Below, piece after piece: positions 1 through 64,000 of a stretch of 64,000 nucleotides of DNA. The DNA lies in assembly GCA_028281525.1 (NCBI GenBank), contig JANQJR010000036.1, forward strand, positions 1 through 64,000, given 5' to 3'. The notes beneath the pieces are model-generated. The model saw nothing but the letters and a program-made list of their open reading frames with translations. It made no database searches and was not told where the DNA came from. The position numbers and the translations under genes were made by a program. The stretch's first letter is position 1. The number at the start of each line of letters is the position of its first letter. The DNA is from Magnetovibrio sp. (GTDB taxonomy: Bacteria > Pseudomonadota > Alphaproteobacteria > Rhodospirillales > Magnetovibrionaceae).

Positions 1-1
1 T

Positions 2-1051
2 CCGGTGTTCCTCATGCCGGAAGGCGAGCCGGTGATGAGCAACTACGTGCCCGTCCTGACCAGCCCGCTGTTTTATCTGTCCCTTGTGGTTCTGGCGGCG
101 AGCATGGCGTTGATGGCCATGTACGTGCTGATCAACCTGCTGCGCCGCACCACAAGCGCCGCGTCAGGCCATGGCCCTGGTATCGACGTTCTGAGCTTGG
201 CGGGCATTGCCGCGGCGCTGATCTATCTGTTGGCGCTGAGCTACTTTCTGTACGCTTGGAGTCTGCTGGACGGTCAACCGGTGACCCATCAGTTCAACGA
301 GGAACTGTTCTGGGCCGGTGGTCACGTTTTGCAGTTCCTCAACGTCGTTTTGTTGGCTGGGGCGTGGTACGCGGTCGGCGCCGCGGTATTGAACCGCACG
401 CCATTCAGTCCCATAGCAGCAGTTCTGGCGATCGCGCTGGTGACGTTCGCGGCGTTCACCACCCCGCTGTTCTTCATAATCTTCGAAGCCTTTTCCGCGG
501 ACTGGCTGATGGCGTTCACCGACGCCCAGTACGCCTTCGCCCCCGCCACCCTGGTCGTCGCCGTGCCGATGATCATCAGCGTGCTCAAGGTCACGGACAA
601 ACCCTGGACCAACCCGGGCTACGCAACTTTGATTTTGAGCCCCATTGTATTCGGCATCGGCGGCGTCATGGGACTGTTCGTCGACGGCCAAGACACCCGC
701 ACGCCCGCCCATTACCACAGCGTGATCGCGGGTGTGACCTTGGCGTTCATGGCGCTGTTTTATGTGGTCTTCATCCCCCTGTTGAAGCGGCGCATTTTGT
801 ATCCGCGCCTTAGCCTCGCATCCGTGTGGTTGTTCGGTGTGGGCCAGGCGCTCGCCAGCAGCGGGCTGTTCATCGCGGGTGGTCACGGCGCGGCGCGCAA
901 AACGGCGGGTGCGGCGCAGGAATTAACGGAATTCAGCGCAAAACTGGGTATGGGGCTCAACGGCGGCGCGGGACTGTTGGCCATCATCGGCGGAGCGCTG
1001 TTCGTGTGGGTGACAGCCACCGCTTTGATCGCCAAGGAAAGTGAACGTTAG
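2..1051 (+). CDS. Heme-copper oxidase subunit I-like membrane protein (C-terminal part; 5' end lies outside window)
   Basis: Multi-TM protein with NYVPVLTSPLFY, ELFWAGGHVLQF and TPAHYHSVIAG segments resembling heme-copper oxidase subunit I; frame open to left edge; followed by cyoE. Confidence 0.65.
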   Translation, partial: PVFLMPEGEPVMSNYVPVLTSPLFYLSLVVLAASMALMAMYVLINLLRRTTSAASGHGPGIDVLSLAGIAAALIYLLALSYFLYAWSLLDGQPVTHQFNEELFWAGGHVLQFLNVVLLAGAWYAVGAAVLNRTPFSPIAAVLAIALVTFAAFTTPLFFIIFEAFSADWLMAFTDAQYAFAPATLVVAVPMIISVLKVTDKPWTNPGYATLILSPIVFGIGGVMGLFVDGQDTRTPAHYHSVIAGVTLAFMALFYVVFIPLLKRRILYPRLSLASVWLFGVGQALASSGLFIAGGHGAARKTAGAAQELTEFSAKLGMGLNGGAGLLAIIGGALFVWVTATALIAKESER

Positions 1052-1105
1052 GGTGGAAAAGACTCGCCAATCCAGTCCCAGAACCTACATTTTGTACGGG
1101 GCATT

Positions 1106-2104
1106 TTGAATGGGGATGAAAAAGAACTGAGGGGTCGAGGGATCGTGTCGGATATGACGAAAGAACAAGCTGAAACCAGCTTGAACGAAGCCGTGGGCGA
1201 AACCGTCGACGGGGAGGAAACCTATCGCTTCCGGGTGGCCGATTACGCCAACCTGCTCAAACCCCGCGTGATGATGCTGGTGGTGTTCACCGCCATCACC
1301 GGCATGGCCTTGGCCCCGGGACAAATCCCAGTGTGGCAAGGCCTTCTGGCGATCCTCTGCATCGCCGTCGGCGCGGGCGCGTCGGGCGCGATCAACATGT
1401 GGTACGACCGCGACATCGACCAGTTCATGGTGCGTACGCAAAGGCGCCCCATTCCCGCGGGCAAGGTCGATCCCACCCGCGCGCTGGTGTTCGGCGTAGT
1501 GTTGGCCGCAGTGTCGGTGGTGGTCATGTTCGTCGGCGTGAACAGCCAAGCGTCGGGCCTGTTGCTGTTCACCATTCTCTATTACGTGTTCCTCTACACC
1601 ATGTGGCTGAAACGCACGACCCCGCAGAACATCGTGATCGGCGGTGCGTCAGGAGCCTTTCCGCCGATGATCGGCTGGGTTTCCGTGACCGGCACGTTCA
1701 GTTTCGAATCCGGCATCCTGTTCTTGATCATCTTCCTGTGGACCCCGCCGCACACTTGGGCCTTGGCCCTGTTCCGCGCTGGCGACTATGAACGCGTCGG
1801 TGTGCCGATGATGCCGGTGGTGGTCGGCAGCTATCGCACCAAGGTGCAAATGCTGATCTACACCCTGTTGTTGGTGCCGGTGACGCTGGTGCCGGGCTTC
1901 ATCGGCATGTCGGGATTGCTGTACACCGCGGGCGCGAGCGCTTTGGGAGCGCTGTTCATCCATCACTGCTGGAAGCTGCTGCGGGATGAAGACGACCGCC
2001 ACGCCAAGGCGACATTCCTTTATTCCATCCTTTACCTGACCCTGATCTTCGCCTTCCTGCTGATCGACCAGGTTGCTTGGCTGCCCATGCCGATGACGTT
2101 CTAG
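1106..2104 (+). CDS. cyoE: Protoheme IX farnesyltransferase (heme O synthase)
   Basis: UbiA-type prenyltransferase motifs NMWYDRDIDQFMVRTQRRPIPAGK and YTMWLKRTTPQNIVIGGASGAFPPMIGW; start may be slightly downstream. Confidence 0.95.
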   Translation: MNGDEKELRGRGIVSDMTKEQAETSLNEAVGETVDGEETYRFRVADYANLLKPRVMMLVVFTAITGMALAPGQIPVWQGLLAILCIAVGAGASGAINMWYDRDIDQFMVRTQRRPIPAGKVDPTRALVFGVVLAAVSVVVMFVGVNSQASGLLLFTILYYVFLYTMWLKRTTPQNIVIGGASGAFPPMIGWVSVTGTFSFESGILFLIIFLWTPPHTWALALFRAGDYERVGVPMMPVVVGSYRTKVQMLIYTLLLVPVTLVPGFIGMSGLLYTAGASALGALFIHHCWKLLRDEDDRHAKATFLYSILYLTLIFAFLLIDQVAWLPMPMTF

Positions 2105-2121
2105 GATTTGGAGCTAAACTT

Positions 2122-3615
<1,494 letters not shown>

Positions 3616-3618
3616 ATC

Positions 3619-5175
3619 TCAGGCCTCCTTCAGGTTCAATTCGATTTCATGCGCTTTCTGATCTTGGTGCGCCAGCCATTGTTCGAGCTCCGCGCGTCCG
3701 GCCCCATCGAGGCGCAGGCCCAACTTGGTCCGCCGCCACAAGATGTCATCGGCGGTGACAGCCCATTCATGATGGCGCAGGTAATCCACTTCCCGCGCGT
3801 AAAGCCCCGCGCCGAAGTGGTGACCCAGATTGGCCTCTGTTTGCGCCTTCCCCAGAACCGTGCACGTTTGCGTCCCGTAAGTGCGTGCGAGACGATGGAG
3901 CAAGTCATGAGGCAACTCCGGATAACGCGCATGCAGTTCCGCATCCAATGCACCCCGCCCGTCCACGGGAAAGTTTCCGCCGGGCAGCGACACGTCATGC
4001 GTCCAGTCGGGGCTTAAGTCCGGGAATGCGTCCGACAGCTTGTCGAGCGCATGCTCCGCCAAATGTCGGTACCCGGTGAGTTTTCCGCCGAAGATGTTGA
4101 GCAACGGCGCTTGGCCGTCGGGATGATCCAATTCCAAAACGTAATCGCGGGTCGCCGTCTGGGCCCGATGGGAACCGTCGTCGAACAGCGGACGGACGCC
4201 ACTGTAGGTCCAAACCACGTCATCGGGAGAGACCGATTGAGTAAAGTAGTCCGATGCCGCGTTACAGAGATAGGCGATCTCATCCGCATCCGCCTGGACT
4301 TCCTCGGGTCGGCCCCGGTAATCGACATCGGTGGTGCCGACCAAAGTGAAGTCGGTCTCGAACGGGATGGCGAAGACGATGCGCTGATCGGGGTTCTGGA
4401 AAATATAGGCCCGGTCATGATCGAACAGGCGCGGCACTAAGATATGACTGCCTTTGACCATGCGCACACGGAACGGGCTGTCGTTTTCGATCCGATCCGC
4501 AAGCACGCCGCCGACCCACGGACCGGTGGCGTTGACCAGCGCGTGAGCGGAGATGGCGGAGGTTTCGTCGCTACGCGTATCCTTGAGATCAATACGCCAC
4601 AGATTCCCATGCCGTTCGGCCGAGATCACCTCCGTGCGGGTGTGGATAGCCGCACCCCGGTCCGCTGCATCGCGGGCGTTGAGCACCACAAGACGCGCGT
4701 CATCCACCCAGCAGTCGGAATATTCGAACCCGGTCTCGAAGCCGCCCTTCAGCGGTTGACCGGCCTCATCGCGACGCAAGTCGATCCGGCGTGTCCCCGG
4801 CAAGCGTTCGCGCCCACCCAGATGATCGTAGAGGAAAAGTCCCAAACGGACCAGCCACGCTGGTCTCAGCCCTTTGCTATGTGGCAACACGAAGCGCAAG
4901 GGGTGAATGATATGCGGCGCCAGGGCCCAGAGCACTTCACGCTCTTTCAAGGATTCGCGCACCAGTCTGAATTCATAGTGCTCTAGGTAGCGTAATCCGC
5001 CGTGGATCAACTTGGTGGAGGCCGACGACGTGCCGCCCGCCAAATCGCCTTTTTCCGCCAGGAACACGGACAAGCCCCGGCCCTGGGCATCCCGCGCGAT
5101 GCCGCAGCCGTTTATGCCGCCGCCGATAACCGCCAAGTCGAATACGCTGGTGCTCAAACCTCTGTTCCTTTGCAA
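3619..5175 (-). CDS. glpD: Glycerol-3-phosphate dehydrogenase (FAD)
   Basis: DLAVIGGGINGCGIARDAQGRGLSV FAD-binding motif, GTSSASTKLIHGGLRYLE; upstream of glpK in same orientation. Confidence 0.96.
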   Translation of the reverse strand: MQRNRGLSTSVFDLAVIGGGINGCGIARDAQGRGLSVFLAEKGDLAGGTSSASTKLIHGGLRYLEHYEFRLVRESLKEREVLWALAPHIIHPLRFVLPHSKGLRPAWLVRLGLFLYDHLGGRERLPGTRRIDLRRDEAGQPLKGGFETGFEYSDCWVDDARLVVLNARDAADRGAAIHTRTEVISAERHGNLWRIDLKDTRSDETSAISAHALVNATGPWVGGVLADRIENDSPFRVRMVKGSHILVPRLFDHDRAYIFQNPDQRIVFAIPFETDFTLVGTTDVDYRGRPEEVQADADEIAYLCNAASDYFTQSVSPDDVVWTYSGVRPLFDDGSHRAQTATRDYVLELDHPDGQAPLLNIFGGKLTGYRHLAEHALDKLSDAFPDLSPDWTHDVSLPGGNFPVDGRGALDAELHARYPELPHDLLHRLARTYGTQTCTVLGKAQTEANLGHHFGAGLYAREVDYLRHHEWAVTADDILWRRTKLGLRLDGAGRAELEQWLAHQDQKAHEIELNLKEA

Positions 5176-5230
5176 ATTGCCTGTGGAACCAAGATTAAGA
5201 CATCAATGTTACAACCTGAATCGCACCAAG

Positions 5231-6502
5231 TCAGCCGAGGCGGGCCTGAATCTGGTCGAACGCCGCGACTTGACCGATGGGGCCCAGTGCCGCAACCGTA
5301 GGCGTACCTTGAAAGATGCGCGCGGCCACATCGCGGATGGCGGCTTCATCCACCGCTTCGATTTTGGCGACGGCTTCCGATGCCGGGATCGGGCGGCCGA
5401 AAATCATCAACTGACGGGCAAGCTGTTCGGCACGTGAAGAGGTGCTTTCCAAGCTCATCAAAATCGACGATTTCAATTGCGCCTTGGCGCGCTCCAATTC
5501 TTCCGCACCCACGCCCTGGTCCAGCTTGCCGATTTCGTCGCACACCACCGGGATCAGTTCCGCAGCTTCCTTTTCGCCGGTTCCGGCATAGATGCCGAAT
5601 ACGCCGGCGTCGGCGTAAGCGGTGATGAAGCTGTAGACGGAATAGACCAGCCCGCGCTTTTCACGCACTTCTTGGAACAGGCGCGACGACATACCGCCGC
5701 CGAACAGCATGGACAGCACGGAGGCCGTGTAGAAATCGTCATCCACATAGCTGAAACTTTCAAAGCCCAGCAGCACGTGAACTTGCTCAATATCGCGGTT
5801 TTGACGCACATCGCCGCCAACGTACTTGGCCGGTCCTTGTTGATCGCCGTCGCTTTTGGATGCATCGGCGGCAAAGTGCTCGCCCGCCAAATCGACCAAG
5901 CGGTCGTGATTCAGGTTTCCCGCCGCCGCCAGAACCATGCCACCCGGGCGATAATGATCCTGCATGTAACCGAGAATATCTTCGCGGGGCATTTGGCTGA
6001 TACCGTCATAGGTGCCCAGCACCGGACGGCCGAGCGCTTGGTCGGGGAAACACGCATCTTGGAACAGGTCGAACACCACGTCATCGGGTGTGTCGTTGGC
6101 TTGATTGATTTCCTGCAAGATCACGCCGCGTTCGCGTTCCAGCTCTTCGGCGTCGAGCGTCGCGTTTTGCACCAGATCCGCCACCACATCGACGGCCAAT
6201 CCCAAATCGTCCTTGAGCACCTTGGCGTAATAAGCGGTGTTTTCGCGCGACGTATAGGCGTTGATGTGCCCGCCCACGTCTTCGATCTCTTCCGCGATCG
6301 CCTGGGCGGAGCGTTTGCGCGTGCCCTTGAACGTCATGTGCTCCAGCATGTGGGACACGCCGTTGATCTTTTGCGCTTCGAAGCGCGCGCCCGCTTCGAC
6401 CCACACGCCGGCGGAGGCCGTTTCCACGCTGCTCATTTCATCGGAAATGATGCGCAGGCCGTTATCGAACGTGGTGATGCGGACGGATGTGTTGTTGTTC
6501 AA
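5231..6502 (-). CDS. M16 family zinc peptidase (mitochondrial processing peptidase-like)
   Basis: Inverted zinc motif SHMLEHMTFKG (HxxEH), later GGGMSSRLFQEVREKRGLVYSVYS. Confidence 0.93.
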   Translation of the reverse strand: MNNNTSVRITTFDNGLRIISDEMSSVETASAGVWVEAGARFEAQKINGVSHMLEHMTFKGTRKRSAQAIAEEIEDVGGHINAYTSRENTAYYAKVLKDDLGLAVDVVADLVQNATLDAEELERERGVILQEINQANDTPDDVVFDLFQDACFPDQALGRPVLGTYDGISQMPREDILGYMQDHYRPGGMVLAAAGNLNHDRLVDLAGEHFAADASKSDGDQQGPAKYVGGDVRQNRDIEQVHVLLGFESFSYVDDDFYTASVLSMLFGGGMSSRLFQEVREKRGLVYSVYSFITAYADAGVFGIYAGTGEKEAAELIPVVCDEIGKLDQGVGAEELERAKAQLKSSILMSLESTSSRAEQLARQLMIFGRPIPASEAVAKIEAVDEAAIRDVAARIFQGTPTVAALGPIGQVAAFDQIQARLG

Positions 6503-7905
6503 AGTTTCCCGCGCTCCTTGAGCGTCGTTTCGATGTAGCCCTTCACGGCATTGAAGCTGCCCGGCAGTTCGATATAGCGTTCTTCTTTTACATATAGGTC
6601 TGAAAGATGTTCCGGCAATTGTGGATGTACGCCTGAGGCAGCCTCGACCGCATCGGGGAATTTCGCCGGGTGTGCCGTAGCGAGACAGATCATCGGCACA
6701 GTTTCATCCCAACGGCGCGCGCGCGCCGCACCCACGCCGATGGCGGAATGGGTATCCAGCAGATAGCCCGTTTCCTTGTGCACCTCGCCAATGATCTTGG
6801 CGGTGGCGTCATCGTCGAAGCGTTCGCCGTCCATGATTTCCTTGAGACGCTCCATGAACAATTCCGTGACAGCGTAATGCCCCGTTTCCTTGAATTCCTC
6901 CATGGCGTCGTTGAGCGCGGAGCTGTCGCGGTCCAACAGTTCGAACATGAAACGCTCAAAATTGGACGAGATTTGGATGTCCATGGACGGGCTGGTGGTG
7001 GCGAACACGTTCTTGGCTTCCATGCGCCCCGATTCGATAAACCGGATCAGGATGTCGTTGGCGTTGGAGCCAATGATGAATTGGCTGATGGGCAGACCCA
7101 TCTTTTTCGCGACGACGCCGGCCAAGACGTTGCCGAAGTTTCCGGTCGGCACGGAAAACGCCACGGACGTTTCCGGCGCGCCCGCCTTGAAAGCGGCCCA
7201 GAAATAATAGACCACCTGCGCCATAATGCGCGCCCAGTTGATGGAGTTGACGGCGGACAGGTGCACTTGGTCGCGGAACGCCTCGTCGGCGAACAGGGCC
7301 TTCACCGTGTTCTGGCAGTCATCGAAGTTGCCGTCCAATGCGATGTTGTGAACGTTGTCAGACAAAACCGTGGTCATCTGACGGCGCTGCACTTCGGAAA
7401 CTTTTCCGTTCGGATGCAGGATGAAAATCTCGATGTTGTCGCGATCGCGGCACGCTTCGATGGCGGCCGAACCGGTATCGCCCGACGTTGCGCCCGCGAT
7501 GGTCAGCTTCGCACCGCGCTTGGTCAGCACATGGTCGAACATACGGCCCAGGAACTGCAGCGCGTAGTCCTTGAACGCAAGCGTGGGACCATGGAACAGT
7601 TCCAGGACATATTCGTTCTCGCCAAGCTTCACCAACGGTGCGATGTCGCCTGAATCGAACCCGGCGTAGGTGTCGCTGACGATGGCGCTAAGATCTTCGC
7701 GTGAAATGGCCTCTTCGACGAACGGCAACATCACTTTGACGGCCAGATCGGTGTAGCTCAGCCCCTTCATGTCCGCCAAATCCTCAGTGCTGAATTGCGG
7801 CCAGGTTTCCGGCAGGTACAAGCCCCCATCGCGGGCCAAGCCCGTCAGCAGGACGTCGTCAAAGGCGAGTTTGGGAGCGTTGCCCCGGGTGGAGATGTAC
7901 TTCAC
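6499..7905 (-). CDS. thrC: Threonine synthase
   Basis: MKYISTRGNAPKLAFDDVLLTGLARDGGLYLPE start, FHGPTLAFKDYALQFLG PLP motif, GATSGDTGSAAIEACR. Confidence 0.96.
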   Translation of the reverse strand: MKYISTRGNAPKLAFDDVLLTGLARDGGLYLPETWPQFSTEDLADMKGLSYTDLAVKVMLPFVEEAISREDLSAIVSDTYAGFDSGDIAPLVKLGENEYVLELFHGPTLAFKDYALQFLGRMFDHVLTKRGAKLTIAGATSGDTGSAAIEACRDRDNIEIFILHPNGKVSEVQRRQMTTVLSDNVHNIALDGNFDDCQNTVKALFADEAFRDQVHLSAVNSINWARIMAQVVYYFWAAFKAGAPETSVAFSVPTGNFGNVLAGVVAKKMGLPISQFIIGSNANDILIRFIESGRMEAKNVFATTSPSMDIQISSNFERFMFELLDRDSSALNDAMEEFKETGHYAVTELFMERLKEIMDGERFDDDATAKIIGEVHKETGYLLDTHSAIGVGAARARRWDETVPMICLATAHPAKFPDAVEAASGVHPQLPEHLSDLYVKEERYIELPGSFNAVKGYIETTLKERGKL

Positions 7906-8006
7906 GGTTCACATCCGTCGAATAGTGTCAAAAAATAGCTCCCTTTCTTAGTGGGCGGACGGCAAAATAGCAATCTCATCCGTGAATCGCTCCCTAAAAA
8001 ATGGTT

Positions 8007-8274
8007 TAGGTCACGAGCTCATAAATGGCATGAGAAATGGCGCTCAAACGGCGAAGAACCGCGCGGAAAAGCCTGCGGGTCGGGGTCGGTCCCCCGTCCA
8101 AGGGCTTTGACAACGCGGATCGAAGCCGTTTCAGCGTCCGAAGGATATGGCGCATGTGCCCGCCTGCCGCGTTGCAAGAACTTGAAAACCAACCAGGTTT
8201 CCTGCGTCCTTGCGCCTTGCAGGCAAACACATGCGCTCATACCATTTCCATGCCATTTATGAGTTCGTGACCTA
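8007..8274. mobile_element. MITE-like non-autonomous inverted-repeat element (268 bp)
   Basis: Left arm 8007-8040 TAGGTCACGAGCTCATAAATGGCATGAGAAATGG; right arm 8241-8274, reverse complement TAGGTCACGAACTCATAAATGGCATGGAAATGGT; 1 substitution plus 1 indel; TA at both outer ends; no convincing coding content inside. Confidence 0.75.
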
Positions 8275-8303
8275 GGGACGGATCGTTTTCACAAGGTTGT
8301 CAC

Positions 8304-8705
8304 ATGACACTCGGCTTCATCACCTGGCTGCTGGTCTACCAGTTGATCGGCGAAGTGATCTCCAAGGGGCTCGGCCTGCCGCTGCCGGGGCCAGTGGTGG
8401 GCATGGGGCTGTTGTTCCTGACCTTGGTGATGCGGGGCGACCTGCCGGACGGTTTGAAGGACACGGCGGGCGGCATACTGAAACATCTTTCCTTGTTGTT
8501 CGTGCCCGCGGGCGTCGGCGTGATGATGCACCTGCACCTGCTGGAGGACGAATGGCAAGGCATCACCGCCGCTCTGGTGGTGAGCACCGTGGCGACCATC
8601 GCGGTGACCGCCCTGGTGATGGTGGGCCTCGCCAAACTGACCGGCAAGACGGATGCAGAGACCCCCGAAAAGGAGACGGGAAAACAGGAGGCCGGGGATG
8701 GGTGA
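8304..8705 (+). CDS. lrgA: CidA/LrgA family holin-like membrane protein
   Basis: Four-TM protein with GLPLPGPVVGMGLLFLTL and LLFVPAGVGVMMH signatures; immediately upstream of LrgB-like gene. Confidence 0.85.
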   Translation: MTLGFITWLLVYQLIGEVISKGLGLPLPGPVVGMGLLFLTLVMRGDLPDGLKDTAGGILKHLSLLFVPAGVGVMMHLHLLEDEWQGITAALVVSTVATIAVTALVMVGLAKLTGKTDAETPEKETGKQEAGDG

Positions 8706-9417
8706 GGACTTTACGCAAATCTGGGTGTATCTATCCACCACGCCGCTGCTGGGGCTGACCATCACCCTGGTCGCCTATCAGGTGGGGACGTGGATTTACA
8801 CCAAGGCCAACCTCAACCCATTGCTCAATCCCGTGTTGATCGCGGTGTTGATGCTAGTAGGTGTGTTGATGCTGACCGACACAGATTACCCGACGTATTT
8901 CGACGGCGCACAGTTCGTGCACTTTATGCTGGGTCCAGCGACGGTGGCGTTGGCGGTGCCGCTTTATCAGCAGTTCCAGAAGGTCAAAGGATCGTTTCTG
9001 ATGATTTTGGCCGCAATTCTAGCCGGTTCCGTCAGCGCGGCGCTCAGCGCCATCGCTGTTGCCTGGGCGATGGGGGTGTCGCGCGAAACCCTGCTGTCCA
9101 TCGCCCCCAAATCCGTCACCGCGCCCATCGCCATGGGCATCGCGGAGGCCACCGGCGGCGTGCCGTCCCTGACCGCCGTCCTGGTGATCTTGACCGGCAT
9201 TATCGGCGCGGTGCTGGGAACATGGACCTTGAATGCGCTCAGGATCAAGGATTGGCGCGCGCGGGGACTTGCGATCGGCACCGCCAGCCACGGCATCGGC
9301 ACGGCGCGGGCCTTGCAGATCAACCAAGTCGCGGGCGCGTTCGCCAGTCTCGCCATGGGCCTCAACGGCTTAGCGACGGCGGTGCTGTTGCCGGTGATTC
9401 TGGGACTGATTTTCTAG
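8698..9417 (+). CDS. lrgB: LrgB/CidB family membrane protein
   Basis: NPLLNPVLIAV, FMLGPATVALAVPLYQQ, APKSVTAPIAMGIAEATGG and GTASHGIGTARAL are LrgB signatures; start placed at 8698 (MGEDFTQ) rather than 8653. Confidence 0.88.
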   Translation: MGEDFTQIWVYLSTTPLLGLTITLVAYQVGTWIYTKANLNPLLNPVLIAVLMLVGVLMLTDTDYPTYFDGAQFVHFMLGPATVALAVPLYQQFQKVKGSFLMILAAILAGSVSAALSAIAVAWAMGVSRETLLSIAPKSVTAPIAMGIAEATGGVPSLTAVLVILTGIIGAVLGTWTLNALRIKDWRARGLAIGTASHGIGTARALQINQVAGAFASLAMGLNGLATAVLLPVILGLIF

Positions 9418-9441
9418 GGCCAGGCCCTCATGCACCGGGGC

Positions 9442-11523
9442 TTATTCGCGCCGATCGTTGATTTGGCGGTTGATGAAACGGTGTATGCGAGTGTCTTCGC
9501 TGATCAGGTGGCGCAGCAACCAGAATTTCAGATAATTGACAAGTTCTTCCAAAGCGCCGTCGGAGTATGCCGTCAGCAGTTCATCGCGGCGTTTGACGAA
9601 ATCCGCAATCAAGGCCTGGTGCTTGTCGCGGTGGGACTGCAGACGGTCATAGTGGATGTTTTCCATCACCCGCTCTTCGTGTTCGAAATGCTTAATGGCT
9701 TCCTCCGCAATCGCGTCGAGGGTCGCTTCCAAATCGACCTCTTGATCCGCGTCTTGCAGCTGCACGGTGAGGTTGTTGAAGATGTCGACCAACACACGGT
9801 GCTCGTCATCGATGGAGGCCACATCGGTGGAAAAGCTGCGTTTCCAAACGATTTGCTTGAGTGCACCGGCATCCACCGGCTTAAAAGGTTCGATCGCCTC
9901 TTCATGATCCCAGCCCGCCAAGTGTTCGCTGTTGCTGAGGTGATCCACGAATTCTGCAAGGGGCATGGGTTTGCCCGTGAGATAACCTTGAAAATACTCG
10001 CACCCCATGCTCTTGAGGATCGACGCCTGTTCCGGCGTTTCCACGCCTTCGGCGATGACCTCCAATCCCAACACGTGTGCCAAGGAGGCAATGGCCGTCG
10101 CGATTAGGCGGTCTTCTTCGCTTTCCGCCAGGTTGACGACGAACGCCCGGTCGATCTTCAAACGATCCAACGGAAAACGACGGATATAGGACAGACTCGA
10201 ATATCCGGTTCCAAAGTCGTCAATGGCGATGCCGAAACCCAGCGCGCGGATGTCGCGCAATGTCTCCAAGGTCGCTTCCGGGTCGTCGGCCAGCAGCCGT
10301 TCGGTGATTTCGATTTCCAAGTGCTCATGGGGGATATCGCGGAACGTCACACTATCGTTCAGAAGCTTGGTGAATTGGGGTGTGAACTGCGGTGCGGCAA
10401 TGTTGAGGCTGAGGCGCAACCAATCCCCGGTTTGCTCTTTCAACTCCAACATCACTTTGGTCGCCTCGATCACCGACCAATTGGCGAACTCTTCGGCAAA
10501 CAGACCTTCTTCCAGATGTTCGATGAATTGTCCCGGTGGGATCAGGCCTTCCTCCGGGTGGTTCCAGCGGATCAGCAATTCACCCCCGATGATGGTTCGC
10601 GTATCCGCACTGATTTGCGGTTGTATATAAAACTCCATCTGTCCGGAGATGAGCGCGGTGCGCAGTTCCAAAAGGAAATCGTGATGGGGCACCGCACCGT
10701 CGTCTAACCCTGTGTGGGTGCGTTCATGCGTCAATTGATCCAGGCGCGCTTGATCCATGACCTGCACGGCGGATGTGGTGTAACTATCCGTCCAGGTGCC
10801 GATGCCGGTTGCGATAAACACCTCCGAATCATCGGCGACGACCTTGTCCAATTGAAGCTGTAACTCTTTCAGATACGTTGGAGCGATAACTTCCACGTGC
10901 GTGGATACGAACATCAGTTCGTTGTCGTAAAGCCGTGCAATGACTGGATCGAACGAGGGCAGGGTTTTATATACCTTGATGATGTCCGCCAGGATGTCTT
11001 CGACCATTACCCGGTCATCGATGTCGCCGGATTTGGATTTGACGGAACTGATGAAGCAAGCACCCTGGGGTTCGCCGGCGGTCAGATTGCGCAGTTCCTG
11101 AATACCGCGCCTGCGGCTGTATAGACCGGTGGAGCTGTCGTGGTCTTCGATGTAGTCCAGCCGGTCGACAATGCGACGCACCGTGGCGGGATCTTGTATG
11201 AGCAGAATGCGGTAGTTGTGTTTGTGCCGGCTTATGGGGATGGTTTTCATCAAGACCCAGGCTTCCGCTCCATCCGGACGGGTCATGCGCACCGGGATGA
11301 AATCCTCTTCCAACGCGGCGTCATCGCCGACAAGCTGCAATTCAGGGAATAAAGTCTGGGCATCGATTTCTCGGGCCGCGTGGTAGGTCACGCCCAGGGT
11401 GTTGAGGAATTGCTCATTGCATGTGCTGATCATCGCTGCGTCATCAATGACTGCAACAGCATCCGCACTCGCAGCCAACAACGCCGGCGCGAACTCCTTA
11501 AGCTGGGCCTCCTTCGGAATCAT
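9442..11523 (-). CDS. PAS - degenerate GGDEF - EAL - bacteriohemerythrin signalling protein
   Basis: EAL-domain residues: GGELLIRW, SLNIAAPQF, EIEITE, AIDDFGTGYSSL, LKIDRAF, VIAEGVET, CEYFQGYLTGKP; C-terminal hemerythrin ligands IDDEH, HFEHEE, HRDKH, HLISED; GGDEF position reads RLYDNELMF. Confidence 0.9.
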   Translation of the reverse strand: MIPKEAQLKEFAPALLAASADAVAVIDDAAMISTCNEQFLNTLGVTYHAAREIDAQTLFPELQLVGDDAALEEDFIPVRMTRPDGAEAWVLMKTIPISRHKHNYRILLIQDPATVRRIVDRLDYIEDHDSSTGLYSRRRGIQELRNLTAGEPQGACFISSVKSKSGDIDDRVMVEDILADIIKVYKTLPSFDPVIARLYDNELMFVSTHVEVIAPTYLKELQLQLDKVVADDSEVFIATGIGTWTDSYTTSAVQVMDQARLDQLTHERTHTGLDDGAVPHHDFLLELRTALISGQMEFYIQPQISADTRTIIGGELLIRWNHPEEGLIPPGQFIEHLEEGLFAEEFANWSVIEATKVMLELKEQTGDWLRLSLNIAAPQFTPQFTKLLNDSVTFRDIPHEHLEIEITERLLADDPEATLETLRDIRALGFGIAIDDFGTGYSSLSYIRRFPLDRLKIDRAFVVNLAESEEDRLIATAIASLAHVLGLEVIAEGVETPEQASILKSMGCEYFQGYLTGKPMPLAEFVDHLSNSEHLAGWDHEEAIEPFKPVDAGALKQIVWKRSFSTDVASIDDEHRVLVDIFNNLTVQLQDADQEVDLEATLDAIAEEAIKHFEHEERVMENIHYDRLQSHRDKHQALIADFVKRRDELLTAYSDGALEELVNYLKFWLLRHLISEDTRIHRFINRQINDRRE

Positions 11524-11593
11524 ACTTTAATTGTATTCGCTTAGGTACACAGTTGAAAGCTTAACCACTTAAAAATGAGGCTTTTTGGTTGCC

Positions 11594-13090
11594 CTAACCC
11601 GGTGCGTACCGCGCCTTCAAGTGCGACTTAAAATAATCGGCGTTGAGCGACTCGCCGGTGGCGTTCGCGATCAAATCCTGGACGCTGAGTGAACAGCCTT
11701 TGGCGTGCACGTGGGTGCGTAACCAATCCATCAACGGCGCGAAGTCGCCTTTGGCGATGGAGGGAAGAATCCCGGGAACGTCGGCCTTGGCCTTGGCGAA
11801 CAATTGAGCCGCCGTCATCGCACCCAGGGTATAGGTCGGGAAATAGCCCCACGCCCCATCGTACCAATGGATATCCTGCAGGCACCCTTCGCGGTCGGTC
11901 GGCGGGGTGATGCCAAGGATATCCTTGAGCCCATCGTTCCACGCGCCGGGCAAATCGGCCATCTTGAGATCGCCTGCGATGGCGGCGCGTTCCAGGTTGA
12001 AGCGCAAGATCACATGGGCGGGATAGGTGACTTCGTCGGCTTCCACGCGAATAAAGCCTTTTTCAACTTTGGTGTAGAGCCGCGTTAAATTGTCCACGTC
12101 CCAGGCCGATCCAGAGCCGCCGAAGGCTTCGCACATTTTGGGTGCGGCGAATTCCAGGAACTCGCGGGACCGGCAGGCCTGCATTTCGATCAACAGGGAT
12201 TGGCTTTCATGGATGCTCATGCCCCGGTCCGCGCCCACCGGCTGACCGCGCCAGTCCTTGGGCAGGCCCTGGTCGTAAAGCGCGTGTCCGGTTTCGTGCA
12301 GCACCCCCATCAGCGCGGAAGTGAAATCGCTTTCGTCGTAGCGCGTGGTCAGGCGCACATCGTCATAGGTGCCGCCGCAGAACGGGTGGTGGCTTTCGTC
12401 CAACCGTCCATGGTCGAAGTCGAAACCCAGAGCGGTCATGAAAGCCTGTCCCACCGTTTTTTGTGCGGACGCCGGGAAAGGGCCATCCAGAGGCATCATC
12501 TCCGGCCCGGCGGCCTGCTTGGCCAGAACGTCGTCGAGAAAATCCGGCAGGAATCCACTTAAATCCGTGAACACAGTGTCGATTTCATCCGCCCGTCCGC
12601 CCGGCTCGTACTGATCCAAAAGAGCGTCGTAGGCGCTCACCCCCAGTTTGTCGGCTTTGGCGGCGGCCTCCTGGCGCACAAGGTTGAGGACTTCTTCCAG
12701 GCTCGGCAACACAGCCTTGAAATCCGCGTTTTCGCGGGCGCTGCGCCAGATGGTTTCGCACTTGGCACAGGCGCGGCTCAACGCCTCCACAAGATCCGCA
12801 TCCACGGCGCAGGCATGCACCCAGGCGCGGCGCATCTCATGCACATTGGCTTGCTGCCACGCATTCAGGTGCTGATCCGCTTCCGCCGCATCCAACAAAT
12901 CCGCCAACGCCGGATCGGTGATCATCTCGTGGCCCAAGATCTTGAGCACGGCGAGCTGTTCGGTGCGGCTCTCCACACCGCCCGGCGGCATCATCGCCGA
13001 CATGTCCCAATGGAGCATCGACAATGCGCCGCCCAGAGCATCCATGCGGCGAAACCGGTCTTCCAAATCCTGATATGGGGTTTTCAGCAT
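11594..13090 (-). CDS. M32 family metallocarboxypeptidase (carboxypeptidase Taq-like)
   Basis: HEXXH motif in MGVLHETGHALYDQGLP, IHESQS motif, overall Taq family pattern. Confidence 0.93.
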   Translation of the reverse strand: MLKTPYQDLEDRFRRMDALGGALSMLHWDMSAMMPPGGVESRTEQLAVLKILGHEMITDPALADLLDAAEADQHLNAWQQANVHEMRRAWVHACAVDADLVEALSRACAKCETIWRSARENADFKAVLPSLEEVLNLVRQEAAAKADKLGVSAYDALLDQYEPGGRADEIDTVFTDLSGFLPDFLDDVLAKQAAGPEMMPLDGPFPASAQKTVGQAFMTALGFDFDHGRLDESHHPFCGGTYDDVRLTTRYDESDFTSALMGVLHETGHALYDQGLPKDWRGQPVGADRGMSIHESQSLLIEMQACRSREFLEFAAPKMCEAFGGSGSAWDVDNLTRLYTKVEKGFIRVEADEVTYPAHVILRFNLERAAIAGDLKMADLPGAWNDGLKDILGITPPTDREGCLQDIHWYDGAWGYFPTYTLGAMTAAQLFAKAKADVPGILPSIAKGDFAPLMDWLRTHVHAKGCSLSVQDLIANATGESLNADYFKSHLKARYAPG

Positions 13091-13106
13091 GTTTAGGGGC
13101 GGGATC

Positions 13107-13682
13107 CTAAGCGTGGCCGGCTTCTTCGGACAGCAGGCTCAAATCGATGCCGAGTTTGGTAAGCGCACCCTCCCACTTTTGCTCCAAACCGGTTTCAAAC
13201 ACAAGACCGGGATCGGCTTCCACCGTCAGCCATCCGTTTTCCAGGATCTCATGATCCAACTGGCCCGGTCCCCATCCGGCGTAACCCAAGGCGAGAATGC
13301 GCGCTCTAGGCCCGCTGCCGTCGGCGATGGCCTGAAGAATGTCCACGGTGCCGGTCAACGCCACCTCGCCGTCCACCACCAGCGTGCTTTCATGCAGATA
13401 GTCCGGGCTGTGCAAAACAAAGCCACGCCCCTGTTCCACGGGCCCGCCGAATTGGATGGAGATTTGCGCACCCGGATCCGTCTGCTTCAAATTGAGCTGG
13501 TCGAGCAGATCGGGAAAGGTGAGATCGATTAGAGGCTGGTTGATCACCAAGCCCATGGCCCCGTCGTCATTATGTGCACAGATGTAAATCACGCTTTTGG
13601 CAAAACGGGGGTCCGGCATACCCGGCATCGCCACCAGAAGTTGGCCGACAAGGTAGGGACTATCGGAGGTTTGAATGGTCAT
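13107..13682 (-). CDS. YqgE/AlgH family protein (UPF0301)
   Basis: YLVGQLLVAMPGMPDPRFAKSVIYICAHNDDGAMGLVINQP; start placed at MTIQTSDS inside the longer ORF. Confidence 0.92.
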   Translation of the reverse strand: MTIQTSDSPYLVGQLLVAMPGMPDPRFAKSVIYICAHNDDGAMGLVINQPLIDLTFPDLLDQLNLKQTDPGAQISIQFGGPVEQGRGFVLHSPDYLHESTLVVDGEVALTGTVDILQAIADGSGPRARILALGYAGWGPGQLDHEILENGWLTVEADPGLVFETGLEQKWEGALTKLGIDLSLLSEEAGHA

Positions 13683-13860
13683 CGGATATGCCACGTTTTT
13701 GGTCTGGTTTTTGTCCTTCTCAGTATGACATAGGTTTCCACTTCCCGCCAAACCAGGGGCGAAACGAAATTTCTCAGCATTTTCAATAAATTGTGATTTG
13801 CCTCAAACCAGCCACGATCTCCCCTTACAGTTTACGGAAATAACGATAAACTCCGGTTCC

Positions 13861-16035
13861 ATGAGAAAACTGCTCCGTACGCTCAACTTTGTCGCCATCC
13901 TGACCGTAGGCTCCGCGCTGCTTGCGCCCTTCGCGCACGCTGCATCCAGCTCCTGGGACGAAACCGATCACACGGCGCTTCGCATCATCAGCCAGACCGA
14001 CGCCACCGGCGACGGCGAAACGGTGACGCTGGGCTTGCACTTCAGGCTTGCGGACCACTGGAAAATCTACTGGCGCAGCCCTGGCGATGCGGGCTATCCG
14101 CCATCGGTCGAATGGGACGGGTCTTACAACGTCAAAGACACGAGCATCGACTGGCCCCTACCGGAGCGTTTTTCAATCCTGGGTCTGGAAACCTTGGGCT
14201 ACACAAACGAGGTCGTGTTGCCGCTCACTGTGCGGCTGGGAAATCCCGGCGACAGTTTGGCGTTGAAGGCGCAAGTCAGTTATCTGGCGTGCGCGGAAAT
14301 CTGCATTCCTTATGACAGCGAATTGGTCTTTTCCCTGCCCGCCGGACCGGGTACGCCTTCGCCAGAAGCACACCTGATCAACCGCTTCCAATCTCTGGTT
14401 CCCGGCCAGGGTTCCGGCCTGGGCGCAAGCATGGGACTTTCGCTGAACGGCGCGGAGTTCGCCGTCGACCCCGCCAGCGATGGGGACGGCGGCACCCTCT
14501 ACGTCATGGCTTCGTCGAATGCACCGTTCACGGCCCCGGATGTGTTTGTCGAAGGCCCGCCGGAGATCGCCTTCGCCAAGCCGAAGGTGTCCGTCGCATC
14601 CGACGGTGCGTCGGCGTTGATGGAGATCGGGTTTCAAGGTCTGAAAGCCGCCAAGAGCGCGCCGGAGCAACTGAACCTGACCATCACACTTGCCGATCAC
14701 CCGCGCGGCGCGGAGTTTCGCGCGCAACCCACCCCGGCCACGGCCGACACCCTGGCCTTAACCAACAACCTGCCCCAAGCCATGGCGGCGGGCCCTTCCA
14801 TGTTGGTGATGCTGTCGCTGGCGGTGTTGGGTGGGTTGATTTTGAACCTCATGCCCTGCGTTCTGCCGGTGCTGTCGATCAAATTGCTGGGTGTGGTCGG
14901 GCATGGCGGCGGTGAGGTGCGCACCGTGCGCCTTAGCTTTCTCGCCAGTGCGGCCGGGATCGTCAGCTCTTTCCTGGTGCTCGCCGCGGCATTGATCGCG
15001 CTCAAAAGCGCGGGCCTCGCCATCGGTTGGGGCATCCAGTTCCAACACCCTTGGTTCCTCGTCGCCATGGCCCTGATTGTGACGCTGTTCGCCTGCAATC
15101 TGTGGGGCTTTTTCGAGGTGCGCCTGCCCGAAAGCGTCAATGAGATCGGCGAGCCCGCAACGCACGTGCACGGCCTCGGCGGACACTTCATGACCGGCGC
15201 GTTCGCGACGCTTCTGGCGACGCCGTGCTCCGCCCCGTTTCTCGGCACCGCCGTGGGGTTCGCGCTGGCGCGCGGCGCATTTGAGATTCTCGCCATTTTC
15301 ACCGCGCTTGGCATTGGCCTGGCTCTGCCCTACCTGTTGGTCGCGGCGCGGCCGAAATTCGCCACCATGATGCCCAAGCCCGGGCGCTGGATGGTGATCC
15401 TGCGCCGCGTCCTCGGCTTTGCGTTGGCCGGTACCGGCGTTTGGCTTGTCAGCATCCTGGCGTTTCAGGTGAGCGATCTGGCCGCCGCCTTGATCGGCGC
15501 GGCGATGGTGGCGATTGCGGCGACGCTTTATGCGCACAAGCGTCTGGGCCACAAGTACGGGCGTTTGGATTGGGCCGCCGTCTCCGTGTTGGCGGTTCTG
15601 GCGTTCGCCGTGCCCGCAACCATCGCCGACACCACCGCCAACCAGAACCAAACGGCAAACCTGGACGACTTGTGGCAGCCCTTCGACACCGCGCAAATCC
15701 AGACCCTGGTCGAACAGGGCAACGTGGTGTTCGTCGACGTCACCGCCGAATGGTGCATCACCTGTCAGGTCAACAAGGTCGTGGTCATCGGAGAAGGTGA
15801 AGTCTACGCCCGTCTGGGCAGTTCCGGCACGGTGGCGATGCAGGCGGACTGGACCAAACCCGACCCGGCGATCGCCGCCTATTTGGCGTCGTTCGGGCGC
15901 TACGGCATCCCTTTCAATGCGGTCTACGGCCCCGGCGCACCGAACGGCATCGCGTTGCCCGAACTGCTTAGCCAGTCGGTGGTGGTCGAAGCCTTGGACA
16001 AGGCCGGCGCCGGCGCCATGGCGATGACCCGCTAG
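13861..16035 (+). CDS. ScsB/DsbD-like thiol:disulfide interchange membrane protein
   Basis: Signal peptide, N-terminal DsbD-alpha-like domain, NLMPCVLPVLSIK and TPCSAPFLGTAV transmembrane cysteines, C-terminal thioredoxin-like AEWCITCQVNK. Confidence 0.88.
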   Translation: MRKLLRTLNFVAILTVGSALLAPFAHAASSSWDETDHTALRIISQTDATGDGETVTLGLHFRLADHWKIYWRSPGDAGYPPSVEWDGSYNVKDTSIDWPLPERFSILGLETLGYTNEVVLPLTVRLGNPGDSLALKAQVSYLACAEICIPYDSELVFSLPAGPGTPSPEAHLINRFQSLVPGQGSGLGASMGLSLNGAEFAVDPASDGDGGTLYVMASSNAPFTAPDVFVEGPPEIAFAKPKVSVASDGASALMEIGFQGLKAAKSAPEQLNLTITLADHPRGAEFRAQPTPATADTLALTNNLPQAMAAGPSMLVMLSLAVLGGLILNLMPCVLPVLSIKLLGVVGHGGGEVRTVRLSFLASAAGIVSSFLVLAAALIALKSAGLAIGWGIQFQHPWFLVAMALIVTLFACNLWGFFEVRLPESVNEIGEPATHVHGLGGHFMTGAFATLLATPCSAPFLGTAVGFALARGAFEILAIFTALGIGLALPYLLVAARPKFATMMPKPGRWMVILRRVLGFALAGTGVWLVSILAFQVSDLAAALIGAAMVAIAATLYAHKRLGHKYGRLDWAAVSVLAVLAFAVPATIADTTANQNQTANLDDLWQPFDTAQIQTLVEQGNVVFVDVTAEWCITCQVNKVVVIGEGEVYARLGSSGTVAMQADWTKPDPAIAAYLASFGRYGIPFNAVYGPGAPNGIALPELLSQSVVVEALDKAGAGAMAMTR

Positions 16036-16160
16036 CAAGCACTTGGGGCGGGACTTAAGGCTCAGGGCCCATCGTTATATTGTGTTGCAATCCCCCGCTC
16101 CATTCCCAACTTTAAGAAGCAATCTATTGGTTGAATTCTTAAAAAATTGGGAGAGCGAAA

Positions 16161-16643
16161 ATGAGCATCCAACCTGGCGATCAAATCCCCGCCGCAACCC
16201 TTTTCGAGATGACCGACGACGGCCCACAGGGCATCGATACCGGTGAGCTGTTCGGCGGCAAAACCGTGGTGATGTTCGGCATCCCCGGTGCGTTCACGCC
16301 AACCTGCTCCGCCCAGCATCTGCCGGGTTTCGTCGGCTTGGCCGATCAATTCGCGGATAAAGGCGTCGATGAAGTCATGTGCTTTGCCGTCAACGACCCG
16401 TTCGTCATGGCCGCCTGGGCCAAAGACGTTGGTGTGAATGGCAAGGTGCGCATGGTTTCCGACGGCAATGGTGAATTGACCACCAAGATGGGCTTGGAAT
16501 TCGATGTCAGCGCCGCCGGGCTCGGCACCCGTTCCGACCGTTTCGCCATGGTAGTTGAGAACGGCACGGTCAAATCCATCGACGTGGAGCCGCCGGGAGA
16601 ATTTGAAATCTCCAGCGCCGAAGCGCAGCTTTCCAAGCTTTGA
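16161..16643 (+). CDS. Peroxiredoxin (Prx5-like)
   Basis: VVMFGIPGAFTPTCSAQHLPGF peroxidatic cysteine motif; 160 aa. Confidence 0.93.
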   Translation: MSIQPGDQIPAATLFEMTDDGPQGIDTGELFGGKTVVMFGIPGAFTPTCSAQHLPGFVGLADQFADKGVDEVMCFAVNDPFVMAAWAKDVGVNGKVRMVSDGNGELTTKMGLEFDVSAAGLGTRSDRFAMVVENGTVKSIDVEPPGEFEISSAEAQLSKL

Positions 16644-16674
16644 GCCCGAATTTAGGCTGAATGCCTTCCCACCG

Positions 16675-16703
16675 AAACGGGCCCCGACGGGGCCCGTTTT
16701 TTT
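16675..16703 (+). terminator. Intrinsic terminator after peroxiredoxin gene
   Basis: AAACGGGCCCC-GAC-GGGGCCCGTTTTTTT hairpin followed by T-tract. Confidence 0.88.
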
Positions 16704-16797
16704 GTGCGCCTGTGCGGATTATCACAGAGAAAAGGCCTGGATTCTTATATGACGTAAAGCTAATATTTGAACAACAATAACTAGCAAGGGTCCTCCG

Positions 16798-17256
16798 ATG
16801 AAAACTCTCCTCGCCACCATTGGCGCCGTGTGTGTTTTGATCACGACACCGTCCAACGCCCAAATGACGGACATATACGGCTCAACTGTTCCGGAAATGC
16901 ATGAGCTCCGCCCCTGTGAACGCGACATCTTGCGCGCGCAATGGGAATTCGCCGATACCGAAGCCACGCGTAATATGCTCCGGGTCAATATCGCCGAACG
17001 CATCCGCAAACAAAAATTGCTCAACGCCGAACTGGGTCAGGGCTACCGTAACCTGCTCACCGCCGAGGAACAAAAAGACGTTCGTAACCGCCTCGACACA
17101 GCCGAAACGGACGCGGATAAAAACACCATTATTGCCGAAGCGCAGAAATTGGCTCAGAGCAAACTGTATTTCCGCGACACCAGCGCCTACAGCCTGACCA
17201 CACCACCAGAAGTCGCCACCAAAGGCACGAAGCCGAAATACGCGCCGATGCAATAA
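16798..17256 (+). CDS. Hypothetical secreted protein
   Basis: 152 aa with N-terminal signal peptide MKTLLATIGAVCVLITTPSNAQ; no family recognised. Confidence 0.65.
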   Translation: MKTLLATIGAVCVLITTPSNAQMTDIYGSTVPEMHELRPCERDILRAQWEFADTEATRNMLRVNIAERIRKQKLLNAELGQGYRNLLTAEEQKDVRNRLDTAETDADKNTIIAEAQKLAQSKLYFRDTSAYSLTTPPEVATKGTKPKYAPMQ

Positions 17257-17280
17257 CCAACGGCATTCTGTGTGGTTGGA

Positions 17281-17308
17281 AACGGGTCCCTACGCAGGGC
17301 CGTTTTTT
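17281..17308. terminator. Putative terminator between convergent genes
   Basis: AACGG-GT-CCCT-ACGC-AGGG-CCGTT then T-run. Confidence 0.6.
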
Positions 17309-17310
17309 GC

Positions 17311-17772
17311 TCACATTTCGTAAGCGTCCTTGTATTGCTTGATGGCCAGGCGCGCCATTTCGTCGCAACGCTCATTTTCCGGATGCCCGGAATGGCCCTT
17401 GATCCAATGCCACCCGACATCGTGGCTGGCGAGCGCTTCATCCAGGCGCATCCACAAATCCTGGTTTTTGACCGGCTTCTTGGCGGATGTTTTCCAGCCG
17501 TTTTTCTTCCAGCCGTGAATCCATTTGGTGATGCCATCTTTCACGTAGGTGCTGTCGGTGTGGATGCGCACCTTGCCTACCCCGCGCTTGAGCTTCTCCA
17601 GCCCGACGATGGCGGCCATCAGTTCCATGCGGTTGTTGGTGGTCTCGGACTCAAAGCCGGAAAATTCCTTTTCCACGCCCTTCCAGCGCAGGATGGTTCC
17701 CCAACCGCCGGGCCCGGGGTTGCCGCTGCACGCGCCGTCGGTATAAATGTCGACAATGTCTTCGCTGCTCAT
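17311..17772 (-). CDS. rnhA: Ribonuclease HI
   Basis: [59 protein letters not shown]. Confidence 0.97.
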
Positions 17773-17778
17773 AGCGTG

Positions 17779-18741
17779 TTAGTCCAGTCCGTAAGCGCCA
17801 GGGCCGGTGACGGCCTGGTGAAAGCGCAGTTTCTTTAAGTATTCCAACGGGTCCTTAGGCGTTACCAAAGCGCCTTCGGGGGTGTTAAGCCAATCATACA
17901 AGCGCGTCAGCAAAAAACGCATGGCTGCGCCGCGCGCCAACAGGGGCAGGGCCTCCATCTCTTCTTTGGAAAAATCACGGACCTTGCGGTACGCGGCCAG
18001 AAGTTTGCGCGCCTTGGTCGCGTTGAAGTCGCCATGACGCTCAAAACACCAGGCATTCAGACAGATTGCCACGTCATAGGCAAAGAGGTCGTTGCAAGCG
18101 AAATAGAAATCGATCAGACCGCTTAAATGTTCGCCCCGGAAAAACACATTGTCGGGAAACAAATCGGCGTGGATCACGCCGCAGGGCAAATCCGTGGGCC
18201 AACCCTGTTCCAGCGCGTCGAGTTCTTGGGTCAGGGCGTCGGTGATGCCCGCCTGTACCTCTTCCCCACGCCCTTCGCAAGCATCCAGGAGCGGACGCCA
18301 CCCCCGGACGCTCAAGGCGTTGGGGCGAGTGAGCTTAAAATCGGCCCCGGCCAGATGCATCTTCGCCATGGCGCGGCCCAATTCGGCGCAATGGTGATTG
18401 TCGATTCGCTTCGGCCACATGCCGTTCAGAAAGGTCATAATCGCGGCGGGCCGCCCGCTGAGACTGCGCAGCACGTCACCGTCATTTGCGCGCACCGGTA
18501 CCGGGCACGGCACGCCGTGCTGGGACAAATGCTCGGTGAGCCCTAAAAAAAACGGCAGATCATCCGGATCAACGCGCTTTTCGTAGAGGGTCAAAATGAA
18601 AGACGCCTGATCGGTCACCAACAAGAAATTCGAATTTTCAACGCCTTCGGCGATGCCTTTACAGGAAAGCGCTTCGCCGATGTCATATGCCGCGACGAAG
18701 GCCGTCAAATCGTCGTCGGAAATTTCCGTATACACCGCCAT
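17779..18741 (-). CDS. thrB: Homoserine kinase (ThrB, APH-type fold)
   Basis: [22 protein letters not shown] start; [48 protein letters not shown]. Confidence 0.94.
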
Positions 18742-18779
18742 AGGGTCCAGACCCGTTATCCTATTTCATTTGGTTTGCG

Positions 18780-18807
18780 AAAAACGTTGCCTGGACCGGA
18801 CGTTTTT
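18780..18807. repeat. 8-bp perfect inverted repeat upstream of thrB
   Basis: AAAAACGT-TGCCTGGACCGG-ACGTTTTT. Confidence 0.5.
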
Positions 18808-19055
18808 GCACCCGGACTTCGCTACCAAGGCCTTGTAATGAATAGCATTACGGCGACCTTGCCGCCTAGTCCAGACGAAAAATCGCCGCCGCCAAACGCA
18901 CCGCCGCAACGAATTCGGGCCCTTGGCACTTCAATCCTTTATCAATTCACGCTAAAACGCCGCGCACCTTACTTATCGATTTGTCTGATGGATTGGTGAC
19001 CAGCCCCGGGCCATGAGATAATATGGCACCGAGGCTCCAAACATAAGGACTGAAA

Positions 19056-20849
19056 ATGCGCCCACAAGGGCCGATCGCCGTGCTTGCTGCTCTTGGGATG
19101 ATCAGCGCCGCCACCATGGCTTGGGCGGTGGCTGGTGGCGTGGACGATCCGGCCTATATGGGAAACCTCGCGACCTTCGAAACGGCTGCGGGCGTGGAAG
19201 AAGACCTGGGCACGCCTAAGGGCCCCAGATTGTCGAGCAATCTGGTGCGCCGTATCCAGATGCAGCTGGCCGACCAGGGCCTTTACCTCGGCCCCATAGA
19301 CGGTCGCTATGGCCCGCAGACCGAAGCAGCCATCAAGGCCTATCAGAAAAGTGCGGATTTGAAAGTTGACGGCAAGGCGACCGAACAGCTCGCCCGTGAC
19401 CTGGAAACCGGCGGTCAGGTGGGCATGCTGCTGGGCCGTTTGGAAAAATCCCGGCGCAAATCCACCGAAGCGGCGCGGGACGCCCTGCTGCAAAACCCCG
19501 CAACCCGAAACCTGATCGAAGGCGCGTATGCCCGCACGCAAGATATCCCCCATGACAGCCAAGCCTGCATGGACAAACCGGAGCCCCGTTGCCTCCTGAT
19601 CGAAGCCAGCGACAGCGCGCGCGACATTGACAAGCCGGAAATGCGCGACTGGGCGCTGGGCGAAATACTCACCGCCCAAGCCCGCGCGGGCCTTGCCAAG
19701 GATGCGGCGCTGACGACCCGGCGCATTCACGATCCGCGCCTGATCATGGTGGCGTTGCGCGATATCGCCAAAGCCCGCGCCGCCATCGGAGAAATCGATG
19801 ACGCCATGGCTGCGGTTGAGATCATCCCCGATCCGATTCAGCAGGTCGAAGCCTACGTCGTGATCGCGGAAATCCAGGCCAAAGGCCCAAGACCCGAAGA
19901 CGCCGTCGACACGATCGAGCGTTTGAACGGCCGAATGGAACGTGTGCCGTCACGCTTAAGCCGGGTATCGTTCCGCACGCGCCTTGCGGTGATCCTGTAC
20001 AAGGCCGGGATGGACGGCATTTCAGGCGAACAGATCACCATGGCGGAACGATTGCTCGAAAGCATTCACGACAAGGAAAATTTGGACAAAGCATACCGGC
20101 ACATTGCGTCCGCCTACGCCGAAAGCGGCAACGCGGAACGCGCCCTGGAGTTGCTGACCAAAGTTGAAAACGGCGGGGACGATGTGCCCGTGCTGGTCGC
20201 CGCCGCCACCGGCCAAGCCCAATCCGGGTTCGCCGAAGCCGCGCTGATCACTGCCGAAAGCATCGAAGCCGTGCGTTATCGCGCTTTGGTGCTGGCGCGC
20301 ATCGCCGCCTATCAGGCCGGTGCCGGCGAATACGAAGCCGCCAAAGAAACCTTGCAAAAAGCCAAGGAAGGTGCGGCCAACATCCGCTTCCCGTTCGCCA
20401 AGGCTTATGCCTTTTCACGCATCGCGCTGGCGTATAACGACGTGGGCATTTCCATCGGCGGAGAAGAGGCCGCCCGGTTTCTCGACAAGGCCCTTGAAGC
20501 GGCGCACTTGATCAGGGATGACCGGCTCAAGGCGCATATCTTCTGGACCATCGCCGATGAGCGCCGCCGGAGCGGCGACTTGAACGGCGCGACCCGCGCT
20601 CAGGAAGCCGCAACCAAGGCGACCGACGATATCCTGAGTCCCTTTTCGCGGGTCTGGATGTTGTGCGACATCGCCGAAGAACGGGCCAAGCGTTGGGAAC
20701 ACGACGCCGCGTGGTCAATCTTCCATTTGGCCTTGGCGGAAGCCAAGACCATTCGAAACGCCTGGGCTCGCGCCCGCGCGCTGGGAAAAGTCGCGGCGAC
20801 CATGACAACACTGGTCGACAAAACCGCCCAATTGGAGCGGGACTTTTAA
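19056..20849 (+). CDS. Secreted peptidoglycan-binding-domain / helical-repeat (TPR-like) protein
   Basis: Signal peptide; RRIQMQLADQGLYLGPIDGRYGPQTEAAIKAYQ is PG_binding_1; remainder rich in A/E/R helical repeats. Confidence 0.78.
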   Translation: MRPQGPIAVLAALGMISAATMAWAVAGGVDDPAYMGNLATFETAAGVEEDLGTPKGPRLSSNLVRRIQMQLADQGLYLGPIDGRYGPQTEAAIKAYQKSADLKVDGKATEQLARDLETGGQVGMLLGRLEKSRRKSTEAARDALLQNPATRNLIEGAYARTQDIPHDSQACMDKPEPRCLLIEASDSARDIDKPEMRDWALGEILTAQARAGLAKDAALTTRRIHDPRLIMVALRDIAKARAAIGEIDDAMAAVEIIPDPIQQVEAYVVIAEIQAKGPRPEDAVDTIERLNGRMERVPSRLSRVSFRTRLAVILYKAGMDGISGEQITMAERLLESIHDKENLDKAYRHIASAYAESGNAERALELLTKVENGGDDVPVLVAAATGQAQSGFAEAALITAESIEAVRYRALVLARIAAYQAGAGEYEAAKETLQKAKEGAANIRFPFAKAYAFSRIALAYNDVGISIGGEEAARFLDKALEAAHLIRDDRLKAHIFWTIADERRRSGDLNGATRAQEAATKATDDILSPFSRVWMLCDIAEERAKRWEHDAAWSIFHLALAEAKTIRNAWARARALGKVAATMTTLVDKTAQLERDF

Positions 20850-20967
20850 CAACGTTCCGATGTCCGCCCCCCGATGTCCGCCCCGGCGCTTGTAAGCCGC
20901 GCGCGCGTTCTTTACAGTCACCTCCCCAAAAGACACATAACAAACAAAAGAACCTAGGAGTATCCGC

Positions 20968-21207
20968 ATGAGCGAAGCCGTGTGTACGCAAAAAGCCCCT
21001 TACGTGATCGAAGCCGAAGAAGGCAAGACCTATTACTACTGCACCTGCGGTCTCAGTGAGAACCAGCCATTTTGCGACGGCAAGCACAAGGGCAGCGAAT
21101 TTTCTCCCCAGCCCTACACCGCCGAAAAATCCGGCAACGTCTATTTTTGCGGCTGCCGCGCGTCGAAAAAGGGCGCCCTGTGCGACGGCGCCCATAAAAG
21201 CTTGTAG
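20968..21207 (+). CDS. Dual CDGSH-type iron-sulfur protein
   Basis: Two motifs: CTCGLSENQPFCDGKHKG and CGCRASKKGALCDGAHK. Confidence 0.92.
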   Translation: MSEAVCTQKAPYVIEAEEGKTYYYCTCGLSENQPFCDGKHKGSEFSPQPYTAEKSGNVYFCGCRASKKGALCDGAHKSL

Positions 21208-21216
21208 GACCGACAC

Positions 21217-21768
21217 ATGCGCCAACTCGCCACCGTCGGAAAGTACGTGATGGGCTTGGCCCTATTGGCCCTGGGTCTCACCGCATGCAGTGCTGACGAC
21301 GTTCCCCAACTGCCGTGTCCGGAGATCTATATCGTCGCAGATGTGGCGAAGCTGACGCGCTTCAAACCCGGTCCTGGACGCGACATCGTCGATGTGCTGC
21401 ACGAAGAAGAAATCGTCGGCTTCGGCCAATCGTGTTTGTACGACACCGACGCCACCGGTGCGGGGGAAGTGGTGGTGGTGGTCGCCCCGACCATTGTGTC
21501 CAAACGCGGCCCGGCCAACACATCCGGCGAATCCGAATTTGAATATTTCGTCGCGATCACCGATTCGCAAAAGAATCTCCGCGAACAGGCCCGTTTTCCG
21601 GTCAAATTGGTCTATCCATCCAACCTATCGCAACTGCGCTGGCAACGACCCGATCCGCACAATCTGATTTTGCCGCTCAACGCTGGTCAAACCGGGCGGA
21701 ATTGGCGGGTTTACTTAGGTCTCCAACTCACCCGCGAGGAAGTGGACTACCAGCGCAGGACGCGTTGA
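21217..21768 (+). CDS. Hypothetical lipoprotein
   Basis: Lipobox LGLTACSADD; 183 aa. Confidence 0.75.
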   Translation: MRQLATVGKYVMGLALLALGLTACSADDVPQLPCPEIYIVADVAKLTRFKPGPGRDIVDVLHEEEIVGFGQSCLYDTDATGAGEVVVVVAPTIVSKRGPANTSGESEFEYFVAITDSQKNLREQARFPVKLVYPSNLSQLRWQRPDPHNLILPLNAGQTGRNWRVYLGLQLTREEVDYQRRTR

Positions 21769-21846
21769 AGGCCTTGAATCCACGCCTTGACCTTCTTATC
21801 TGCCGGTTAGGCCCGGATATCCCCAGGTGGGCTTGCTGACGGGCCA

Positions 21847-21874
21847 TTGACCTGAACGGGCCAGCCACTACAAT
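21847..21874 (+). promoter_or_regulatory. Putative sigma70-like promoter for the gcv leader
   Basis: TTGACC-N16-TACAAT upstream of the glycine riboswitch. Confidence 0.4.
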
Positions 21875-21880
21875 GACGAT

Positions 21881-21904
21881 AACCCGCATGAATGTCGGGT
21901 TTTG
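21881..21904 (+). terminator. Hairpin, possible terminator of upstream gene
   Basis: AACCCG-CATGAATGT-CGGGTT followed by TT. Confidence 0.4.
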
Positions 21905-21937
21905 AAATTCGAAACTGGTTTCCTCGATTGAAGCCGC

Positions 21938-22165
21938 CACGGGAGAGACTGTTTCATCTTCAGCGATGAAACAGCGCCGAAGGAGCAACCGCCCCGGAAT
22001 CTCTCAGGCAAACGGACCGTGACGGCGACGAGGCTCTGGAAAGCAGGCGGCCAACAGAAGTTACGTCAGACGACGTGCACAGGCCCCTCACCGAAGATGT
22101 AACCCGCCCCCTGGCATATTAGGGTTTCGGGGAATCTTTCAGGTTCCGAGACAGAGTGGGGCAGC
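21938..22165 (+). ncRNA. Glycine riboswitch (tandem aptamers)
   Basis: GGGAGAGAC...GCGCCGAAGGAGCAACC...AATCTCTCAGGCAAACGGACCG (aptamer 1) and CACCGAAGATGTAACC...AATCTTTCAGGTTCCGAGACAGAGTGGGG (aptamer 2), directly upstream of gcvT. Confidence 0.92.
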
Positions 22166-22217
22166 ACCCTATCCTCAAAGGATCGGGTGACTGCCGGAAT
22201 CTGTTGGGAGACTTGAA

Positions 22218-23330
22218 ATGACGGATCAGAGTACCGGGGCATTGCTCACCACACCGTTGGATTCGCTGCACCGCGACCTAGGCGCCAAAATGGTGCCGTT
22301 CGCGGGTTACGATATGCCGGTTCAGTATCCAGCGGGTATTCTCAAGGAACACTTGCACACTCGAAGCGGCGCGTCGTTGTTCGACGTGTCGCACATGGGT
22401 CAGGCGTTCCTTATGGGGGATGAAGCCATCGAAGCTTTCGAGACCCTGGTGCCCGGCGACTACCAAATCATGGCGGAAGGCAAAACCCGCTATACGGTGC
22501 TGACCAACGACCAAGGCGGCATCCTGGACGACTTGATGGCGACACGTATTGCGGGCGGGCTTTATCTGGTGGTCAACGCAGCCTGCAAGGATCAGGACTT
22601 CGCCCACATCGAAGCGGGCACGAAGGGCCGCGCCGATCTGCAAATTCTCACGGATCGCGCTTTGGTGGCGTTGCAAGGCCCCAGGGCGGGAGAAGTGCTT
22701 GCGCGTCTGGCCCCACAAACGCAAGAGATGAAGTTCATGACCTTCCGCGAAGTCGAAATCGCCGGCATCAAATGCTTTGTTACGCGCTCCGGCTACACCG
22801 GCGAAGACGGCTTTGAAATTTCCGTGCCCAGCGCCCAGGCCCAGGACTTCGCCAAAATTCTGCTGGAAGCGCCGGAAGTCGAACTCGCCGGACTGGGCGC
22901 GCGCGACAGTTTGCGCCTGGAAGCTGGCCTGTGCCTCTACGGCCACGACATCACTCAGGAGACCACGCCGATCGAAGCAGACCTCAAATGGGTGGTCAAC
23001 AAACGCCGCCGTGCGGAAGGCGGCTTTCCGGGAGCCGGTGTGATCCTAGACCAGTTGGAAAACGGCACCGAGCGGCTGCGCGTCGGCATCTTGCCCGAAG
23101 GCCGCGCGCCCGCGCGCGAAGGCACCCAAGTGCAGGACACGGATGGCAACACCATCGGCGAGATCACCAGCGGCGGCTTTGGACCCAGCGTCGGCGGGCC
23201 TGTCGCTATGGGCTATGTGCAAATCGCATTTTCCGAGCCCGGCACCGCAGTGAATCTGATCGTTCGGGGCAAGGCCCTGGCGGCGAAAGTCGTCAAGATG
23301 CCCTTCACGGACAAAAGCTACAAAACCTGA
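22218..23330 (+). CDS. gcvT: Glycine cleavage system T protein (aminomethyltransferase)
   Basis: LHRDLGAKMVPFAGYDMPVQYP, FDVSHMGQ, RSGYTGEDGFEISV. Confidence 0.97.
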   Translation: MTDQSTGALLTTPLDSLHRDLGAKMVPFAGYDMPVQYPAGILKEHLHTRSGASLFDVSHMGQAFLMGDEAIEAFETLVPGDYQIMAEGKTRYTVLTNDQGGILDDLMATRIAGGLYLVVNAACKDQDFAHIEAGTKGRADLQILTDRALVALQGPRAGEVLARLAPQTQEMKFMTFREVEIAGIKCFVTRSGYTGEDGFEISVPSAQAQDFAKILLEAPEVELAGLGARDSLRLEAGLCLYGHDITQETTPIEADLKWVVNKRRRAEGGFPGAGVILDQLENGTERLRVGILPEGRAPAREGTQVQDTDGNTIGEITSGGFGPSVGGPVAMGYVQIAFSEPGTAVNLIVRGKALAAKVVKMPFTDKSYKT

Positions 23331-23363
23331 AACCGATTTGAGACCTAAACGGGGACTGAAAAC

Positions 23364-23738
23364 ATGAGCGTTAAATACACCGAAGACCATGAATGGATCA
23401 GCGTTGACGGCGACATCGCCACCGTCGGAATCACCGGCTTCGCCCTGGAACAACTGGGCGATTTGGTGTTCGTCGAAGTGCCGGAACCGGGTCGGGCAGT
23501 GAATAAAGGCGACGAAGCGGCCGTGGTGGAATCGGTCAAGGCCGCATCCGAAGTCTACACTCCTGTATCGGGCGAAGTGACCGACGGTAATGGCGCCATT
23601 GCCGATGATCCGGCCACCGTGACCGGCGATCCGGGTGGCAGTGGCTGGTTTTTCAAAGTCAAAATGTCCGATGCCGGTGAACTGGACGAGTTGATGGACG
23701 AGGGCGCTTACAAAGCCTTCGTCGACGGATTGGATTGA
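23364..23738 (+). CDS. gcvH: Glycine cleavage system H protein
   Basis: YTEDHEWISVDGDIATVGITGFALEQLGDLVFVEVPEPG; VVESVKAASEVYTPVSGEV lipoyl site. Confidence 0.98.
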   Translation: MSVKYTEDHEWISVDGDIATVGITGFALEQLGDLVFVEVPEPGRAVNKGDEAAVVESVKAASEVYTPVSGEVTDGNGAIADDPATVTGDPGGSGWFFKVKMSDAGELDELMDEGAYKAFVDGLD

Positions 23739-23770
23739 GTCCCATCTGCTGACAAAAGGAATTCGAGCCG

Positions 23771-25123
23771 ATGCGTTACCTGCCGCATACCGAAAACGAC
23801 CGCCGGGCGATGCTCGCCGCCATTGACGCCGAGCGGGTCGAAGATATGTATTGCGATGTGCCGAAGGCGGCATTGCTGTCTCAGCCGGTGGACCTGCCGG
23901 GGCATGCGGGCGAGATGGAGGTCGAACAGACCATTGCCGCCATGGCGGCGAAAAACTTGTCGCCATCCAGCGCGCCCTGTTTTTTAGGCGCTGGCGCATA
24001 CCGCCACCACGTACCCGCATCGGTGGACTATCTGATCCAACGGGGCGAATTTCTCACCGCCTATACGCCCTATCAGCCCGAAGTCTCCCAGGGTACGCTG
24101 CAATATCTTTACGAATTTCAGACCCAGGTCGCCCTGATGACGGGCATGGAGGTCGCCAATGCCTCCATGTACGACGGCGCAACCGCCACGGCGGAAGCGG
24201 TGATGATGGCGTGCCGCGCCACGCGCAAGAACCGCGCAGTGCTCGCGGGTGGAATCCATCCCCATTATTTCGACGTGACCAAGACCAGCGCCCATTCGCT
24301 GAACATCGAACTGGTCCATCCGGACTCGGACCCCACCCGCCCGGCGGACCCGGCCAGCGTGACCGATCTGATCGATGAGCAGACCTCGTGCGTGGTGGTA
24401 CAAAGCCCCGACATGTTCGGGCGCATCATCGACTTAGCGCCCATCGCCGAAGCCGCGCATGCCAAGGGTGCGCTGCTGGTCGCGGTGACGACGGAAGTGG
24501 TCTCTTTGGGGCTTCTCGAGGCGCCAGGCAACCAGGGCGCCGACATCGTTGCTGCCGAGGGCCAGTCGCTGGGCAATGCGCTCAGTTATGGCGGGCCTTA
24601 CGTGGGCCTGTTCGCCACCACGCAAAAACTGGTCCGCCAAATGCCGGGTCGGGTCGCGGGTGAAACCCAGGACGTGGAAGGCCAACGGGGCTGGGTGCTG
24701 ACGCTCTCGACCCGCGAACAGCACATCCGCCGGGAAAAGGCGACGTCGAACATTTGCACCAACTCCGGCCTTTGCGCCCTGGCCTTTACCATCCATGCCT
24801 CGCTTCTGGGTGAGGAAGGTTTTACCCGTCTCGCGCGACTCAACCACGCCAAGGCCTGTCAGCTGGCCGATAAACTCGCGGCTGTGGCCGGGGTCGAGGT
24901 GATGAATGACAGCTTCTTCAACGAATTCACCGTGAAGCTTTCCAAACCCGCCCACGACGTGGTCGAGGCGTTGGCGGAACGCGGCATTTTGGGCGGTGTG
25001 CCGATCACCCGCATGCTGCCGGAGCGCAGCGATCTGGAAAACTTCATGCTCGTCGCCGCAACTGAGACCAACACCGACGCGGACATGGATACCCTGGTCT
25101 CCGCGTTGAAGGAGGTGCTGTGA
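23771..25123 (+). CDS. gcvPA: Glycine dehydrogenase (decarboxylating) subunit 1
   Basis: [56 protein letters not shown]. Confidence 0.96.
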
Positions 25124-26709
25124 TGTCGCAGGATCGCTCACGTGATATGTCCCAGGGACGCACCAATGTGCCCGTCGGCGGCAGCCAAGCCCCCGCGACG
25201 CAAACCATCAGCGGTTCCAAGGGGCTCGAGTTCGCCGAACCCCTGATCTTCGAAATGAGCGAGAATGGGCGCACCGGCGTCGACTTGCCCGACGTATCTG
25301 TCGGCGACGAGCGCTTGGGCGGCATGCGCCGCAAGGACGCCGTGGGCCTGCCGGGCCTGAGCGAACCGCAGGTGGTGCGCCATTACACGCGCTTGAGCCA
25401 GAAAAACTACGGCATCGATTCCGGATTCTACCCGCTGGGGTCTTGCACCATGAAGCACAACCCGCGCGTCAACGAAAAGGCCGCGCGCATGAAGGGATTG
25501 GGCGATCTGCATCCGATGCAGCCGGTCTCATCCGTGCAAGGTGCGCTGGAACTGATCGACACGCTGGCGCATTGGATCAAGACGCTGTGCGGCATGCCCG
25601 CCGTGGCTATGAGCCCGGCGGCGGGTGCGCACGGGGAGTTGTGCGGCATGATGGCCATCAAGGCCGCCATCGAAGACCGGGGCGAAGCGGACACCCGCAC
25701 CCGCGTGCTGGTGCCCGAAAGCGCACACGGCACCAACCCGGCCACGGCCGCCGCGTGCGGCTTCTCGGTCGATTCCATTCCCGGCGATGACCGGGGCCGC
25801 GTGGACTTGGAAGCCTTCAAGGCCAAGCTGGGCGACGATGTGGCGGGCATCATGCTCACCAACCCCAACACCTGTGGTCTGTTCGAAAACGATGTGATCG
25901 ACATCGCCGACGCCATTCATGAAGCGGGTGGCTATTTTTATTGCGACGGCGCCAACTTCAACGCCATCGTGGGCCGCGTGCGGCCCGGCGATCTGGGCAT
26001 CGACTGCATGCATCTGAACCTGCACAAGACGTTCTCCACCCCGCACGGCGGTGGCGGGCCGGGCGCGGGTCCGGTGGTGCTGTCCGAAGCCCTGGCGCCG
26101 TTCGCCCCGGTGCCTTACGTGGTGCATGACACGAACGGCTACCGTCTGGTCGAACACCAGGCGGACTCGGATGCCAAACCGTTCGGACGTTTGAAGGGTT
26201 ATCACGGCCAAATGGGCGTGTTCATCCGTTCGCTCACCTTCATGCTCAGCCACGGTGCGGACGGGTTGCTGCAGGCGTCCACCGACGCGGTGCTCAACGC
26301 CAATTATCTGCGCGCCCAATTGCAGGACGTGATGAGCGTCTCGTTCGGCGGCATGTGCATGCACGAGGTTCTGTTCGACGATCATTTCCTCAAGGATACC
26401 GGCGTGACCACGTTGGATTTCGCCAAGGCGATGATCGACGAAGGTTTCCACCCCATGACCATGTACTTCCCGCTGGTGGTGCACGGCGCACTGTTGATGG
26501 AGCCCACGGAATCGGAATCCAAGCAGACCCTGGACCTTTACATCCAGACGCTGCGCGGCCTCAATGACCGCGCCCAGGCGGGCGACGCGGACTTCTTCAA
26601 GGAAGCCCCGCGCCTGACCCCGCGCCGGCGTCTCGACGAAACGGCGGCTGCGCGCAAGCCGGTGTTGCGCTGGACTGAGCCGGTGGAACAGGCGGAAGCC
26701 GCAGAGTAA
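25120..26709 (+). CDS. gcvPB: Glycine dehydrogenase (decarboxylating) subunit 2
   Basis: [43 protein letters not shown]-lysine motif. Confidence 0.97.
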
Positions 26710-26734
26710 CGAAGCGTTTAAGGAGCACCGAAAG

Positions 26735-28801
26735 TCAGTGCTCCTTAACCTGCTGGATGAAAGAGCGGACTTGCGCACTCATGGCATCGGATTGCATCGC
26801 CAGGGTTCCGACCGCTTCCAAGACCTGCGCAGAAGCCCTGCCCGTTTCCTCGGCGGCTTGGTTCACGCCGGTGATGTTGGTCGTCACCTCATCGGTACCG
26901 GATGCGGCTTGATCGACATTGCGGGCGATCTCCTGCGTCGCAGCGCCTTGTTCTTCGACTGCGGAGGCAATGGTCGCGGCGATTTCATCGATTTCACCGA
27001 TGGTCTTGCCGATACCCTGAATGGCTTCGACCGCACTTTGCGTCGCCGACTGCACACCACTGATTTGGGTCGAGATTTCTTCCGTCGCCTTGGCCGTTTG
27101 ATTGGCGAGGTTTTTAACCTCGGACGCGACCACGGCAAACCCCTTGCCGGCTTCCCCGGCGCGGGCGGCTTCGATGGTGGCGTTCAGCGCCAGCAGGTTG
27201 GTCTGGTCGGCGATGTCGGTGATCAGAGCCACCACCTCGCCGATCTTGCTGGCCGCCGTCGCCAATCCTTGGATCTGCTCATCCGTGTGAGCGGCATCGC
27301 GCACGGCGCGCCCTGCGATCTGCGACGACTGGCTGACTTGGCTGCTGATTTCATTGATGGAGCTGGACAGCTCTTCGGCGGCCGAGGCGACCGTCTGCAC
27401 GTTCGCGGACGCCTGCTCCGCCGCTGTGGTCACCGTCGATGAGCGCTCTGTCGTTTTTTCCGCCGTATCCGCCATGCCTTCCGCAGTGGCCTTCATGGTT
27501 TGCGAGGCTTCGCTGACCTTCGCCAGAACCTCGCTGACCTCCTGTTCGAAACGCGACGACATATCTTCCAAGGCCTGCGCGCGCCGTTCTTTGACCGCCT
27601 GTTCCTGGTGTTGTTTTTCGGTCAATTCATCGGCTTGGATTTTATTTTGCCGAAACACTTCCACGGCCCGTGCGATCTCACCGATTTCGTTGTCGTCATC
27701 CACCTCTTCAAGGGTGAAGTCCGTTGTGCCCTCGGCCAGCAGGCCCATGGTATCGGTGATTTCGTGGATGGGTTTGACGATACGGCGGTTAAGCGCCCAA
27801 AACGACAATGCAATCAACGCTGCGGACGACACGATCGCCACCATCATGATCACCAAGGAAATGGTTAGCACCGTGTTCAAGGATCCGGACAGGTCCAAGC
27901 GTTTGCTCTGGTTTTGAGCGGCAATTTCGGCAACCAACGCAGACATGCCCTTCAACGCCGGGCCGTCGTTGATTTTGACGGTCTTGTCGATTTGCTCCGG
28001 CGTGTTGCCCTCTTTCGCCAGACCCGCCGCGACATCGATGTTTTGGTCGTAAGACGCCACAACGCTCTCAATGTCATTCAAGGCGGCGTCTTCCACCGCG
28101 TTGACACCCAGTTCACGATAGACTGCGATGGCGTCGCGCACGCCGGCCACCCCCGTTTTGACCTTGGCGATCCGGGGTTCGTCCTGGCGCAGAACGAAAT
28201 TCTTGAAATTGTGGATCATGCCGCCATATCCCATGGCCGAGCGCATGGTCGACAGAATTTCCGTCTTGGTGCTGACGCCGGTCCCGCTTTGGCGGGTTTC
28301 GGCAATAGCTGCCATCAGCACGGCAATGCCTTCCAGAGCCGGTTTGTCACTGATCTTCACCGATTTGTCGATGGCGCGGGCGTCACTGCCGTCTTCGGCA
28401 AGGCCTTGGACCATTTCCATATTGCTGGCGTAGAGATTGATCACTCCGCGGATCGCCTCAATGGCCTGGACCTCCTGATCGCTGACGCCGGTGGCCTGGT
28501 ATTGGTCGAGAGCGGCCAAAGCACCGCCCGCGGCATTGAGAATCTTTCGAATCCGCGGTTTGTCTTGGCGCAAAACGTAGTTCTTGAACTGATGGATCAT
28601 CCCGCCAAAACCCAAATTGGTGACCAGGGCGTCGACGGCCCGGGCCTTCGGCGAGGATTCATCTTGATACTGCTGCCAAAAGAGATTGGCGTCGGAAACG
28701 TTGGTGCGAATGACGATGGAACTCGCCACGAAGATCACACCGGAAATCGCCAGCGCGGTGACCAAAATGCCACCGATCTGTTTAATGCTTACGGCTCTCA
28801 T
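26735..28801 (-). CDS. Methyl-accepting chemotaxis protein with duplicated N-terminal sensory module
   Basis: HAMP region and signalling hairpin IGEVVALITDIADQTNLLALNATIEAARAGEAGKGFAVVASEVKNLA; tandem GFGGMIHQFKNYVLRQD / GYGGMIHNFKNFVLRQD modules. Confidence 0.95.
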   Translation of the reverse strand: MRAVSIKQIGGILVTALAISGVIFVASSIVIRTNVSDANLFWQQYQDESSPKARAVDALVTNLGFGGMIHQFKNYVLRQDKPRIRKILNAAGGALAALDQYQATGVSDQEVQAIEAIRGVINLYASNMEMVQGLAEDGSDARAIDKSVKISDKPALEGIAVLMAAIAETRQSGTGVSTKTEILSTMRSAMGYGGMIHNFKNFVLRQDEPRIAKVKTGVAGVRDAIAVYRELGVNAVEDAALNDIESVVASYDQNIDVAAGLAKEGNTPEQIDKTVKINDGPALKGMSALVAEIAAQNQSKRLDLSGSLNTVLTISLVIMMVAIVSSAALIALSFWALNRRIVKPIHEITDTMGLLAEGTTDFTLEEVDDDNEIGEIARAVEVFRQNKIQADELTEKQHQEQAVKERRAQALEDMSSRFEQEVSEVLAKVSEASQTMKATAEGMADTAEKTTERSSTVTTAAEQASANVQTVASAAEELSSSINEISSQVSQSSQIAGRAVRDAAHTDEQIQGLATAASKIGEVVALITDIADQTNLLALNATIEAARAGEAGKGFAVVASEVKNLANQTAKATEEISTQISGVQSATQSAVEAIQGIGKTIGEIDEIAATIASAVEEQGAATQEIARNVDQAASGTDEVTTNITGVNQAAEETGRASAQVLEAVGTLAMQSDAMSAQVRSFIQQVKEH

Positions 28802-29105
28802 GATTTACGTACCCCAAAAAACCAACACGGCTCCCCAACCGGCCATGGTATGACGTCTCGCACCCAGGACAGATATTATTGTATTCGGTTATTTAGGGCA
28901 AACTATTAGAAGCGCTGGATGTAGTGAGATTGTCGTATCTATGACTATTTATTTTGAGATGCAATTTAGAGTTATTCTGTTATTATACTTAAGATTTATT
29001 TATAGCATTTATGGGCTGGTCCAAAATCCAAAATGTGTGTTCAGCGTATCAGGCAAAACACCCCGCGCGCCTCTATATCGACAGATTGAGCCGATACCAC
29101 GCACA

Positions 29106-29136
29106 GAAAACGGGGCCACACCCTCCCCGTTTTGAT
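29106..29136 (-). terminator. Intrinsic terminator for the 29145-29516 gene
   Basis: AAAACGGGG-CCACACCCT-CCCCGTTTT directly 3' of the minus-strand ORF. Confidence 0.65.
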
Positions 29137-29144
29137 GCCAGTTT

Positions 29145-29516
29145 TTAAAGAAAGCCTTCGCCGTCCTCGTCGGGTGGCGGCAGGAATTCGTTTTCATCGG
29201 CGTTGAACAGATCGTCCACGTAGGAAAATTCCTGACGCAGGCCACTGCGCGCCAACAGCTTTTTCTGCACAGGTTCGGGAAAGTCGTTGAACATGATCAC
29301 GCCGCGCTCGATCAGCACGTTGATCAAATCCTCGATCACACGGATCAGGCCTAAGTCCGATTCCATCAGCTCGCGCTGGGCGCGCTGTTCCGGGCTATCC
29401 GCCGCGAGAAACTTGCCCAAGTCCGGATCATTGGAACTGACCAGTTCGCTGCCTTCGACCTGCTCGCTCAACACGGCGATAATCCGGCCTTCGGGGTTGC
29501 GCATCACGTAAGGCAT
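29145..29516 (-). CDS. Conserved hypothetical protein (resembles short proteins often labelled tryptophan synthase beta-like)
   Basis: MPYVMRNPEGRIIAVL... with acidic C-terminus; family resemblance from memory only. Confidence 0.65.
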   Translation of the reverse strand: MPYVMRNPEGRIIAVLSEQVEGSELVSSNDPDLGKFLAADSPEQRAQRELMESDLGLIRVIEDLINVLIERGVIMFNDFPEPVQKKLLARSGLRQEFSYVDDLFNADENEFLPPPDEDGEGFL

Positions 29517-29613
29517 TTGAATACAACCTCAACCCAGTGGTTTGTCTGGCCTTTTCAGCAGTGTAACCAGCGTTGCGGTTCTCGGCAATGATCCTTGTCG
29601 CACATAAAAAGGC

Positions 29614-30321
29614 TTAATGGGGAATGGTGAAGGTTCCCGCCAAACCGTTTTCACCGACCCGAACCCGAAAGGCGTTGTCGTTTTGCGACCGGTCACGTTG
29701 GCGCACGAAGCGTGTGGTCTCGGTGTCGCGCGGTGGATTGACCGGCACTTGTGATGGATCCAGGGCGAACAAGACGTCGTCAAATGTCGCCATGCCCCAG
29801 GCATCCGACGGCCAAGCTAAGCCGGTGAAGTGATAATCACCGTCGTGGCACGACGCAATGGCCCAGAAAAACCCTTTGGATGACAGTTCGGTCCCCACCG
29901 CCGGCGGGCCGAAGGCGCCGTCGCGCGTCAAGGCGTCAATCAACGTATTCATTTCGCCGGACGTCAACGGCATCGACGTGGTTTCCCCGCGCCAGGGCTT
30001 GAGCAGATCGCGCACGCTTGAGATGGTGAAATTCGTCAAATCCGTCTCTCCGACCACGCGCACCTCCAGGTAGCCATCCGCGTAAAGATCGTAGGCGCGC
30101 ACCTGTTCGAGATACACACCGTTGTAGACCAACCTATAGCGGTCCGGCGCGCCGGGTCCGCAGCGGGCGCGGAAGTCGCCGCCTTCCAGATAGGAAAACC
30201 ACTGCAACTTGCGCTGGATGGGATCCTCAGTGGGGCCTTGGGACGCACAGCCGACCCCCACCAACACCAGAGCGGCCAGCACAGCGGCGATTTTAGCCGG
30301 CTTCGATGATTTCGAAGTCAT
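29614..30321 (-). CDS. Hypothetical lipoprotein
   Basis: Start placed at MTSKSSKPAKIAAVLAALVLVGVGCASQ (lipobox VGC); upstream part of listed ORF is antisense-like read-through of osmC region. Confidence 0.7.
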   Translation of the reverse strand: MTSKSSKPAKIAAVLAALVLVGVGCASQGPTEDPIQRKLQWFSYLEGGDFRARCGPGAPDRYRLVYNGVYLEQVRAYDLYADGYLEVRVVGETDLTNFTISSVRDLLKPWRGETTSMPLTSGEMNTLIDALTRDGAFGPPAVGTELSSKGFFWAIASCHDGDYHFTGLAWPSDAWGMATFDDVLFALDPSQVPVNPPRDTETTRFVRQRDRSQNDNAFRVRVGENGLAGTFTIPH

Positions 30322-30754
30322 GAGTGATCTCCGCCGTTTTGCCGAGCATGATGGAGGCGGAGCAATACTTCTCCGCCGACAACTGCACCGCACGCTCCAC
30401 CCGTTTGGGGTCGAGACCGCGCCCAGTGACCTTGAAGTGCACGTGCATATTGACGAACACTTTCGGCACCGTGTCGGCACGCTCCCCAGTGATGACGGCG
30501 ACACAGTCCGTCACCTCTTGGCGGGCCTTTTCCAAGATATTGATCACGTCGATGGAGGTACAGCCCCCCATGCCGACCATGAGCATTTCCATGGGGCGGA
30601 TGCCGCGATCTTCACCCCCGAAATCGGGGGAGCTGTCCATGATCACGCTATGGCCGCTATCCGCTGCGCCTTCGAAGGCGCGCCCACCCAGCCACTTCAC
30701 TTCTGCTTTCATGCTTCGTCCTCGAAAGTTCAGAGCCGGATTTGACTGTAGCAA
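30293..30754 (-). CDS. OsmC family protein
   Basis: RPMEMLMVGMGGCTSIDVINILEKARQ, FKVTGRGLDPKRVERAVQLSAEKYCSASIMLGKTAEITHDFEI. Confidence 0.92.
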   Translation of the reverse strand: MLQSNPALNFRGRSMKAEVKWLGGRAFEGAADSGHSVIMDSSPDFGGEDRGIRPMEMLMVGMGGCTSIDVINILEKARQEVTDCVAVITGERADTVPKVFVNMHVHFKVTGRGLDPKRVERAVQLSAEKYCSASIMLGKTAEITHDFEIIEAG

Positions 30755-30800
30755 ATCCGGCTCCGTTACGGTGGAGTTTAATGTGTATCTGCAACGTTTC

Positions 30801-31505
30801 TTACGGCAGGTCCAGAACCGTCACCTCCGCGTCTTCAAGCGCGCGGATGGTCAGCCCTTCCTGATCGGAAATGGCAGCAGCACCCCGCTCCGGCACGCGT
30901 ACGCCGTTGACTTCGATCTCACCTTTGGCCGGGACCACATAGGCCCGGCGTCCGGCGTCCAAATCGACCGTCGCCTCTTGTCCGGCATTCAGGATCGCCG
31001 CCAGAAACGTGACGTCTTGATGGATGAACAAGGCGTCTTCGTGTTCTTGACCATGGCGGCCAGAAACCAACGTGACGAAGCCGTCACTGGCGTGGTCCCG
31101 GTCAAAGGTACGTGTATCCCACCGGGGCGTATGACCTTTTGCGTCGGGCTTCACCCAAATCTGAAACAAATCCAGATCCTCGTCTTCCAAATTGTATTCG
31201 GAATGGCGGATGCCGGTTCCGGCGCTCATCACTTGGACCTGACCGGCCGTGGTCCGACCACGGTTGCCCAAATTGTCTTCATGGCTGACCGCACCCCGGC
31301 GCACATAGGTGATGATTTCCATGTCACGGTGCCCGTGCAGCGGAAAACCGGTGCCGGCCTTGACGTGATCGTCATTCCACACCCGAAGCAGCCCAAAGCC
31401 CATGCGCTGGGGGTCGTGGTAATCTGCAAAACTGAAATGGTGGCGCGCGTCCAACCAACCATGGTCGGCATGGCCAAATTCACTGAACGGCGTGACGGTA
31501 ATCAT
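30801..31505 (-). CDS. Pirin family protein (bicupin, YhaK-like)
   Basis: FSEFGHADHGWLDARHHFSFADYHDPQRMGFGLLRVWNDD, GTGFPLHGHRDMEIITYVRRGAVSHEDN. Confidence 0.94.
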   Translation of the reverse strand: MITVTPFSEFGHADHGWLDARHHFSFADYHDPQRMGFGLLRVWNDDHVKAGTGFPLHGHRDMEIITYVRRGAVSHEDNLGNRGRTTAGQVQVMSAGTGIRHSEYNLEDEDLDLFQIWVKPDAKGHTPRWDTRTFDRDHASDGFVTLVSGRHGQEHEDALFIHQDVTFLAAILNAGQEATVDLDAGRRAYVVPAKGEIEVNGVRVPERGAAAISDQEGLTIRALEDAEVTVLDLP

Positions 31506-31634
31506 GACGAACTCCTTTCTCGTTTGGGAGATGGGGATGTCTCCCTGCTCTTACCCATCAATTTAAGCGCCGCTTCACACTTGAACAATTGGGCCAAATT
31601 GAACAATACTGTTTCAAAATAGGAAACTGTTACG

Positions 31635-32552
31635 ATGGATCTGCTTTCCGGCATCAAGGCCTTCGTCACCACGGTGGACCAGGGCAGTTTTTCCCAGGCC
31701 GCCCGCGAACTGGGGGCCAGCAAGGCCACGGTCTCCAAACAGGTGGCGGGGTTGGAAGATCATCTGCGGGTGCGGCTGTTGCATCGCACCACCCGCAAAC
31801 TGAACCTGACCGACGAAGGCCGGCTGTATGTGGAGCGCGCCCGCAAGATTCTCGAAGACTTGGAAGACGCGGAAGACGCGATCTCTCCCAGCGGAGCGGA
31901 ACCGCGCGGACGGCTGCGCATCAGCGCGCCGCACACTTTCGGAGCTATGCATCTGTCCCAGGTCCTGGCCGCGTTCGCAGAGCGTTATCCCTTGGTCCAC
32001 TTGGATATCGAGTTCGCCGACCGCTTGGTCAATTTGGTGGACGAAGGTTACGATGTGGCTGTGCGCATTTCCAAACTCCAAGACTCAAGCCTCATCGCCC
32101 GGCGCATTGCGCCGGTGGCCATGACGCTGTGCGCCGCGCCGGGCTATTGGCAGGTTCACGGCAAACCCAGCCACCCACGCGACCTCGGCGCACACAAGGC
32201 CATTATCTATTCTTACCTTTCAACCCCCGGCGAATGGCAGTTCCGCGAAGCCGGAAAGACCTTCAGTGTGAAGGTCGGGGGAAACCTCACCACCAACAAC
32301 GATGTGGTGCTCCGTTCCGCCGCCGTTCAGGGGCTGGGTATTTTCTATGGTCCCCAGTTCATCGTCAGCCACGCCCTCTATAAAGGTAAGCTGGAAACCG
32401 CCCTGGAGGATTTTTGCGCGGACCCCTTGGCTGTTTATGCGCTCTATCCGTCCAACCGCAATCTTTCGCCCAAAGTCCGCGCTTTCGTGGATTTTTTGGT
32501 GGAATGGTTCCGCCACACACCCGACTGGGAACAGACGGAGAGCACACTGTAG
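31635..32552 (+). CDS. LysR family transcriptional regulator
   Basis: N-terminal wHTH LSGIKAFVTTVDQGSFSQAARELGASKATVSKQVAGLEDHLRVRLLHRTTRKLNLT; divergent from pirin gene. Confidence 0.95.
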   Translation: MDLLSGIKAFVTTVDQGSFSQAARELGASKATVSKQVAGLEDHLRVRLLHRTTRKLNLTDEGRLYVERARKILEDLEDAEDAISPSGAEPRGRLRISAPHTFGAMHLSQVLAAFAERYPLVHLDIEFADRLVNLVDEGYDVAVRISKLQDSSLIARRIAPVAMTLCAAPGYWQVHGKPSHPRDLGAHKAIIYSYLSTPGEWQFREAGKTFSVKVGGNLTTNNDVVLRSAAVQGLGIFYGPQFIVSHALYKGKLETALEDFCADPLAVYALYPSNRNLSPKVRAFVDFLVEWFRHTPDWEQTESTL

Positions 32553-32703
32553 GGTTATAAAACTGCCGTTTCTGAGGCGGAAAAAGGGCGCTTCACGCAT
32601 ATTTGTGCATTTTTTGCTTTTTTTCCGCCCATGCGCATACCTATATCTGCACTGATGGTAGGGGGTTTCGAAAGGCTAACCGCGAAGGGGCACCGGTAAT
32701 ATC

Positions 32704-33300
32704 ATGGGCAAACGTCTTCAAGAAAAGCTGGATTTCCCGATTGAGCAAGAGTTCGGTGAGCCGGCTTTGGACTTACCCGTATCTCTGGATGGGCGCACCT
32801 ATTGCGGCGAGTTGGATATCCGAATCGACCGCGCTGGGACGTGGTTCTACAATGGCACGCCCATCAACCGCCACGAAATGGTGTGCCTGTTCTCATCCAT
32901 TCTGGCCCGCGCCGAAGATGGGGTGTACTGGTTGATTTCGCCAAGCGAAATGGGCCGCATCGAAGTCGAGGACGCGCCGCTTCTGATCATCGAGATGTTC
33001 AGTCACGGTTCTGGCGAAGACCAGGTCCTGAGCTTTTGCACGAATGTGGACAAACTGGTCACCATTTCGGAAGATACGCCCATCCTGATGCAGACCAGCC
33101 CGGCCACGGGGGAAATGACGCCTTATGTCATTTTGCCCGACAATATCGAAGCCCGCGTGGAACGTTCCGTTTATTACGAACTTGTGGATCGTGGTGAGGT
33201 CATGGATCTGGGTGACGAAGAAATCTTCGGCGTTTGGAGTTCCGGCTCTTTTTTTCCATTGGGCTCATTGGAGGAAACACACCGGGACACCGATGCTTAA
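32704..33300 (+). CDS. DUF1285-like conserved hypothetical protein
   Basis: ELDIRIDRAGTWFYNGTPINRHEMVCLFSSILARAEDGVYWLISPSEMGRIEVEDAP. Confidence 0.8.
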   Translation: MGKRLQEKLDFPIEQEFGEPALDLPVSLDGRTYCGELDIRIDRAGTWFYNGTPINRHEMVCLFSSILARAEDGVYWLISPSEMGRIEVEDAPLLIIEMFSHGSGEDQVLSFCTNVDKLVTISEDTPILMQTSPATGEMTPYVILPDNIEARVERSVYYELVDRGEVMDLGDEEIFGVWSSGSFFPLGSLEETHRDTDA

Positions 33301-33324
33301 GCCATCACTGTCCCGAGGTTTTGC

Positions 33325-33957
33325 ATGAAGCTCGATCGCGATTGGATTATCCAGCGCATCTCAAATTCCGCCACTGAAACCATCACGCCCAACGAACACG
33401 GCGATCACGACCTCAATCCCGATCTGCGTCCGCACCAACCCCTGCGCCAAGCCGCGGTGCTGATCGGTTTGGTGGAGCACCAGACGGGGTTGAGCGTCCT
33501 GCTGACCCAACGCACCGACCACCTGCAACATCACCCCGGCCAGATCAGCTTTCCCGGCGGCCACGTCGAAGAGCAAGACGATGACGCCGTCGCGACGGCG
33601 TTACGTGAAACGGAAGAAGAAATCGGTCTGGATCGCGCCCACATGGACGTATTGGGGCGGCTGCGCACCTATATTACGCGGACCGGCTTCGCCGTTACGC
33701 CCGTGGTGGCGCTGGTCAAGCCGCCGTTCGAACTGAACCCCGACCCCCACGAAGTCGCAGAGGTATTCGAGGTGCCGCTGGCGTTTCTCATGAATCCCGA
33801 CAACCACCAAAAGCACCTGCGTGAATTCGAAGGTACACCACGCTACTTTTACGCCATGCCCTATCAGGACTATTATATCTGGGGTGCGACGGCGGGGATG
33901 ATCTTGGATCTCTATCAAACCCTGATGGAGAATCAACCGCCGGCGTCATACGTTTGA
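33325..33957 (+). CDS. NUDIX hydrolase (CoA pyrophosphatase-like)
   Basis: Nudix box GGHVEEQDDDAVATALRETEEEIGL; LTQRTDHLQHHPGQISFPGG. Confidence 0.93.
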   Translation: MKLDRDWIIQRISNSATETITPNEHGDHDLNPDLRPHQPLRQAAVLIGLVEHQTGLSVLLTQRTDHLQHHPGQISFPGGHVEEQDDDAVATALRETEEEIGLDRAHMDVLGRLRTYITRTGFAVTPVVALVKPPFELNPDPHEVAEVFEVPLAFLMNPDNHQKHLREFEGTPRYFYAMPYQDYYIWGATAGMILDLYQTLMENQPPASYV

Positions 33958-33979
33958 GCCTAATTTTGTTGGAGCGCAC

Positions 33980-34318
33980 ATGGTCCGCATATTCTTTACA
34001 TACATCCTGCCGCTGGCCCTCCCCACCCTGATGTACTTTGCATGGGTTGCCTGGGTCCGCAAAAAAGTCCAAGCCAAGCGCACCAAGGCCCAAGCCGAAG
34101 GGGTCGAGCATGTCGATGGCGACGATCCCGCCGACTACGATATCAAAACACCGTGGCTGCGTTTGATCCTGGCGGGAATCGGTTTGACGGCAGTGGGACT
34201 GGTATTAACGATGGTCGTGTTCGGCCAAAACGAACCGGGCAGCGTCTACCAGCCGCCGTATGTCAAGGAAGACGGAACCATTGTGCCCGGCCAGTACGTC
34301 GCCCCCAAAACCGAATAG
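33980..34318 (+). CDS. Small membrane protein (DUF6111-like)
   Basis: MVRIFFTYILPLALPTLMYFAWVAW; located between nudix and CCA transferase genes. Confidence 0.65.
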   Translation: MVRIFFTYILPLALPTLMYFAWVAWVRKKVQAKRTKAQAEGVEHVDGDDPADYDIKTPWLRLILAGIGLTAVGLVLTMVVFGQNEPGSVYQPPYVKEDGTIVPGQYVAPKTE

Positions 34319-34339
34319 CTTCTGGATAAGGCGGCGGAT

Positions 34340-35620
34340 GTGGAACCGACCGGATTGATTCCTCCCCAACCGTGGATGACCGCACCGGAAACCCGGACGG
34401 TGATGGACGCCTTTCGCGCGGCGGGCGCAGAGGCGCGCTTCATCGGCGGGTGCGTGCGTGACGCGATCCTGAAGCGGCCTTCCAAAGACATCGACATCGC
34501 AACCCCGGTGGAACCTGAAAAGGTTCTGGAGATTCTCGAATCTGCGGGCATCCATGCGATCCCCACGGGGATCAAACACGGCACGGTGACCGCCGTGGTC
34601 GGCCACCAGCATTTTGAAATCACCACACTGCGCGTCGATGTGGAAAGCTATGGCCGCCACGCCCGTGTCGCGTTTACCGATGACTGGACCCAAGACGCGG
34701 CGCGGCGCGATTTCACCATCAACGCCATGTCGTGCGACGAGGCTGGCAACATTTACGATCCCTACAACGGATTGGAAGACTTAGGGAGGGGCTGGGTGCG
34801 TTTCGTCGGTGACGCCGAACAGCGAATCGAGGAAGACGTGCTGCGCTTGCTGCGGTTCTTCCGCTTCTTCGCCGAATACGGCAAACCACCGATCAGCAGC
34901 AAGGGTCTGCTGGCCGCGCGCAAGCTGGCGCACCGCTTGCCGGAATTGTCGGGTGAACGGGTGCGCGGGGAATTGTTCCGCATTCTCACTGCGCCCAACC
35001 CCGCCGACACCGTCACCATGATGCGCGCGGAGCGGATATTGCACCATATTCTTCCCGAAGCTGGACATGTGGGGCAGCTGCGTATGGTGGCGTGGTTATT
35101 GGAACGAGCCATGAAGTTCGATGGCGTGGAGATCGACCCCGTACGACGGCTGGCGGCCTTGTTGGGCCCGGAACTGAAGCCTGAGCAAGTCCTCGCCGTC
35201 GCGGACCGCCTCAAGTTTTCCAAGCGCGAACGTAAGCACTTGGCGGATATGTGCGCCGCCAAGCCCGAAGTTCATCCGGATATCACGCCCAAGGCCCTAC
35301 ACATCGCCTGCGCCAATTTGGGCAACGCCATTGTCGTCGACCGCGCCTTATTGACGTGGGCGGACGAACTGGCGGAAGAGGCCCACTTGCCGTCGAATCG
35401 CACCGAAGCCTGGCGCGCGTTCATCGAAGCCGCCCTGAAGGTCGAGACCACTCCCTTCCCGCTGCAAGGCCGGGACGTCCTGGCATTGGGCGTATCCCAT
35501 GGCCCCCGGGTGGGACAACTTCTCAAACAGGTGGAAGCTTGGTGGCAAGATCGGGACTTCCGCCCCGGTCGGGAAGAGTGCTTGGACGAACTGCGCAAAA
35601 CCATCGATTCCGGCGCTTAG
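34340..35620 (+). CDS. CCA tRNA nucleotidyltransferase / poly(A) polymerase family
   Basis: ARFIGGCVRDAILKRPSKDIDIATP; RRDFTINAMSCDEAGNIYDPYNGLEDL; RIEEDVLRLLRFFRFFAEYG. Confidence 0.95.
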   Translation: MEPTGLIPPQPWMTAPETRTVMDAFRAAGAEARFIGGCVRDAILKRPSKDIDIATPVEPEKVLEILESAGIHAIPTGIKHGTVTAVVGHQHFEITTLRVDVESYGRHARVAFTDDWTQDAARRDFTINAMSCDEAGNIYDPYNGLEDLGRGWVRFVGDAEQRIEEDVLRLLRFFRFFAEYGKPPISSKGLLAARKLAHRLPELSGERVRGELFRILTAPNPADTVTMMRAERILHHILPEAGHVGQLRMVAWLLERAMKFDGVEIDPVRRLAALLGPELKPEQVLAVADRLKFSKRERKHLADMCAAKPEVHPDITPKALHIACANLGNAIVVDRALLTWADELAEEAHLPSNRTEAWRAFIEAALKVETTPFPLQGRDVLALGVSHGPRVGQLLKQVEAWWQDRDFRPGREECLDELRKTIDSGA

Positions 35621-35637
35621 GGCCAGGCCCTAAGCCC

Positions 35638-36099
35638 TCAAGCGGGAAACGCACCGGTCTGGCGCAGCGCCTCGCCCAATACCATCGCGCCCGCCACGGC
35701 AACGTTCAGGGACCGCGCACCCGCCGACATGGGAATCGTCAAGCGCGCATCCGCTGCGTCGTGCACGTCTTGCGGCACGCCCGCGCTTTCGGAGCCCAGC
35801 AGCAATACATCGTTCTCGCCAAACGCAAAATCCGTGTAAATATTCGCTCTTTTGGTGGTGAGCAGCACCAGACGCCGGCCCTCTTGCCCTTGGCGCAGGG
35901 CGTAAAAGGCATCCCACGACACATGACGGACCACTCGGTCCAAATCCAGATAATCCATGGCCGAGCGCCTGAGGTGACGGTCGGAAAACACGAACCCGCA
36001 CGGCTCGATGATATCGACGGCCAAATCCAAACACGCGGCGGTCCTGAGAAGGGTTCCGGTGTTCTGGGGAATATCTGGCTGATAAAGGGCTAAGTTCAT
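35638..36099 (-). CDS. trmL: tRNA (cytidine(34)-2'-O)-methyltransferase (SPOUT)
   Basis: MNLALYQPDIPQNTGTLLRTAACLDLAVDIIEPCGF; LLLGSESAGVPQDVHDAADARLTIPM; start moved downstream of listed ORF start. Confidence 0.93.
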   Translation of the reverse strand: MNLALYQPDIPQNTGTLLRTAACLDLAVDIIEPCGFVFSDRHLRRSAMDYLDLDRVVRHVSWDAFYALRQGQEGRRLVLLTTKRANIYTDFAFGENDVLLLGSESAGVPQDVHDAADARLTIPMSAGARSLNVAVAGAMVLGEALRQTGAFPA

Positions 36100-36212
36100 G
36101 ATTCTCAAGCTTTGATCGATTATATTTCGCACCCGCAAAACGATTATATTAGAAGGGTTTGATTTTTTCCCTTTTTTCTAGTGTGGATTTCTTATATACC
36201 GTTTGCCGAGAT

Positions 36213-36297
36213 CGGGCGGCACATTTTCATGTGCCAGCCCGGTTTATGTTGTGCAGGGCAGCTATACGGTCGGCGAAAATGCCGTCCGGGGGACGGA
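36213..36297 (+). promoter_or_regulatory. Candidate structured leader upstream of petABC
   Basis: CGGGC-GGCACAT-TTTC-ATGTGCC-A-GCCCG hairpin (36213-36241) and overlapping CGGC-GAAAAT-GCCG / CCGTCC-GGG-GGACGG hairpins (36271-36296). Confidence 0.4.
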
Positions 36298-36381
36298 AAA
36301 GTCACCCTTTCCCGCCTTTATAAAAGCAGCCCGCTTGAGCTGTGACTAGAGCCTGTGACCAAGGTCAGGAAAGGCGTCATC

Positions 36382-36930
36382 ATGACGGATAATCCCACAA
36401 ACACTGCAGAAGGCGTTGACGCCCCGCGTCGCGACTTTCTTCTGATTTCCACCACCACGCTGGGCGTGGCGGGTGTCGCCATGGCAGCATGGCCTTTCAT
36501 CCATTCCATCAATCCCGCAAAGGACGTTTTGGCCCTGGCTTCGACCGAGGTCGACCTGTCCGCCATCGAAGAAGGCATGGCCATCACCGTCCTGTGGCGC
36601 GGCAAGCCGGTTTTCATCCGCCACCGCACGGCGGAAGAAATCAAGGCCGCCGAAGACGTCGATGTGGCCGATTTGCGCGATCCCCAGTCGGATGCGGACC
36701 GCGTTCAAAAGCCCCAGTGGCTGGTGGCCATCGGCGTTTGCACGCACCTGGGTTGCATCCCGGCCGGCCAAGCGATCGGTGACGTCAAGGGCGAATATGA
36801 TGGCTGGTATTGCCCCTGCCACGGCTCGCACTACGACACGTCTGGGCGTATCCGCAAGGGCCCGGCGCCGTTCAACCTGCCAATTCCTCCGTACACGTTT
36901 ACGGAAGAATCCATGATTGTGATTGGGTGA
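36382..36930 (+). CDS. petA: Ubiquinol-cytochrome c reductase iron-sulfur (Rieske) subunit
   Basis: [25 protein letters not shown] Tat-like anchor; CTHLGCIP and [20 protein letters not shown] Rieske motifs. Confidence 0.97.
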
Positions 36931-36938
36931 GGCCGACC

Positions 36939-38183
36939 ATGAAACGTACGCAAAGCTCGAACCGCTTGGTTCAATGGATTGACGACCGGCTTCCGATTTT
37001 CACCTACGCCGATCACAACGTCATCGCTTATCCCACGCCGAAGAACCTGAACTACTGGTGGAACTACGGTTCGCTCGCCGGCATCATTCTGGTGATCATG
37101 CTGGTCACCGGCATCTTCCTGGCGATGAACTACCAGCCGCACGCCGATGTGGCGTTCGCCAGCGTGGAACGCATCGTGCGCGACGTAAATTACGGGTGGC
37201 TGTTGCGCTACCTGCACACGAACGGCGCGTCCATGTTCTTCATCGTCGTTTACATTCACATGTTCCGCGGCATGTACTACGGTTCGTATAAAGCTCCGCG
37301 CGAACTTCTGTGGATGATCGGCGTGACCATTTACCTGATCATGATGGCCACCGCCTTCATGGGTTACGTTCTGCCTTGGGGCCAGATGAGCTTCTGGGGC
37401 GCGACCGTGATCACCAACCTGTTCTCCGCCTTCCCCTGGGTCGGCGATTACATCGTGACCTGGATCTGGGGCGGCTTCTCGGTCGACGTGCCAACCATCA
37501 ACCGCTTCTTCGTGTGGCACTACCTGCTGCCGATGGTCTTGGTGATGGTGGTGGTGATCCACTTGTGGGCGCTGCACGTGCACAAATCCAACAACCCGCT
37601 GGGCATCGACATCAAGACCCCGCAGGACATGATGCCGTTCCACCCGTTCTACACCATCAAGGACCTGTTCGGTCTGGGCCTGTTCATGATCTTCTTCATG
37701 TACTTCGTGTTCTTCAACCCGAACTTCTTCGGCGAACCGGAGAACTACATCCCGGCCAACCCGATGGTGACCCCGCCGCACATCGTGCCGGAATGGTACT
37801 TCCTGCCGTTCTACGCGATCCTGCGCGCCGTCGAAAGCAAGCTGGGCGGCGTGCTGTTGATGTTCGCGGGCGTGCTGATCCTGTATGTCCTGCCGTGGCT
37901 GGATACGTCCAAGGTCCGCTCCGCGACCTACCGTCCCATCTACAAGCAGATGTTCTGGATCTTCTTCCTGAACTGCATCTTCCTGGGCTACATCGGCTTC
38001 CACGCACCGACCGACCTGCTTTTGGGTATGGAAATGCTGTACTGGGGCCAGATCGCCACGGCCTATTACTTCGCACACTTCCTCATTCTGATGCCGTTGT
38101 TGGGCAAGTTTGAAAAAACCAAGCCGCTGCCCAACTCCATCTTCGAAGAAGTGTCGAAAAAATGCCGCGCGAAGGAGGACTGA
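36939..38183 (+). CDS. petB: Cytochrome b
   Basis: [65 protein letters not shown]; start placed at 36939. Confidence 0.97.
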
Positions 38184-38186
38184 TCC

Positions 38187-39035
38187 ATGCGTAAACTGAT
38201 CATTTCGACCGCATTGGGCCTAAGCCTTGCAGTCTCCGCGACCATCTCCACTGGGGCGCACGCCGCTGGCGCCGCGGTCAAACCCATCGATATGAGCTGG
38301 TCCTGGGAAGGCATGTTCGGCACTTTCAACCGCGAAGATGTCAAAAAGGGCGGCCAGATTTTCTTCGAAGTCTGCAACGCTTGCCATTCCATGGACATGG
38401 TGGCGTATCGCAACCTGGTCGATATCGGCTGGAGCGAAGACGAAGCCAAGGAAGTGGCCGCGCAGTACGAAGTCGAAGACGGCCCCAACGACGAAGGCGA
38501 GATGTTCGTGCGTCCCGCCCGTCTGTCGGACCGCATCGTCGCGCCGTACCCGAACGAAAAGGCAGCCCGCTTTGCCAACGGTGGCGCCTACCCGCCGGAT
38601 CTGTCGGTCATCACCAAGGCCCGCAAGAACGGCCCGGATTACCTTTACTCGCTCCTGGTGGGCTATCAGGATGAGGCTCCGGAAGGCTTCGAGCTGGCCG
38701 AAGGCACCAACTACAACGACTACTTCCCGGGCCACCAGATCTTCATGGCGCAGCCGCTTTACGGCGAAAGCGTGGAATTCCCGGACGGCTCTTATGCCAG
38801 CCTGGAAGAGGAAGCCAAGTACATCACGACTTTCCTCGCTTGGGCGGCCGAGCCGGAGCTCGAAGAGCGCAAGTCTCTCGGCATCAAGGTGCTGCTGTAC
38901 TTGATCGTTCTGACGGCGATGCTGTATGCGCTCAAGAAACGCATCTGGAGCCGTATCTGCTTGGACGAGTACACCCACGGGCCGTACGAAGAGCAGTACC
39001 AGAAGGATCTGGACAAGCACAAAATGCCGGGCTAA
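38187..39035 (+). CDS. petC: Cytochrome c1
   Basis: Signal peptide, CNACHSMDMVAYRNL heme motif, ARKNGPDYLYSLLVGY, C-terminal TM anchor. Confidence 0.97.
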   Translation: MRKLIISTALGLSLAVSATISTGAHAAGAAVKPIDMSWSWEGMFGTFNREDVKKGGQIFFEVCNACHSMDMVAYRNLVDIGWSEDEAKEVAAQYEVEDGPNDEGEMFVRPARLSDRIVAPYPNEKAARFANGGAYPPDLSVITKARKNGPDYLYSLLVGYQDEAPEGFELAEGTNYNDYFPGHQIFMAQPLYGESVEFPDGSYASLEEEAKYITTFLAWAAEPELEERKSLGIKVLLYLIVLTAMLYALKKRIWSRICLDEYTHGPYEEQYQKDLDKHKMPG

Positions 39036-39058
39036 CGCTCAGCATCCAAGCTGCTGAA

Positions 39059-39097
39059 AACAAACCCCCGCCTTACTCGGCGGGGGTTTTTGTTTGA
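39059..39097 (+). terminator. Intrinsic terminator after petC
   Basis: AACAAACCCCCGCC-TTACT-CGGCGGGGGTTTTTGTTT. Confidence 0.9.
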
Positions 39098-39176
39098 TCA
39101 AACGTCAATATGGCGATGTCGATTTTTAGGTGATAGCGTGCAATTCTTGTGTGTTCCCGCCATACGCAAAGAGAGG

Positions 39177-39965
39177 GTGCCCTTGCGACACTTCACCCCC
39201 CTGATCATGGCCTCCCTGCTCCCCATTTTGGGTTGCACGATGCCGGGGGATTTGGCCGAAGGCGTTGACCTGGTGGAAGGGCGGCTCGTTCAGACCTTGA
39301 TTGACGAGGACTGTGGGGACTTCGTTATGCGTGATCATGACGGCAACGTCCTGTATCGCAAAGATGTAAAGAGTGACGATATTGCGATTCTTGAGATTTC
39401 AGATTTGCCGGATGGCGGACGCTTGGCCTGGTTTCGTGTACACGCGAGGGAATTCAAGTTCAGCTACCATCCACACTACGGCATGGTGACATGTGGAGAG
39501 ATACACCCAGGTGAGCTTTACGATTCTACATATACCCATCCTTCCCGCATTCTTATGAATCATGGCGGGAACCCCAAATTGTACGAGCCCGTTCTTGCCG
39601 AGATACGACGAAGGCAAGAGGAAGTGAACAGAAGGTTTTACGAAAAACTGCGTAAGTCACGCACGCTCGACGCCACATTCCCGATCCGCGTGAAGTGGAA
39701 CGGCATAGCGGGCGAGATACGCGGCACCATCCGCGAAGTGCGGGTCGGTTCCGAAGGCACCATGGTCATCGAACTGCCGAGAAGTATGGAAAGCACCTGC
39801 ACCGGGACATACAGCTACACCGGCCATAACGTCGGCACTTGGAATGTCACCTGTCCGGACAATCTGACGGCCTCAGGCACCTTCAAATCCGGCGCAGGCG
39901 CACATGGCAAAGGCATCGACAATGCGGGCCGGAAGGTGACATATACCATCGATGTGAAGAACTGA
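39177..39965 (+). CDS. Hypothetical lipoprotein with small C-terminal cysteine domain
   Basis: GTG start giving VPLRHFTPLIMASLLPILGCTMPG (lipobox LGC); C-terminal STCTGTYSYTGHNVGTWNVTCPDNLTASGTFKSGAGAHGKGIDNAGR. Confidence 0.65.
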   Translation: MPLRHFTPLIMASLLPILGCTMPGDLAEGVDLVEGRLVQTLIDEDCGDFVMRDHDGNVLYRKDVKSDDIAILEISDLPDGGRLAWFRVHAREFKFSYHPHYGMVTCGEIHPGELYDSTYTHPSRILMNHGGNPKLYEPVLAEIRRRQEEVNRRFYEKLRKSRTLDATFPIRVKWNGIAGEIRGTIREVRVGSEGTMVIELPRSMESTCTGTYSYTGHNVGTWNVTCPDNLTASGTFKSGAGAHGKGIDNAGRKVTYTIDVKN

Positions 39966-40032
39966 ACGTGTCCCCGTTCATAGGCCCTCTTTCGCATGCG
40001 GCCTTTTGCCGGAGATCGAGCAAGGCGGGCGC

Positions 40033-41361
40033 TCAGGAATGCCCGCTTTCGCCCAGCACCAAATCGGCGTAACGCTTGAGTTCCGCGATATAGTCCTGGG
40101 GATGGCTGGCGCTGCGCCCATCCAGATGATCGGCGAGTTTTTCGATACGCGTCAGTATCTTGCCGTCGTGATCGATGGAACTGCGGAACACCGGCGTCGC
40201 CCGGGCCGTTTCGATATATGTCAGGTCCTGACCACCGAGCCGCCCTTTCGCGAGCGTGAGGTTCAAAATCGCGCTCAACGCCAGATACGGGGCTGAAAAC
40301 ACCCAGTTCAGGCTTCCCAGGGAATAGGCGATCACCGCAACGCGGTTCGGGTCCCGGCGGGTGCGGTAATATTCGACCGGCTGAACCACGTGCGGATGGT
40401 GGCCGAGAATGGCGTCGGCGCCCCATTCGATCAGGGTGTGCGCGATGTCCACCTGGCGTCTGCGCGGGAAAAATTCGAATTCGTAGCCCCAATGCAAGGA
40501 CGCGATGATGAAGTCGCAGCCCTGATCTTTACAGTCGTCGATCTGGCGTTTCAAGATATCCAGGTCGGGCTCGGAAAATTTCGAAAGCATTTTCGCGACG
40601 TTGATGCGGTGGCTTTCTTCGGCGGGCATCACATGGCCATTAAGACCATATGTCGCTGCGACAAAACCGATTTTTATGCCGTCCTTGACAAGAACTTTTC
40701 CTTTTCCGAACTCATCCGGCTTGCTGTTGGTGCCGATGCCGAGAATGCCTTCTTCGGAAAAAATCCTCTGGGTCGTTTCCAAGCCCTCGACCCCCATGTC
40801 GAACATGTGGTTGTTGGTGGTGTTCAACACCGTGAACCGCTTGTCCTTATGCCCTTTGATGATATCGAACTGATCCCGGGAACAGCATTCGATGGGAGCG
40901 GCTTCGTCGCTGATGACCTCTTCTTGCAACGCCTGTTCGGTGATGGGCGATTCGAAGTTCGCACACGAAACGCCCTGGTCAAACAACAGATCGGCAACAT
41001 TCTCAAAGAGGATGTCTTTCGAGTGTTCAAGGCCATGCGTCTGGAACAAATCGCCGGCGGCCCCAAGGGTGAGCGTGCTGTCTTTAGCAAAATCCTGCGG
41101 CAGGCCAACTATACGGCTGTCCACCGCAAGCAGGTCTTCTACCCGCTCTCCCTTCTCCACACGGGTGATCGGGTTCATGCATTTGTAGACCCAGTAGAAC
41201 TTGTCCCGTAAAGCCATCTCCTCGAACGAGGCGGCCGCTTTTTGATCGGGACGATTCCAAAATCCGAATATTTCGGCGCATTTGACCACCATGTTCATTT
41301 TGAATCTGAGGCTACGGGACGATATCTCCAAGGCCTCGATCGGTGTGGTTGGCATGGGCAT
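40033..41361 (-). CDS. CapA/PGA_cap-type metallophosphatase-fold protein
   Basis: LTLGAAGDLFQTHGL, NTTNNHMFDMGVEGLETT, FIIASLHWGYEFEFFPRRRQVDIAHTLIEWGADAILGHHPHVVQPVEYY. Confidence 0.88.
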   Translation of the reverse strand: MPMPTTPIEALEISSRSLRFKMNMVVKCAEIFGFWNRPDQKAAASFEEMALRDKFYWVYKCMNPITRVEKGERVEDLLAVDSRIVGLPQDFAKDSTLTLGAAGDLFQTHGLEHSKDILFENVADLLFDQGVSCANFESPITEQALQEEVISDEAAPIECCSRDQFDIIKGHKDKRFTVLNTTNNHMFDMGVEGLETTQRIFSEEGILGIGTNSKPDEFGKGKVLVKDGIKIGFVAATYGLNGHVMPAEESHRINVAKMLSKFSEPDLDILKRQIDDCKDQGCDFIIASLHWGYEFEFFPRRRQVDIAHTLIEWGADAILGHHPHVVQPVEYYRTRRDPNRVAVIAYSLGSLNWVFSAPYLALSAILNLTLAKGRLGGQDLTYIETARATPVFRSSIDHDGKILTRIEKLADHLDGRSASHPQDYIAELKRYADLVLGESGHS

Positions 41362-41463
41362 GGCTGCCTCCCCTTGTCATTTGCGAACATGCCATCCATA
41401 CACGCAATACAGGCGCTCCACAAGATATCGCCAACCGTGAGTGCGAATGATCCGAAGCCGTTG

Positions 41464-42228
41464 TTACAGGTTGTCCTTCTCGTCCGGCAATTTGTAGAAG
41501 GTCGAGCGCTTGGGATAGCTGACGTTGGCGCTCCAGCGCTTGCGCGGCTTCCTGCGTTTCTGGTCCTCGACCTTCTGGGCGTTGTCGCCGTAGGTCCAAA
41601 AACGGTGCATCACATCTTCCATCTCTTGGTCGGAGAGCAATTCCGGCTCACCCATTTGCAGGACCAGTTGGTATTGCTGGGCCAGGACCTCGACCTCGAC
41701 CGCCAGGCTCAAGGCCTTTTCCAGGTTGTCGCCGTAAGCGATCATGCCATGGTGGCTCATCAGACAGGCGCGGCGACCATCCAGTGCTTCCAGCACCGCT
41801 TTCGACAGGTCTTCCGTACCGAAAGGCTCATAGCGACAGCAGCGGATGTTCTTGCCGCCTGCAACCGCGACCATGTAGTGGAACGGCGGAATGCCCTTGT
41901 TCAAACACGCGAGCGCAGTGCAGTACGGCGGATGGGCGTGCACGATGGCTTTGGCGTAATCGCGCGCGTTGTAGATATCCATATGGAAACGCCATTCCGA
42001 GGACGGCACATAATGGCCCTCAATAACGTTACCTTCGAAGTCCATGTAGACAATATCTTCGGCGCGCAGCTTGTGGTATTTAACGCCCGACGGTGTGACC
42101 AGGAAGCCGCCGCCGTCCACGTCGGGAATGCGCGCGGACACATTTCCCGATGCGCCCGCGCTGAGGCCCGTTTCATTGAGCTGCAGCGCGGTTTTGATGA
42201 TCTTGTTGCGAAGGTCGATGTGGCGCAT
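41464..42228 (-). CDS. Class II aldolase/adducin family protein (Ald2-like)
   Basis: GLSAGASGNVSARIPD, VHAHPPYCTALACLNKGIPPFHYMV, SHHGMIAYGD; start placed at MRHIDLRNK; downstream of mtnA. Confidence 0.9.
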   Translation of the reverse strand: MRHIDLRNKIIKTALQLNETGLSAGASGNVSARIPDVDGGGFLVTPSGVKYHKLRAEDIVYMDFEGNVIEGHYVPSSEWRFHMDIYNARDYAKAIVHAHPPYCTALACLNKGIPPFHYMVAVAGGKNIRCCRYEPFGTEDLSKAVLEALDGRRACLMSHHGMIAYGDNLEKALSLAVEVEVLAQQYQLVLQMGEPELLSDQEMEDVMHRFWTYGDNAQKVEDQKRRKPRKRWSANVSYPKRSTFYKLPDEKDNL

Positions 42229-42241
42229 GGGGGCCGCCCGT

Positions 42242-43345
42242 TTACTTCCACGCTTCCGGCTGTTCCGGATAGAGCGAGCGCAGGCCGGTTTCCGAAGCCT
42301 CGCATACACCGCGCTCCGTGATCAGCTTTGACACCATGCGCGAAGGCGTGACGTCGAAGGCCGGATTGCCGCCTTTGGAGCCGTCCGCAGCGATGCGCAC
42401 GCCTACAACTTCGCCGGATGACGTCATGCCGTTCATCCAGGTGACCTCGGTTTCATCACGCTCTTCGATGGGAATCTTGAAACCGTCATCCAGTGTCCAG
42501 TCGATGGTCGGGCCCGGCAGCGCCACATAGAACGGCACGTGATTATCGTGTGCCGCCAAGGCCTTCAAGTACGTGCCGATTTTGTTGCACACATCTCCGG
42601 TCCGGGTGGTGCGGTCGGTGCCGACGATACAGAGATCCACCTTGCCGTGCTGCATCAGGTGCCCACCGGCGTTGTCGACAATAACGGTGTGCGGGATACC
42701 GTGCTGACCCAGTTCCCATGCCGTCAGGCTGGCGCCTTGGTTGCGCGGGCGGGTTTCATCGACCCACACGTGCACCGGAATGCCGGCTTCGTGCGCTTTG
42801 TAAATCGGTGCGATGGCGGTGCCCCAATCCACGGTCGCGAGCCAGCCCGCGTTGCAGTGGGTCAACACGTTCACCGGACGGGATTTCCCCGCCTTTTCGA
42901 AGGCCGCCGCGATCAGGTCCTTGCCGTGATCGCCAATGGCCGAACAAATCGCCACGTCTTCGTCCGCAATTTCCCTGGCGCGGTTCCACGCCGCTTCGAA
43001 CCGTGCCTCCGGTGACAGAGGCGCGAGGATAGATTTCTGCTCGTCGATGGCCCAGCGCAGGTTCACTGCCGTGGGGCGGGCCTCGAACAACACTTTGTAG
43101 GCATGATCCAGATTGGCGTCGCTGGGATCGGACTTCATCGCCAGCGCCATGCCGTAAGCCGCCGTCGCACCGATCAAGGGCGCGCCACGCACCAGCATGT
43201 CGAAGATGGCGTGGGCCGCTTCCTCCACTGTTTCCAGGCGTACGGTTTCGAACTCGAATGGCAGTTTGGTCTGATCGATGATGTCCACCGCCTGGCCGTC
43301 GCTGGAGACCCAGATGGTGCGCATGGGCATGCCGTTGACTTTCAT
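42242..43345 (-). CDS. mtnA: S-methyl-5-thioribose-1-phosphate isomerase
   Basis: [84 protein letters not shown]. Confidence 0.96.
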
Positions 43346-43370
43346 AATCTTTACCTTCCAGGTTGGGGCC

Positions 43371-44270
43371 TTAGCCTTGCAAAACCCGCCCGGCGACAGC
43401 GTCGAGCTTCTTGATCATGTCCGGATCGCGCGCGTCGGGCGCGGTGATGATGGCGGTATCCAGCGCCGTGTGACAACCGTCCGTGCAGCTATCGCTTCGG
43501 CCCGCCAGTTTCGGCGCGACCGCCTTGACCAGCGATCGGCCTTTGTCCGCGTTGTCCAGCAGGGTCTTGATGATGCTGTCCACCGTCACGTGGTCATGGT
43601 CGGGGTGCCAACAATCATAATCGGTGACCATGGCGACGGTGGCGTAGCACATCTCGGCTTCCCGGGCCAATTTGGCTTCGGGCATGTTGGTCATGCCGAT
43701 TACATCACAACCCCAGCTGCGGTACATGTGCGATTCCGCCTGGGTGGAGAACTGCGGGCCTTCCATGGCCAAGTACGTGCCGCCACGCTGGTGGTCGATG
43801 CCCAGCTCCTTGGCCGCTTCCTCCAGAGCGTCGCCCAAACGCGAACACACCGGATGACCCAGCGCCACGTGCGCCACCAAGCCGGTGCCGAAAAAGCTTT
43901 TGGCGCGCGCAAAGGTGCGGTCGATGAACTGATCGCAAATCACGAAAGAGCCCGGCGGCAACTCTTCCTTGAGCGAACCACAGGCGGAAACGGAGAGGAT
44001 TTCCGTCACGCCCGCGCGCTTCATGGCATCGATGTTGGCGCGGAAATTCAGCTCGGAGGGCGGAATGCGGTGCCCCCGGCCATGACGCGGCAAAAACACC
44101 ATGTTCAGACCATCCAGCTCACCGAACAGCAGTTCGTCGGACGGCTGGCCGAAGGAACTGTCGATCTTTTTCCATTCGGTGTTTTCCAAACCGTCGATTT
44201 CATAGATACCGCTGCCGCCGATCACGCCGATAACAGGCGGGGTGCCCGGCGGGGTGTTGGGTGCCGTCAT
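43371..44270 (-). CDS. mtnP: S-methyl-5'-thioadenosine phosphorylase
   Basis: [115 protein letters not shown]. Confidence 0.95.
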
Positions 44271-44364
44271 GAAGTTACTCCCCTAAGATGATCCAGATAC
44301 GCGCCAAAAGAGGCACCACAGGTTCTAGCATGCCAATACCGCGCCGAACAGCCCCACTCTTATT

Positions 44365-44406
44365 CGCGTAAATAGACCTATAATTCTCGACATATCTATT
44401 AACGCG
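44365..44406. promoter_or_regulatory. Spaced inverted repeat upstream of secreted protease gene
   Basis: CGCGTAAATAG-N20-CTATTAACGCG, 11-bp arms with one mismatch. Confidence 0.45.
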
Positions 44407-44451
44407 TGTGTATATTCATGATTGCTCTCAACATGGTATCTATCGCCAATG

Positions 44452-45930
44452 GTGTTCATACTTCGGGTTCGATCTGTCTTTCAACATTGGCTGCTGCTGG
44501 CCTTAGTCACCAGCACGCCTTGGTCCGTGGCGGCGTCGGAGGCGAACCCGAAAAACCTTTTGGCTCTTTTGGCCCCAGAAACCACCGTGGGACTGGTGGA
44601 AGCCACCAGCCAAACCCTGCTGAGGGGCGGTCAGATCGATTTCCCCCTATCTGTCGATGTGGATTTACCCATAGGTGCCAAACGGGTGAGTTTGGATGCC
44701 GCCTTGAATCCGCAATCCGAAGCCCCCCGCTATGTGATCGTTTTTGAAGTCGCCCTGGCCAAGGCGTCGCGCCGGGTGCTCGGCCTCAAACCGGTGGAAT
44801 CCACCCTGTTCCTGGGTTACAGCGGCCAACCTTACGTCATCGCCGACGACGACTCAGCGACGGACTACATCCCTGGGCAGCAAGGCGTTTCTTCCTTGGT
44901 CCCGCACCAAGGCATCGTAAATGACAGTGGGCCGGTGGGCACGCCGTTGATTTTCGCCTATGCCTTCGATAAGGCCAAAATCCAGGCGCGCCGGACAATG
45001 ACGGTCAACACGTATGTGATCGACCGCGCCCGGCAAACTTACGTCAAGTCCACCTTCGATTATTCCGAACAGCAGCGCTTCGAAGTCGCTTACCGGATTT
45101 CGCGATATGATCCCAAACGTAAGCAGCATGCCAAGAACCACGACAAGGAGAAGGATGTCGATGCGTTCGAAAAGCAGGGTGCCGCTGTGAAATTGTCTGC
45201 TTTGCTGAAGGATTACGCCGCAAAACGTGACGAAGCCCGCCCCATCACCAGCGCCTTGGCGCTGCGCAACGAAATTTTCAAAAGTCGCAACGCCGCCCTC
45301 GCCCAGATCAATGCCAACACCTTCGACGATCGCCCCTTGAACGATCCACGGTTCGACAGCGTCGTTGCCGTCTACGCCGGAAAAGGACCCATGGGCTCGG
45401 GGTTTTACGTTACCCCCGACGTGGTGATGACCAATTGGCATGTGGTGGACGAGCACGCGTTCGTGGAAATGAAAACCTATGACGGGCGGGAAACCTTCGG
45501 CACCCTTTTGGGGAGGGATGCCCGTCTGGACATCGCGTTGGTCAAGGTCCAGGACCGGGGCCGTCCGGTGGCGTTTTATACCGGACGCAATATTGATTTA
45601 GGAACCAGCGTGGAAGCGATCGGTCACCCCCACCGCCTGGAATTTTCCATCACGCGCGGCATCGTGAGCGCAGTGCGCAAGCATCACAGCATTAACCTGC
45701 CCAGCTACGCGGGCGACAAAGTGCTCTACATCCAGACCGATGCACCCATCAACCGGGGCAATTCCGGTGGGCCATTGTTCCTGGGCAACCGCGTGGTCGG
45801 CATGAACACATGGGCCATTAAAAAGCACATCGCCGAAGGCCTGAATTTTTCCGTTCACTATTCCGAACTGCTGAACTTTATGAACGAACATCTGCCCGGT
45901 TTCACCGTTCCGCCTGGGGGAGACAGCTAA
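44452..45930 (+). CDS. Secreted trypsin-like serine protease with long uncharacterised N-terminal domain
   Basis: Signal peptide; catalytic TNWHVVDEH, RLDIALVKV, INRGNSGGPLF; no PDZ visible. Confidence 0.88.
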   Translation: MFILRVRSVFQHWLLLALVTSTPWSVAASEANPKNLLALLAPETTVGLVEATSQTLLRGGQIDFPLSVDVDLPIGAKRVSLDAALNPQSEAPRYVIVFEVALAKASRRVLGLKPVESTLFLGYSGQPYVIADDDSATDYIPGQQGVSSLVPHQGIVNDSGPVGTPLIFAYAFDKAKIQARRTMTVNTYVIDRARQTYVKSTFDYSEQQRFEVAYRISRYDPKRKQHAKNHDKEKDVDAFEKQGAAVKLSALLKDYAAKRDEARPITSALALRNEIFKSRNAALAQINANTFDDRPLNDPRFDSVVAVYAGKGPMGSGFYVTPDVVMTNWHVVDEHAFVEMKTYDGRETFGTLLGRDARLDIALVKVQDRGRPVAFYTGRNIDLGTSVEAIGHPHRLEFSITRGIVSAVRKHHSINLPSYAGDKVLYIQTDAPINRGNSGGPLFLGNRVVGMNTWAIKKHIAEGLNFSVHYSELLNFMNEHLPGFTVPPGGDS

Positions 45931-45933
45931 GCC

Positions 45934-46674
45934 ATGAAACACATCACTCTTGCCTTATCCCTCGTGCTGGCTTTGACGCTCAGCGCCTGCATCGGTTCGA
46001 CAAAGTCGCGCATGGGCATGGTCGTCAATGAAGACAGCGGGTTGATGTTCGGTTCCGCCATCGAACACAACATCGTCACCGATGCCTCGTTTTACAACAA
46101 CCGCAAGATCAAGGTGCGCACACGCAACACCTCAGGCGATCCCGCATTCGTTCTCAGCGCATTCAAGGGCGAGCTTCGTGATGCCTACACCGGGAAAGGC
46201 TATGAGCCCACGCAGGCGGATGACTTCGGTTTGATGATGGACGTCAACGTCATGTACAGCGGGCAAATTCAAACCACCCGCGCGGCCACTTACAGCTTGG
46301 TCGGTGCGCTGTTGGGCGCGACCTATGGTGGGGATACGCAGCGCGGCATCATCACCGGCACCGTGGCAGGCGCCGAACTTGGCCACATCATCGGCAGTTT
46401 CGCGACGGATGATACATACATGATCGTCGCAAAGGTCACCTTTGGCGTCGTCAAACCTTATAGGGAAAGCCGAAAACGCGTGACCTTCAGCCGCAGCGAA
46501 AAACTCAAGGATATCGACGACCCGGGTGAGGACGAAAAAGTGATCCGTCGCGGTTTCAAAGAAACCTACACCACCCAAATCGCGCTTTACGCCGGGGGAC
46601 GCAATGTCGGCCAATCCGAAATCGTCGAACAAGTCCGCAAGCGCGCGGCACGCATCATCGCCGACTTCATTTGA
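45934..46674 (+). CDS. TraT-like (complement-resistance family) lipoprotein
   Basis: Lipobox LTLSACIG; KVRTRNTSGDPAF...GYEPTQADDFGLMMDVNVMY...LVGALLGATYGG...MIVAKVTFGV...; follows the protease by 3 bp. Confidence 0.65.
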   Translation: MKHITLALSLVLALTLSACIGSTKSRMGMVVNEDSGLMFGSAIEHNIVTDASFYNNRKIKVRTRNTSGDPAFVLSAFKGELRDAYTGKGYEPTQADDFGLMMDVNVMYSGQIQTTRAATYSLVGALLGATYGGDTQRGIITGTVAGAELGHIIGSFATDDTYMIVAKVTFGVVKPYRESRKRVTFSRSEKLKDIDDPGEDEKVIRRGFKETYTTQIALYAGGRNVGQSEIVEQVRKRAARIIADFI

Positions 46675-46702
46675 TTTTCACGTTTCATTCCAAGTGGCTG
46701 GT

Positions 46703-47143
46703 TTAGCGGATGAGATTGTCGAGACGGCTTTTGTCCAGGCGCGCACGAACGGCATCGCTGGAGGTGTCGAAAAATATGCGCACGACATTTCCCCGATCAT
46801 CAATGCCTTGGCCATGGCCACCGCTGTGGGAGGTCTGGATGAAATCGACCTTGAAGGTGCGCCCATCGTTACAACGTGCATTGGCGCTTCCATGGATCCC
46901 GGAATTGGACGTCAGGGCGGCGCGCGTGGACACACGGGTGGCCCCCGTACAGGTGGTGCGCCCATTGGCGGTGGCGATCTCCAGCGTACCGGCGTCCGTC
47001 AGGGAAACGGCGGCGGCACCAAAAAAAAGCTCACCGGTATCTTCGAATTGCCCGGCGACGGAATACTGGGCGCACCCGCTCAAAGCTGCGGGCAAACCAG
47101 CCACCAACCCGACCACCAAACCGCGCCGTAGCCACAGGCTCAT
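46703..47143 (-). CDS. Hypothetical lipoprotein with TCTG/HGxGID domain
   Basis: Lipobox AALSGCAQY; GRTTCTGATRV...GSANARCNDGRTFKVDFIQTSHSGGHGQGIDDRGN. Confidence 0.7.
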   Translation of the reverse strand: MSLWLRRGLVVGLVAGLPAALSGCAQYSVAGQFEDTGELFFGAAAVSLTDAGTLEIATANGRTTCTGATRVSTRAALTSNSGIHGSANARCNDGRTFKVDFIQTSHSGGHGQGIDDRGNVVRIFFDTSSDAVRARLDKSRLDNLIR

Positions 47144-47185
47144 CGCAACACTCCCGTTGAATCACGTTTAAGCAAAAATACAATC

Positions 47186-47764
47186 ATGTATAACTATGTA
47201 AAGATAATTAATTCTTTTTGGTTGTGTTTTGGTGGCCTTTTGACCATCGCGATCCTGAGCACTGCGGGATGTGTCGGGTCCGCGCCGCCGGCGTTTTCCT
47301 ATGGCGCGCAACAGCGCGGCAACGCGCTGTGCGCAACCATGTACGACAACCGCAACATTCAGCTCTTGTCCGGAAAAATGCCCTTACGGCCTGGGGAAAT
47401 GCCGACACGCGCAATGCTGATGATCAACGAATCCCCGGGTGAAAACGAAGCCCAGGCCATCGGCGCGCTGGAAGCCGCGGTCCGCAACTGCCATACGCTG
47501 CGCGCCAACGCCGGGCAACACACCTCCGCCAGCGAGGATATCCTGGAAACCCGAACCAGTCAGTTGCGCTACGGATTGTACAAGGGGGCAATTCCATACG
47601 GCGCTTACAACTACGGCCTTGCCCAAGTGCTCAAACGCCATGCGGATTTTCTGGGGCAAACAAAACCATCGCCCAACGTCACCGGATCGGTGCCGCTGTA
47701 CCGCCAGTTCGATGCGGCCACCTTCGGCACGTGGACCTGCCCGTCCCAGGGAGCGTGTTACTAG
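47186..47764 (+). CDS. Hypothetical lipoprotein
   Basis: Lipobox ILSTAGCVGS; 192 aa. Confidence 0.7.
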   Translation: MYNYVKIINSFWLCFGGLLTIAILSTAGCVGSAPPAFSYGAQQRGNALCATMYDNRNIQLLSGKMPLRPGEMPTRAMLMINESPGENEAQAIGALEAAVRNCHTLRANAGQHTSASEDILETRTSQLRYGLYKGAIPYGAYNYGLAQVLKRHADFLGQTKPSPNVTGSVPLYRQFDAATFGTWTCPSQGACY

Positions 47765-47791
47765 GACCCGGCCTTCCGGCCTTAAAGCAAC

Positions 47792-48892
47792 TTAAACGTT
47801 GAAACGGAACAGGAAGATATCGCCGTCATGGACGAGATAGTCCTTACCTTCCTGGCGCATCTTGCCGGCTTCCTTGCAGGCCTGTTCTCCGCCCAATTCG
47901 ACAAAATCGTCGTAAGCGGTGGTTTCGGCCTTGATAAAGCCCTTTTCGAAATCCGTGTGGATCACGCCTGCGGCCTCAGGGGCCTTGGCGCCATTGTGCA
48001 CGGTCCAGGCACGGGCCTCTTTCGGACCGACGGTAAAGAACGTGATCAAACCCAACAGCGCATAACCTTCGCGGATCACACGCGCCAGCCCCGTTTCCTC
48101 CAGGCCCAGGGTTTCCAAGAACTCCTGCTTTTCTTCTTCGGTGTCGAGCTGGGAGACCTCTTCTTCGATCTTCGCCGAGATGACCACGGAACGCGCGCCC
48201 TGCTCTTTGGCCATCTCCGCCACCTTGGTGGACAATGCGTTACCGTCCGCAGCCGAATCTTCATCCACATTGCAGACATACAAAATCGGCTTGGACGTCA
48301 ACAGCTGGAGCATTTGAAACGCCTTTTGCTCATCATCCGTGCGCTCAACCGTGCGCGCAGGCTTGCCGTCGGCCAAGGCGGCCAAAGTGCGTTCCACCAA
48401 CTCCAAGGTCTGCTTGGCCTCCTTGTCCTGGCCGCGCGCCTTCTTGACCAAGGCTTCTTTGCGCTTTTCCAGGCTTTCCATGTCGGCCAACATCAATTCA
48501 GTCTCGATGGTTTCGGCATCGCGAATCGGATCGACGGCACCGTCCACATGGGTGACGTTTTCATCTTCGAAACAGCGCACCACTTTGATGATGGCGTCCA
48601 CTTCGCGAATGTTGGCGAGAAACTGATTGCCGAGCCCTTCGCCCTTGCTGGCGCCCCGCACCAAACCGGCGATGTCGACGAACTCCAATTGGGTGGGAAT
48701 AATTTGCGCGGACTTGCCGATCGCAGCGATCTGATCCAACCGCGCATCGGGCACGCCGACGCGCCCGACATTGGGTTCGATGGTGCAAAACGGGAAGTTC
48801 GCCGCTTCCGCCGCCGCTGTCGCCGTGAGCGCGTTGAAAAGCGTCGACTTGCCCACATTGGGAAGCCCCACGATGCCGCACTTGAAACCCAT
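47792..48892 (-). CDS. ychF: Redox-regulated ATPase/GTPase YchF
   Basis: [55 protein letters not shown]-terminal GKDYLVHDGDIFLFRFNV. Confidence 0.98.
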   Translation of the reverse strand: MGFKCGIVGLPNVGKSTLFNALTATAAAEAANFPFCTIEPNVGRVGVPDARLDQIAAIGKSAQIIPTQLEFVDIAGLVRGASKGEGLGNQFLANIREVDAIIKVVRCFEDENVTHVDGAVDPIRDAETIETELMLADMESLEKRKEALVKKARGQDKEAKQTLELVERTLAALADGKPARTVERTDDEQKAFQMLQLLTSKPILYVCNVDEDSAADGNALSTKVAEMAKEQGARSVVISAKIEEEVSQLDTEEEKQEFLETLGLEETGLARVIREGYALLGLITFFTVGPKEARAWTVHNGAKAPEAAGVIHTDFEKGFIKAETTAYDDFVELGGEQACKEAGKMRQEGKDYLVHDGDIFLFRFNV

Positions 48893-49509
48893 TAGCTTTC
48901 GTCCTTCTTATTGTTCGAAGCCTTATTGTTTGAACTCCGGGGCGGACGCAGCGTCTGCGCCACACGGGTCATGAAGTCTGAATCGCGCCCATCGAAAAGC
49001 AAATCGAGGTTATCCGCCACCGCATCCAGTTCCGCGACGACCCAATCCTGATCGGCCTTGGTGAAATCCTTGAGTACGTGGCCGGAAACCCGGTCCTTGT
49101 GACCCGGATGACCGACGCCGAAGCGCACCCGGGCGTAGCCTTCGCCAATGTGTGCATGGATGGACCGCAGGCCATTGTGACCCGCATGCCCCCCGCCGCG
49201 TTTGACACGCAACTTGCCCGGCGCTAGGTCCAGCTCATCGTGCAGCACGATAACGTTTTCGGACGGAATTTTATAAAACGTGACCGCTTCTTTGACCGAG
49301 CGGCCGCTGTCGTTCATGAACGTCTGCGGTTTCAGGACCAGCACTTTTTCACCACTGAGCTTACCTTCCGCCAGCTCGCCTTGGAATTTGGCGCGGTATG
49401 CGGAAAAGGAATGGCGGCGGACGATCTCGTCCGCCGCCATAAACCCAATGTTGTGGCGGTTGTGGGCGTACTTTTCGCCGGGATTGCCAAGCCCCACAAC
49501 CAGATACAT
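48892..49509 (-). CDS. pth: Peptidyl-tRNA hydrolase
   Basis: [53 protein letters not shown]. Confidence 0.97.
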
Positions 49510-49527
49510 CCAAAGATGCGGGGAGGA

Positions 49528-50178
49528 TTACTCCTCGCCGCCCTCCTCGGCTGCACCTTCCTCGCCTTCCTCGCCTTCGGCTTCCTCGGTCTCCTCGGAA
49601 ACCTTGGAAACGGTCGGTGCGGCGATGGTGGCGACGGTGAAGTCGCGATCCGTGATGGTCGGCGAACAGCCGTCCGGCAGGGTCACCGCGCTGATGTGCA
49701 CGGAATCGCCGATGTCCAGGCCGGTCAGATCGACTTCGATGGCTTCCGGAATGGCTTCCGGGCTCACGTTCAGTTCGACCTCGTGACGCACAACGTTGAG
49801 CACGCCGCCGCGCTTGATGCCCGGGGACGCCAGTTCATTGATGTAGTGCATCGGGATGTTGACCGCGATGGTCGCACCCTTGGTTACGCGCATGAAATCC
49901 ACGTGCAACGGACGGTCGGAAACCGGGTCCAATTGAATGTCACGGGCGATCACACGGTGGGTATCTTTCCCCGCCTTGATTTCGACCAAATGCGCAAAAA
50001 AGCTGCCGGTCTGGATCAGCTTGGTGAGTTCCAGCGGATCGATCGAAATCATGACCGAGTCCTTTTTATCACCATAGATAACGGCAGGCACGCGCCCCTC
50101 ACGACGGGTCGCGCGGGCTGCCCCCTTACCTGCCCGCTCACGCAATTCAGCGTTGAGTTCGAAAGCATTGGAAGCCAT
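49528..50178 (-). CDS. rplY: 50S ribosomal protein L25/general stress protein Ctc
   Basis: FELNAELRERAGKGAARATRREGRVPAVIYG; acidic C-terminal tail. Confidence 0.95.
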   Translation of the reverse strand: MASNAFELNAELRERAGKGAARATRREGRVPAVIYGDKKDSVMISIDPLELTKLIQTGSFFAHLVEIKAGKDTHRVIARDIQLDPVSDRPLHVDFMRVTKGATIAVNIPMHYINELASPGIKRGGVLNVVRHEVELNVSPEAIPEAIEVDLTGLDIGDSVHISAVTLPDGCSPTITDRDFTVATIAAPTVSKVSEETEEAEGEEGEEGAAEEGGEE

Positions 50179-50318
50179 ATGGCTGTCCTCCTCTTCTTAA
50201 GCGTACGAGCCTCCAGGGGTGCTCGTACAAAATAAAGGCACTTAGGTGTGCCCGCGAAAACCCGCCGTGGCCTGAACCTAACCGGCCCCGGCTGGGTAAC
50301 TGCTTCGATCCGTGCGGA

Positions 50319-51254
50319 TCAATCGAACAGCGACGAAACCGAAGTTTCATTGCTGATGCGGTCGATGGCGTCGGCCATCAGCGGCGCGATCGGAAGCTGC
50401 TCGATGTTGTGCGCCTCCTTGACCGCATCCGTGGCTTGAATGCTGTCGGTAACGACCAGCTTTTCCAGGGGCGAGGACGTCACCCGTGCCACGGCACCAC
50501 CCGACAGCACGCCGTGGGTAATGTAGGCGTAAACCTGCAAAGCCCCCGCTTCTTTCAACGCAACCGCTGCGTTGCAAAGCGTGCCGCCGGAATCAACTAT
50601 ATCGTCGATCAAAATGCAACGACGATTTTCAACATCGCCGATAATGTTCATAACCTCGGAAACGCCCGCGCGTTCGCGACGCTTGTCGATGATCGCCAAA
50701 TCCGCGTCCAAACGTTTGGCCACGGCGCGCGCGCGGATCACACCGCCAACATCGGGCGAAACCACGGTGATATCGTTTTCGCCCTGCAAGCGATCCTGGA
50801 TATCACGGGTAAACACCGGTGCGGCAAACAGGTTGTCCAGCGGAATATCGAAAAAGCCCTGAATCTGACCGGCATGCAAATCCATGGTCAAGACGCGGTC
50901 CGCACCGGCGGCGGTGATCATGTTGGCCACCAGCTTGGCCGAAATCGGAGTGCGCGGCGACGGTTTGCGGTCCTGACGGGCGTAACCGAAGTACGGCAAC
51001 ACCGCCGTGATGCGCCGCGCCGAGCCGCGCCGGAGCGCATCGATCACGACCAGCAGTTCCATCAGGTTGTCGTTTGCGGGATATGAGGTCGACTGGATGA
51101 CGAAAACGTCCTCACCGCGCACGTTTTCCTGGATTTCGACAAAAATCTCCATATCGGAGAAGCGGCGGATGGTGGCCTTGGCGAGCGGAATGTCCAGTTC
51201 CGTGGACATGGCTTCAGCCAACGGCAAATTGCTGTTCCCTGCAACGATCTTCAT
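50319..51254 (-). CDS. prs: Ribose-phosphate pyrophosphokinase
   Basis: [79 protein letters not shown] motif; start placed at 51254. Confidence 0.97.
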
Positions 51255-51473
51255 CGAAATTACCCGCTTTACTTCGGAGCATAGAGCCCCTTTAGCCGCC
51301 CGACCCAGTTTGGCGCACCCGCCAACCTGAAACGCGGCGGAACATACCAATTCCACCCCTGTCTGTAAACTTGGAAAACGCCCGAAAATGACGGTTTTTC
51401 AAGCAAAAAAACGCACAAATAGACCGTTTGTCGCCGGGTGCGGATAAAACCGGCAAAACATCCCGTGCGCCAT

Positions 51474-52427
51474 TTATTGCGGGGGCGGCAAAGCGCGCCC
51501 CGGTTGTCCCGGCAGCACGATCCGGGGCGGCGCGCCGCCAGGATATTGGTCCGAGCCCGGTGGCGGCCCGGCGCGCACTCCGAAAACGTGCTCGACACCG
51601 ACGGCGGCGGCCTTGCCGATGGCGGGAGAAAGCTCGGCCCACCGCCCCGCCAGCGAACCCTGGACCACGCGGTTTTCCTGCACCGCGTTACCCAGTTCCT
51701 TGCGGTCCATGCTTTGCACCGACCAGACGATGCGCACATCCTCGAACCCGTCCGGTGCGGCAAGAATTTCCACATGTCCCGCCAAGCGGAAAGCTGCTTG
51801 ACGCGGATCGCCCGTGACGAACACATCGGTTTGGCGTAGCGCATCCGCCACTGCACCGGTGAGAACCGCGGAATCTCCATCGCTCAGACCGGTGACGCGG
51901 TCCACCAACAAGCCGCGGCGCAAGGGGTCGACCGGAACACGGGCCTTGGTTTCGCGGTTGATCATTTGCGAGACCGGTCCCGCCGTTCCCATGCCTATGG
52001 CGGTGAGAAGTTGCGGATCACCGAAATCCCATTCCTTTTGAGAGCCTTCGACCCCGTGGGCGTGGGTGGCGATCAGCCGCCCACTGGCGTCCGACAGCAT
52101 CCAACGCAGCACCCGCCCATATTTTACGCGTGGATCGCCAACGATCTCTTCCGCCATGCCGGTCAGCACGAAGTGCCGCCCGCGATCGGGCTTCCCGGCA
52201 CCGACTTCGGCGGATATTTTTTCCTCTTGCAGATGTTCCACCACCGTTTCGGCGATGAGCTTGGCCATGGGCACGGTGGTGCCATCCGGCGGCACCACCA
52301 CCACATGGGCGCGGGGTGTGTCGACTTTGGCGTAGTACAAATCCCACCGGGTTTGGGCCTTCTTCGGTGCGCCGGAACACGCCCCCACCATGAAAACCCC
52401 CAAAAAAAGAAGCAAGATCAAACGCAT
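51474..52427 (-). CDS. Hypothetical lipoprotein
   Basis: Lipobox FMVGACSGA; 317 aa; proline-rich C-terminus. Confidence 0.72.
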   Translation of the reverse strand: MRLILLLFLGVFMVGACSGAPKKAQTRWDLYYAKVDTPRAHVVVVPPDGTTVPMAKLIAETVVEHLQEEKISAEVGAGKPDRGRHFVLTGMAEEIVGDPRVKYGRVLRWMLSDASGRLIATHAHGVEGSQKEWDFGDPQLLTAIGMGTAGPVSQMINRETKARVPVDPLRRGLLVDRVTGLSDGDSAVLTGAVADALRQTDVFVTGDPRQAAFRLAGHVEILAAPDGFEDVRIVWSVQSMDRKELGNAVQENRVVQGSLAGRWAELSPAIGKAAAVGVEHVFGVRAGPPPGSDQYPGGAPPRIVLPGQPGRALPPPQ

Positions 52428-53203
52428 CAGGCCATCCCGTCACCGCTCAACCCGATCAAGGAAATCTCGCGGCCGTAATCGCCTTCGCCGCGATGAGTCG
52501 CGCGGCGGTAGCTGAAAAAACGCGTTTCGTCCGCATAGGTATCGAAAGGCAGAACTTCCACCGCGCCCAAATCCAATCTCTGCAGCTCACCGCTCACGTA
52601 GCTGGGCAAGTCGAACTGATAATACCCGGGCCGAGTTCCCGTTTCGAAACACCAACCGGCCCAGGAGCTCGCATTCAATACGCCAAGGTAAAGATCCTCG
52701 CCCACTTCATAAGACGCTTGGTGGATACATGGCCCTACGGCAGCATGAATGCGCTCGCGCACCGCTCCCAACTCTTCCATTGCCGAGACCGTGGCTTGCA
52801 AAACGCCACCCGCAGCCCCTTTCCAGCCCGCATGCGCCGCGCCGATCACGCGCGCCTCAGGATCGACGCACAACACGGGCGCGCAATCGGCGGTGAGAAT
52901 GCCCAGAACCACCCCCATCCGGTCCGTCACCATGGCGTCGGCCTTGGGTGGCGCAGACGGATTCCAAGGCGTTTCAACCCGGATGACGGTGGGAGAATGG
53001 ACTTGATAGCAGGTGAGTAGTGCGGCCCCTTCGATGTTCAGCGCGCTCAGCGCACGGACACGGTTTTCAGCCACCGCCCCAGCATCGTCGTTTGAACCCG
53101 GCCCGCAGTTCAGTCCTGCGTATAGGCCTTCGCTGACGCCGCCTTCGCGGGTGAAAAAACCGTGGCGGACGCCATCGAGCTTGAGAATCTCTGCCTGCAA
53201 CAT
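52427..53203 (-). CDS. pgeF: Peptidoglycan editing factor PgeF (YfiH, laccase-domain family)
   Basis: GVRHGFFTREGGVSEGLYAGLNCGPGSNDD; LTADCAPVLCVDPEARVIGAAHAGWKGA; GPCIHQASYEVG. Confidence 0.95.
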   Translation of the reverse strand: MLQAEILKLDGVRHGFFTREGGVSEGLYAGLNCGPGSNDDAGAVAENRVRALSALNIEGAALLTCYQVHSPTVIRVETPWNPSAPPKADAMVTDRMGVVLGILTADCAPVLCVDPEARVIGAAHAGWKGAAGGVLQATVSAMEELGAVRERIHAAVGPCIHQASYEVGEDLYLGVLNASSWAGWCFETGTRPGYYQFDLPSYVSGELQRLDLGAVEVLPFDTYADETRFFSYRRATHRGEGDYGREISLIGLSGDGMA

Positions 53204-53373
53204 GAACCTATTTAAGGCGCACGGTCCTTGAAAGCCAACCTCTTCCACACAAAGTCAACAAATAGCCTTAAATTGCAGGGGTATTTTACGCACTTTACGC
53301 CCATTTTGAGCACTGATAGGTTGCATGGGCCAGACAAAACAAATCCAGGCAAACCAAACTAAGGGGCACCGCC

Positions 53374-53625
53374 ATGAAAGGCACCATTGTCGCAATCAAC
53401 CGCCACTTGGGCGCAGTGGTCGTTGAAACCGAAAATCACAAGTGCGTGGTTCTGGAAACCATGGGCCGGCTGAACGCCGACATCGGGGATCAGATTCTCG
53501 GCAATTGGTCGGAACGGGGCAACACGACATTGGAAAACATCACGCGTGGCGACCAAATGCATATGAACCTTCAAGACACCAACATTTCGCGCAGCGAAGC
53601 AGTTGGGCGCATGACCATCATCTAA
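53374..53625 (+). CDS. Small hypothetical protein
   Basis: 83 aa MKGTIVAINRHLGAVVVETENHKCVVLE...; isolated between divergent/convergent neighbours. Confidence 0.6.
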   Translation: MKGTIVAINRHLGAVVVETENHKCVVLETMGRLNADIGDQILGNWSERGNTTLENITRGDQMHMNLQDTNISRSEAVGRMTII

Positions 53626-53654
53626 ATTGTAAATCTACTTCGTCAGGCCACCAC

Positions 53655-54743
53655 TTAGGCTGCCCAGGGCGGCACGCCGAAGCCCGGCGGCACCACGGCG
53701 ATGACCTTAAACAGGGTGCCCATCTGCTCCGCGTCGGTGAGCCGCTGATATGCGCCGTCAATTTCCGCCATTTGCTCCTCGCTGGCGTTCATCATCAACA
53801 TGTCTGCGCGCTGACGTAAACCGAGACTCTCAAGGAACGCGCCTTGGGGCACTGGGCCCAGGACTTCCGCTCCGGCGCCTTTGGCGGCCATCATGAGCTG
53901 CTCGAAATCCACATGCGCCGTCAAATCGACATCGCCGGGGTTTTTCAAAACATCCGTGTATTCGTGACCTTTGAGCGCCTGCAAGGTTTCCCCAATGCCG
54001 TGCTCCACATAGCCGTAATCAATGAACAAGGCCGCGCCGCCTTCCGCCACCACGCGTTTCGCGATTTGTCCCATGATCTCTTGGGATAAAGGCTGGTGTT
54101 CGAATATTGCGCCGATTTCAGCCGTGTCACGCAAGCTTTCGGGGATCAGAGCGCTGTCGGCCAAATCTTCGGCCAAGGTGAACTCCAAACCGTCCCCAGC
54201 ACCGTTCAGGCCCACCAAACGTTCACGCCAACCGTCTTCGGTACGCTGGTGCTGATGGATCGGCAAGGCGTCGAAGAACTCGTTTCCGAGCACCACCAAG
54301 GGGCCGGACCCCACTTCTTCGAACGTTGGGCGCCATGCCGGCATCATCAATGTGGGTTTGAGGCTTTCTTTTTGAATGGCCTGCAGCACCGGGCTGGTTT
54401 CAATCATCCACAAGCGCACGGCGTCGTCGAAGTCCTCCATGGCGATTCCGGCGCGCAGCGCGTCGGCCATCAAGGTTCCCCGGCCAGGGCCCAACTCGAC
54501 CAAATTGAGCGGGTCGGGCGAGCCCAAGGCCTGCCACACCACGGCAGTCCATAGCCCGAGCATTTCGCCGAACATCTGGCTGATTTCCGGCGCAGTGGTG
54601 AAATCGCCATCCTCGCCGAAGGGATCTTGTTTACGATAGTAGCCATGCTCCGGGTGGGCCAGGGCCAATTCCATGTAACGGGCCACGGTGATAGGGCCGT
54701 CAGCCTCAATCTCGGCCTTGAGTGCGTCGAAAAGGTCGCTCAT
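53655..54743 (-). CDS. SAM-dependent methyltransferase, MidA/NDUFAF7 family
   Basis: ITVARYMELALAHPEHGYYRKQDPFGEDGDFTTAPEISQMFGEMLGLW; LVELGPGRGTLMADALR. Confidence 0.95.
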   Translation of the reverse strand: MSDLFDALKAEIEADGPITVARYMELALAHPEHGYYRKQDPFGEDGDFTTAPEISQMFGEMLGLWTAVVWQALGSPDPLNLVELGPGRGTLMADALRAGIAMEDFDDAVRLWMIETSPVLQAIQKESLKPTLMMPAWRPTFEEVGSGPLVVLGNEFFDALPIHQHQRTEDGWRERLVGLNGAGDGLEFTLAEDLADSALIPESLRDTAEIGAIFEHQPLSQEIMGQIAKRVVAEGGAALFIDYGYVEHGIGETLQALKGHEYTDVLKNPGDVDLTAHVDFEQLMMAAKGAGAEVLGPVPQGAFLESLGLRQRADMLMMNASEEQMAEIDGAYQRLTDAEQMGTLFKVIAVVPPGFGVPPWAA

Positions 54744-54774
54744 GTCGTTTTCTCGTTTTTCGGGGAGGCCGCTT

Positions 54775-55569
54775 TTATGTAGCGCGTTTGCGCGCATATG
54801 CAACAAGTGCGATGCCCACGAGGATCATCGGGATCGACAACAACTGCCCCATGGTCGCGCCCCCGATGAGGAAACCCAAGTGTGCGTCGGGTTCGCGGAA
54901 GAATTCAACGAAGGTGCGCGCCAATCCGTAACCGATCAAAAACACGCCGGAAATCACGCCCGGCTTGGTCCGCCAAGCGTCGCGCCGCCACACCAGATGC
55001 AAAACCACCAGCAGCACCAGCCCTTCCAGGACGGCTTCGTAGATCTGACTGGGATGGCGCGGATACGGCCCACCGTTCGGAAACACCACGCCCCACGCCA
55101 CATTGGTGGTGCGTCCCCACAGTTCCGCGTTGATGAAGTTGGCGATGCGCCCAAAAAACAAACCGATGGGCGTGACCACCGCCGCCAAATCGATGAAGGC
55201 CCAAAATTGAATATCGCGTTTGCGGCAAAACAGCCATGTTGCGATCAGAACGCCCAAGAATCCGCCGTGGAACGACATGCCGCCGTGCCAGGTCTGGAGA
55301 ATTTCCAGCGGTTGCGACAGGTAGTACGCGGGCTTGTAGAACAGCACGTACCCGAGCCGGCCACCCAAAATCACGCCCAGCACCGCCCACACCAGGAAGT
55401 CGTCGGCATCTTCCGGTTTGATCAACGATCCGGCTTGGCGCGCCAACCAGATCATGTAGCGCCATCCCAGCACCAGACCGACGATGTAGGCGAGCGCATA
55501 CCAGCGGATAGCGACGGGACCGATCTCCACCAGCACCGGGTCGATCATGGGAAAAGGCATTGCGAACAT
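54775..55569 (-). CDS. lgt: Prolipoprotein diacylglyceryl transferase
   Basis: GPVAIRWYALAYIVGLVLGWRY; HGGMSFHGGFLGVLIA; RIANFINAELWGR; RHPSQIYEAVLEG. Confidence 0.97.
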   Translation of the reverse strand: MFAMPFPMIDPVLVEIGPVAIRWYALAYIVGLVLGWRYMIWLARQAGSLIKPEDADDFLVWAVLGVILGGRLGYVLFYKPAYYLSQPLEILQTWHGGMSFHGGFLGVLIATWLFCRKRDIQFWAFIDLAAVVTPIGLFFGRIANFINAELWGRTTNVAWGVVFPNGGPYPRHPSQIYEAVLEGLVLLVVLHLVWRRDAWRTKPGVISGVFLIGYGLARTFVEFFREPDAHLGFLIGGATMGQLLSIPMILVGIALVAYARKRAT

Positions 55570-55577
55570 GCTCTACA

Positions 55578-56564
55578 TCACCTGAACGGGTCTTCGGTGT
55601 AGAGGAAGTCTTGCACGTACTGGCGGATGCCTTCTTCCAACGCCGTGAACTGGCCGGGATACCCCGCGTCGCGCAGTTTGCTCATGTCGGCCTGGGTATA
55701 ATACTGATACTTGTCGCGCAGATGCTCAGGCGTGGGAATGTATTCGATCTTCGCATCCTGGCCCAATGCGGTATAGACGGCGGAAGCCAAATCCTTGAAC
55801 GGCCGCGCCTGGCCGGTGCCGCAATTGAACAGGCCGGACACGCCCGGATTGTCCAACAGCCACATCATCACATTGATGCAATCGTCGATGAACACGAAAT
55901 CGCGCAGCTGTCCGCCGTCCTCGTAGTCGGGGTGGTGGGATTGGAACAACTTGCAGGTTTCGCCCTGGCTCGCCACCGGGAAAACGTGGCTGACCACGCT
56001 TTGCATGGTGCCTTTGTGGTATTCGTTGGGACCGTAGACGTTGAAGAACTTCAGTCCCGCCCACTGCGGCGGATGCACTTCATTGCTCGCCAGCATGCGT
56101 GCCACACGCCGATCGAACAGATGCTTGCTCCAGCCATAGGGGTTGAGCGGCTGAAGTTTCGCCAAATCATCCATCGCGTCCGTATCGACGAAACCGTGCT
56201 CACCGCCGCCATAGGTCGCAGCGCTGGAGGCGTAGATAAAACGGACCTGATGCTGGGTGCACCACTTCCACAAGTCCATGGACAGGCGGAAGTTGTTGTC
56301 CATGATCTTGTCGGCATCCATTTCCGTGGTCGCGGAAATCGCGCCCATGTGAAAGATCGCCTTGACGTTGGACTCATGAGTCTCCAGGAATTCAAACAGA
56401 TTGTCGGGGTGCACCACGTCGTATAGCTCGCGCTTTGCGATGTTTTTCCACTTCACCCCATCGCGCAAACGGTCCACCACGACGATCTTGCTGTAGCCGC
56501 GCTGTTCCAATGCCCAGACGATGTTGGAGCCGATAAATCCGGCCCCGCCGGTGACGATGTACAT
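55578..56564 (-). CDS. hldD: ADP-L-glycero-D-manno-heptose-6-epimerase
   Basis: MYIVTGGAGFIGSNIVWALEQRGYSKIVVVDRL; NPYGWSKHLFDRRV; NVYGPNEYHKGTMQSVVSH. Confidence 0.95.
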   Translation of the reverse strand: MYIVTGGAGFIGSNIVWALEQRGYSKIVVVDRLRDGVKWKNIAKRELYDVVHPDNLFEFLETHESNVKAIFHMGAISATTEMDADKIMDNNFRLSMDLWKWCTQHQVRFIYASSAATYGGGEHGFVDTDAMDDLAKLQPLNPYGWSKHLFDRRVARMLASNEVHPPQWAGLKFFNVYGPNEYHKGTMQSVVSHVFPVASQGETCKLFQSHHPDYEDGGQLRDFVFIDDCINVMMWLLDNPGVSGLFNCGTGQARPFKDLASAVYTALGQDAKIEYIPTPEHLRDKYQYYTQADMSKLRDAGYPGQFTALEEGIRQYVQDFLYTEDPFR

Positions 56565-56709
56565 GTGGAAGTTCCCTTTGAATCTGGGCCCTTGTGAATC
56601 TTGACCCTGTTATAGGCCCCAGGCCGTGATGGGGCAAGCGGTGGAGTTGCCTTCCTTCCCGTCCCGGCCCATAATGCGCGCCAACACGACCAACCGAGGA
56701 AGCCAAGCT

Positions 56710-56964
56710 ATGCAGACCTCCAATCGCATTCTCGACGATATGGCCAAAGTGGCGAGCGGCGCTGTGTCCGCCATCACCGGCGCCAAGGGCGACGGCGAAC
56801 ACTTCTTGAAGCGCCAGATGGAAAAACTGCTGTCCGAAATGGACCTGGTGACGCGTGAGGAATTCGACGCGGTCAAAGCCCTGGCCGCCAATGCGCGTGC
56901 TGAGCAGGAAAAGCTGGAAGCCCGCGTGGCCGAGCTGGAAGCCCAGCTCAAGAAAAAGAAATAA
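56710..56964 (+). CDS. BMFP-domain protein, UbiK-like
   Basis: MQTSNRILDDMAKVASGAVSAITGAKGDGEHFLKRQMEKLLSEMDLVTREEFDAVKALAANARAEQEKLEARVAELE. Confidence 0.9.
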   Translation: MQTSNRILDDMAKVASGAVSAITGAKGDGEHFLKRQMEKLLSEMDLVTREEFDAVKALAANARAEQEKLEARVAELEAQLKKKK

Positions 56965-57006
56965 GCGCGCTTGAACAGTGGGCTCAGAGCCTTAATCCTA
57001 ACCCCC

Positions 57007-57215
57007 GATTCGCCTCCGCTTTGCGCGGTTTTGAAAAAACGCATGTTTTTGAATCCTTGAGAGCTCCCGATTCGCCCGATTCGGGGGCTTTTTGGCGAAT
57101 CGATGCTAAGACTTTGGAATCCTTGAGACTCATGCTTGAAAATTGGATTATCCACAAGAATCACCTTGTAACGCCTTGCACACCTTGCACCCCATAGAGA
57201 CACTAAATCTAGTGT
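57007..57215. promoter_or_regulatory. Intergenic island with GANTC cluster, DnaA box, CCTTG repeats and palindrome
   Basis: GANTC at 57007, 57051, 57069, 57078, 57097, 57117, 57127, 57158; TTATCCACA at 57148-57156; CCTTG at 57055, 57121, 57164, 57174, 57183; ACACTA-AATC-TAGTGT at 57200-57215. Confidence 0.6.
57062..57093 (+). terminator. Intrinsic terminator-like hairpin
   Basis: AGCTCCCGATTCGCCCGATTCGGGGGCT followed by TTTT; long stem with one T-T mismatch; GATTC (GANTC) present in both arms. Confidence 0.7.
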
Positions 57216-57261
57216 TGGCCGCAAGAGCCACACACACATAGTGGATTTGGGGGTCAGGTAC

Positions 57262-57765
57262 ATGCCGACACTGCACAGCGAATTTGAGCGTTCCGTCAGT
57301 CATCCCATGGACGTGGTCGAACAGACCGTGGGCCTTTACGAATGGCAAACGGACCGCACCTGCGACACGGAAATCGCCGTGCAGGCGCCCGGTAAATGGT
57401 GCGATTACTCCATGTACTTCACCTGGAGCGAAAACGCCGAAGCCATGCAACTGACCTGCGCTTTCGACATGCGCATCCACAAGGACAAACTCGGAGCGGT
57501 ACACGAACTGTTGATGCTCGCCAACGAAAGTTTGTGGCTCGGCCATTTCGGCCTGTGGGTCGACGAAGGCCTGCCCATGTTCCGCCATGCGCTGCCGCTG
57601 CGCGGTGCCGCGAAACCGACCATCGAGCAGGTTCAGGACATGGTGGAAACGGCGCTCTATGAATGCGAACGCTTCTATCCCGCCTTCCAATACGTAATCT
57701 GGGGCGGACACACCGCTGAGCAAGCCATGCAGGCGGCGCTTCTGGAAACCGTGGGCGAGGCCTAA
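57262..57765 (+). CDS. YbjN domain-containing protein
   Basis: WCDYSMYFTWSENAEAMQLTCAFDMRI...HLGHFGLWVDEGLPMFRHALPLRG pattern; start at MPTLHSEFERS. Confidence 0.88.
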   Translation: MPTLHSEFERSVSHPMDVVEQTVGLYEWQTDRTCDTEIAVQAPGKWCDYSMYFTWSENAEAMQLTCAFDMRIHKDKLGAVHELLMLANESLWLGHFGLWVDEGLPMFRHALPLRGAAKPTIEQVQDMVETALYECERFYPAFQYVIWGGHTAEQAMQAALLETVGEA

Positions 57766-57768
57766 GCT

Positions 57769-58581
57769 GTGACGACCCATCTGCTCATCGGCTGCGGCAA
57801 GATGGGCGGAGCCATGCTGGAAGGCTGGCTCGACCAAGGTATTCCCGCTTCCGACATCACCATCGTGGAGCCCAACGCCGAGCTGGCGCGCACCATTGCG
57901 GGCAAGTATGGCGTGAACGCCGCCTCTGGCGTGGAGGACCTGACTGAGGATTACGCTCCGGACGTGGCGGTCCTGGCGGTCAAACCCCAGGTCATGGACC
58001 AAGTCCTGCCGCCCTATAAAGCCCTTGTCCCTAAAGGTCCCGTGTTCCTGTCCATCGCAGCAGGCAAGACCATCGCCAGCTTCGAAGCCATCTTGGGCAA
58101 CGAGGCCGCCATCGTGCGCGCCATGCCCAACACGCCCGCGGCCGTGGGCCGGGGCATCACGGTAAGCTGTCCCAACGCCAACGTCTCAGACAACCAACGC
58201 CAACTGTGCGATCAACTGCTCGCATCCGTCGGCCAAGTGGAATGGGTGATCGAGGAAGCGCACATGGATGCCGTCACCGCCGTGTCGGGCAGCGGCCCCG
58301 CATACATTTTCCTGCTGGCGGAAACCTTAGGGTACGCGGGCCGCATGATGGGCCTGCCGCCGGAGCTGTCGGACAAACTGGCGCGCGCCACCGTGGCGGG
58401 ATCGGGCGAACTTCTGCACCAGTCCCATGAGAGCGCTCAGACGTTGCGCGAAAACGTCACCTCGCCGGGCGGCACCACGTCCGCCGCGCTGGAAGTTCTG
58501 ATGGGTCCACACGGCATGAAGGAACTGATGGAAAAGGCCATCGCGGCTGCGACCGAACGCTCCAAGGAATTGGCGAACTGA
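57769..58581 (+). CDS. proC: Pyrroline-5-carboxylate reductase
   Basis: LLIGCGKMGGAMLEGWLDQG; RAMPNTPAAVGRGI; AVSGSGPAYIFLLAE; TSPGGTTSAALEVL; start is GTG. Confidence 0.96.
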   Translation: MTTHLLIGCGKMGGAMLEGWLDQGIPASDITIVEPNAELARTIAGKYGVNAASGVEDLTEDYAPDVAVLAVKPQVMDQVLPPYKALVPKGPVFLSIAAGKTIASFEAILGNEAAIVRAMPNTPAAVGRGITVSCPNANVSDNQRQLCDQLLASVGQVEWVIEEAHMDAVTAVSGSGPAYIFLLAETLGYAGRMMGLPPELSDKLARATVAGSGELLHQSHESAQTLRENVTSPGGTTSAALEVLMGPHGMKELMEKAIAAATERSKELAN

Positions 58582-58931
58582 TGAGCGCCCCCGCACCCCA
58601 AATCACTTACGATGATTTCGTCAAGGTCGATATCCGTGTCGGCCAGATCATGCGCACCGAAGACTTCCCCGAAGCGCGCAAACCCGCGATCAAACTGTGG
58701 ATCGATTTCGGCGACGACATCGGCGTGAAAAAAAGCTCGGCGCAAATCACCAAGCACTACAAACCGCAATTGCTGATGGGCAAACAGGTGCTCGCCGTGG
58801 TCAACTTTCCACCCCGCCAGATCGCGGACTTCATGAGCGAGGTGCTGGTTCTGGGCGTGCCCGACGACGAGGGCGAGGTGATCTTGCTCAAGCCCGAACA
58901 GTACGCCCCCCTGGGTGGGCGGATGTTCTAG
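58581..58931 (+). CDS. csaA: CsaA-type tRNA-binding domain protein
   Basis: ITYDDFVKVDIRVGQIMRTEDFPEARKPAIKLWIDFGDDIGVKKSSAQITKHY; VNFPPRQIADFMSEVLVLG. Confidence 0.94.
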   Translation: MSAPAPQITYDDFVKVDIRVGQIMRTEDFPEARKPAIKLWIDFGDDIGVKKSSAQITKHYKPQLLMGKQVLAVVNFPPRQIADFMSEVLVLGVPDDEGEVILLKPEQYAPLGGRMF

Positions 58932-58943
58932 GGTTAGGGCATC

Positions 58944-60263
58944 TTAAACCGGCAGCGACACCCGCACACGTAGGCCGCCGCCCGGTGCATCCTCCAACAA
59001 AATCTCACCGCCGTGCCCACGGATGGCGTCGCGCGCGATGGTCATGCCCAGCCCCACGCCGCCGGTCACCGGGTTGCGGGACGTGTCCAGCCGGATGAAC
59101 GGCTTGAACACTTCTTCGCGCTGATCCTCGGGAATGCCGGGGCCGTCGTCGTCAATGACGATTTCCACCATTTCCGAACGGATGCCGGAGCGGATTGCGA
59201 TGTGGTCGCCGTAGCGGATCGAGTTTTCCACCAAGTTGGTGAGCGCGCGTTTGAGCGCGTTGGGTTTGATCGGCGCACGGATATCGCCTTCGGAATGCAG
59301 ATCGATAGCCGCGCCCTTGCGCCGGGCCTGGGTGACGATTTCGGCGATCATGTCGGTGAGACTTTGCTCCACCGCCGTCTCTCCGCCTTCGCCGCGTACG
59401 AAGGCCAAGTATTCCTCCAACATGTGTTCCATGTCGGTGATGTCGGTTTTGAGTTCCATCGCGCCGTCCGCATCGCCCATCATTTCCAATTGCAACTTCA
59501 TGCGCGTGAGCGGCGTGCGCAGATCGTGCGATACGCCCGCGAGCATGTCGGTGCGTTGCTGGATGTGACGTTTGATACGGTTGCGCATGGCGATGAAGGC
59601 GCCGGCGGCGCGGCGCACCTCCGTCGCGCCTTCGGGCTTGAAGCGCGGCGTGTCACGGCCCATGCCGAAATCGTCGGCGGCCTGGGCCAAACGGCGGATG
59701 GGTCGTACTTGGTTGCGCATGAAAATCATGGCGACGGCGAACAGCAGCATGGACGTGCCCGCCATCCACAAAACGAACACATAGGTCGTGGTGGAAAACA
59801 GGCGCTTGCGCGGTACGGTGGCGTTGAGCACACCTTCGGGCAATTGCACCTCAATGGCGACGACCCGGTCCGATGTTTGGGCGTCGATGCGATGCGGTTT
59901 GTTGAGCGCTTCATCCATAGCGTTGGACATTTGACGCACGAGGATCGCTTCGCCCAATTTATGGGTGTCGGCCAACACGCCACCCGGCTCGTAGCGCAGC
60001 TGCAGTTGGAGAGATTTCTCAAATTGGTCAAACAGTTGGTCACGCGCCTCCACACTGGGCGCATGGCGCATGCCTTCGATCACCACGGCGAGCTCTCCCG
60101 CCACACCAAGCGCCAAGCGCCGGCCTACTTTGTCCCAGTGATTTTCGAAAAAAATCGTCGCGCTGATCACCTGCAGCAAGATCAACGGCGTGACAATGAT
60201 CAAGACGGAGCGACCCAACAGGCTTTTGGGCAGATAGGGCTTGAACACGGTGGAAATGTTCAT
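58944..60263 (-). CDS. EnvZ-like sensor histidine kinase
   Basis: HAMP region, DMLAGVSHDLRTPLTRMKLQLEMM H-box, NALKRALTNLVENSIRYGD N-box, DDGPGIPEDQREEVFKPF, GGVGLGMTIARDAIRGHGG. Confidence 0.96.
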   Translation of the reverse strand: MNISTVFKPYLPKSLLGRSVLIIVTPLILLQVISATIFFENHWDKVGRRLALGVAGELAVVIEGMRHAPSVEARDQLFDQFEKSLQLQLRYEPGGVLADTHKLGEAILVRQMSNAMDEALNKPHRIDAQTSDRVVAIEVQLPEGVLNATVPRKRLFSTTTYVFVLWMAGTSMLLFAVAMIFMRNQVRPIRRLAQAADDFGMGRDTPRFKPEGATEVRRAAGAFIAMRNRIKRHIQQRTDMLAGVSHDLRTPLTRMKLQLEMMGDADGAMELKTDITDMEHMLEEYLAFVRGEGGETAVEQSLTDMIAEIVTQARRKGAAIDLHSEGDIRAPIKPNALKRALTNLVENSIRYGDHIAIRSGIRSEMVEIVIDDDGPGIPEDQREEVFKPFIRLDTSRNPVTGGVGLGMTIARDAIRGHGGEILLEDAPGGGLRVRVSLPV

Positions 60264-60273
60264 GAGCGCGACC

Positions 60274-60981
60274 TCAATCCGGCATCAGGGCATAACCTTT
60301 GCCCCGAACGGTTTGCAAGTACCGCGGCAACTTCGGGTCTGTTTCGATCTTGCGCCTCAGACGCGTGACCTGCACGTCCACGGCGCGCCCGCCGGAATTG
60401 GATGCACTGTCCCCGCCGGCGGTACGCTCGATCAGTTCATCGCGCGAAAACGGCACGCCCGGGCGTTCGGACAAGACCTTGAGCAACTGCACCTCCATTG
60501 TCGTCAGGCGCACCGGCTTGCCGTCCACCGACAACTCGCCCCGTTCCAGATCGAAGCTGGCCGCGCCCATGACGACGAGACGCGGGCCGGTATCCTCTTC
60601 GGCGGGCTTGGACACACGCTTGAAAATATTGTTGACCCGCAGCAACAATTCGCGCGGTTCGAACGGCTTGGTCAAGTAATCGTCCGCGCCGTGCTCCAGA
60701 CCGCGGATGCGGTCTTCGGTCTCACCCATGGCGGTGAGCATCAAGATCGGCACGTCAGAGGCCTTGCGAAAATCGGTCGCAAAATCCAAGCCGCTTTCGC
60801 CGGGCATCATCAAGTCCAAAATGATCAAATCGAATGCCAAGGACTTCAATTTCGCCCGCGCATTCTGCGCATCTGTGGCGGTCAGCACGACGAAGCCATT
60901 GTCGCTGAGATACTTGCGCAGCAATTCCCGCAACCGGTCATCGTCATCCACCACCAGAATATGGGGAAGGTCCGCTACCAT
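60274..60981 (-). CDS. OmpR-like response regulator
   Basis: HILVVDDDDRLRELLRKYLSDNGF receiver; LIILDLMMPGESGLDF; C-terminal wHTH with DVQVTRLRRKIETDPKLPRYLQTVRGKGYALMP. Confidence 0.97.
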   Translation of the reverse strand: MVADLPHILVVDDDDRLRELLRKYLSDNGFVVLTATDAQNARAKLKSLAFDLIILDLMMPGESGLDFATDFRKASDVPILMLTAMGETEDRIRGLEHGADDYLTKPFEPRELLLRVNNIFKRVSKPAEEDTGPRLVVMGAASFDLERGELSVDGKPVRLTTMEVQLLKVLSERPGVPFSRDELIERTAGGDSASNSGGRAVDVQVTRLRRKIETDPKLPRYLQTVRGKGYALMPD

Positions 60982-61018
60982 GCCCCCTTTTCTCCTCCAA
61001 CGTTTTGCTCTTGGAGAC

Positions 61019-61069
61019 TAGGTCACGGACTCATAAATGTCATGAGAAATGGTATGAGTTCGTGACCTA
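61019..61069. repeat. Short (51 bp) derivative of the TAGGTCACG inverted-repeat element
   Basis: TAGGTCACGGACTCATA-AATGTCATGAGAAATGG-TATGAGTTCGTGACCTA; 17-bp arms with one mismatch; left 34 bp matches the left arm of 8007-8274 with few changes. Confidence 0.8.
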
Positions 61070-61073
61070 GCAT

Positions 61074-61583
61074 TCACCCGGTATGAGGGCCACCACCCGT
61101 AAACCGCGTGCGGTCCTCAGTGTTGATGATTTCGGTGAGCACCGCCTTAAAGCCCCTCACCGCATCCGCGCCGGCGCGCCTGTAGGCTTGGCTGATGCGC
61201 GCGCTTTGGCACGCGGTCAGGCGGCCTTCCAGTTCGGCCCCTTTTTCGGTGAGTTCCAGGGTGCGCCGCCGCCGGTCGGTGGGGTCGGTTTCTTGGTGGA
61301 TATAACCTTCCCGCACCAATTGGCCCAGCACCCGCGAAAGGCTCTGTTTGGTGATCTGCAAAATGCCCAACAGGCGATTGACGGTGATGAATGGGTTGCG
61401 TTTGACGAAATAGATGACGCGGTGATGGGCGCGCCCAAACCCGTCACCGGCCAGAATCGCATCCGGCTCGCCGGTAAAATCACGGTACGCAAAGAACAAC
61501 AGTTCCAGCGCTTGGCGCAATTCCTCATCCGTGAGGTAGCGCTCAAGTCCCTCGTCGATTTGTGTCTCGCCTAAGTCGCTCAT
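61074..61583 (-). CDS. MarR family transcriptional regulator
   Basis: FITVNRLLGILQITKQSLSRVLGQLVREGYIHQETDPTDRRRRTLELTEKG. Confidence 0.95.
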   Translation of the reverse strand: MSDLGETQIDEGLERYLTDEELRQALELLFFAYRDFTGEPDAILAGDGFGRAHHRVIYFVKRNPFITVNRLLGILQITKQSLSRVLGQLVREGYIHQETDPTDRRRRTLELTEKGAELEGRLTACQSARISQAYRRAGADAVRGFKAVLTEIINTEDRTRFTGGGPHTG

Positions 61584-61603
61584 GCGGCGGCCTCGAAAAA
61601 TAA

Positions 61604-61618
61604 GTCAGTGTTATTGAC
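61604..61618. promoter_or_regulatory. Candidate operator overlapping a putative ilvE promoter -35 box
   Basis: GTCA-GTGTTAT-TGAC overlapping TTGACA-N17-TAAAAA. Confidence 0.4.
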
Positions 61619-61675
61619 ATATATGCCTGTTCCTGATAAAAAACGCAACAACATTCCTGGGAAAAGGTCCAAAAC

Positions 61676-61690
61676 GGTAATAAAATTACC
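61676..61690. promoter_or_regulatory. Perfect palindrome upstream of ilvE
   Basis: GGTAAT-AAA-ATTACC. Confidence 0.45.
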
Positions 61691-61739
61691 AAACACCACC
61701 GGTTTTTTGTAAACCGAATCAAAGAGAAGGGCGAAGACG

Positions 61740-62660
61740 ATGGCGGGACCCGCTTACGACGACCGTGACGGCAAAATCTGGTTCGACGGAGAAATGGTGG
61801 ACTGGCGCGACGCCAAGGTTCACCTGCTGACCCATGCGCTTCACTACGGTTCCGGCGTCTTCGAAGGCGTGCGCATGTATTCCGGCGAAATCTTCAAACT
61901 GCGCGAACATTCCGTACGCTTGATCAAGTCCGCCGAAATGATGGGTTTTGAAATCCCCTATTCCGTCGAAGAGATCGACCAGGCCTGTATCGACGCATGC
62001 GCCATCAACAACATCACCGACGGTTATCTGCGTCCCATCGCTTGGCGCGGCAGCGAAATGATGGGCGTGGCCGCGCAGACCAACACCATTCACTTTGCCG
62101 TTGCGGCATGGGAATGGCCCAGCTATTTCTCCGCCGAAGCCCGCACCCAGGGCATTTCGCTCAAAACCTCCAAATGGCGCCGTCCGGCGCCGGAAACCGC
62201 CCCGGTGCACGCCAAGGCTTGCGGCCTTTACATGATTGCGACGCTGTCCAAGCACGACGCGGAAGCGTCGGGGTATACCGATGCCTTGCTGTTGGACTGG
62301 CGCGGTCAAATCGCCGAAGCCACCGGCGCGAACATCTTCATGGAAATGGGCGACGGCAAACTGCACACTCCGATTCCCGATTGTTTCCTGGACGGCATTA
62401 CGCGCCGCACCGTCATCGATCTGGCGCGCGCGCGTAGCATCGACGTGGTGGAACGCGTGATCCTGCCGGAAGAACTGGCGAACGCAACTCAGGTGTTCTT
62501 GACCGGCACAGCCGCCGAGGTCACGCCGGTGGGCAAAATCGACGATTACACCTTCCCGGTCGGCGACATCACCAAGCAGCTCATGGACGATTATGAAAAG
62601 GCCGTGGGCAAGGCGCCCGCCAACGTCAAGCTGAACCGCGACGGCGCGGCGGCGGAGTAA
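61740..62660 (+). CDS. ilvE: Branched-chain amino acid aminotransferase
   Basis: KIWFDGEMVDWRDAKVHLLTHALHYGSGVFEGVRMY; EATGANIFMEMGDGKLHTPIPDCFLDGITRRTVIDLAR. Confidence 0.96.
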   Translation: MAGPAYDDRDGKIWFDGEMVDWRDAKVHLLTHALHYGSGVFEGVRMYSGEIFKLREHSVRLIKSAEMMGFEIPYSVEEIDQACIDACAINNITDGYLRPIAWRGSEMMGVAAQTNTIHFAVAAWEWPSYFSAEARTQGISLKTSKWRRPAPETAPVHAKACGLYMIATLSKHDAEASGYTDALLLDWRGQIAEATGANIFMEMGDGKLHTPIPDCFLDGITRRTVIDLARARSIDVVERVILPEELANATQVFLTGTAAEVTPVGKIDDYTFPVGDITKQLMDDYEKAVGKAPANVKLNRDGAAAE

Positions 62661-62693
62661 ACTCTGCGCATCTCAATCTCGGATCAGACCCTC

Positions 62694-62722
62694 AGCGGGC
62701 CCCCAAGGTCGGGGCCCGCTTT
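62694..62722 (+). terminator. Terminator-like hairpin after ilvE
   Basis: AGCGGGCCCC-CAAGGTC-GGGGCCCGCT; weak T-tract. Confidence 0.6.
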
Positions 62723-62734
62723 GGTTGGCATCGG

Positions 62735-63181
62735 TTATCGATCAACGGTCTCCTTGCCTTCACCGCCAAAGCGTGTCGCCAGATAGCCGATCAGCAAGCC
62801 AATCAACGCGCCTTCCAGCACGAACCAAAACGGCGACGTGATCAGCGTCGCGCTGCCAAACGTGATGGTGGAAATTTCCGCCATCCATGCGGCGAATTGG
62901 TCATAGATGAACAGCGTCAGAACAAAGTTCATCCACGCCCCGATCATGGGCGCGCGAAACCACCACGGCATCGGCAAATGCAAAACGGGATGCCGGGTGA
63001 ACACGCCGAAAACACCGATCACGGCGCCGACCGTGGTGTACCAGAACAGCACGGCGAACCGCAGCATCCAATCTGCTTCGGCGACGAAGTACGGCAGGAA
63101 AATCAGGCCGATCAATCCGATGGCAAAGCCAACGCCTTTTCCTATGGCGATTCTGAGCATTAAGGAAGGTTTCGTAAGCAT
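62735..63181 (-). CDS. Hypothetical integral membrane protein
   Basis: 148 aa with several hydrophobic helices; no family recognised. Confidence 0.7.
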   Translation of the reverse strand: MLTKPSLMLRIAIGKGVGFAIGLIGLIFLPYFVAEADWMLRFAVLFWYTTVGAVIGVFGVFTRHPVLHLPMPWWFRAPMIGAWMNFVLTLFIYDQFAAWMAEISTITFGSATLITSPFWFVLEGALIGLLIGYLATRFGGEGKETVDR

Positions 63182-63242
63182 GGCTGCATCCTTCCAAGCC
63201 TGCTTGAGGCCCTACAACCATTATACGCCTAAAAAGAATGAG

Positions 63243-64000
63243 CTACATCCCGCCGCCGGGCTTGTCGACGTGGTGTTCGGTAAGCTTCGACGTCAGGAAC
63301 TCGAACGCATCGTCGACGGAATCGGAGCAATGGAACAGCTCCAAATCGCTCGGCGAAATGGTGCCGAATTTGACCATGGCATCCAGGTTCATGATCTCGT
63401 CCCAATATTCAGTGCCATAAAGGACCACGGGCATGGTCTTGCCCATTTTCCGGGTTGAGACCAAAGTCATCAATTCGAAAAACTCATCCAACGTGCCGTA
63501 GCCACCGGGAAACACGATCATGGCCTTGGCCAGATACGAGAACCAGAACTTACGCATGAAGAAGTAATGGAATTCGAACGCCAGTTCATGGGAGATGTAA
63601 GGGTTCTCATGCTGTTCGAACGGCAGTGAAATATTGAGGCCGATATTGTGCCCCTTGGCATCCGCCGCACCGCGATTGGCCGCCTCCATGATGCCGGGCC
63701 CACCGCCGGTGCACATGACGAAGCGCTTGGATTTGCCTTTGAGATCCTTGGACCACTTGGTGAGACGATAAGACAATTCCCGTGCTTCTTCATAGTAGCG
63801 CGACATGGCCAGGGTCTGCTGCGCGCGCGCCACGTCGCCGCCGTGCTTTTTGGCCGACGCCAGCGCTTCCTCGGCCACCTCGCGGGGCCGGATGCGCGCA
63901 GAGCCGAAAAAAACAATGGTGTCGGATACGCTATAACGTTCGAACCGATCCTCCGGCTCCAAGAATTCCGCCAGGATGCGCAGGGGGCGCCCGGCGCGGC
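63243..64000 (-). CDS. LOG family (TIGR00730-type) Rossmann-fold protein, 5' end beyond window
   Basis: VFFGSARIRPRE, CTGGGPGIMEAANRGA, MIVFPGGYGTLDEFFELMTL; reading frame stays open to the right edge (RAGRPLRILAEFLEPEDRF). Confidence 0.93.
   Translation of the reverse strand, partial: RAGRPLRILAEFLEPEDRFERYSVSDTIVFFGSARIRPREVAEEALASAKKHGGDVARAQQTLAMSRYYEEARELSYRLTKWSKDLKGKSKRFVMCTGGGPGIMEAANRGAADAKGHNIGLNISLPFEQHENPYISHELAFEFHYFFMRKFWFSYLAKAMIVFPGGYGTLDEFFELMTLVSTRKMGKTMPVVLYGTEYWDEIMNLDAMVKFGTISPSDLELFHCSDSVDDAFEFLTSKLTEHHVDKPGGGM

Follow-up and report, generated by a model that had tools for sequence, protein, structure and literature searches.

A GANTC-dense region with a conserved DnaA box upstream of ybjN as a candidate replication-coupled control region in Magnetovibrio

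Gene organization at the ubiK-ybjN locus

The region described here separates ubiK from ybjN in a genome of 3.58 Mb (72 contigs) from a magnetic marine bacterium of the genus Magnetovibrio, which, as matched through the ybjN locus, includes Magnetovibrio blakemorei MV-1. The analyzed stretch of 64,000 nucleotides on contig C36 is referred to as the window. The ubiK/BMFP gene on the left (56,710 to 56,964, plus strand) was recognized by Pfam PF04380 (E 8.6e-26), with an NCBIfam UbiK match below the cut-off. On the right, ybjN (57,262 to 57,765, plus strand; PF10722), the predicted regulated gene, is followed by proC (57,769 to 58,581, plus strand; TIGR00112 over cut-off), which starts 3 bp past the ybjN stop codon, and by a gene for a CsaA-like tRNA-binding protein (58,581 to 58,931, plus strand; PF01588) that overlaps the proC stop codon. 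These three genes, whose intergenic gaps do not exceed 3 bp, probably share one operon. Orthologs of ybjN were found in 37 of the 41 relatives searched and in 113 of 144 members of the class.

The first-pass annotation had described mostly minus-strand genes to the left of the island and plus-strand genes to the right. The latter is correct, but ubiK, the immediate left neighbor, is also encoded on the plus strand, and the island therefore sits between co-directional genes. An Rfam scan of the island region returned nothing above threshold, and no tRNA or tmRNA was found by a search of the region. A minus-strand frame of 217 aa across the island was rejected as coding; its indels differ among relatives, and the frame is lost in most of them.

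The densest GANTC cluster found in the genome

GANTC is the cell-cycle methylation site that is methylated by CcrM. The island contains eight such sites, read without strand, within 156 bp (57,007 to 57,162; starts at 57,007, 57,051, 57,069, 57,078, 57,097, 57,117, 57,127, and 57,158). All starts listed in the first-pass annotation are exact, and so are the DnaA box TTATCCACA at 57,148, the five CCTTG motifs (57,055, 57,121, 57,164, 57,174, and 57,183) and both copies of the 12-mer GAATCCTTGAGA (57,051 and 57,117). The 12-mer was discarded as a dispersed element, as these two are its only exact copies in the genome, and the CCTTG triplet was discarded as a conserved motif, as only its middle copy is kept (CTTGCG in relatives).

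When the island was shuffled 2000 times with its dinucleotides preserved, eight sites were never reached (mean 1.1, maximum 5), and the same result (0/2000) was obtained for the whole intergenic stretch. The Poisson probability of eight sites in 156 bp is 4e-10 with the genome mean and 2e-5 with the mean from local composition. The original expectation of well under one site is correct for the genome mean (0.26) but not for the local composition (about 1.1). Over the entire window GANTC is depleted, with 114 sites versus 262 expected from dinucleotide shuffling, and passages of PMC3973325 report GANTC depletion for CcrM-bearing alphaproteobacteria.

The proposed helical phasing did not withstand analysis at 10.5 bp (Rayleigh p 0.43-0.96 in 11 family members). 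A regularity at 10.0 bp is present (Rayleigh p 0.009-0.1 in the same 11 family members, which are not independent rows), because some of the sites form direct and inverted repeats with units of 9-10 bp. The extended form YGAKTCG is found, without strand, between 57,006 and 57,102 (CGATTCG/CGAATCG at 57,007, 57,069, 57,078, and 57,097). It accounts for four of the eight island sites in comparison with 68 of 646 (10.5%) in the sampled genome (binomial p 0.006), and passages of PMC7987155 report it as the extended motif of GcrA-activated promoters.

A structure that had been overlooked involves two of the eight sites. A hairpin followed by a T run (57,061 to 57,090, plus strand; -19.1 kcal/mol, z -3.05) is the probable intrinsic terminator of ubiK and contains the sites at 57,069 and 57,078. 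Five more members of the genus have a strong, similarly formed hairpin at this position, and these two sites therefore have a dual use in Magnetovibrio. It was not seen in L039 and L040, which belong to another genus and keep the GANTC sites. The hairpin also speaks for an ordinary explanation of the island, namely a terminator in AT-rich intergenic DNA of a genome that avoids GANTC in its genes: it explains two sites, and passages of PMC3973325 describe an enrichment of GANTC in the intergenic DNA of alphaproteobacteria. The retention of sites without a hairpin in L039 and L040, the shuffles of the intergenic stretch and the conservation of the sites in register make this explanation very unlikely.

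The rank of the cluster was determined by genome-wide scans for GANTC triplets (gaps of at most 30 bp) followed by local counts at most loci of the first scan. A background sample of 455 kb, comprising the window and 391 kb from elsewhere, contains 1.67 GANTC sites per kb, and every other 156-bp stretch in it has four sites or fewer. The ybjN island ranks first, and the scans and local counts found no equal. It is followed by the ccrM promoter with seven sites and by three clusters with six, located at the ftsA-ftsZ junction (L198:2907-3063), between flgB and fliO/fliP (L200:3037-3197) and beside a putative lipoprotein gene; the fliF promoter has five (L207:3272-3432). In Caulobacter, ccrM, ftsZ, and the flagellar genes are cell-cycle genes. 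GANTC density thus recovers the regulon that one would expect, and ybjN ranks first in it. The absence of a GANTC methyltransferase, which the first-pass annotation had named as a counterargument, is ruled out by a CcrM gene on contig C23, whose RAMA/N6_N4_Mtase protein matches the NCBIfam CcrM model with E 6e-189, below the Caulobacter cut-off of that model. GcrA is encoded on contig C56 (PF07750).

The scans also revealed a repeat (GAATCGCCCTCTAAACATTTGATGAGAGACGGATTCACGTCTTAATCCGCATCGCTAAAGCGATTC and variants) that is dispersed in the genome, measures about 66 bp, and has three GANTC sites per copy. More than a dozen copies, several of them at contig ends, are distributed over G000 contigs C1, C3, C4, C7, C13, C25, C26, C42, C51, C55, C56, C57, C61, and C69.

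Conservation of the array

An alignment of orthologous ubiK-ybjN regions, which the first-pass annotation had recommended, documents the conservation of the array in three genera of the family. All 11 regions harbor 7-10 GANTC sites, which are largely in register. The identity of the columns with shared GANTC sites is 85% versus 61% for other columns. Within the sites it amounts to about 0.90 at the fixed bases and 0.81 at the N position, and the flanks range from 0.57 to 0.79 with the exception of the preceding base (0.94). At the position of CTTGCGANTC, near the -35-like element, relatives have GACTC or GAGTC, with GANTC retained. The upstream 250 bp of the 11 family regions have a density of 30.9 sites per kb, and the remainder of the locus has 0.9 per kb. 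Beyond the three genera the rise is modest (6-8 versus 0.7-2.1 per kb); a few further families have clusters of their own (L047, L058, L133, L140, L143, and L159). L140 and L143, which belong to another order of the class, have six clustered GANTC sites together with a DnaA box in reverse orientation (TTGTGGATAA) upstream of ybjN, a combination that possibly arose independently.

The alignment bears on the idea that the CGATTCG/GAATC repeats are operators of another transcription factor and match the CcrM target only incidentally. The CGATTCG flanks of several sites are conserved as strongly as the core, and the repeats of 9-10 bp at some of the sites would fit such operators. However, sites with differing flanks (TTTGAATC, TGGAATC, and TGCGANTC) are retained while the N position varies, and the same GANTC density marks ccrM and ftsZ. 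We therefore consider a function as operators of a different factor improbable.

A DnaA box at a fixed distance from the predicted promoter

DnaA is the initiator of replication. The DnaA box TTATCCACA (57,148 to 57,156, plus strand) is conserved throughout the order in the form TTWTNCACA, which occurs in the upstream region of 24 of 30 loci from the order versus 0.41 expected. Its start lies 55 bp ahead of the -10-like element ACTAAATC (57,202 to 57,209, plus strand), which is of the GCTANAWC consensus type. A candidate -35-like element, TTGCAC (57,176 to 57,181, plus strand), is orthologous to CTTGCG(ANTC) in relatives; the spacing from TTGCG to GCTA is longer than canonical. Measured to the CTA of the -10/operator, the DnaA box lies 54-55 bp away in every one of the 11 close family members. 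Of the 12 other loci of the order in which the scan recognized both elements, 11 have a distance of 64-67 bp, and L047 has 76 bp. The two spacing classes differ by one helical turn between clades. The near-constant spacing within clades and the shift by one turn between them fit a transcription factor that always binds to the same face of the helix.

The first-pass annotation had also considered an origin-like element. The co-occurrence of a DnaA box, a GANTC cluster, and AT-richer DNA, which resembles the known origin of Caulobacter, speaks for a chromosomal replication origin or a part of it. Against it, the region has a single consensus DnaA box, and the GC skew of the window does not switch at 57 kb, being negative to the left and to the right of the island. 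In G006, a family member with a complete genome, the skew turns from negative to positive at about 1.94-1.97 Mb, beside parB (1.978 Mb), and ybjN is located at 1.042 Mb, in the middle of a replichore and about 0.93 Mb from the skew switch and parB. For G006 the skew and the parB position refute the origin-like element, and we regard an origin function of the region as extremely improbable.

A second alternative is that the array serves as a sink or timer, which titrates DnaA, CcrM, or GcrA or is bound in its hemimethylated state by a SeqA-like factor, comparable to datA and the GATC clusters of E. coli. It is in line with the highest GANTC density found in the genome, the location of the majority of the sites upstream of the core promoter and their regular spacing near 10 bp. 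We know of no SeqA-like protein in the class, and the lone DnaA box at a fixed distance from the -10 element argues for transcription over titration, although a single box may be a minor sink. A sink or timer as the explanation of the region is thus unlikely.

A candidate palindromic operator over the -10-like element

The GCTAnAT-type -10 element overlaps a CACTAnATnTAGTG palindrome that resembles an NrdR box. This palindrome, ACACTAAATCTAGTGT (57,200 to 57,215, without strand), was likewise overlooked in the first-pass annotation and is the element that is conserved furthest beyond the family. It agrees with the NrdR consensus CWANATNTWG at 12 of 12 scored positions, and the recovery of this consensus at nrdJ promoters supports its use. 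Of the 11 close family members, 10 have a 14-mer core that matches the consensus at all 12 positions. In the genome, ACACTANATNTAGTG occurs exactly only here. Related palindromes were found upstream of ybjN across the class. In 58 regions the best match to CACWANATNTWGTG has a mean of 10.2 of 12 versus 7.8 in shuffles, with values near chance for two rearranged control motifs (8.3 and 8.0 versus 7.8); the operator consensus scores 11.6 versus 9.1 in shuffled sequences. Because one half of the palindrome falls on the alphaproteobacterial -10 consensus, the promoter itself could explain part of the conservation.

A weak second copy, ACACACACATAGTGG (57,230 to 57,244, without strand), lies at +29 with a best match of 7/12. 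The second box is clearer in several relatives (9/12 at +31 in L040, L041, and L043), and the spacing of paired boxes over 58 ybjN loci has a modest peak at 31-32 bp, the second box being weak in the species of the window. NrdR-type boxes with a stronger 31-32 bp pairing peak are present at the nrdJ promoters of the same genomes. For the NrdR boxes of E. coli, linkers of 15-16 bp are reported (PMC12176259). A putative NrdR, the only ATP-cone protein with the size expected of NrdR (open frame of 156 aa), is encoded on G000:C2. From the box match, the modest 31-32 bp pairing peak, and the recovery at nrdJ we infer that NrdR is the likely binder of the palindrome; the direction of regulation at this promoter is a prediction.

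A proposed replication-coupled control region

The ubiK-ybjN region is real, conserved, and functional-looking, and it is best read as a variant of a cell-cycle promoter rather than as an origin. The cell-cycle-controlled promoter proposed in the first-pass annotation gains support from the conservation of the sites in three genera, the genes for CcrM and GcrA, the fixed distance between DnaA box and promoter, and the dense GANTC sites shared with ccrM, ftsZ, flgB/fliO, and fliF. Our best explanation, to which we assign a probability of roughly 0.68, is a replication-coupled control region for ybjN-proC-csaA that integrates DnaA, CcrM/GcrA methylation, and probably NrdR. Together, the densest GANTC cluster found in the genome and the conserved DnaA box suggest that the replication cycle of the chromosome probably switches ybjN. 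The sites and their conservation are established here, as are the rule for the spacing and the genes for CcrM, GcrA, and a putative NrdR; replication initiation, fork passage, and dNTP status would set the timing of ybjN expression.

In the proposed mechanism a sigma-70-type promoter with its -10 element at about 57,202 to 57,209 would drive ybjN-proC-csaA, with a transcription start expected approximately 7-10 nt past ACTAAATC/GCTACATC. This promoter would combine one DnaA site at a fixed distance upstream of the -10 element with CcrM sites arrayed upstream, of which half have the extended GcrA form, and with a palindromic, NrdR-box-like operator that covers the -10 element. Replication initiation may be signaled through DnaA bound at the box, and the passage of the fork would leave the GANTC sites hemimethylated until their remethylation, a state that GcrA could read. 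DnaA at its box and GcrA at methylated GANTC sites would then modulate the activity of RNA polymerase on the ybjN promoter, with NrdR as a repressor at high dATP, and through all three ybjN-proC-csaA expression would track replication.

The closest equivalents are the GcrA/CcrM-dependent promoters of Caulobacter and Brevundimonas, which, according to passages of PMC3667746, PMC3973325, and PMC7987155, share with our region upstream GANTC sites in a genome that encodes CcrM and GcrA; the enrichment of YGAKTCG and the GANTC-rich ccrM, ftsZ, and flagellar promoters of the Magnetovibrio genome extend this likeness. The ybjN region differs in its array of 7-10 sites, most of them well upstream of the core promoter, which counts against our explanation, since the published GcrA model has a site adjacent to the promoter. 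The non-canonical spacing of the -35-like element, the weak second NrdR-like box of this species, the overlap of the palindrome with the -10 consensus, and the modest GANTC density beyond the family count against it as well. The searched passages of the three papers do not name ybjN as a target. The nrdAB promoter of E. coli, for which both DnaA and NrdR are named as regulators (PMC12176259), resembles the ybjN promoter in the combination of a DnaA box with NrdR-type boxes. It differs in that ybjN is not a ribonucleotide reductase gene, CcrM sites are added, and the spacing changes by one helical turn between clades. The CWANATNTWG palindrome, the 31-32 bp pairs of several relatives and the same boxes at nrdJ are in agreement with NrdR operators, but in contrast to the tandem type the second box of Magnetovibrio is degenerate, and the palindrome is a candidate operator by its sequence. 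The GATC clusters of oriC/dnaA and the datA locus in E. coli likewise combine many adenine-methylation sites in a short stretch with a DnaA box, whereas the ybjN region is far from the origin, involves a different methylase, and has one DnaA box.

In the open-access literature we found no paper describing this control region, tying YbjN to the alphaproteobacterial cell cycle, or linking NrdR to ybjN or ccrM. The densest CcrM-site cluster found marks an uncharacterized gene common to most sampled Alphaproteobacteria and not a classic regulator. If our explanation is true, YbjN would belong to the replication/cell-cycle regulon, and the region would offer a small natural system in which to test how a single promoter combines DnaA, DNA methylation, and dNTP sensing. 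A more far-reaching version, in which a single conserved alphaproteobacterial promoter integrates DnaA, the GANTC methylation state, and NrdR/dNTP and YbjN is an unrecognized replication-phase protein, is tentative and on balance doubtful. In this version the array itself may work as a timer based on hemimethylation, analogous in alphaproteobacteria to sequestration of the SeqA type. The set of dense clusters (ybjN, ccrM, ftsZ, flgB/fliO, and fliF) suggests that density alone can predict the CcrM/GcrA regulon in non-model alphaproteobacteria.

A PDB profile search with the YbjN alignment, a weak search in which some rows were strand-unchecked, gave no credible match, and the structural link of this YbjN subfamily to AmyR/DR1245 therefore rests on Pfam membership and the literature. 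The YbjN-like protein DR1245 of Deinococcus binds the SSB-like protein DdrB, and its loss slows growth (PMC3575483). By analogy, a role of YbjN near the replication fork is a reasonable first guess.

NrdR-box-like palindromes at other loci

NrdR-box-like palindromes also occur away from ybjN. One of them, GCACTATATATAGTGA (G000:C56:888-903, locus L067), lies upstream of a glutamyl-Q-tRNA synthetase-like gene, and the 2.4-kb locus around it contains no ribonucleotide reductase gene. The ccrM promoters of the family have two such palindromes exactly 32 bp apart (for example CGCAAGATATTGAG / CTCAACATATAGCT), which overlap GANTC sites. The ccrM upstream regions considered are L231-L239, L242, L245, and L248, with L193:3444-3489 as an example, and weaker pairs, 31 bp apart, are found in some other families.
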